Counted from the first letter of the stretch, positions 1 to 32,983 are shown. The stretch is DNA of 32,983 bases from Gammaproteobacteria bacterium (GCA_013002045.1 JABDKV010000064.1:1-32983); one strand, 5' to 3'. Made by a program: numbers and translations. The notes: generated from the letters alone by a model not told the origin.

Positions 1-645
1 TACAACTACGAGCAGCTACCCGGCAAGTCAGCGCTGGGTGAACTCGTGGCCGATGTCAGCGCACCACTGCTGGGCAAGCTGGGCCTGGCCAACATCGTTG
101 TTGCCCGGATTATTCCGGAGCTCGCACACTATTGGGATGTCAGTAGCCAGTTTTATCAACAGGCGTCGTCGCGGATGCTGCAGACACTGCAGTCTGTCTT
201 ATCGAACGACTCCCGTGTCATGACGATCGCCCATGGTCTTGGGGGTGTCATCGCCTACGACGCGCTGTGGCACCTTTCGCAGGGCACAGCGGGGGCGGGA
301 GGCCTGCGCGAACACAAGGTAGATCGCTTCATTACGCTGGGCACACCGCTGGCCGACGACACTGTGCGAGGTCGGCTTGCCGGTCAGGACGAAGTCGCGG
401 CACAGCGCTATCCGTGCAATATCGTCAATTGGTATAACGTCGCCGCCGAAGACGATTATCTATGTCATGACAAGACAGTTGCCGACGATTTTAGCGCTAT
501 GTTGGCGCAACACGTGATTAGCCTGATCGAAGATTTCCGGATCTACAATCTCAGCGTGCGCTACGGCAAGTCCAATCCCCACAGTGCGGTTGGCTACCTT
601 GCTCACCCGCGGATGACTCGCCTGCTGGTCGACTGGTTGCGGTAA
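1..645 (+). CDS. alpha/beta hydrolase-like protein, 3' part only
   Basis: The reading frame is open from the first base, so the gene starts upstream and only the last 214 residues are visible. The fold is suggested by a beta strand leading into A-H-G-L-G-G-V-I-A-Y-D-A-L-W (about window residues 77-90). This matches the nucleophile elbow of alpha/beta hydrolases that read G/A-H-S-x-G-x-x-I-A-Y-D. A later N-W-Y-N segment and a C-terminal N-P-H-S-x-x-G-Y-L-x-H-P (His at about residue 194) match the loop that carries the catalytic His in such proteins. The elbow serine is Gly here (codon GGT at 235-237), so the protein may be non-hydrolytic. The 3' end overlaps the end of the opposing CotH-like gene by 43 bp. 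The frame is secure; substrate and activity are unknown. Confidence 0.75.
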   Translation, partial: YNYEQLPGKSALGELVADVSAPLLGKLGLANIVVARIIPELAHYWDVSSQFYQQASSRMLQTLQSVLSNDSRVMTIAHGLGGVIAYDALWHLSQGTAGAGGLREHKVDRFITLGTPLADDTVRGRLAGQDEVAAQRYPCNIVNWYNVAAEDDYLCHDKTVADDFSAMLAQHVISLIEDFRIYNLSVRYGKSNPHSAVGYLAHPRMTRLLVDWLR

Positions 646-1670
646 CGGCACTTGCTATCGATTTCACGAGCGCGTCGCTTCGGATCTGCGGCGATATCGT
701 AATATCGCCCAAGGTAACGTTGCAGTTTGGAGCGCGTTCGGCTGGTCAGCAACGCAAATGAGTTAATGAACTCTGCTATACCGGCTCTTGCCTGCACCAC
801 CTGGTCAATCGCTGCGCTGGTGGTCGCCTCGTCTCGACACATTCCCCGGTACAGGCGCTCGGTAACTTCGTCGATACCGAGCTGGCTGCTGGGTGCCGCA
901 TAAGGCGCGTCAACCAGGCCACTATTGTCGAAATCGTAGGGTATGGGGATGTACGTCTGGTTATCGTGCGTTAGCAGCACGACATTGTGACAGCAGTTTT
1001 CGCCTTCCGGCCCGCGTAACGCCGCCCAATCGGTATTGCCGACCAGGTACTGGAACTGGTCGAACAGCGGCGAATGCGTGGCATCGACAGCCGAGGGCGG
1101 TATCGATTCCGGCTCCGCTACCTCCCCGCCAAGTCTTTGCGCCAACGCATGCTTGTCCTCGATCAGGAAGCCGAGGCGAGTCACCGGGCGACCGGGCTTG
1201 TCACTATCCTCGTAGGTGATGCGAAGCAGGCGCACCCGGAAGCTATAGTCAGTGAGCCGGTTGTAGATGCGGTAAATAACGTATTCGCGCAGGATGTATT
1301 GCTGGAATGATTCAGCATTGCGACAGTGGGTAACGAGCTTGACCCGGTTCTGTGTTGCGAAAACGGTACCGGCTACCGACTTGTCGAAATTCAGTCGTAG
1401 CGGCGGGAAGTGGCACACCTCGCTCCTGCGCCGGCTTTTGCCACGTGGTCGTACTCGCAGGCTCAGTTCGGTGCCGTCGTCGAGGATCATGGTGGCCGGC
1501 AGGTATTGCGGCTCGCCACGGGCGCGTGCCAGCTGTTTCAGGGGCGCGATTAGTTTGACTTCAAGAATGGCGTCGCTGGCGAACAATGGCGCCGGGAGGT
1601 CACCCTGGGCTGCTGCCGTTTGCAACAGCAGCAGCCAAAGGATTACGAACTGGTTAGACAGGCGCCCCAT
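603..1670 (-). CDS. exported CotH-kinase-like protein
   Basis: A 355-residue protein with a Sec signal peptide (about residues 1-22, ending T-A-A-A-Q-G). A basic R-P-R-G-K-S-R-R-R segment (about 73-81) leads to F-P-P-L-R-L-N-F. Then come a K-L-V-x-H-C-R-N segment, an acidic F-L-I-E-D (about 168-172), and G-N-T-D-W followed by C-C-H-N and Y-I-P-I-P-Y-D-F-D-N (about 211-249). The order and spacing recall CotH-family atypical kinases (R-G-N-S near the N-terminus, N-x-D and P-W-D-x-D near the C-terminus). The similarity is by motif and is not certain. It is the last gene of the ECF sigma operon, 38 bp after the DUF4097-like gene. That gap holds a small inverted repeat (1677-1681 with 1688-1692). 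The role is probably in the periplasm or envelope. Confidence 0.6.
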   Translation of the reverse strand: MGRLSNQFVILWLLLLQTAAAQGDLPAPLFASDAILEVKLIAPLKQLARARGEPQYLPATMILDDGTELSLRVRPRGKSRRRSEVCHFPPLRLNFDKSVAGTVFATQNRVKLVTHCRNAESFQQYILREYVIYRIYNRLTDYSFRVRLLRITYEDSDKPGRPVTRLGFLIEDKHALAQRLGGEVAEPESIPPSAVDATHSPLFDQFQYLVGNTDWAALRGPEGENCCHNVVLLTHDNQTYIPIPYDFDNSGLVDAPYAAPSSQLGIDEVTERLYRGMCRDEATTSAAIDQVVQARAGIAEFINSFALLTSRTRSKLQRYLGRYYDIAADPKRRAREIDSKCRYRNQSTSRRVIRG

Positions 1671-1708
1671 GACGCATAGACTAGTACGTCTACGGCGCCG
1701 ATGCGACT

Positions 1709-2764
1709 TCAGTCACGCTTGCGCTCGCGCTCTTCGCGCTCATGATCGTGGTCGTGATCTTTATCGCCCCAGTCCCAGTCATCGTCATCGTCGTCATCAT
1801 CATCCCTGAGCGTCGCACTACTGGCCCGGACATTGGGTGTGCCACGTTCGGGCCCACTGGCCTCGATGTCGATATCGCCATTCAACGTCTCGATGCGAAT
1901 GCGGCTACCGCCATTGCCCTCGGTCAGGCGCAATTCGCGTCCAGGCGCATAACGACTGGTACGACGGGCTTTGTAGCCAAACAGTGGAGCGATGCTGCCA
2001 TTGAAACTCTCAAGATCGAAATCGGTGTTCATCAGCGTCGGTATTCGCAGGTCTATGTCGCCGTTGACCGACTCGAGTTCGATCTCGCCGCCGCTTTCAA
2101 AATCGCCAGCGAACTCGATATCCCCGGAAACGGTTTCCCCGGTGAGACGAGTGAATTTGCCGGCTGTCGCCTCGACATCGCCACTGACTGTCGTCAGCCG
2201 CACCTCGCCACCAATGTTTTCGAGAACGATGTCACCGCTGACCGAATAAGCCGAGACGCGCCGGGTCTTACCAGCTTCCCCGACAACGTCGATTTCACCG
2301 CTGACTGTTCGGAATGCGCCCTCGGCATGGGCAAGTCGCGTATCAATGTCTCCGCTGACCGCTTCGAGCCGTTGTTCGCCTTCGATACCGATAACTGTGA
2401 TATCGGCGCTGACAGTATTAGCAGACACGCGAGTATTGGCTGGTACACGCACCAGGATGTCGGCTGCCTTGTCCTGCCCGTGATGATGACCATGCTTCCT
2501 GCGGCTTTCGCGCTTCATTCGGATGCCGACATAAGCGGAATCGTCGCTGATTTCGAACTCCACTTCGTCGCGATCCGAATCGAGCTCGGCGATGACTTCG
2601 ATTTGATTGCGATTCCAGCCGCGCACCTCTACAGAACCCGATACGTTCTGGATTTCGATCGCGCCACCGGCGCGGAAGGGCTGCCGATCCTCGAAGTTCG
2701 CCGCGTGCGCCGTCGACGCCATGCAGGTCACGACAATCAGGGCAATCAGTGCAAGGGGTTTCAT
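1709..2764 (-). CDS. DUF4097-like beta-strand repeat protein with acidic/His tail
   Basis: A 351-residue protein with a clear signal peptide (about 1-21, ending A-H-A-A). About ten repeats of roughly 20 residues are built on [TS]-V-S-G-D-I or N-G-D-I, as in DUF4097 proteins, which form a stacked beta-strand (beta-helix-like) body. The last 30 residues are different: nine Asp in a row, then W-D-W-G-D-K, alternating D-H-D-H-D-H, and an Arg/Glu-rich end. The start overlaps the previous gene as ATGA (2761-2764), so translation is probably coupled. DUF4097 proteins are often found beside ECF sigma or regulator genes and are thought to act in envelope stress, but no function is established. The tail could bind divalent metals; that is inference. 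Confidence 0.8.
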   Translation of the reverse strand: MKPLALIALIVVTCMASTAHAANFEDRQPFRAGGAIEIQNVSGSVEVRGWNRNQIEVIAELDSDRDEVEFEISDDSAYVGIRMKRESRRKHGHHHGQDKAADILVRVPANTRVSANTVSADITVIGIEGEQRLEAVSGDIDTRLAHAEGAFRTVSGEIDVVGEAGKTRRVSAYSVSGDIVLENIGGEVRLTTVSGDVEATAGKFTRLTGETVSGDIEFAGDFESGGEIELESVNGDIDLRIPTLMNTDFDLESFNGSIAPLFGYKARRTSRYAPGRELRLTEGNGGSRIRIETLNGDIDIEASGPERGTPNVRASSATLRDDDDDDDDDWDWGDKDHDHDHEREERERKRD

Positions 2765-3303
2765 AGTTCTACCTCTATCGGCAGGGAATGCGATGCGCGG
2801 TTTAACGTTACCAGCATGGCCAGTTCCTGCTCATAAGTTGTATGAAGTAACTGTTGTAATGAAGCGTTGTCCGGGTCCTGGCTCAGCGCCGCTTCGATAG
2901 CGGTGAGGCTGTCGCGAATCTCAAGTAAATTGTCCGCCACGATGCGCTGACTCTCGGCGGGCAGCCTCGACCAGTTGCGTTGCAGGGAATAAATCAACTC
3001 GGTCCGTGTACTGAGCAACTCAGGTGTTGGGGTGTATTCGCTGTCGCTACTGATCTGGATCAGTGACGCCAGCGTTTGTGCTGGTGGTACCTGGTCGACG
3101 GCCGGTGAGGCGATTCGCCAGGTTATCGCGGCCGTCATGGCGACCAGGGCGACGCTGGCCGCGAGCGCCACAGGCCATGCCACCCGCGTTGTCGCCGTGA
3201 CCGGCGATCGATCTAGTCGGGTCGCAATTTCCGGCCACAGGTCACGCTCGGGCTCGATGGCCTCGGGCAGCGATTGAAACCGGTTAAATAACGGATCATT
3301 CAT
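2761..3303 (-). CDS. putative membrane anti-sigma factor
   Basis: A 180-residue protein with an N-terminal segment of about 40 residues containing R-D-L-W-P-E-I-A-x-R-L. One transmembrane helix follows (about 42-64), then a periplasmic tail of about 115 helical residues. The position directly after an ECF sigma gene (stop and start share one base, TAATG) and the topology fit an anti-sigma factor. It has no cysteine at all, so the zinc-binding anti-sigma (ZAS) motif is absent. The D-L-W-P-x-I-x-x-R-L motif is common in short proteins coded after such sigma factors. It would hold the sigma factor at the inner membrane and respond to envelope signals; this is inferred from context. It could instead be a membrane partner without anti-sigma activity. 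Confidence 0.65.
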   Translation of the reverse strand: MNDPLFNRFQSLPEAIEPERDLWPEIATRLDRSPVTATTRVAWPVALAASVALVAMTAAITWRIASPAVDQVPPAQTLASLIQISSDSEYTPTPELLSTRTELIYSLQRNWSRLPAESQRIVADNLLEIRDSLTAIEAALSQDPDNASLQQLLHTTYEQELAMLVTLNRASHSLPIEVEL

Positions 3304-3860
3304 TAATTGAGTCTCGCCTGGAGTAATTTGCGTGCGCGGTGCAACTGAGCCTTGGTCGTGCCAACCGCGCAGTCGAGTGTGCTGGCTGTCTCTTCATGGG
3401 TGTAGCCGTAAATGACACAGAGCACGAAGACCTGGCGTGCCCCTTCGGGCAACGATTGCAGTGCCTGCTCGATATCGACATCGCTACCACTGACCTCAAC
3501 CCGGGTATCGACATCGGTCCCGGCGGGGAGTTCTTCAACGACCTCGAGGTAATTGCGGCGTCGCTTGTCGCTGCGCTTTTGTGCCAGCACCTCGTTGACC
3601 GCTATACGGTGCAACCAGGTCGACAACGCACTGCGTTGCTGGAAAGTATCGAGTTTTTGCCAGGCTTTGACGAAGGCCATTTGCGTACATTCCTCGGCTT
3701 GCATCTGGTCTGCGGTCATGCGCAGACAGAGCGCGTAAACCCGCCCAACATTGGCACGGTACAACTGCTCGAAGGCGCGCTGGTCACCACCGGCCGCAGC
3801 CCTGATGAGGCTGCTTTCGTCCGTATCCGCGGCCGGTGTTACTCGTGCCACGGCAGCCAT
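3303..3860 (-). CDS. ECF (sigma-70 family) RNA polymerase sigma factor
   Basis: A 185-residue protein with only region 2 (about 30-97) and region 4 (about 129-180), the layout of ECF sigma factors. Region 2 contains A-F-E-Q-L-Y and A-E-E-C-T-Q-M-A-F-V-K-A-W, then S-T-W-L-H-R-I-A-V-N. Region 4 contains L-P-E-G-A-R-Q-V-F-V-L and a helix-turn-helix Y-T-H-E-E-T-A-x-T-L-D-C-A-V-G-T-T-K. It is the first gene of a four-gene -strand operon with the anti-sigma-like, DUF4097-like and CotH-like genes. A purine-rich AGGTGAT lies just before the ATG. An ECF-type promoter candidate lies upstream (3914-3940), consistent with autoregulation. The closest named group cannot be assigned by eye. Confidence 0.9.
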   Translation of the reverse strand: MAAVARVTPAADTDESSLIRAAAGGDQRAFEQLYRANVGRVYALCLRMTADQMQAEECTQMAFVKAWQKLDTFQQRSALSTWLHRIAVNEVLAQKRSDKRRRNYLEVVEELPAGTDVDTRVEVSGSDVDIEQALQSLPEGARQVFVLCVIYGYTHEETASTLDCAVGTTKAQLHRARKLLQARLN

Positions 3861-3913
3861 ATCACCTGTTCCAAAGCTGTTTTCCTGCGCCCGTATCGTC
3901 GGTCTTCGTTAAC

Positions 3914-3940
3914 TCAGATGCCGTCGGTGGCCCACAGGTT
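3914..3940 (-). promoter_or_regulatory. possible ECF-type promoter for the sigma operon
   Basis: On the minus strand an AACCT element (3940-3936) is followed after 17 bases by TCTGA (3918-3914), about 54 bases before the sigma-factor start codon. ECF promoters commonly have an AAC core at -35 and a short TCTGA or GTC-type -10. The match is short and could be chance. Confidence 0.25.
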
Positions 3941-4066
3941 TGGATTATCGCTGAAATAGGGGTGTTTTGCTGGGGTAGAGGGACGCAGTAGCCTGATCTG
4001 GCGAGTATTTTTACTATTGCCCGGCCGCCTCGGCCAGCCTAGACTGGCGCCGGGAGGAAAAACCAG

Positions 4067-4471
4067 ATGACCAACAAAGCCCGTGGTGGATGCCTTTGTG
4101 GCACGATCCGGTTCCAATTCGAGTTGCCAACGCTGTGGTGTGCGCATTGCCATTGCAGCCTTTGTCGGCGTGCCCATGGCGCTGGCGTCGTCACCTGGGT
4201 CGGTGTGGCGTCGACAGGGTTTGTTATCACGACCGGTGAGGAATCGTTAACCCGCTACCGCTCCTCGACCGAGGCGCTACGCAGCTTTTGTTCACAATGT
4301 GGCAGTACGCTGTTTTTCGAATCGCAGAAGTGGCCGGGCGAGGTGCATGTAGCATTGGCAAACGTTTCGACCGCGATTGATCGCCTACCGGCAAGACATG
4401 TCTTCACCGAAAATCACGCGGACTGGATTCCGCTTTGGGATATCACCACGATGAAAAATCGGGTGCACTGA
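4067..4471 (+). CDS. GFA (CENP-V/GFA) family zinc protein
   Basis: A 134-residue protein, the usual length of this family. Zinc-binding cysteines are C9 and C11 (C-L-C-G), C25, C28, C30 and C33 (C-A-H-C-H-C-S-L-C-R-R), and C75 and C78 (C-S-Q-C-G-S). This is the full set of the GFA fold, known from glutathione-dependent formaldehyde-activating enzyme (Gfa) and centromere protein V. Most bacterial members have no proven substrate; adduct formation with glutathione is the family precedent. The start is supported by a strong GGGAGG (4052-4057) nine bases upstream. A small hairpin (4023-4027 with 4031-4035) lies before that site. The stop overlaps the pdxJ start as TGATG, so it heads the pdxJ-thrABC unit. 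Confidence 0.88.
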   Translation: MTNKARGGCLCGTIRFQFELPTLWCAHCHCSLCRRAHGAGVVTWVGVASTGFVITTGEESLTRYRSSTEALRSFCSQCGSTLFFESQKWPGEVHVALANVSTAIDRLPARHVFTENHADWIPLWDITTMKNRVH

Positions 4472-5211
4472 TGACAGTACTCAGTGTCAACGTAAACAAG
4501 GTGGCGGGGTTGCGCAATTCGCGCGGTGGCACTCGACCCGATGTGGTCGAGGCGGCGCACACCTGTATCGCGGCAGGGGCGCAAGGGATCACTGTGCACC
4601 CAAGACCCGACCGCCGCCACATCACTCCGCGTGATGTGCGGGATCTCGCCGCTGCGATCGAGGTGGAGTACAACCTCGAGGGCAATCCGTACTCACCGGC
4701 GTCGCCGGGCTACCCGGGCTTTGTCGAACTGCTCGAAGAGATAAAGCCGACCCAGGCAACCCTGGTACCGGACGGTGACGATCAGCTGACGTCCGACCAT
4801 GGCTGGGATCTGGAGCGGGAAGGCGAGCGCCTGGCTCCGATCATCGGGCAGTTAAAAACAGCCGGATGCCGGGTCAGCCTGTTTATGGATCCGGTGCCGG
4901 CTCAGATGACTCTTGCCCGGCAGGTCGGTGCCGACCGTGTCGAGTTGTATACCGAAGACTATGCTCGTGCCTATGGCACAACAGCCCAGGCACAAGCCTA
5001 TAAGCGCTACCGTGATAGCGCCGCGGCTGCGATCGATGCCGGACTGGAGGTCAATGCTGGTCACGACCTCAATCTGGATAACCTCGGTACATTCCTGACC
5101 ATTCCCGGTATCGTCGAGGTTTCAATTGGTCATGCCCTCATCTCCGATGCCCTGCGTTATGGACTCTACGAGACCGTACGTCGTTACCTGGCCGTGATGC
5201 CGGCCGATTGA
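4471..5211 (+). CDS. pdxJ: pyridoxine 5'-phosphate synthase PdxJ
   Basis: PdxJ condenses 1-deoxy-D-xylulose 5-phosphate with 3-amino-2-oxopropyl phosphate to form pyridoxine 5'-phosphate, the last ring-forming step of DXP-dependent vitamin B6 synthesis. The protein has 246 residues, close to the family norm. Conserved active-site parts are visible: T-V-H-P-R-P-D-R-R-H-I with H43, R45 and H50, N-L-E with E70, V-S-L-F-M-D, V-N-A-G-H-D with H198, and S-I-G-H-A. It begins V-N-V-N-K-V-A, where E. coli PdxJ has V-N-I-D-H-I-A. From memory, the N-x-N-K form occurs in Bacteroidetes and Xanthomonas-type enzymes. I chose the ATG at 4471 because it gives the standard N-terminus; the frame is open upstream to 4435. 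It has no strong ribosome-binding site and is probably coupled to the GFA gene. Confidence 0.95.
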   Translation: MTVLSVNVNKVAGLRNSRGGTRPDVVEAAHTCIAAGAQGITVHPRPDRRHITPRDVRDLAAAIEVEYNLEGNPYSPASPGYPGFVELLEEIKPTQATLVPDGDDQLTSDHGWDLEREGERLAPIIGQLKTAGCRVSLFMDPVPAQMTLARQVGADRVELYTEDYARAYGTTAQAQAYKRYRDSAAAAIDAGLEVNAGHDLNLDNLGTFLTIPGIVEVSIGHALISDALRYGLYETVRRYLAVMPAD

Positions 5212-5247
5212 CTTGAGCGTCCCGGTAGCTTGACGTACGCTGCCGCG

Positions 5248-7725
5248 ATGAGTCAGGGACCATGGACAGTACATAAATTTGGCGGCACCAGCCTTGCCGA
5301 TGCCGCGCGCTTTCGGCGGGTCGCCGATATCATTCGCGAACGCAGTTCGACACCACAGGCCGTCGTGGTCTCGGCCGTGGCCGGTGTCACAGATCGCTTG
5401 CTCGAACTGGTCACACTCGCACGCCAACGCGACCCCGGGTACCGCGCGCGACTACAGGAGCTGCGACAGCTACATGAGGCGCTGGCCGACGAACTGCTCG
5501 GTGACGGGGCGCGCCGCGAGACTTTCCGGGCCGGTTTCGATCGTACCTGCCAGGACATCGCTGATGTTCTGCACGCAACCTCTTTGTTATCTACCGAGAC
5601 CGATGCCATCCGCGACCTGGTTTCGGGTTCAGGGGAAATCTGGTCAGCGCAGTTGCTTGCGGGCCTGCTGGCCGGAGATGCGCCAGCGGGTTCTGTCGAC
5701 TGGGTCGATGCCCGCGATGTGCTGGTCGTCGAGCATAGCGACCTCGGTCCCGGCGTGCTGTGGTCCGAATCGACCACACGCATGGCCCGACGCATACCGG
5801 CGGACTTTTCCGGGGTGTTGGTGTTTACCGGGTTTATCGCGCGTGACCGCAAGGGTGTGCATACCACACTGGGACGTGATGGCAGCGACTACTCAGCTTC
5901 GATTATCGCCGCCTTGCTCGACGCCAGCCAGGTCAATATCTGGACAGACGTCGCCGGAGTCATGAGTGCCGATCCACGTCGTGTCAGTGAGGCAGCAGTT
6001 ATTCCCGAGCTGACCTACGACGAAGCGATGGAACTCGCCTATTTTGGTGCGCGTGTGCTGCATCCGCAGACAATGGCCCCGGCCATAGCACGCAATATCC
6101 CCATCTATATCCGCGATAGCGGTGCGCCGGCGACGGCCGGTACCCGAATCGGTAGCCGTGCGGCAACCGACACTGCCATCAAGGGGATTACAGCAATCGA
6201 TGGCATGGCGCTGGTCAATGTCGAAGGTGCCGGCATGATTGGTGTGCCGGGTACTGCGTGGCGTGTTTTTGGAGCGTTGCGCGATGCCGGTATTTCGGTG
6301 GTCCTGATTTCACAGGGCAGCTCGGAACATTCAATCTGTTTTGCAGTCCCGGATCAGCATGCCGACGAGGTACGTGAAATTGTCGGCCGTGCCTTCCGTG
6401 CTGAGCTCGAGGCAGGTCAGGTGCATGCCGTCGGTATCACGCGCAATTGCGCAATCCTCGCAGTGGTCGGCGATGGTATGGCCGGAACGCCGGGTGTCGC
6501 AGCCAAGGTTTTCAGCAGTCTCGGGCGGGCCGGGATCAATGTGCGAGCCATTGCGCAGGGTTCGTCGGAACGCAATATCTCGGCGGTTATCAGTAATGAC
6601 GATGCCGAGCGCGCGCTGCGCGCCGTGCACTCCGGCTTTTACCTTTCGCCGCAGACGCTATCTATCGGCCTGATTGGTCCGGGAACCGTTGGCTCGGTGT
6701 TGCTGGAGCAACTCGAAGGTGAGCTGGAGTCTCTCGCGCAATCCCTCAATCTCGATTTGCGTATCCGTGGCATCGCCACCTCGAAAAAAATGCTGCTGGC
6801 TGAGCAGCGGGTCGACCTGCGTGGGTGGCGTGACGAGATGGCGACGGCGCCGGCGCTCGATCTTGCAGCATTTGTCGACCATATCGATGCCGATCACCTG
6901 CCGCATGCGCTGATTATTGATTGCACGGCGTCGGCAACGGTCGCCAGTCAGTATACGCAGTGGCTGGCGCGCGGCGTGCACGTCATCACACCCAACAAGA
7001 AAGCCAGTAGCGCGTCGATGGAACATTACCGCAAGCTGGCAACGCAGCGTCGCGAAGGTAACTCGCGCTATTTGTACGAGACGACCGTCGGGGCGGGATT
7101 ACCGGTCATTCATACTGTGCGCGACCTGCGCCAGACGGGTGACCGGATCGAGCGCATCGAGGGGATCCTGTCTGGCACGCTGGCATACCTGTTCAACCAG
7201 TACGATGGCTCAGTGCCGTTCTCGACGCTGGTCCGAAACGCCCGTGAGCAGGGCTATACCGAACCGGACCCGCGTGACGACCTCTCGGGTATGGATGTCG
7301 CGCGCAAGGTGGTCATCCTGGGGCGCGAGATGGGACTCGAGCTGGAACTCGAGCAGCTGGCGCTGGAGAGCCTGGTACCGGCTGCCCTCGTTGATGTCAG
7401 CGTCGCAGAGTTCCTCGACGGGCTGTCAGAGTACGACCAGGCCTTCGATGCCCGGTACCGTGAATCAGACGCCGCCGGGAAGGTATTGCGTTACGTCGGC
7501 CGGCTTGAAGCGGACGGCAGTGCGTTTGTAGGCCTGGTACAAGTCGATCGCGATCATGCCTTCGCCCATATCAACCTGACCGACAATATCGTGCAATTTG
7601 AAACAGCACGTTACTGCGCCAACCCGCTTATCGTGCAAGGTCCGGGAGCCGGGCCTGCCGTGACGGCCGGCGGCGTTTTCGCGGACCTGCTGCGCCTGGC
7701 TGGCTATCTCGGCGCCGCAGTATGA
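5248..7725 (+). CDS. thrA: bifunctional aspartokinase/homoserine dehydrogenase ThrA
   Basis: An 825-residue fused enzyme (E. coli ThrA has 820) that catalyses the first and third steps from aspartate to threonine: aspartate phosphorylation and NAD(P)H-dependent reduction of aspartate semialdehyde to homoserine. The kinase part begins with K-F-G-G-T-S (10-15). Two ACT regulatory segments lie at about 315-460, with the related strings S-Q-G-S-S-E-H and A-Q-G-S-S-E-R. The dehydrogenase has a Rossmann G-P-G-T-V-G (477-482), T-P-N-K-K (581-585) and catalytic G-M-D-V-A-R-K (681-687). The ATG at 5248 is preferred to an upstream TTG at 5230 because it puts the kinase motif at the usual place. It lies 36 bp after pdxJ. 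There is no room for a threonine attenuator leader there. Confidence 0.97.
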   Translation: MSQGPWTVHKFGGTSLADAARFRRVADIIRERSSTPQAVVVSAVAGVTDRLLELVTLARQRDPGYRARLQELRQLHEALADELLGDGARRETFRAGFDRTCQDIADVLHATSLLSTETDAIRDLVSGSGEIWSAQLLAGLLAGDAPAGSVDWVDARDVLVVEHSDLGPGVLWSESTTRMARRIPADFSGVLVFTGFIARDRKGVHTTLGRDGSDYSASIIAALLDASQVNIWTDVAGVMSADPRRVSEAAVIPELTYDEAMELAYFGARVLHPQTMAPAIARNIPIYIRDSGAPATAGTRIGSRAATDTAIKGITAIDGMALVNVEGAGMIGVPGTAWRVFGALRDAGISVVLISQGSSEHSICFAVPDQHADEVREIVGRAFRAELEAGQVHAVGITRNCAILAVVGDGMAGTPGVAAKVFSSLGRAGINVRAIAQGSSERNISAVISNDDAERALRAVHSGFYLSPQTLSIGLIGPGTVGSVLLEQLEGELESLAQSLNLDLRIRGIATSKKMLLAEQRVDLRGWRDEMATAPALDLAAFVDHIDADHLPHALIIDCTASATVASQYTQWLARGVHVITPNKKASSASMEHYRKLATQRREGNSRYLYETTVGAGLPVIHTVRDLRQTGDRIERIEGILSGTLAYLFNQYDGSVPFSTLVRNAREQGYTEPDPRDDLSGMDVARKVVILGREMGLELELEQLALESLVPAALVDVSVAEFLDGLSEYDQAFDARYRESDAAGKVLRYVGRLEADGSAFVGLVQVDRDHAFAHINLTDNIVQFETARYCANPLIVQGPGAGPAVTAGGVFADLLRLAGYLGAAV

Positions 7726-8660
7726 GCATCGCACATGCTTTCGCGCCGGCCAGCGTCGGTAACGTCGCGGTCGGGTTCGATGTACTGGGTCTGGCGATCG
7801 CCGGACCCGGGGACCGTTGTAGTGCGCGCCGCACGAACCGGCCGGGGGTAGAGATAGCTTCGATACGGGGGCTGGCGGTTGCCCTGCCCACCGATCCCGA
7901 GCGCAATACCGCGGCGCGTAGTGCGGCCAGCCTGCTGGCGCATACCGGTGTCGAATGGGGTGTCGTGCTGGAACTGGAAAAAGGGATCCCGTTGGGCTCG
8001 GGCATGGGCGGCTCTGCTGCATCGGCCGTGGCCGCGGTCTGCGCGGTGAACGCGCTGCTGGACGAACCGTTGCCAACTGCGGATTTGCTGGTGCATGCAC
8101 TGGCCGGCGAGAGTCTCGCCAGCGGCGGTCGCGCGCATGCCGATAACGTTGCGCCGGCTCTGCTGGGTGGCCTGACAATTGCGCAACACGCGGAAGACCG
8201 GTGGTACATGCGTCGTCTGCCGGTACCGTCGTCATTGCGTTGTGTGCTGGTGCACCCGGAGCTTGAAGTCGCAACCCGGACGGGGCGCGCATTGCTCGCC
8301 GATCATGTGCCAATGGACCAGGTTGTCGAACAAATCTCCGCTACAGCGGGTTTTGTTGCCGGTTGCCTGGCCGATGACATCGAACTCATTGGCCGGTCCC
8401 TGCGCGACCCCATAGTCGAACCACAAAGAGCCCACCTGGTGCGCGGCTTTACAACGGTGCAGAGTGCGGCGCTGGAGCAGGGGGCGCTGGGTTGTTCGTT
8501 GTCGGGTAGTGGACCCAGTATGTTTGCATTCGCCCGACCCGAAGACGCTGATCGTATTGCTGGCGCAATGCAGGCGGGTTTCGCCGCGCATGGCATTGCC
8601 AGCGATGCCTGGATATCAGAGCTGGATACACCAGGTGCAACCGCGGAGCTCGTAACGTGA
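7722..8660 (+). CDS. thrB: homoserine kinase ThrB
   Basis: A 312-residue GHMP-family kinase that phosphorylates L-homoserine with ATP, the step between ThrA and ThrC. The N-terminus A-P-A-S-V-G-N-V-A-V-G-F-D-V-L-G is typical. The ATP-binding GHMP motif is P-L-G-S-G-M-G-G-S-A-A-S (about 90-101). A C-terminal L-S-G-S-G-P-S-M-F-A motif is also conserved. It starts inside the thrA stop (ATGA, 7722-7725) and ends inside the thrC start (GTGA, 8657-8660), so the three thr genes are translationally linked. E. coli ThrB can also phosphorylate 4-hydroxy-L-threonine, which gives a possible link to pdxJ in the same unit. Confidence 0.96.
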   Translation: MSIAHAFAPASVGNVAVGFDVLGLAIAGPGDRCSARRTNRPGVEIASIRGLAVALPTDPERNTAARSAASLLAHTGVEWGVVLELEKGIPLGSGMGGSAASAVAAVCAVNALLDEPLPTADLLVHALAGESLASGGRAHADNVAPALLGGLTIAQHAEDRWYMRRLPVPSSLRCVLVHPELEVATRTGRALLADHVPMDQVVEQISATAGFVAGCLADDIELIGRSLRDPIVEPQRAHLVRGFTTVQSAALEQGALGCSLSGSGPSMFAFARPEDADRIAGAMQAGFAAHGIASDAWISELDTPGATAELVT

Positions 8661-9931
8661 AGTTTCACAGTACACGACCAGGTGACACGCCGGTCACTCT
8701 CGGCGAAGCAATTACTCGTGGTCTTGCCGCCAATGGTGGCTTGTTCGTACCGTCCACATGGCCGCAGTTCAATCGTAGTGACTTTGCTCGTGTAGAGACA
8801 TTGCCCGAAGTGGCCCGCATCCTCCTGGCGCCGTTTTTCGAAGGCGATTCTTTGCAACCGCATCTGCCCGACATTTGTGCCGAGAGTTTTAGCTTCCCCA
8901 TTCCGCTGCGACCGGTGGACGGCAAGGGCTTTTCCATACTCGAGTTGTTTCATGGGCCAACGGCGGCATTCAAAGATGTTGGAGCGCGGTTCCTGGCTGC
9001 CGTCATGCACCGGCTCGAGCACGACAACAGCGATCCGTTGACTATCCTCGTGGCTACATCGGGGGATACCGGTGGCGCGGTGGCCGCCGCCTTTCACGGG
9101 CGTAGCGGGATCGAGGTCAAGGTGTTGTACCCCGCCGGCATGGTTTCGCCGCGCCAGGAGAAGCAACTGACATGCTGGGGTGGCAATGTTGCGGCTTTCC
9201 GCGTCGACGGCGCCTTTGATGACTGCCAGGCCCTTGTAAAACAGGCATTTGCAGCAGGCCTGGATCGACGGCTGAGCTCCGCCAACAGCATCAATATCGG
9301 TCGATTGCTGCCGCAATCAGTCTATTACGCGGCAGCTTCACTGTGGCACTGGCGCGAGACCGGCCAGTCGGCCTCGTTCATTGTGCCTACCGGGAACCTG
9401 GGTAACGCGGTCGCCGCAGTCTGGGCGCGGCACATGGGTCTGCCCATAGAACGGATAGTTCTGGCAACGAATGCGAATCGCGTCATTCCCGACTTCCTGG
9501 CAACGGGCGACTGGCAACCGGTTCCGAGTATTGCAACGCTGGCATCGGCCATGGATGTTGGCGACCCGTCAAACATGGAACGTCTGCGTGATCTGTATAA
9601 AGAGTTCGCAACACTCAGGCAACATGTCGACGCCTATACAGTGAATGATGACTGCATCAGGAAGCAGATCGTTGATGACTATCGCGACTATGGCGAGCTG
9701 TGGTGTCCGCACACGGCAACGGCCGTGCATGTGTTCGATAATGAGACAGATGTCGCCACAGACAACATGATTGTCGTCGCGACTGCGCACCCGGCCAAGT
9801 TTGAAACCGTCATCGAACCACTGATTGACACTGCGATCGAGATTCCACCAGCGTTGTCACGTTTGCTGCATCTTGATAGTCATCTCGTTTCCATACCCGC
9901 CGACTTCTCCAGTTTCGCCCGCCATCTTTGA
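8657..9931 (+). CDS. thrC: threonine synthase ThrC
   Basis: A 424-residue PLP enzyme (E. coli ThrC has 428) that converts O-phospho-L-homoserine to L-threonine and phosphate. The PLP lysine is in H-G-P-T-A-A-F-K-D (K106). The phosphate-binding loop is in A-T-S-G-D-T-G-G-A. The S-A-N-S-I-N-I-G-R segment and G-N-L-G-N-A are also conserved. The start is a GTG overlapping the thrB stop as GTGA; the next residues, K-F-H-S-T-R, match the usual ThrC N-terminus. It is the last gene of the pdxJ-thrABC unit and is followed by a hairpin-rich gap. Confidence 0.96.
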   Translation: MKFHSTRPGDTPVTLGEAITRGLAANGGLFVPSTWPQFNRSDFARVETLPEVARILLAPFFEGDSLQPHLPDICAESFSFPIPLRPVDGKGFSILELFHGPTAAFKDVGARFLAAVMHRLEHDNSDPLTILVATSGDTGGAVAAAFHGRSGIEVKVLYPAGMVSPRQEKQLTCWGGNVAAFRVDGAFDDCQALVKQAFAAGLDRRLSSANSINIGRLLPQSVYYAAASLWHWRETGQSASFIVPTGNLGNAVAAVWARHMGLPIERIVLATNANRVIPDFLATGDWQPVPSIATLASAMDVGDPSNMERLRDLYKEFATLRQHVDAYTVNDDCIRKQIVDDYRDYGELWCPHTATAVHVFDNETDVATDNMIVVATAHPAKFETVIEPLIDTAIEIPPALSRLLHLDSHLVSIPADFSSFARHL

Positions 9932-9937
9932 GTCGCG

Positions 9938-10010
9938 GTTGCGCAAGGCGCCACATTAAAAATTGTCCATCGGCGCAACTGAGGTGCAGCCGCAGTCACG
10001 TTGCGCTGCA
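9938..10010. repeat. competing inverted repeats after thrC
   Basis: GTTGCGC (9938-9944), GCGCAAC (9973-9979) and GTTGCGC (10000-10006) are exact copies in alternating orientation, so the middle copy can pair with either neighbour. TGCAGC (9985-9990) and GCTGCA (10005-10010) form a further six-base stem that excludes the second pairing. No T-run follows, so this is not a standard terminator. It may be an mRNA 3' structure or a worn palindromic element. The rest of the gap up to 10156 has only a weak promoter candidate. Confidence 0.45.
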
Positions 10011-10067
10011 GGATTCCGATGTCGAATCAGACAGGTCGGCGCGTTTTGTGAGATGACTGCTGACGTC

Positions 10068-10094
10068 TTGACAACATGTGTCGCGCGGTAAAGA
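10068..10094 (+). promoter_or_regulatory. weak sigma-70-like promoter candidate
   Basis: A perfect TTGACA (10068-10073) is followed, at a short 15-base spacing, by TAAAGA (10089-10094). It lies 63 bases before the NERD-protein start. The spacing is poor, so this is tentative. Confidence 0.25.
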
Positions 10095-10156
10095 TGCAGG
10101 CTTGCGTCGACTCTAGTTAGAATTAAAACGCAGGACAGGACGTTGGGCGTTTTGGA

Positions 10157-10711
10157 ATGACACCTGAACTTACGGCTACCTTTACTATTGTCGCAGCTTC
10201 GGCTGGTTTGATTGCGTACATCTCGCGATCACGCAGTCGTGCACGGCGACTTCTACGCAAGACCATCCGCGCGATCTCTCACGACTTCATTGAGAAAGTC
10301 GTCGTGCCGGATGGTCTCGATGGAAAAATACAGGTCGACTACCTGTTGCTCACGACGCGCGGATTGCTGGTGCTCGATGTAAAGGATGTCGGGGGTGTTG
10401 TCTTTGCCGGCACGTCTTTGGAACGCTGGGCAGTGATCGACGGTGCACAACATTACAAGATCAGTAATCCCATTGGTCCATCGATGGCCCGTGTTATCGC
10501 AATCAAGCGACTGGTGCCGGACCTGCCGGTACACGGTCGTATCGTGTTCACCAGCGACACCGAGTTTCATGGCGATGATTTGCCCAACGTTGTTTCACTT
10601 GAGCAACTGCGAGCAGAATTTCTCGCGGACGATGCTGCGGCGGCCGACAGCTCGGTCGATGCCTTCTATGGCGAATGGGTGAAGTTGCGGGCGCGAGCCG
10701 CAGCTGCCTAA
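10157..10711 (+). CDS. membrane-anchored NERD-domain protein
   Basis: A 184-residue protein. It has an N-terminal hydrophobic segment (about 6-22) followed by an Arg-rich stretch (S-R-S-R-S-R-A-R-R-L-L-R), typical of a membrane anchor with a cytoplasmic body. The body matches the nuclease-related (NERD) domain: Q-V-D-Y-L-L-L (D61), R-G-L-L-V-L-D-V-K-D (D74, K76, the D/E-x-K pair), W-x-V and a later N-P-I-G-P. NERD is distantly related to the PD-(D/E)xK nucleases, so DNA processing is a family-based guess. No ribosome-binding site is obvious. It lies 42 bp upstream of the DUF885-like gene and may be cotranscribed with it. Confidence 0.75.
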   Translation: MTPELTATFTIVAASAGLIAYISRSRSRARRLLRKTIRAISHDFIEKVVVPDGLDGKIQVDYLLLTTRGLLVLDVKDVGGVVFAGTSLERWAVIDGAQHYKISNPIGPSMARVIAIKRLVPDLPVHGRIVFTSDTEFHGDDLPNVVSLEQLRAEFLADDAAAADSSVDAFYGEWVKLRARAAAA

Positions 10712-10753
10712 CGTAAATTCAGCAACTTAGAGAATATTTGTGAGGTGCTTTCA

Positions 10754-12064
10754 ATGCGCTCAGCGTTGTACCTGTTGGTGTCGCTCGTGCTGTTTTCCGG
10801 CTGCGACCGTGAGCCTGTCGAATCCGTTATGAGTTCAGGTGCTGCTTTGTCATCCGAACTCGATGCGGTTGCAAAGGACTACGTGTTACTGGTTCTCGCG
10901 CTCGGTGAGCACGACGGTGACTTTGTCGATGCATACCATGGTCCGGCCGAATGGCGGGAACAGGCACGTACCAACGCATTGACGCCGGCGCAGATCGCAA
11001 CAGCTTCGCAACGACTACGAAACGAACTCGATGGCATCGAGCCCGACGACGAACTGGTGCAGCAGCGGGTCACACTGCTGGGTAAGCAATTGCTTGCGGT
11101 ACAGACACGCGCACAGCAACTCGACGGAGTGGAGTTTAGCTTCGACCAGGAAGCGCAACGGCTTTACGATGTTTTGCCACCGTCTTTGCCGCAATCGCAT
11201 TTCGACGAATTGCTGGGTCAGCTTGACCGGCTGTTGCCTGGCGAGGGCAGCGTGTCGCAGAGACGGAATCGCTTGCAGGCCGATTTCGAAATTCCGACTG
11301 ACAAGCTGGATGCAGTCTTTTCGGAAGCGATCGCCGAGTGTCAGCGGCGCACTCAGGCCTACATTGACCTGCCTGAGGGTGAGCGCTTCGTCGTTGAGTA
11401 CGTCAACGACAAGCCCTGGAGTGGCTACAACTGGTTCCAGGGTGACGCCTACAGTCTTATACAGGTGAATACCGATTTACCGATCTATATCGATCGCGCA
11501 ATTGACCTGGCCTGTCATGAAGGTTATCCGGGTCACCACGTTTTCAATACCCTGCTCGAGCGCGAGTTGGTCGAGAAACGGGGCTGGATGGAGTTCTCGG
11601 TTTATCCATTGTTCAGTCCTATGAGTCTTATCGCCGAGGGTAGCGCCAATTACGGCATCCAGATGGCATTCCCCGGGGACGAGCGCGAGCGCTACGAAGC
11701 TGAAGTTCTGTTTCCGCTGGCCGGTCTCAATAGCGAGCGCGTCGACGAGTACTACGCCATCGAGCGGTTGGCAGAACAACTCAACCACGCTGGCAACGAA
11801 GCTGCCCGTCGTTATCTCGATGGCGATATCGATGCCGCGACGGCGCAAATATGGCTCGAAGACTATGCGTTGATGTCCCCGGAACGGGCAGCACAGCGTG
11901 TGCGCTTCATCGAACGCTATCGCAGCTACGTGATTAACTACAATCTCGGTCAGGACCGGGTGCGGGAATACGTCGAGCGCGGCGCCGACGCTGCCAGCAG
12001 TCGCTGGCAGCGATTCGAACGCCTGCTGTCGACACCGATCAGCGCGTCTATGTTGCAGCAGTGA
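10754..12064 (+). CDS. DUF885-like metallopeptidase-type lipoprotein
   Basis: A 436-residue protein with a lipoprotein signal (V-L-F-S-G-C, C17) and a mostly helical body. H-E-G-Y-P-G-H-H (255-262) and E-G-S-A-N-Y (295-300) are the hallmark pair of DUF885 proteins, which resemble zinc metallopeptidases with an H-E-x-x-x-G-H site and a downstream Glu. The substrate is unknown. I chose the ATG at 10754 because GAGGTG (10742-10747) is placed six bases upstream. A GTG at 10745 is in frame but lies within that site. The stop abuts the stop of the opposing M20 peptidase gene with no gap (TGA|TCA at 12062-12067). Confidence 0.82.
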   Translation: MRSALYLLVSLVLFSGCDREPVESVMSSGAALSSELDAVAKDYVLLVLALGEHDGDFVDAYHGPAEWREQARTNALTPAQIATASQRLRNELDGIEPDDELVQQRVTLLGKQLLAVQTRAQQLDGVEFSFDQEAQRLYDVLPPSLPQSHFDELLGQLDRLLPGEGSVSQRRNRLQADFEIPTDKLDAVFSEAIAECQRRTQAYIDLPEGERFVVEYVNDKPWSGYNWFQGDAYSLIQVNTDLPIYIDRAIDLACHEGYPGHHVFNTLLERELVEKRGWMEFSVYPLFSPMSLIAEGSANYGIQMAFPGDERERYEAEVLFPLAGLNSERVDEYYAIERLAEQLNHAGNEAARRYLDGDIDAATAQIWLEDYALMSPERAAQRVRFIERYRSYVINYNLGQDRVREYVERGADAASSRWQRFERLLSTPISASMLQQ

Positions 12065-13489
12065 TCAGGCCGCGATGCGCTCCTCGCGGTGATAGTGATC
12101 GGCCAGCACCTGTGCAACACAGGAGGTGACGCGCTTACCGGTGGCGATATCGAGAAACTCGTTGGGACCATGGGCATTGGAATGTGGGCCCAGTACGCCG
12201 GTTACCAGGAACTGAACACCGGGAAACTTTTCGCCGAGCATGCCCATGAATGGGATACTGCCACCGGTGCCCATATACATGGCCTGTCTGCCAAAGAAAG
12301 CTTCTGATGCGGTCGCCATTGATTGCGCCAGCCACGGCGCGATCTCGGGAGCACTCCAGCCCTCCATTGCCGAGTCCACTTTAAAGTGAACCTTTGCGCC
12401 GTACGGCGGATCGGTTTCCAGCACGCGCTTGACCTCAGCCGCTGCCGCGTCGGCATCACAGACCGGAGGCAACCGGAACGACAGTTTCACTGTGGTGTTG
12501 GGTCGCAGGACGTTACCGGCCTGCTGCAACTCGGGGATACCGGCAACACCGGTGACGCAAAGAGTCGGGCGCCACCAGTTATTGAGTAACAATTCCACCT
12601 GATCGCTGTCGATCGGTCCGGTGCCTTTCGCCCACGGGTAGCGTTTCCAGACGCCGTCGCCCAGTGTCGCCGCGGTCGCCTTTGCTTCGGCCACACGGGC
12701 TGCCGGGATTTCCGATTTCAGAGCCTCGACAATAATTTCCCCTGAGGTCTCGTTCTCTAGACGGCTAAGCAGGGCACGCAGCACACGAAAGCTGGACGGC
12801 ACGATGCCGCTCGAAGCACCCGAGTGCACGCCTTCTGTCAGCACGTCTATAGACAGGGTGCCGACGAGATTGCCGCGCAAAGTTGTTGTGCACCACAGTT
12901 GGTCGTAATTACCGCATTCAGCATCCAGGCATACGACCAGTGAAGGGGTGCCAATGCGATCAGCAAGGTGGTCGATATAGGCGGGCAGGTCGGGGCTACC
13001 ACTTTCCTCGGAAAACTCAATAACGACAACACAACGCGCGTGCGGGATTTTTTGCTCGGCCAGCGCGCGGATCGCGGTCAGTGAGCCGAACACGGCATAG
13101 CCATCGTCAGCGCCGCCACGACCGTAAAGCCGGCCGTCGCGGATGACGGGCTTCCACGGTCCGAGCTCTTTTTCCCAGCCAGTAAACTCCGGTTGCTTGT
13201 CGAGGTGACCATAAAGCAACACAGTGTCGTCGTTTTGCCCCGGGATCTCGATGAACAGCAGCGGTGTGCGTCCATCAAGTCGCACGATGTCGACGCTCAT
13301 ACCCTCGATTGGTTGCTCGCGACACCACGAAGCCGCCAACTCGGCTGCCTGGTCCATGTAGCCATGCTCAGCCCAGTCGGGATCGAACAGCGGTGACTTG
13401 TTGGGAATCGCGACATAGTCGCAAAGCTGCGGCACGATCGAGTCGTCCCAGGTCTGGTTTACAAAGTTCTCGATTTTCTTGTGGTCCAT
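12065..13489 (-). CDS. M20-family (carnosinase-like) metallopeptidase
   Basis: A 474-residue dinuclear zinc peptidase. Metal-site motifs are in order: Y-G-H-L-D (H95, D97), G-A-D-D-G (D128), F-S-E-E-S-G (E161, E162), C-L-D-A-E (D189), and H-G-P-N-E near the C-terminus. The bulk between 200 and 320 is the dimerisation (lid) domain. M20 enzymes of this size cleave dipeptides or acyl-amino acids; the exact substrate cannot be told. GGAG lies before the ATG, next to the stop of the DUF2959 gene, so it is probably the last gene of the tatD-DUF2959-M20 unit. Confidence 0.9.
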   Translation of the reverse strand: MDHKKIENFVNQTWDDSIVPQLCDYVAIPNKSPLFDPDWAEHGYMDQAAELAASWCREQPIEGMSVDIVRLDGRTPLLFIEIPGQNDDTVLLYGHLDKQPEFTGWEKELGPWKPVIRDGRLYGRGGADDGYAVFGSLTAIRALAEQKIPHARCVVVIEFSEESGSPDLPAYIDHLADRIGTPSLVVCLDAECGNYDQLWCTTTLRGNLVGTLSIDVLTEGVHSGASSGIVPSSFRVLRALLSRLENETSGEIIVEALKSEIPAARVAEAKATAATLGDGVWKRYPWAKGTGPIDSDQVELLLNNWWRPTLCVTGVAGIPELQQAGNVLRPNTTVKLSFRLPPVCDADAAAAEVKRVLETDPPYGAKVHFKVDSAMEGWSAPEIAPWLAQSMATASEAFFGRQAMYMGTGGSIPFMGMLGEKFPGVQFLVTGVLGPHSNAHGPNEFLDIATGKRVTSCVAQVLADHYHREERIAA

Positions 13490-13504
13490 GCGGCTCTCCG
13501 TCTC

Positions 13505-14140
13505 CTAGCTGCTGTTGTTGGCCATGAATTCGTCGGCTGCGGCAATCGCCTGCTCGAGGTCTCTGATTAATCCTGCAACATCGGCCTCGATGACCGCCAC
13601 CTCACCCTGCAACGACGCGATCGCCTGGGCATTGAGATTGTGTTTCAGGAACAGTACCTGGTCGCGAAACGGGTCCAGCACCGGCGCTATACGGGCTTCT
13701 GCGCGACGCATGACAGTCAGCATGTCCTGATAACGTGCGCGAGTTTGTCGCAGCTGCTGCTCGCTCTGTCGCCGTAGCGACGGGCTGCTGTACTGATCCA
13801 GCTCCTGCTCCCATTCACGAAACAGGGCGTTGGCAACATCCTCGATAGCGTCGATACGCTCTCCCACCTCGTCAGCTCTTTCTTCGGAGCGTTCCAGCTC
13901 GCGGTTGAGTTCGTTGTAGGTCTTTTCCAGGTTGCCGCCATCGAAGTTGACGACACTGCGGAATTTCTCCAACGCGGTTTCGAATTGCTCCTTGGCCTCG
14001 ACCTGGGAGTCGCGTGCCGCATCAACGCGGTCGACGAGAATTTCACGTTTGTGCACGCCAAATTGTTCCAGCGTGTTGTAGTAGGCGCTGGAGCAGGCGG
14101 TGAAGACAATAATGCTTAGAAATAAAACGAGCTTTTTCAT
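13505..14140 (-). CDS. DUF2959-family lipoprotein
   Basis: A 211-residue protein with a lipobox I-V-F-T-A-C (C16), then Y-Y-N-x-x-E-x-F-G-x-H-K-R-E-I-L-V-D-R-V, the signature start of DUF2959 proteins. The rest is strongly helical and charged, consistent with long coiled coils (about 35-205). It ends in a run of small residues. The function of the family is not known; an envelope location is expected from the lipobox. It overlaps the tatD stop as ATGA (14137-14140). Confidence 0.85.
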   Translation of the reverse strand: MKKLVLFLSIIVFTACSSAYYNTLEQFGVHKREILVDRVDAARDSQVEAKEQFETALEKFRSVVNFDGGNLEKTYNELNRELERSEERADEVGERIDAIEDVANALFREWEQELDQYSSPSLRRQSEQQLRQTRARYQDMLTVMRRAEARIAPVLDPFRDQVLFLKHNLNAQAIASLQGEVAVIEADVAGLIRDLEQAIAAADEFMANNSS

Positions 14141-14979
14141 GGCTTGGTTTCCGATTGGTGCATGTCATTGGCAGCTGGTAAAGAGAAGAAGCGCCTGGCG
14201 TTAGCGGTTGTAGCCGCGGCCAGCACCTTGGGTTCGTCGCCACGATGCAGCGCCAGCTCATGCAGTATGTGAGCGAGGTGCATGGGTTCATTGCGCCTCG
14301 ACTTCGGCCTGGGACGCAGGTCGCGTGGCAACAGGTAGGGTGCATCGGTTTCGATCATCATCCGTTCTGCCGGGATATACAGCGCCGCATCGCGCAGTGC
14401 CTGACCGCGTCGTTCGTCACAGAACCAGCCGGTTATGCCGATATGCATATCCAGATCGAGATATTCACGGGCCTGTTTTCGATCACCGGTAAAGCAGTGC
14501 GCGACTGCAGCGGGCAAACGGTCGCGGTAATCACGCATGATGCTGAGGAACGGGTCATGCGCGTCGCGCTGGTGCAGGAAAACCGGCAACTGGACACCGA
14601 CGGCAATTTCCAGCTGCTCGACAAAAGCACGCTCCTGGTCAGCGTGGGGTGAAAAGTTGCGGTAAAAATCGAGACCGCATTCACCAATAGCCACCACGAC
14701 CTCGTCTGCGGCGAGTTCGGCAAAGTAGCGCCGGGCATCGTCGTCGAAGTCGCTGGCATGGTGTGGATGCATACCGGCTGTGGCGTAAAGCTCACCGCTG
14801 TACTGGCGCGCCAGCTCGGTAGCGATACGACTGCCATCGACACTGGTCCCGGTAATTACCTGCTGTACGACACCGACAGCACGGGCACGTTCAAGCACCC
14901 GATCACGATCGTGATCGAAGCTGTCGTGGGTCAGGTTGGCACCAATGTCGATCAGTTCGACCGCGTTGGTCTCGGGCAT
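14137..14979 (-). CDS. tatD: TatD-type metal-dependent DNase
   Basis: A 280-residue TIM-barrel metal hydrolase of the TatD family. I-D-I-G-A-N-L-T (near residue 10) replaces the D-x-H-x-H of the YcfH/YjjV branch, as in E. coli TatD proper. Also visible are G-M-H-P-H-H, I-G-E-C-G-L-D-F-Y-R-N, H-C-F-T-G-D, G-I-T-G-W-x-C-D-E-R-R-G and E-T-D-A-P-Y-L-L-P-R-D-L. E. coli TatD is a 3'-5' exonuclease connected to DNA repair and quality control. Here it is not beside tatABC but heads a unit with a lipoprotein and a peptidase. The upstream ribosome-binding site is weak. Confidence 0.95.
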   Translation of the reverse strand: MPETNAVELIDIGANLTHDSFDHDRDRVLERARAVGVVQQVITGTSVDGSRIATELARQYSGELYATAGMHPHHASDFDDDARRYFAELAADEVVVAIGECGLDFYRNFSPHADQERAFVEQLEIAVGVQLPVFLHQRDAHDPFLSIMRDYRDRLPAAVAHCFTGDRKQAREYLDLDMHIGITGWFCDERRGQALRDAALYIPAERMMIETDAPYLLPRDLRPRPKSRRNEPMHLAHILHELALHRGDEPKVLAAATTANARRFFSLPAANDMHQSETKP

Positions 14980-14984
14980 GCTGG

Positions 14985-15014
14985 TTGGCTGGCAATAGGA
15001 CAGCCTCGTACTAT
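14985..15014 (+). promoter_or_regulatory. possible promoter of the ABC-fadH unit
   Basis: TTGGCT (14985-14990), an 18-base spacer and TACTAT (15009-15014) form a sigma-70-like pair 43 bases before the adaptor ATG. They sit in the 78-bp gap between divergent tatD and the adaptor gene. Both hexamers are imperfect. Confidence 0.3.
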
Positions 15015-15057
15015 ACCCTAGCTGTCGTTTGTCATCCCGCCGAGCACAGAAAAATCT

Positions 15058-16287
15058 ATGGCGCTGGATCCGGAGAAACTTGACGCCCTGCGTATAGACG
15101 AGTCCGAGCGATCGGGCAGTAACGTCCTGGGGCGCATTGCAATGTGGTTGTTGCTGATTGTGATCATCGGCGCCGCGGCCTTTGCTTTGTGGCGGTTTGC
15201 CAAGTCCGGCGGCGACAGCGACAATCCACCGCCATTACGCACCGCCACGGCTCAGGCACCACGGCAGTCCGATGCCGGCGTGCTCGATGCATCGGGCTAC
15301 GTCGTTGCGCGACGTCTCGCTACCGTCAGTTCGAAGGTTACCGGTCGTGTCGAGGAAGTCCTGATCGAGGAGGGCATGTCGGTGACGGCCGGTCAGTTGC
15401 TGGCGCGCCTCGACGACAGCTCGGTGCAACCGTTACTCGCGCTGGCTGAAGCGCAGCTCGAGTCCAGGCGCCGCGGTCTGGCCGAAATTGAGGTGCGTCT
15501 GGCCGAAGCGCAACGTCAGCTCGATCGCACCCGTCAGCTGCGCGAGCGCAAGCTGGTTGCTGAAGCCGCGCTTGATGCAGCGCAGGCCGAAGTCGATGCG
15601 TTGCAGGCGCGCCTGAGTGCGGTCCGTTCCGATGTGGCGGTGGCACAGCGTACGGTGGCCTTGCGTCTCCAGGATCTGGCCGACCTGGAGATTCGTGCTC
15701 CCTTCGATGGCGTGGTTGTAACCAAGAACGCCCAGCCTGGAGAAATGATTTCGCCGGTTTCCGCCGGTGGCGGTTTTACCCGGACTGGTATTGGTACGGT
15801 CGTCGATATGGACTCGCGCGAGATCGAGGTCGATGTTAATGAGGCCTATATCAATCGCGTCGACGCCGGTCAGCGGGTCGTGGCAATACTCGATGCCTAC
15901 AGTGACTGGGAAATTCCGGCCAGCGTGATCAATATCGTCCCGACAGCCGATCGCCAGCGCGCCACGGTCAAAGTGCGCATTGCCTTTGACCGCCTCGATC
16001 CTCGCATCCTGCCCGATATGGGGGTCAAGGTGCGATTTCTCGAGAATGCCGCGCAAATCGCCGCAGGACCGGAGATCCGGGCAACCGTCCCGACCGCAGC
16101 GATTCGCAGCGAAGCAGGCCAGGATTTTGTCTGGCTGGTCAGAAATGGCACGATTGAGCGGCGTGGCGTGCAAACTGCGCGTCGTCAGGGTAGTCGCATT
16201 GGTATCGTTGCCGGCCTGTCGCCCGGGGACGAGGTTGTAACCTCGACAGAGATCGAGCTGCAACCAGGGATGCAAGTGGGGGAATGA
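15058..16287 (+). CDS. periplasmic adaptor (HlyD/MacA-like) of an ABC export system
   Basis: A 409-residue membrane fusion protein. It has a short cytoplasmic N-terminus, one membrane helix (about 26-46), then the lipoyl half-motif G-Y-V-V-A-R-R-L-A-T-V-S-S-K-V-T-G-R-V. A long alpha-helical hairpin (about 120-210) is rich in L, E, A, R and Q, followed by a second lipoyl part (L-E-I-R-A-P-F-D-G-V-V) and beta-barrel and membrane-proximal domains. Such adaptors link an inner-membrane ABC transporter to an outer-membrane duct or to the periplasm. It is the first gene of a block with ATPase and two permeases, and its stop directly precedes the ATPase start. Confidence 0.92.
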   Translation: MALDPEKLDALRIDESERSGSNVLGRIAMWLLLIVIIGAAAFALWRFAKSGGDSDNPPPLRTATAQAPRQSDAGVLDASGYVVARRLATVSSKVTGRVEEVLIEEGMSVTAGQLLARLDDSSVQPLLALAEAQLESRRRGLAEIEVRLAEAQRQLDRTRQLRERKLVAEAALDAAQAEVDALQARLSAVRSDVAVAQRTVALRLQDLADLEIRAPFDGVVVTKNAQPGEMISPVSAGGGFTRTGIGTVVDMDSREIEVDVNEAYINRVDAGQRVVAILDAYSDWEIPASVINIVPTADRQRATVKVRIAFDRLDPRILPDMGVKVRFLENAAQIAAGPEIRATVPTAAIRSEAGQDFVWLVRNGTIERRGVQTARRQGSRIGIVAGLSPGDEVVTSTEIELQPGMQVGE

Positions 16288-16983
16288 ATGAGTGAATCAC
16301 TCGTTGAGATCAATGCAGTAAGCAAGATCTATAAGCGTGGTGCCGAGCGGCTGACCGTACTCGACAAGCTGTCGCTGTCGGTGCCCAGAGGGGACTTCGT
16401 CGCATTGATGGGCCCGTCGGGTTCAGGCAAGACAACCTTGCTAAACCTTATCGGGGGTATAGACCGTCCCGACGGTGGCAGCATCGTCGTCAGCGATCGG
16501 CGTATCGACAAGCTGAGCGACCGGGCGCTGGCTCACTGGCGCTCGCGGCATGTTGGATTCGTTTTCCAGATGTTTAACCTGTTGCCGGTGCTGACAGCGG
16601 AACGCAACGTGGAGTTGCCGCTGTTGCTCACCGGAATGAATGGACGACAACGCCGCGAACGCGCCCGCACAGCGTTGTCCCTGGTTGGTTTACAAGACCG
16701 CTTTACGCACAAGCCAGCGCAATTGTCCGGCGGACAGGAGCAACGTGTCGGTATTGCGCGTGCCATTGTTACTGATCCGGAGATTTTGCTGTGTGACGAG
16801 CCGACCGGCGATCTCGACCGGCAATCTGGTGACGAGGTGCTCGACTTGCTCGTTGCACTAAACGAGAGCCAGGGCAAGACCATCATCATGGTCACCCATG
16901 ACCCGGTTGCAGCCGAACGCGCAAAGCGCATCGTGCACCTCGATAAAGGCAGGCTCAGTTCCGTTAGTGAGGCTGCAGCTTGA
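16288..16983 (+). CDS. ABC transporter ATP-binding protein (MacB/LolD type)
   Basis: A 231-residue ATPase. Walker A is G-P-S-G-S-G-K-T (42-49), the Q-loop is F-V-F-Q (Q94), the signature is L-S-G-G-Q (146-150), Walker B is I-L-L-C-D-E (166-171), and the switch His is in V-T-H-D (H204). The fold and the paired FtsX-type permeases place it with MacB/LolD/FtsE transporters, which move lipoproteins, peptides or lipophilic compounds by mechanotransmission. A GTGGGGGA stretch before the ATG serves as ribosome-binding site. It ends within the TTG start of the first permease. Confidence 0.95.
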   Translation: MSESLVEINAVSKIYKRGAERLTVLDKLSLSVPRGDFVALMGPSGSGKTTLLNLIGGIDRPDGGSIVVSDRRIDKLSDRALAHWRSRHVGFVFQMFNLLPVLTAERNVELPLLLTGMNGRQRRERARTALSLVGLQDRFTHKPAQLSGGQEQRVGIARAIVTDPEILLCDEPTGDLDRQSGDEVLDLLVALNESQGKTIIMVTHDPVAAERAKRIVHLDKGRLSSVSEAAA

Positions 16984-18245
16984 GCGTCGTTTACGCGCTG
17001 CTGGGATTACTGGCAGTCATTGCGCTGATCACGCTGCTGATCGGAATACCGGTTTTCGTAATCTGGCTGATCCTGAAAAGCTTTGGCGCTCGCGGTGAGG
17101 TCATCAACGCCAGCCTGTTTCGCAAAAAGACCCGCACCTTCCTGACGGTGGGGTCGATCATGCTGGCATTCCTGATGTTCGGTTTGTTGTCTGCATTGGG
17201 CAAAGCATTCACAGCAGGAGTCGATCTGGCTGGACAGGATCGCCTGCTGACCCGTCACAAGGTCACCTGGATCCAGTTGCTGCCGGTGTCCTACCTAAAC
17301 CGTATTGCTACCGTGGATGGTGTCGCCGATGTTACTCACCAAACCTGGTTTGGTGGCTACTACAAGGAACCGCGGAACTTCGTTGCAGTCATTCCGAGCG
17401 ACATTGAGAGCACGTTCAGAATCTATCCTGAACTGGAGATACCGCCCGAGCAATACGAGGCATTGATCGCTGACCGCACGGGCTTCGCCGCGGGTTATGC
17501 GGTCGCCGAAAAGTATGGCTGGCAGGTTGGCGATCGGGTTCCGATTCGCTCCGAGATTTATCGTCGTGCCGATGGCGGCGACACCTGGGAAATGACCCTG
17601 CAGGCGATTTATCGGCCCCGGGATGATCTTGGTGACCCTACATCGGTGTTCTTCCATAACGATTTCTTTAATGAGACCTTGCCGGAGGGCGCGCAGGACC
17701 AGGTGGGCTGGTATATCGTCAAGGTCGAAGATCCGGACAATGCGGCCGCGGTTGCGGAGGCGATCGACGAGCTGTTTGCCAACTCACCCGTTGAAACCAA
17801 GACAGAAACCGAGAAGGCATTCGCCGCCGGCTTCGCTAACCAGGTTGGCAATGTGGGCAAGATCGTGACGGCTGTAATTGCGGCCGTGTTTTTCACCATG
17901 CTACTGGTGACGGCGAATACGATGGGGCAATCGGTACGTGAACGAACCAACGAACTTGCTGTGTTAAAGACCCTGGGATTCACCAACACCGGTGTTACCT
18001 GGTTTGTGCTCGCCGAGGCATTACTGATTGCCGTCGTCGGTGGACTTGCGGGGATCGGGCTTGCCTACCTGTCTATCATCGTGCTCGGCGACCAGTTGCG
18101 CCAGTACCTGCCCGTGTTTTTCCTGCCCGGTCGCGATGTGCTGATCGGGATTGCGCTGATGTTTGGTTTTGGGCTGGTTGCCAGTGCACTTCCGGCAACA
18201 CAGGCATTGCGACTGCAGGTCGCCGATGCACTGAGGCGCGCCTGA
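16980..18245 (+). CDS. FtsX-like ABC permease, first subunit
   Basis: A 421-residue permease. An extra N-terminal hydrophobic helix (about 3-32) precedes the usual L-F-R-K-K-T-R-T-F-L-T-V-G-S-I start and its first transmembrane helix. A periplasmic domain of about 200 residues follows, and then three C-terminal helices with the FtsX motif R-E-R-T-N-E-L-A-V-L-K-T-L-G. This is the MacB_PCD-FtsX layout. The start is a TTG overlapping the ATPase stop (TTGA). No ATG or GTG lies early enough, so the TTG is probable, and the extra helix is within the open frame. It would pair with the next gene as a heterodimer. Confidence 0.9.
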   Translation: MSVVYALLGLLAVIALITLLIGIPVFVIWLILKSFGARGEVINASLFRKKTRTFLTVGSIMLAFLMFGLLSALGKAFTAGVDLAGQDRLLTRHKVTWIQLLPVSYLNRIATVDGVADVTHQTWFGGYYKEPRNFVAVIPSDIESTFRIYPELEIPPEQYEALIADRTGFAAGYAVAEKYGWQVGDRVPIRSEIYRRADGGDTWEMTLQAIYRPRDDLGDPTSVFFHNDFFNETLPEGAQDQVGWYIVKVEDPDNAAAVAEAIDELFANSPVETKTETEKAFAAGFANQVGNVGKIVTAVIAAVFFTMLLVTANTMGQSVRERTNELAVLKTLGFTNTGVTWFVLAEALLIAVVGGLAGIGLAYLSIIVLGDQLRQYLPVFFLPGRDVLIGIALMFGFGLVASALPATQALRLQVADALRRA

Positions 18246-18246
18246 G

Positions 18247-19443
18247 ATGCGATTTCTGAACTGGCTGGGCCAGATAGCTTCGGTTACCGGGATGAACCTG
18301 CGCAACGTGCCGGCGCGTCCCGGTTCGACCATCGTGGCGCTACTGGGGATTGCCGGTGTCGTCGCGGTGCTGGTCGCTGTGTTATCGATCTCGGCAGGCT
18401 TCAAGTCGACCATGGCCACGACCGGGGCCGAGGATGCGGCCATCGTTATTCGTGCTGGTTCGACATCGGAGTTATCCAGCGGGTTGTCCGCCGACTCGGT
18501 CAATATAATCGCGCAGGCACCGGGCGTGGCCGCCGGCGACAATGGACCGCTGTCATCGGCTGAATTATTCGTAATCGTCGATGCACCGAAACGCGGCTCC
18601 GGCACCGACGCCAATGTGCCCTTCAGGGGTGTCAGCCGGGGTGGGTTTGAAGTCCGCGATCACTTCAGGCTGACCGATGGCCGGCTGTTCGAGCCGGGAT
18701 TACGCGAAGTCATTGTCGGACAGGGCGCAGCACGGGAGTTTGCCAATCTCGAGGTTGGGTCGACCGTCAGCTGGGGACGCAACGAGTGGACCGTCGTCGG
18801 TCACTTCGAAGATGGCGGCAGCCTGGCCGAATCGGAAATCTGGACCGATGTACGGGTGCTGCAGGATGCCTACAACCGGGGCAACAGTTTTCAGTCAGTG
18901 CGCGTGAAGCTCGAGTCTCCCGAGGCACTGCAGGTTTTTGCCGATGCACTGACATCTGATGCACGACTGGAAGTGACGGTTGAGCGGGAAAGTGAATTCT
19001 ATGCAGACCAGGCAGGAGTGCTGGCGTCTGTCATCGAGAGCATTGGCTGGGTGGTAACCGGCATGATGGGATTGGGGGCGGTTTTCGCTGCGATCCTGAC
19101 CATGTATGCGTCAGTGTCGTCGCGGACTGTAGAGATCGCCACATTGCGGGCGCTGGGATTCGGTCGCTTCCCGATCGTTGTATCCGTGCTGGCCGAAGCG
19201 CTGGTCCTCGGTGTACTCGGTGGCGCTGTCGGCGGAATCGTGGCCTATATCGGGTTTAACGGTTACCAGGCGAGCACGCTGAACTGGGCTAGCTTCAGCC
19301 AGGTTACATTTGCATTCCTGGTGACCCCGGCACTGCTGGTTACTGGTGTGATTTATGCGTTGATCATGGGCCTGGTCGGCGGTCTGATTCCTTCGTGGCG
19401 GGCGGCTCGGCAACCGATTACGACAGCTTTGCGAGAACTCTGA
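18247..19443 (+). CDS. FtsX-like ABC permease, second subunit
   Basis: A 398-residue permease. N-terminal M-N-L-R-N-V-P-A-R-P-G leads into a transmembrane helix (about 28-50). A periplasmic MacB_PCD-type domain (about 55-260) follows, then three C-terminal helices with S-S-R-T-V-E-I-A-T-L-R-A-L-G-F, the FtsX coupling-helix motif. The ATG lies one base after the stop of the first permease. The last helix ends in I-P-S-W-R-A-A-R-Q-P-I-T-T-A-L-R, a typical FtsX C-terminus. The transported substrate is unknown. Confidence 0.92.
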   Translation: MRFLNWLGQIASVTGMNLRNVPARPGSTIVALLGIAGVVAVLVAVLSISAGFKSTMATTGAEDAAIVIRAGSTSELSSGLSADSVNIIAQAPGVAAGDNGPLSSAELFVIVDAPKRGSGTDANVPFRGVSRGGFEVRDHFRLTDGRLFEPGLREVIVGQGAAREFANLEVGSTVSWGRNEWTVVGHFEDGGSLAESEIWTDVRVLQDAYNRGNSFQSVRVKLESPEALQVFADALTSDARLEVTVERESEFYADQAGVLASVIESIGWVVTGMMGLGAVFAAILTMYASVSSRTVEIATLRALGFGRFPIVVSVLAEALVLGVLGGAVGGIVAYIGFNGYQASTLNWASFSQVTFAFLVTPALLVTGVIYALIMGLVGGLIPSWRAARQPITTALREL

Positions 19444-22190
<2,747 letters not shown>

Positions 22191-22207
22191 TTGGCAGGCA
22201 ATCACCC

Positions 22208-22241
22208 GTAGCAAGCGGCGGGAGCGGCTTCAGCCGCGATT
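22208..22241. repeat. REP-like extragenic palindrome
   Basis: The core is a perfect stem GCGGCT (22224-22229), loop TC, AGCCGC (22232-22237), set in GGGAGCGGCTTCAGCCGCGA. This closely resembles the REP family of Pseudomonas and Xanthomonas-type genomes. A GTAG tetranucleotide lies at 22208-22211, as in RAYT-associated REPs, though further from the stem than usual. It sits in the 74-bp convergent gap between the YgjP-like and SDR genes, the typical location. It may also stabilise both mRNA 3' ends. Confidence 0.7.
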
Positions 22242-22264
22242 GGATTTGCTCAGCTGGCCTGCCT

Positions 22265-23080
22265 TTAGTCGAGAAACAGATCCGGAGCCAACTGTGTTCC
22301 GGGACTGACGGCATAGCGATCGAAGTCGGTGACTCCGGCAGCACGCAATACGTTCTCGTCGATCAGGAAGTGCCCGCTGTAGTTCGGGTCAGTGCGTGTC
22401 AATACGTAATGCGCAGCATCGGCCATGATGTCCGGCTTGCGACAGGTGTCAGGATCGATGCCGGGAATCATTTTTAGTGCAGCTGTGGCGATCACGGTTC
22501 GTGGCCACAGCGCATTCACCCTGACCTTGCCCTCGAATTCTGCGGCCATCCCGAGCACACACATGCTCATACCGTACTTGGCCATCGTGTAAGCCACATG
22601 ATCGCGAAACCAGCGCGGATCGAGGTTCAACGGAGGTGCCAGGTTGAGGATATGCGCGTGCTCTGACTGCAGCAGGTGCGGCAGGCATGCCTGCGAGGTA
22701 ATGAATGTCCCGCGCACATTGACAGAGAACATCAGGTCAAAACGCCGTGCCGGTGTATCGAGTGTTCCGGTCAGGTTAATGGCGCTGGCATTATTGACAA
22801 GGATGTCGATACCACCAAAGCGCTCGACAGCGGCACTGACCGCGTCGGTAACGGATTGCTCGTCCCGTACATCCATACGCAAAGCCAGTGCCTGGCCACC
22901 CGCAGCGATAATTTCATCGGCGGCGCTGTGAATCGTGCCGGGTAGCTTTTGATGTGGTTTGTCCGTCTTTGACGCGACGACAATGTTGGCGCCATCACGG
23001 GCCGCACGCAGAGCGATGGCTTTGCCGATACCACGACTGGCGCCGGTTATGAACAGGGTCCTGTTGTTCAGGGTGGTCAT
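22265..23080 (-). CDS. HSDL2-like short-chain dehydrogenase/reductase
   Basis: A 271-residue SDR. The NAD(P) motif is T-G-A-S-R-G-I-G (12-19), N-N-A-S-A follows near 96, and the catalytic pair is Y164 and K168 in Y-T-M-A-K-Y-G. The surrounding P-P-L-N-L-D-P-x-W-F and N-A-L-W-P-R-T-V-I-A-T-A-A-L are characteristic of the HSDL2 branch, linked to lipid metabolism with unproven substrate. At the position where HSDL2 relatives read L-N-x-S-P-P this protein has L-N-L-A-P-P (A148), so the tetrad serine seems replaced. GGAG lies 7 bases before the ATG, inside the sirtuin stop region. It is the last gene of the nudJ-mnmA-acnA-sirtuin unit. Confidence 0.9.
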   Translation of the reverse strand: MTTLNNRTLFITGASRGIGKAIALRAARDGANIVVASKTDKPHQKLPGTIHSAADEIIAAGGQALALRMDVRDEQSVTDAVSAAVERFGGIDILVNNASAINLTGTLDTPARRFDLMFSVNVRGTFITSQACLPHLLQSEHAHILNLAPPLNLDPRWFRDHVAYTMAKYGMSMCVLGMAAEFEGKVRVNALWPRTVIATAALKMIPGIDPDTCRKPDIMADAAHYVLTRTDPNYSGHFLIDENVLRAAGVTDFDRYAVSPGTQLAPDLFLD

Positions 23081-23084
23081 ATTT

Positions 23085-23792
23085 TCACTCCACTATTAAT
23101 TGTTCGACCAGGGTCGGCAATGCCACGGCGCAGCGCGCGCGGACGACAATATCAGCGGCGTCGCTGATGGCCGTGGCCTCGGGATTGATTTCAACTGTCA
23201 ATGCGTCTTGTTCACCCGCCTGGGCGAGCAGTCCGGCCGCAGGGTAGACCTCAGCGGCGGTTCCGGCTGCAATGAACACATCGCACTGAGTCGTAGCCTG
23301 CAGCGCCTGGTCCAGTGCCGCCGCAGGAATAGACTCACCGAACCATACGACACCCGGTCGTACCGCGGACCCGCAACGACGGCACTGCGGTGGCTCCCCG
23401 TCTTCAAGTTCTGATGATTGCAGGACGACGCTTTCGGCGAAGCACTGATTGACAAAGATGTTGCCATGAAATTCGACCACATCAGTGCTGCCAGCGCGCT
23501 GATGCAGGCCATCGACATTCTGCGTAATGACCGTCAATTGCCCGACATGTCGTTGCAGTCTTGCCAATGCGTAGTGACCAGCATTGGGCTCGACTTTGCT
23601 GATTAGCTCGCGGCGCCAGGCATACCATTGCCAGACGCGTTCGGGATTCGCCACGAACGCTTCTGGCGTGGCCAGCTCTTGCGGTCTGAACTGAGCCCAT
23701 AAGCCGGTCTGCGCGTCGCGAAACGTGGGCACACCACTGTCGGCTGATGCGCCAGCACCGGTCAGCACGACCACCCGCTCAGCCTCGCGCAA
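23085..23792 (-). CDS. Sir2-family NAD-dependent protein deacylase
   Basis: A sirtuin of at least 235 residues. G-A-G-A-S-A-D-S-G-V-P-T-F-R-D, T-Q-N-V-D-G-L-H and catalytic His in F-H-G-N (H109) are present. A Y-x-x-R motif (Y57, R60) matches the SIRT5/CobB site for succinyl- and malonyl-lysine, so desuccinylase activity is plausible. The zinc module is incomplete: C137-x2-C140 is present, but the first pair has only C117. The only ordinary start is the TTG at 23792, which leaves just seven residues before the first beta strand. The frame stays open upstream through a segment encoding I-P-A-S-L-V-A-R-L into the acnA end, so a non-standard start (ATT at 23831 or CTG at 23834) is possible. NAD-linked deacylation of metabolic enzymes fits the neighbourhood. 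Confidence 0.88.
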   Translation of the reverse strand: MREAERVVVLTGAGASADSGVPTFRDAQTGLWAQFRPQELATPEAFVANPERVWQWYAWRRELISKVEPNAGHYALARLQRHVGQLTVITQNVDGLHQRAGSTDVVEFHGNIFVNQCFAESVVLQSSELEDGEPPQCRRCGSAVRPGVVWFGESIPAAALDQALQATTQCDVFIAAGTAAEVYPAAGLLAQAGEQDALTVEINPEATAISDAADIVVRARCAVALPTLVEQLIVE

Positions 23793-23830
23793 TCGGGCAA
23801 CGAGGCTGGCGGGAATTGCATCGGGTGCAA

Positions 23831-26578
23831 TCAGGCGGCGTTGGCCATCTGGCGCAGCACGTAGTGCAGGATGCCGCCGTGACGGTAGTAGTCACGTTCC
23901 TTGGGCGTATCGATTCTTACACGCGCCTCGAACTGCTTGGCACCACCGCCGTTATCGGGCGTGGCCGTCACGGTGACGGTGGAGGCCTCAGCGTTGTTCA
24001 GGCCGGTAATCGTGTAGTGCTCTTTACCGGTGAGTCCAAGAGAGCGCGCTGACTCGCCTTCCTTGAATTGCAGTGGCAGTACGCCCATGCCGATCAGGTT
24101 AGAGCGATGGATACGCTCGAAACTGGCGGCGATTACGGCTCGTATACCCAGTAGCAAAGTACCCTTGGCGGCCCAGTCGCGAGAAGAGCCGGTGCCATAC
24201 TCGGTACCGGCGATGACGATCAGCGGCGTGTTGTTCTCTGCATACCGCATCGCTGCGTCGTAAATGGAAGTGACCTCGCCGCTGGGTATATGGGTCGTCC
24301 AGCCGCCCTCGGTACCTGGCGCCAGCTGATTGCGCAGGCGGATGTTGGCGAAAGTGCCGCGCATCATTACTTCGTGATTGCCGCGCCGTGACCCATACGA
24401 GTTGAAATCGCGTGGATTGACGCCCTGGCTGCGCAGGTAATCCGCAGCCGGACTGTCAATAGCGATACTACCGGCCGGTGAGATGTGATCAGTCGTTACT
24501 GTATCGCCCAGCAAGGCAATGCAGCGCGCGTTCTGGATATCTTCCACCGGTGCTGTGTCTTTGGTCATGCCGACGAAGTAAGGCGGGTTGCGCACGTAAG
24601 TCGAATCGTCCTGCCAGTCGAAGCTCTCGCCTTCGGGTACTTCGAGATTGTTCCAGTTTTCGTCACCGGCAAAAACACTGTCGTAGCTCGAGCGGAACAT
24701 GCCGGAATCGATATTGTTCAGGACCGTGTCCTGGATTTCCTGGCGGGTGGGCCAGATATCACGCAGGTAAACGGGATTGCCGTCTTTATCTCGACCGAGT
24801 TCGTCTTGATAGACATCAACCTCCATAGAGCCAGCCAGCGCATAAGCGACGACCAGCGGCGGCGAGGCGAGGAAGTTCATGCGGACATGCGGGTGGATGC
24901 GACCTTCGAAATTTCGATTGCCCGACAGCACCGAGCAACCGACGATGTCGTGATCGACCACCGCCCTGGAAATCTCTTCGCGCAACGGTCCTGAGTTGCC
25001 AATACAGGTGGTGCAGCCGTAGCCGACTACGTGGAATCCGAGTTCCTGCATGTCGTCGAGCAACCCGGCCTTCTCCAGGTAACTGGTCACGACTTTTGAA
25101 CCGGGCGCCAGGCTGGTCTTGACCCACGGGCGGGTGACCATGCCCCTGGCGCGGGCGTTACGCGCCAGTAATCCGGCCGCCAGCATGACTTCGGGATTTG
25201 AAGTATTGGTGCAGCTGGTGATAGCTGCAATCAGGACTGCGCCATCAGAAATTGTGAAGGTCTGGTCATCGACCTTGATCTGCGCCGCACCATGGATCAT
25301 CGATTCAGGCGCACCAACAGCCGTGTCGCCACCTTCGGATTCGAAACGACTCTCGTTGTCGCTCTTGGCCTCACGTGCCTCGTGGATTGGTTCGAGCAGG
25401 GCGGCAAACTTGCGACTGGCCGAGCGCAGGGCGATTCGATCCTGTGGTCGCTTGGGACCGGCAATACTCGGTTCGACCGTCCCGAGATCGAGTTCGAGCG
25501 TCTTGGTAAATTCAGCGTCGGGATCGCTGTCGGCGCGCCACAAGGTCTGTTCCTTGGCGTAAGCCTCGACCAGCCTGATGCGTTCCTCGCTGCGACCGGA
25601 GAGGCGCAGGTAGCGCAATGTTTCTTCGTCAACCGGGAAAATGGCACAGGTACTGCCAAACTCCGGTGACATGTTGCCCAGCGTCGCGCGATCTGCCAAT
25701 GGCAGCGCTGCAACACCGGGTCCGAAGAACTCGACAAATTTGCCGACCACACCGGTCTGGCGCAGCAGTTCGGTGACGGTCAGGACGAGATCGGTTGCTG
25801 TCGCGCCTTCGGGCAACGAACCGGTCAGGCGTACCCCGATAACCTGGGGTATCAGCATCGTTATGGCCTGTCCGAGCATCGCGGCCTCGGCCTCGATGCC
25901 ACCGACACCCCAGCCTAAAACGCCAAGACCATTGATCATAGTCGTGTGCGAGTCGGTGCCAACCAGTGTGTCCGGGTAAGCCACGCGTTTGCCGTCGCGC
26001 TCGCCGTCGAAGACGACGCGGGCAAGATATTCCAGGTTTACCTGGTGCACGATACCGGTATTCGGCGGCACCACGGCAAAGTCGCGGAATGCGGTCTGGC
26101 CCCAGCGCAGGAACTGGTAGCGCTCACGGTTGCGTTCGAACTCAATGCGGTTGTTGACCGCCAGGGCATCCGGTCGACCGTAGGCGTCAACCTGGACAGA
26201 GTGATCGATGACCAGTTCCGCCGGTGACAACGGGTTGATCGCGCTGGCCTTACCGCCGAGGGCGACAATCGCATCCCGCATCGCGGCCAGGTCGACTATG
26301 GCCGGTACACCGGTGAAGTCCTGCATGATGACACGGGCGGGGGTGAACGCGATCTCATCGCTGGGTACCGCAGCCGCCTGCCAGTTGGCGAGCGCCGAGA
26401 TATCGTCGGACGTCACATTGACGCCATCCTCGAATCGCAGCAGGTTTTCCAGCAGGATCTTGAGGGAATAGGGCAGTCGATCAAGATTGATTCCGTCGAT
26501 GCTGTCCAGCCTGTAAATCTCGTAGGAATCGTCGCCGACTTTCAGATCGGCACGGGCGCGATCACGCAGTTCCGTCAT
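23831..26578 (-). CDS. acnA: aconitate hydratase A
   Basis: A 915-residue monomeric aconitase of the AcnA/IRP1 type, which isomerises citrate to isocitrate via cis-aconitate in the TCA cycle. The 4Fe-4S cysteines are C456 (in I-T-S-C-T-N-T-S) and C522 and C525 (in [10 protein letters not shown]). Also conserved are [15 protein letters not shown] and the swivel-domain motif [16 protein letters not shown]. An open frame continues upstream to 26659, but the ATG at 26578 is right: GGAG lies a few bases upstream and M-T-E-L-R-D begins the usual N-terminus. It follows mnmA by 40 bp. Confidence 0.96.
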
Positions 26579-26618
26579 TTTGTTCTCCGTGGAGGATGGG
26601 TCTTTTCCGGGGGCGAGA

Positions 26619-27737
26619 TTATACAGCAGCACCGCAACCGGCGGTGCCCTGCGCGGCAATAATGCCGCCCCCGAGGCAATGATCGCCGCTATAAATCACG
26701 GCGTACTGCCCAGGGGTCACGGCCCACTGGGGCTGGTCGAACTCGATTCGGCAGCTACCGTCGGCGCCGGGACTGACCTGTGCCGGCGCAGCCTGTTGCC
26801 GGTAACGCGTCGCGACATGGACCGCCTGCAGCGCACCAGGACGCTCGTTGATCCAGTGCATATCGATCGCTGTGAGCCAGTCTGACATCAGCAGTGGGTG
26901 ATCGCGTTGTTGCGCAACCACCAGCGCATTGTCCTTTTTGCGTTTGGCGACGACGTACCAGGGAGCATCGGCGGCGCCGGCAACCCCGCCGATACCGAGT
27001 CCCTGGCGTTGGCCCAGCGTATAGAAGGGCAGTCCGATGTGGCTGCCGACTGCCTGGCCGGTTGTCGTCACTATTTGACCGGGTGTCACATCGACGTAAT
27101 TGGCCAGGAATTCGCGGAACGGTCGCTCACCGATAAAGCAAATCCCGGTGCTGTCGCGTTTACGAAAGTTGTGCAGGCCAAATTCGAGGGCTTTATCGCG
27201 AACCTGGGTCTTGGTCAGCTCGCCTAGGGGAAACAGGCTGCGCGCCAGCGCCGGTTCGCTTACTGCGTGCAGGAAGTAGCTTTGGTCTTTGTTGGTATCG
27301 ATACCGCGATACAGTTGCGCGCTACCGGTATCGCGAACGATGCGGGCATAGTGCCCGGTGGCGATGTAGTCGGCACCAAGGCGTTGGGCGTAATCATGAA
27401 ATGCGCCAAACTTGATCTCGCGGTTACACAGCACGTCGGGATTGGGTGTCAGTCCGCGTTTGATATCACGCAGGAACAGATCGAAAACCTGCTGCCGGTA
27501 CTGATCCGCGAAATCGGCGCGATGCAACGGGATACCGAGGCGCTCACAAACCTGGGCGGCATCGCGAAAATCGTCGGCCGCCGTGCAATAGGCAGAGTCG
27601 TCCTGTTCGTCCCAGTTGAACATGAACAGTCCCTGCACCTCGTATTGCTGTTGCTGGGTCAGCAAAGCAGCCGTTACAGAAGAGTCGACACCACCCGACA
27701 TGCCAACAATGACGCGTGGTTTCACACTTGCGGTCAT
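26619..27737 (-). CDS. mnmA: tRNA-specific 2-thiouridylase MnmA
   Basis: A 372-residue enzyme that thiolates U34 of tRNA-Lys, tRNA-Glu and tRNA-Gln, using ATP and sulfur relayed from IscS. The PP-loop is G-M-S-G-G-V-D-S-S (12-20). Catalytic cysteines are C104 (L-C-N-R-E-I-K-F) and C200 (T-G-I-C-F-I-G). D-Q-S-Y-F-L and Y-T-L-G-Q-R-Q-G-L are conserved. It overlaps the nudJ stop as ATGA (27734-27737). The nudJ-mnmA order is the same as in E. coli, but the hflD-purB genes that follow there are replaced by acnA. Confidence 0.97.
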
Positions 27738-28213
27738 TGCTGGCCGCCCTTCACGGTGTCTGGCACAATGCGCTGGATCATGTCGAGCGGGAACCGGCGC
27801 CCGTCTTCATAATCTTCGATACATCGCAGCACCATAGGGCTGCGCAGTGGTAAATCGTGCTCACGCAATTCCGGCAGCGTGAGCCAGTGTGTAGTAATTA
27901 TGCCTTCATCGAGTTCCGTGGTGTCGTCGTGGTCGACGGCGGTTGCGGCAAATGCGAAGCGCACGACCGTGACGTTGCGATGCTCACGCCACCATTGGTA
28001 CACCCCGATGCACGCGGTGGGCTCGATGGTCCAGCCGGTCTCCTCGTGTGTCTCGCGACAGACGGCGGCAGTAAGCGACTCAGCGAATTCGAGGTGGCCG
28101 GCTGGCTGGTTCAGCGCCCGACCACGTGAAGTGTGTTCTTCGACGATCAGAAATCGCCCGTCGCGCTCGACGATGGCGGCGACTGTGACGGCCGGCTTCC
28201 ATTGGGTATGCAT
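27734..28213 (-). CDS. nudJ: NudJ-like Nudix phosphatase
   Basis: A 159-residue Nudix hydrolase. The Nudix box G-x5-E-x7-R-E-x2-E-E-x-G runs from G39 to W61. The rest matches E. coli NudJ (YmfB): W-K-P-A-V-T-V-A-A-I-V near the start, a central x-Q-W-W segment, and the end L-R-S-P-M-V-L-R-C-I-E-D-Y. NudJ hydrolyses HMP-pyrophosphate and nucleoside di- and triphosphates. The ATG at 28213 was chosen because M-H-T-Q-W-K-P fits the family start; the frame is open to 28234. It is the first gene of its unit. A CRP-like palindrome lies 27 bases upstream, in the divergent region. Confidence 0.9.
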   Translation of the reverse strand: MHTQWKPAVTVAAIVERDGRFLIVEEHTSRGRALNQPAGHLEFAESLTAAVCRETHEETGWTIEPTACIGVYQWWREHRNVTVVRFAFAATAVDHDDTTELDEGIITTHWLTLPELREHDLPLRSPMVLRCIEDYEDGRRFPLDMIQRIVPDTVKGGQQ

Positions 28214-28239
28214 GATGCGGCGGCAGTTTAACAAAAGAT

Positions 28240-28282
28240 TGTGAAGACCATCACACCGCAGAGCAGGGGCATTTGCATTAAT
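28240..28282 (+). promoter_or_regulatory. CRP-family box and candidate class II promoter
   Basis: TGTGA-agacca-TCACA (28240-28255) is a perfect CRP/Vfr/Clp-type palindrome, TGTGA-N6-TCACA. A -10-like ATTAAT (28277-28282) would place the transcription start at 28289, so the box would centre at -41.5, the class II activator position. The box lies between divergent nudJ and the TPR/barrel gene. Because the palindrome is symmetrical it could also affect nudJ. Confidence 0.7.
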
Positions 28283-28345
28283 AACGGCCAGTTAAATCAA
28301 CCGACCGGCGTGGTTGCCCGGCTGCCAGGCATCGTCGCCAGGTCA

Positions 28346-29668
28346 ATGGCGGTACGATTGAAACCAAAACTATTACGACAGCTGCTGGTGGCGTGCATGC
28401 TTGTGCTCGCAGCCTTGCCGGCCGTGGCGCAGGAAGCATTACTGCAACAGGCGCAGGCCTTGCTCAACAGCGGTGACCATGCAGCGGCCCGGCAACTACT
28501 TGAACCGCGCGAAGCGGAGCTGGCCGGTGACCCCTCGTATGATTATCTGCTCGGCCTGGCCTTGCTCGAAACCGGTGATCCTGGCCGTGCCTCGCTGGCA
28601 CTGGAACGCGCGGTCGAACAGGATGCGCGTTTCGCCGGGGCGCGGCTCGACCTTGCCCGCGCCTACTACGCTTCCGGTGACTACCGGGCGGCACAGACCG
28701 AGCTGGAGGCACTGCGTGGACTCAATCCGCCACCGCAGGCGCAACAGGCTATCGAGGAATACCTTGCCCTGATCGCCAACCGGCAGCGGCGGCTGCGGAT
28801 GGAATACCGACTGCGTACCCGCGTCGGATATGACAGCAACGCCAACAGCGCGACGGCGGCAGAAGACTTTCTTGGCTTCGACCTGATCGAACGCAGCCGC
28901 GAGACCGCGTCGGCGTTTGCTGAATATGGCGGTGCCGTGACGATGCTCAAGCCGCTCAGTACCAGACTGGTGCTCGATACCCGACTCAACCTGCGTCAAC
29001 GCAATAACCCGGGTGCCAGCTTCGTAAACAGTACTGCAGGCGATATATCCGTCGGACTGCGTCATGTTAAAGAGGGAGAAACCCGGTCGCTACGACTGCA
29101 GAGCTACCGTCTTAACATTGATGGCGATCTGAATAGTCGTGGAACCTCTTTAAATGCATCCTGGGAACGCAACCTGCGCCGGCGTCTGCGTGGCGGCGTC
29201 TCATTGCGCTACGGCCAGACCCGATTCGGTGACGCGCTCAAGGTTAAAGATGTCGATCAGCTATTGCTTGGCACCAATGTGCTGTGGTCTTACGGTAGTG
29301 CAGGTCGCGGCACCCTGGGTGCAACCTTGCTCGCGGGTACGGATGACCCGGTCAGCGATGGCTCGCGTTATGCCCGCGACCTTTATGGCATACGACTGAC
29401 AGCGGGTTGGTCATTCAGTCCTGAAATCCGGGCACAGTTCACGGCAGGCATCATGCAATCCGATTACGATGCCATATTCTTCGAGCAGCGTTTCGATGAG
29501 CCGCGCGAAGACACGATGACCACGGCGGCGGTCAACGTGCAATGGCGAATGTCACCGAAGTGGCTTATGTCGCACCAGGTGAGCTACAGCAACAACGACA
29601 CCGATATCGATGTATTTGCATTCGAACGTGTTGAGACCAGTCTGAACATCAACAGGATCTGGCGTTGA
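28346..29668 (+). CDS. TPR plus beta-barrel outer-membrane protein, Slam/DUF560-like
   Basis: A 440-residue protein. A signal peptide (1-28, ending A-L-P-A-V-A) is followed by TPR-like helices (about 31-145: A-L-L-N-S-G-D-H-A-A-A-R, L-A-L-L-E-T-G-D-P-G-R-A, A-Y-Y-A-S-G-D-Y-R-A-A). From about 150 there are alternating amphipathic strands to the end, opening with V-G-Y-D-S-N-A-N-S-A-T. This is the architecture of Slam (type XI secretion) translocators, which move TbpB-like proteins across the outer membrane. The last residues are N-R-I-W-R, without the usual terminal Phe. I chose the ATG at 28346 because it starts the signal peptide; the longer frame from 28241 would run through the CRP box. 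The next gene encodes a likely client. Confidence 0.78.
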   Translation: MAVRLKPKLLRQLLVACMLVLAALPAVAQEALLQQAQALLNSGDHAAARQLLEPREAELAGDPSYDYLLGLALLETGDPGRASLALERAVEQDARFAGARLDLARAYYASGDYRAAQTELEALRGLNPPPQAQQAIEEYLALIANRQRRLRMEYRLRTRVGYDSNANSATAAEDFLGFDLIERSRETASAFAEYGGAVTMLKPLSTRLVLDTRLNLRQRNNPGASFVNSTAGDISVGLRHVKEGETRSLRLQSYRLNIDGDLNSRGTSLNASWERNLRRRLRGGVSLRYGQTRFGDALKVKDVDQLLLGTNVLWSYGSAGRGTLGATLLAGTDDPVSDGSRYARDLYGIRLTAGWSFSPEIRAQFTAGIMQSDYDAIFFEQRFDEPREDTMTTAAVNVQWRMSPKWLMSHQVSYSNNDTDIDVFAFERVETSLNINRIWR

Positions 29669-29707
29669 GTGGCTTTAAGTAAAACAAAACACGCTTTTTC
29701 GCCGAAC

Positions 29708-29723
29708 CGTGAGAAGAATCACA
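29708..29723 (+). promoter_or_regulatory. upstream CRP-family box (one mismatch)
   Basis: CGTGA-gaagaa-TCACA matches TGTGA-N6-TCACA at 9 of 10 positions. Its centre is exactly 33 bp upstream of the perfect box at 29741, about three helical turns, so two dimers could bind one face of the DNA before the FecR-protein gene. Confidence 0.6.
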
Positions 29724-29740
29724 AGTATTTCATCGATCTC

Positions 29741-29783
29741 TGTGAGAGCACTCACAGACCCATTCCAGCTATTCCGGTAACTT
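29741..29783 (+). promoter_or_regulatory. perfect CRP-family box and candidate class II promoter
   Basis: TGTGA-gagcac-TCACA (29741-29756) is a perfect TGTGA-N6-TCACA site, extended by C and G to a seven-base inverted repeat. A weak -10-like TAACTT (29778-29783) would give a start at 29790 with the box at -41.5. The poor -10 and lack of a -35 fit activator dependence. The FecR-protein ATG is 54 bases after that predicted start. Confidence 0.68.
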
Positions 29784-29843
29784 TAGCAACGCAATCTGGG
29801 ACTAGGCGTTTTCGTTCTGAGTGGAGTTAAGGGTATTTTGGAA

Positions 29844-31331
29844 ATGAACAGGTTAATTGAAAAATTCTGGCGTTTACCGGTCGCGTGCCTCCTGGTGGTC
29901 TTGCCACTGGGGCTGGCTCACGCCGACGCAGGTAAAGTCATGTTTGTATACGGCAAGGCATTCGTCATGTCAGCTGACGGCAATCGCGCCGCTCTTACCA
30001 AGGGCAGCACGGTGCAATCGGGTGACACGATCGTAACCTCTGCCAACGGCCGTGTGCAGCTGCGCATGGAAGACGGTGGTTTGCTGGCGCTGAAGCCGCA
30101 GACTGAGTTCGTCATCGAAGAGTTCAACTTCCCGGCATCTGCTGGTGGCCCTGTGGCTGCAACTGGTGAGCCGCGGAGCTTCTTTGCGCTGGTTAAGGGT
30201 GGTTTCCGCTCGATCACCGGTGCAGTTGGTAAAAACGACAAGTCGGACTACCGCGTTCGTACCCCGGTCGCGACGATCGGTATTCGTGGAACTGACTACA
30301 CGGCTGTGCTGTGCTCTGCCGGCTGCGACAACATGCAGAACGGCCTCTATGTCGGTGTGACCGACGGTGGTGTTGTACTGCAGAACAGCGGTGGCGCCCT
30401 GAATCTCGATCCGGGCCAGTTTGGCTTCGTTCGTGATGGCGCTTCTGCACCGGAGAAGTCGGCTGCTGCTGCACGCCTGCTCGCGGCTGAAGTTGCACCC
30501 GAAGCGGCCGAGTCTGACGACGACGACGCTGATGCACAGGTCGCCACAGTTGGCGAAGGCGATATCAACCTGACCGAAGGTGGCCAGGCTGTCAACGACC
30601 AGAGTGGCGCGGTTGCTTATGCTGCTGGCCCGCTTGCCGGTGACAATGGCTTCACCGCTGTCTCAGCCCAGGGCGAGTCGAACAAGTTTCTCGACGAGCA
30701 GGGCAACCCGATCGCATTCGATGCGGATTCGCCGCTCGGCCAGGCTACGGTCGGTCAGAATGGCGGCATGGCAGTCAACCTCGGTCGTGATACCGACCGC
30801 GCTGGCGCCACCGGCATGCACTGGGGTCGCTGGACCACTGGCGCAGTCCAGGTCGGTGATGAGACGGTCGCTGCTGACAGTGTGCACTGGGTAACCGGTC
30901 CTGACGGCATCGCTCGTCCGGAGCTGCCAACCGAAGGTACGGTGGACTTTGCCCTGATCGGTAACACCAACCCGACGGACAGCAACGGCAATGTGGGTAC
31001 GCTTGGTTCGGCCAGCCTCTCGGCTGACTTTACCAGCCAGACCGCCGACGCCGATGTCAGCCTGTCGTTCGACGAGACCAGCCAGGTCTGGGACGCATCA
31101 GCACAGGATGTCGATATCAACAGCGACGCGACTTTCGCTGGCGAGTTTGACTCAGTCACGGTCACTGACACCGACTCAGGTGCCATGGACCAGGGTGAAG
31201 GCGACCTCAGCGGCTTCTTCACCGGCGACGCCGACGGCAACCTTACCGGTGCCGGTATGAGCTACTCGCTGACTGAAGACGACGAAAGCGTTTCCGGTGC
31301 AGCTGCCTTCCAGGTCGACGGAGGACAGTAA
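29844..31331 (+). CDS. secreted FecR-domain protein with TbpB/HphA-like C-terminal barrel
   Basis: A 495-residue protein. A signal peptide (1-28, ending A-H-A-D-A) has no lipobox. The FecR domain (about 30-197) shows G-S-T-V-Q-S-G-D-T-I, V-Q-L-R-M-E-D-G-G and T-P-V-A-T-I-G-I-R-G-T-D-Y, with C157 and C161 close by. An acidic, Ala-rich linker (about 200-245) follows. The C-terminal part (about 320-493) has W-G-R-W, L-P-T-E-G-T-V-D-F, L-G-S-A-S-L-S-A-D-F, L-S-G-F-F-T-G-D and V-S-G-A-A-A-F. This pattern recalls the eight-strand barrel of TbpB/HphA-type Slam substrates. The ATG at 29844 has AAGGG ten bases upstream; a TTG at 29838 is in frame. The gene has its own terminator. FecR domains elsewhere are signalling or peptidoglycan-side modules; the role here is unknown. 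Confidence 0.75.
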   Translation: MNRLIEKFWRLPVACLLVVLPLGLAHADAGKVMFVYGKAFVMSADGNRAALTKGSTVQSGDTIVTSANGRVQLRMEDGGLLALKPQTEFVIEEFNFPASAGGPVAATGEPRSFFALVKGGFRSITGAVGKNDKSDYRVRTPVATIGIRGTDYTAVLCSAGCDNMQNGLYVGVTDGGVVLQNSGGALNLDPGQFGFVRDGASAPEKSAAAARLLAAEVAPEAAESDDDDADAQVATVGEGDINLTEGGQAVNDQSGAVAYAAGPLAGDNGFTAVSAQGESNKFLDEQGNPIAFDADSPLGQATVGQNGGMAVNLGRDTDRAGATGMHWGRWTTGAVQVGDETVAADSVHWVTGPDGIARPELPTEGTVDFALIGNTNPTDSNGNVGTLGSASLSADFTSQTADADVSLSFDETSQVWDASAQDVDINSDATFAGEFDSVTVTDTDSGAMDQGEGDLSGFFTGDADGNLTGAGMSYSLTEDDESVSGAAAFQVDGGQ

Positions 31332-31360
31332 GCACACGGCCCTGGCTTAATGCCTGACCA

Positions 31361-31389
31361 AAGGCCCGCCTTCCGGCGGGCCTTTTTTT
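31361..31389 (+). terminator. rho-independent terminator
   Basis: A perfect eight-base stem GGCCCGCC (31363-31370), loop TTCC and GGCGGGCC (31375-31382) is followed by seven T. It lies 30 bases after the FecR-protein stop and separates that gene from the lipoprotein gene. Confidence 0.95.
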
Positions 31390-31417
31390 ACGCAGCGGCG
31401 ACGGTTTATGGAAAATC

Positions 31418-31469
31418 GTGACGTTGTGTGACGTGTGCTACGGGAAAAGGCTGGCAACCCGTTTAAAAT
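31418..31469 (+). promoter_or_regulatory. direct repeats, CRP half-site and -10-like element
   Basis: GTGACGT occurs at 31418-31424 and 31428-31434, exactly ten bases apart. The second copy sits in TGTGA-cgtgtg-CTACG (31427-31442), where only the left half matches a CRP box. TAAAAT (31464-31469) would put the start at 31476 and this half-site at -41.5, the same geometry as at the two upstream genes. No -35 is seen. Confidence 0.35.
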
Positions 31470-31523
31470 TGTGACCGAATACCTCAAACCAGCTCATTTC
31501 CGCAATAATGCTCACGGACGGCC

Positions 31524-32983
31524 TTGCGAGTCACAGGAACGACACCAATCAAAACGCTCAACATAAACTGTCTCGTTATACTGGCGGTCCTCGCTACTGC
31601 CTGTAACAGTGACTCGAGCTCTGACGTCGTCACGTCGGTTGCCGCTCCAGACCGCACTGTTTCCGGTCAGGTAGCTAAGGGTCCACTGGATGGCGCGCTC
31701 GTTGAAGTTTTTGCAGTCGACGATCACGGTCAGGCACAGGGTCCTGCTATAGCAACCTCGCTGACGGATGCGAACGGGAACTGGGCTGTCAGCCTGTCTG
31801 CCGACGATCAGCCGCTGCTGGTGCGCTCGTCTGGCGGCCGTTATGTCGACGAAGCAGATCCGGAACCAGACCCGGCACAACGGCGATCAGTAACTCTGCA
31901 ACCCGATGACCAGTTCGAGGCACTATTGCCGCCGACACTGTCGTCGATTGCGATTAATGCCTATACCAACGCGCTGCTGCGCAAGTCCCGTGCTGAGACC
32001 CAGGGTGCCGATTTCCTTGCAGTGCATGCGACCAACCGGGAGTTTTACTCGCGCGCGTTTGGCTTCGATTTGTTATCGACGATTCCGGCCGACCCGATTG
32101 CGCCGGCCGCCAGCGCCAGCGCCGATGCAGTGGCCTACAGCCAGGCACTTGGGGGCATTGCCAACGTCATCAATGCAGTCGCTATCGCTAACGGTCAGGC
32201 GATTGCCGATTTTGCTGCGATCGACGCCGTTATCGATGACCTGACCAATTGCAGCATAGATGGTCGTAGCATCGATGGCGATGTCGGTCCGATCGTAATG
32301 GTCACGCGTGACCTGAATGCAGAGATCCTGCGTTTCCGCAATAACAACTTCGCTGCCCATTCCGGTCGCGGACTGCTACAGATCAGTCTGGCGGAGTGCC
32401 AGCGCTCCGGTCGCCTGCCCGACAGGACGGCACCGCAGTTTAGTAACGTGCCGGCAAGCGTGACCATCGCAGCCAGTAGTGCAGCCGGTGCGACAGTTGC
32501 AGAAGTCGGCGCTGTCCTTGGCGGAATTGAGGCAATCGACGATCGGGACGGACCGGTGAGCATCGACTTTGGCCTGGATGCCCCGTTGCCGCTGGGTAAC
32601 AACTCGCTGACTATCAGTGCCAGTGATGCGGCCGGCAACAGCGCTACGAGCACGATTGAAGTCGTTGTCGCTGACCTCGATCCACCTACGATTACCGCGC
32701 CGGTCAGCGTAGACGTCATGTCTGTCGGTGTGCTGACCCAGGTAACGCTGGGCGCACCGCAGGTCGCCGACAATGTCACCGCCACTGCCTCATTGCAGGT
32801 CAGCAATGATGCGCCGGCCGATGGCTTTACTGTTGGCATTCACCTGGTGACGTGGACGGTTAGCGACGCGGCGGGACTCAGCGCGTCGGCACAGCAACAG
32901 GTCATTGTACGCAACCAGGCACCGGTACTGAGCAATGCGGTCGGTGATCAGCAGGCGATCGAGGGTCAGCCTTTTACGCTCGA
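31524..32983 (+). CDS. large Ig/HYR-repeat lipoprotein, 5' part only
   Basis: An open frame with no stop to the window end (486 codons visible). A lipoprotein signal I-L-A-V-L-A-T-A-C-N-S-D is followed by a carboxypeptidase-regulatory-like beta sandwich (T-V-S-G-Q-V-A-K-G-P-L-D-G-A near residue 50). A helical segment comes next, with N-A-Y-T-N-A-L-L-R and an F-G-F-D-L-L-S-T-I-P-A-D-P stretch. Then there are two HYR-like modules: D-R-D-G-P-V ... I-S-A-S-D-A-A-G-N-S-A-T and D-L-D-P-P-T-I-T-A-P ... V-T-W-T-V-S-D-A-A-G-L-S-A-S. A cadherin/dystroglycan-like opening (A-I-E-G-Q-P-F-T-L) ends the visible part. Such proteins are long surface adhesins. The first in-frame start is TTG 31524. An ATC at 31548 with AGGAA upstream would give the neater M-K-T-L-N signal but is a very rare start. 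Confidence 0.82.
   Translation, partial: MRVTGTTPIKTLNINCLVILAVLATACNSDSSSDVVTSVAAPDRTVSGQVAKGPLDGALVEVFAVDDHGQAQGPAIATSLTDANGNWAVSLSADDQPLLVRSSGGRYVDEADPEPDPAQRRSVTLQPDDQFEALLPPTLSSIAINAYTNALLRKSRAETQGADFLAVHATNREFYSRAFGFDLLSTIPADPIAPAASASADAVAYSQALGGIANVINAVAIANGQAIADFAAIDAVIDDLTNCSIDGRSIDGDVGPIVMVTRDLNAEILRFRNNNFAAHSGRGLLQISLAECQRSGRLPDRTAPQFSNVPASVTIAASSAAGATVAEVGAVLGGIEAIDDRDGPVSIDFGLDAPLPLGNNSLTISASDAAGNSATSTIEVVVADLDPPTITAPVSVDVMSVGVLTQVTLGAPQVADNVTATASLQVSNDAPADGFTVGIHLVTWTVSDAAGLSASAQQQVIVRNQAPVLSNAVGDQQAIEGQPFTL

What the first reader, a model, noticed from the sequence alone, without database searches (positions are those of the whole stretch)
28346..31331. Slam-like translocator beside a FecR-barrel exoprotein: candidate type XI secretion pair
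The first protein has the TPR plus outer-membrane barrel layout of Slam/DUF560. The second is a Sec-exported protein whose C-terminal 170 residues look like the TbpB/HphA barrel recognised by Slam proteins. Known pairs (Slam1-TbpB, HsmA-HphA) have this arrangement with metal- or heme-capture cargo. Here the cargo carries a FecR domain instead, which would make it an unusual and perhaps undescribed client. The architecture is visible; the family assignments are by pattern and the secretion function is inferred.
Basis: partly seen in the sequence, partly recalled or inferred. Interest (0 to 1): 0.78.

Follow-up and report, generated by a model that had tools for sequence, protein, structure and literature searches.

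The report
Slam-like exporter paired with FecR-barrel protein
Two neighbouring bacterial genes encode what looks like an outer-membrane export channel and the protein it exports; the pairing is kept in every related genome that could be checked, and it points to an undescribed branch of the Slam (type XI) secretion systems whose cargo carries a FecR domain instead of a metal- or haem-binding one.

Summary
P0001 (28346-29668) is predicted with high confidence (AlphaFold2 pLDDT 95.5) as TPR helices followed by a 14-strand barrel. P0002 (29844-31331) is predicted as signal peptide, FecR domain, linker, handle and C-terminal 8-strand barrel. The best PDB fold matches of P0002 are the Slam-exported hemophore HphA, the FecR-type regulator PupR, TbpB and fHbp. 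Its C-terminal profile matches TbpB barrels (hhalign 96.4%; shuffled controls at most 0.5%). P0001 itself falls below the Slam (PF04575) cut-off, but 39 of 70 relatives match it (best 2.4e-14), and the family profile also finds Slam-like proteins beside TbpB-barrel genes. In 93 of 93 loci with a close P0001 relative a FecR gene is adjacent, including 16 of 16 fetched without a FecR query. These exporters form one clade (support 100/100), separate from the TbpB-linked ones. Two further genes recur nearby: a large repeat lipoprotein (present in the window) and a CHASE2 cyclase (in paralogous loci). No T11SS paper held mentions FecR. Secretion itself is inferred. Filed as a new variant of the type XI (Slam) kind; a signalling role through FecR and CHASE2 stays open.

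The parts
28346..29668 (+). P0001: Slam/DUF560-like outer-membrane protein (440 aa): signal peptide, TPR domain, 14-strand barrel; proposed translocator
   Evidence: SlipAM in 39/70 and TPR_Slam in 35/70 relatives; AF2 pLDDT 95.5, 14 strands; clade
28433..28783 (+). periplasmic TPR domain of P0001 (residues 30-146)
   Evidence: Pfam TPR_19 1e-10; helices in AF2 model
28796..29662 (+). 14-strand barrel of P0001 (residues 151-439)
   Evidence: AF2; weak SlipAM/BBP2_2 in the window protein, significant SlipAM in relatives
29844..31331 (+). P0002: FecR-handle-barrel protein (495 aa), N-terminal signal peptide without lipobox; proposed secreted client
   Evidence: no lipobox-like motif before FecR in 97 relatives
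29925..30431 (+). FecR domain of P0002 (residues 28-196); residues 32-94 also resemble the LapA-type retention module
   Evidence: PF04773 41.7 bits, cut-off 24; NF033682 retention_LapA 38.5 bits, below its cut-off of 50; PupR 6ovk and 5ix9 fold matches
30597..30896 (+). handle/pedestal sheet of P0002 (residues 252-351) with nearly invariant WGRW and H348
   Evidence: AF2; alignments A1, A3, A5
30939..31316 (+). 8-strand C-terminal barrel of P0002 (residues 366-491), TbpB_B_D-like
   Evidence: AF2; hhalign to TbpB_B_D barrels Prob 96.4, E 1.1e-9, shuffles at most 0.5; HphA/TbpB/fHbp fold matches
31360..31389 (+). hairpin followed by a T run: probable terminator after P0002
   Evidence: read in sequence: AAAGGCCCGCCTTCCGGCGGGCCTTTTTTT; not listed by the scan tool
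31524..32983 (+). third gene (runs off the contig): lipoprotein with a conserved N-terminal domain and a HYR repeat, recurrent third member of the cluster
   Evidence: g3 HMM E 3.6e-112 on the window ORF (the ORF was one seed of that HMM); next to the pair in many relatives

Best explanation
The pair is a type XI (Slam-like) secretion unit. P0002 crosses the inner membrane by Sec. Its C-terminal 8-strand TbpB-like barrel is recognised by P0001, and P0001 (periplasmic TPR plus 14-strand barrel) moves it to the cell surface or into the medium as a soluble protein carrying a FecR effector domain on a handle. Folds, homology and gene pairing were tested here; recognition, translocation and surface location are inferred from characterised Slam pairs. 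The downstream repeat lipoprotein is probably its surface partner, as HphR is for HphA (inference).
For: P0001: 14-strand barrel plus TPR. SlipAM matches 39 of 70 relatives (best 2.4e-14) and TPR_Slam 35 of 70 (2e-7). A profile of P0001 relatives finds, in other genomes, proteins lying beside TbpB_B_D genes. P0002: 8-strand barrel behind a handle, matching the published layout of T11SS cargo (effector, pedestal, barrel: PMC12282271) and of HphA (PMC8560813). Its top PDB match is HphA, followed by PupR, TbpB, fHbp, LbpB and the TbpB C-lobe. CTD vs TbpB_B_D profiles: 96.4%, E 1.1e-9; unrelated profile pairs at most 0.9%, 30 shuffles at most 0.5%, reversal 0.5%. Pairing: 93/93 loci with a P0001 relative over 200 bits have a FecR gene beside it, 16/16 when not fetched through FecR; of 20 loci scoring lower, 8 have TbpB_B_D and 2 FecR. 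FecR-partnered exporters form a clade of 51 rows, 100/100. Exporter and CTD distances correlate, r 0.79, 0/2000 permutations as high.
Against: The window's P0001 is below the SlipAM cut-off (17.8 vs 22 bits) and P0002 has no Pfam TbpB_B_D match; only 3 of 56 relatives match TbpB_B_D, weakly (best 0.0033). No Slam appeared among the top PDB matches of P0001, which are BcsC, PelB and porins, so fold alone does not separate it from polysaccharide exporters; EpsL also matches 30 of 70 relatives. At least four loci (L232, L240, L244, L246) pair the exporter with a FecR protein too short for the barrel, so the invariant partner is FecR rather than the barrel. Frequent CHASE2-cyclase neighbours suggest signalling.
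Confidence: 0.76

Rival explanations
1. Trans-envelope signalling module: the TPR-barrel is an outer-membrane receptor or scaffold and the FecR protein stays wholly or partly in the periplasm, relaying a surface signal to a CHASE2 adenylate/guanylate cyclase. The FecR domain could even act as a retention plug, with the barrel displayed outside.
For: CHASE2-cyclases flank 25 of 72 loci with enough flank, often immediately upstream. FecR, TPR and CHASE2-cyclase genes were reported together in Campylobacterota and proposed as one pathway (PMC9239204). FecR is the invariant partner, including short FecR proteins without a barrel. Residues 32-94 resemble the LapA-type retention module.
Against: The window has no CHASE2 gene, and no exporter or FecR gene was found beside the two CHASE2 genes elsewhere in the same genome in the stretches read. 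The TbpB-like barrel has no obvious role if the protein stays in the periplasm, and its distances track those of the exporter more closely than those of its own FecR domain (0.79 vs 0.63).
Confidence: 0.2
2. The TPR-barrel is a polysaccharide exporter (BcsC/PgaA/PelB/EpsL type) and the FecR protein a regulator or binding accessory of the exported polymer.
For: Top PDB matches are BcsC and PelB; EpsL and BcsC profiles match some relatives.
Against: Window neighbours are aconitase, mnmA and a NUDIX gene and no synthase was noticed beside the pair; relatives match Slam-specific models; the partner carries a TbpB-type barrel.
Confidence: 0.06
3. The real cargo is the third gene, a large repeat lipoprotein with a lipobox; P0001 surfaces this lipoprotein and P0002 is a periplasmic or surface accessory.
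For: A lipobox-like motif precedes the conserved domain in 40 of 44 such proteins, and Slams were first described as exporting lipoproteins; such a gene is found in 21 of 72 loci with enough flank.
Against: It is absent beside most pairs, whereas FecR is beside all; no TbpB-like barrel was noticed in it; in the window it lies behind a probable terminator.
Confidence: 0.12

Closest known systems
HsmA-HphA (Slam and hemophilin; type XI secretion system)
   Same: TPR-barrel exporter gene beside a Sec-exported protein with handle and C-terminal 8-strand barrel; HphA is the best PDB fold match of P0002
   Different: N-terminal effector is a FecR domain rather than a haem clamp; the client lies downstream of the exporter, whereas in most TbpB-linked loci read here it lies upstream; the recurrent neighbours are a repeat lipoprotein or CHASE2-cyclase
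Slam1-TbpB (DUF560 / SlipAM PF04575)
   Same: Homologous exporter profile (SlipAM, TPR_Slam in relatives) and TbpB_B_D-like barrel
   Different: Separate clade; the client is not a lipoprotein and has one barrel
T11SS cargo architectures of Grossman et al. 2025 (PMC12282271)
   Same: Effector, pedestal and C-terminal 8-strand barrel
   Different: FecR is not among the architectures described; the word does not occur in the main text
FecR/PupR cell-surface signalling regulators
   Same: FecR domain (PF04773) with fold match to the PupR signalling domain
   Different: No cytoplasmic anti-sigma domain and no adjacent sigma factor seen; N-terminal signal peptide instead
CHASE2-cyclase / FecR / TPR cluster of Campylobacterota (PMC9239204)
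   Same: Same kinds of gene clustered
   Different: Reported only as a signalling cluster; no link to Slam or a TbpB-like barrel was made; not compared by sequence here

Membership tests
Type XI secretion OMP (Slam / DUF560) | SlipAM (PF04575) barrel model over cut-off | tested here: inconclusive
   Window protein 17.8 bits vs cut-off 22, E 0.0025; 39/70 relatives at E<=0.01, best 2.4e-14
Type XI secretion OMP (Slam / DUF560) | N-terminal periplasmic TPR domain of Slam type (PF24575) | tested here: inconclusive
   TPR repeats in the window protein but PF24575 not listed for it; TPR_Slam in 16/17 (E<=0.1) and 35/70 relatives (E<=0.01)
Type XI secretion OMP (Slam / DUF560) | 14-strand outer-membrane barrel | tested here: met
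   AF2, pLDDT 95.5, 14 strands
Type XI secretion OMP (Slam / DUF560) | Gene beside a client with a TbpB/HphA-type barrel | tested here: met
Type XI secretion OMP (Slam / DUF560) | Required for export of the client | not testable with these tools
   needs experiment
Type XI cargo | C-terminal 8-strand barrel homologous to TbpB_B_D | tested here: met
   AF2, hhalign 96.4% with controls, fold matches; not met by Pfam alone
Type XI cargo | Sec or lipoprotein signal peptide | tested here: inconclusive
   By eye in the sequence; no lipobox-like motif in 97 relatives; no signal-peptide predictor available
FecR anti-sigma regulator | Cytoplasmic anti-sigma domain, transmembrane helix and adjacent ECF sigma factor | tested here: not met
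   P0002 begins with a signal peptide followed at once by FecR; no sigma factor gene seen next to the pair in the window
Polysaccharide exporter (BcsC/PgaA/EpsL) | Synthase or glycosyltransferase operon | tested here: not met
   Window neighbours read from their translations as aconitase, mnmA and NUDIX; relatives' flanks were not systematically annotated

The most novel reading that the evidence does not exclude
The clade is not only an exporter but a surface device: the Slam-like barrel passes the C-terminal handle and barrel of P0002 outside, while the FecR domain, which resembles the LapA-type retention module, stays in the periplasm as an anchor and signals to a CHASE2 cyclase, with the giant repeat lipoprotein as surface partner. 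That would join type XI export to cyclic-nucleotide signalling or adhesion control.
Probability: 0.17. Interest if true: 0.88.

Novelty: new variant of a known kind. Interest (0 to 1): 0.72.

Why it matters
According to the literature held here, type XI systems are verified only from one host-associated cluster, with haem-, metal- or host-binding cargo. This is a large clade in environmental gamma- and betaproteobacteria with a single constant partner type, FecR, a domain otherwise known from periplasmic sigma-factor regulation. It predicts clients for hundreds of genes (331 loci from one scan), supplies a sequence rule (TbpB-like barrel with WGRW handle) for finding others, and makes it testable whether FecR domains work outside the cell and how CHASE2 receptors receive their signal.

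Tried and rejected
Sequence-only PDB searches gave only generic TPR hits for P0001 and nothing for P0002. The Pfam SlipAM search of the own genome found nothing, and nothing in the control genomes either, so it was uninformative. I considered that the FecR and barrel parts sit on separate genes in some relatives (G007, G034, G045, G021); in each case the pieces end at contig edges, so this was dropped. I considered that many FecR partners lack the barrel; of 15 long ones missed by the HMM, 9 match the CTD profile at 87% or more, 6 stay undecided, and only those too short lack it with certainty. A chance or annotation artefact is excluded by 93/93 pairing. The promoter/terminator scan gave no more than shuffles.

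Full report
What is there. The window (contig C253 of an unnamed 3.1 Mb genome) carries two same-strand genes near its right end. P0001 (28346-29668, 440 aa) has a signal peptide by eye, TPR repeats (Pfam TPR_19 1e-10) and a barrel. P0002 (29844-31331, 495 aa) has a signal peptide by eye without lipobox, a FecR domain (PF04773, 41.7 bits, cut-off 24) and a C-terminal region with no Pfam match. A G+C-rich hairpin followed by a T run lies after P0002 (31360-31389), and a third gene, a lipoprotein with an HYR repeat, runs off the contig (31524-32983). Upstream and divergent lie genes read from the sequence as a NUDIX hydrolase, mnmA and aconitase. Nearest relatives are metagenome-assembled gammaproteobacteria (L102, L103); the genome shares an order with a Woeseiaceae assembly (G010 = L131).

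Structure. AlphaFold2 with 70 homologues gives P0001 pLDDT 95.5, seven helices and fourteen barrel strands. With 56 homologues P0002 gets pLDDT 85.6: FecR region, disordered linker 220-250, handle sheet 252-351 and an eight-strand barrel 366-491. Foldseek against the PDB puts the Slam-exported hemophore HphA first for P0002, then the FecR-type regulator PupR, TbpB, fHbp, LbpB and the TbpB C-lobe. Whole-protein TM-scores are low (0.2-0.5) because each match covers one part only. For P0001 the best hits are BcsC, PelB and porins; no Slam was among the matches shown, so fold cannot decide between protein and polysaccharide export.

Homology. P0001 alone is below the SlipAM cut-off (17.8 vs 22 bits), but 39 of 70 relatives match SlipAM (best 2.4e-14) and 35 match TPR_Slam. 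A profile of the family also recovers proteins in other genomes lying beside genes with TbpB_B_D barrels. The P0002 C-terminal profile aligns to a profile of 25 TbpB_B_D barrels at 96.4% probability, E 1.1e-9; 30 column shuffles reach at most 0.5%, reversal 0.5%, unrelated profile pairs at most 0.9%. Three of 56 relatives match TbpB_B_D weakly in Pfam.

Gene pairing. A scan of genome contigs for the FecR-CTD family found 331 relatives; the best 80 were read. In 76 the TPR-barrel gene is immediately 5' on the same strand, often overlapping by 4-19 bases. To remove the bias of fetching through FecR, 321 gammaproteobacterial genomes were searched separately with the CTD and the exporter profiles and exporter loci without a CTD hit were read: 16 of 16 had a FecR gene next to them. 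In all, 93 of 93 loci with exporter score over 200 bits have adjacent FecR (one locus is counted twice, as L163 and L243), while of 20 lower-scoring loci 8 have TbpB_B_D and 2 FecR. The FecR-partnered exporters form a clade of 51 rows with support 100/100, apart from the TbpB-linked ones. Exporter distances correlate with CTD distances (r 0.79) and FecR distances (0.77), more than FecR and CTD of the same protein do with each other (0.63). This suggests co-evolution of exporter and barrel, though rate differences and shared descent could contribute.

Wider cluster. A lipoprotein with a conserved N-terminal domain and Ig/cadherin/HYR repeats (up to 3090 aa) follows the pair in 21 of 72 loci with enough flank; 40 of 44 such proteins have a lipobox-like motif. 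A CHASE2-cyclase is nearby in 25 of 72, and one or the other in 40. A clustering of CHASE2-cyclase, FecR and TPR genes was reported for Campylobacterota and read as signalling (PMC9239204). In Propionivibrio a second, short FecR gene precedes the exporter (L155, L161, L179).

Mechanism. By analogy with HsmA-HphA and Slam1-TbpB, the barrel of P0002 should be recognised by P0001 and the protein moved to the surface or medium. The architecture (effector, handle, barrel) is that described for T11SS cargo (PMC12282271; PMC8560813). Shown here: folds by prediction, homology, pairing, clade. Inferred: recognition, translocation, final location and what the FecR domain does. Two facts keep a signalling or anchoring role open: FecR, not the barrel, is the truly invariant partner (L232, L240, L244 and L246 have short FecR proteins), and residues 32-94 resemble the LapA-type retention module (NF033682 below its cut-off; 5ix9), which in LapA holds an adhesin in the outer membrane (own knowledge).

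Novelty. The T11SS survey of 2025 and the founding survey of 2021 contain no mention of FecR in their main text; supplementary tables could not be read. I therefore call it a new variant of a known kind.

Noticed in passing
window:31524-32983; L106:11585-13984; L110:4454-13726; L118:11563-19107: A family of large lipoproteins with a shared N-terminal domain (about 270 aa, motifs SGGxYVDEAD and RFRNNNF) followed by HYR, Ig or cadherin-like repeats, recurrently downstream of the pair.
   Followed up: partly
L131, L126, L127, L083, L085: A CHASE2 adenylate/guanylate cyclase gene lies immediately upstream of the exporter in many paralogous loci.
   Followed up: partly
L232:5679-6623, L240:6717-7469, L244:1685-2737, L246:842-1555: Exporters paired with short FecR proteins with no room for a barrel, two of them with Pro-rich tails.
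   Followed up: partly
L228:7638-9137 and L229:7688-9031: Proteins with the same C-terminal domain but no FecR domain and no exporter nearby: possible orphan clients with a different effector.
   Followed up: no
L155, L161, L179: Propionivibrio loci carry FecR (short) - exporter - FecR-CTD in that order.
   Followed up: no
alignment A2 members: Five of 17 exporter relatives carry an additional bacterial SH3 domain (PF08239).
   Followed up: no
L271:5564-5905 (G000:C215): A second FecR fragment of the same genome, cut by a contig end: possible paralogous pair not assembled.
   Followed up: partly
P0002 residues 157 and 161 (window 30312-30326): A CxxxC pair invariant among the 15 FecR-CTD proteins of alignment A1, suggesting a disulfide or ligand site.
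   Followed up: no
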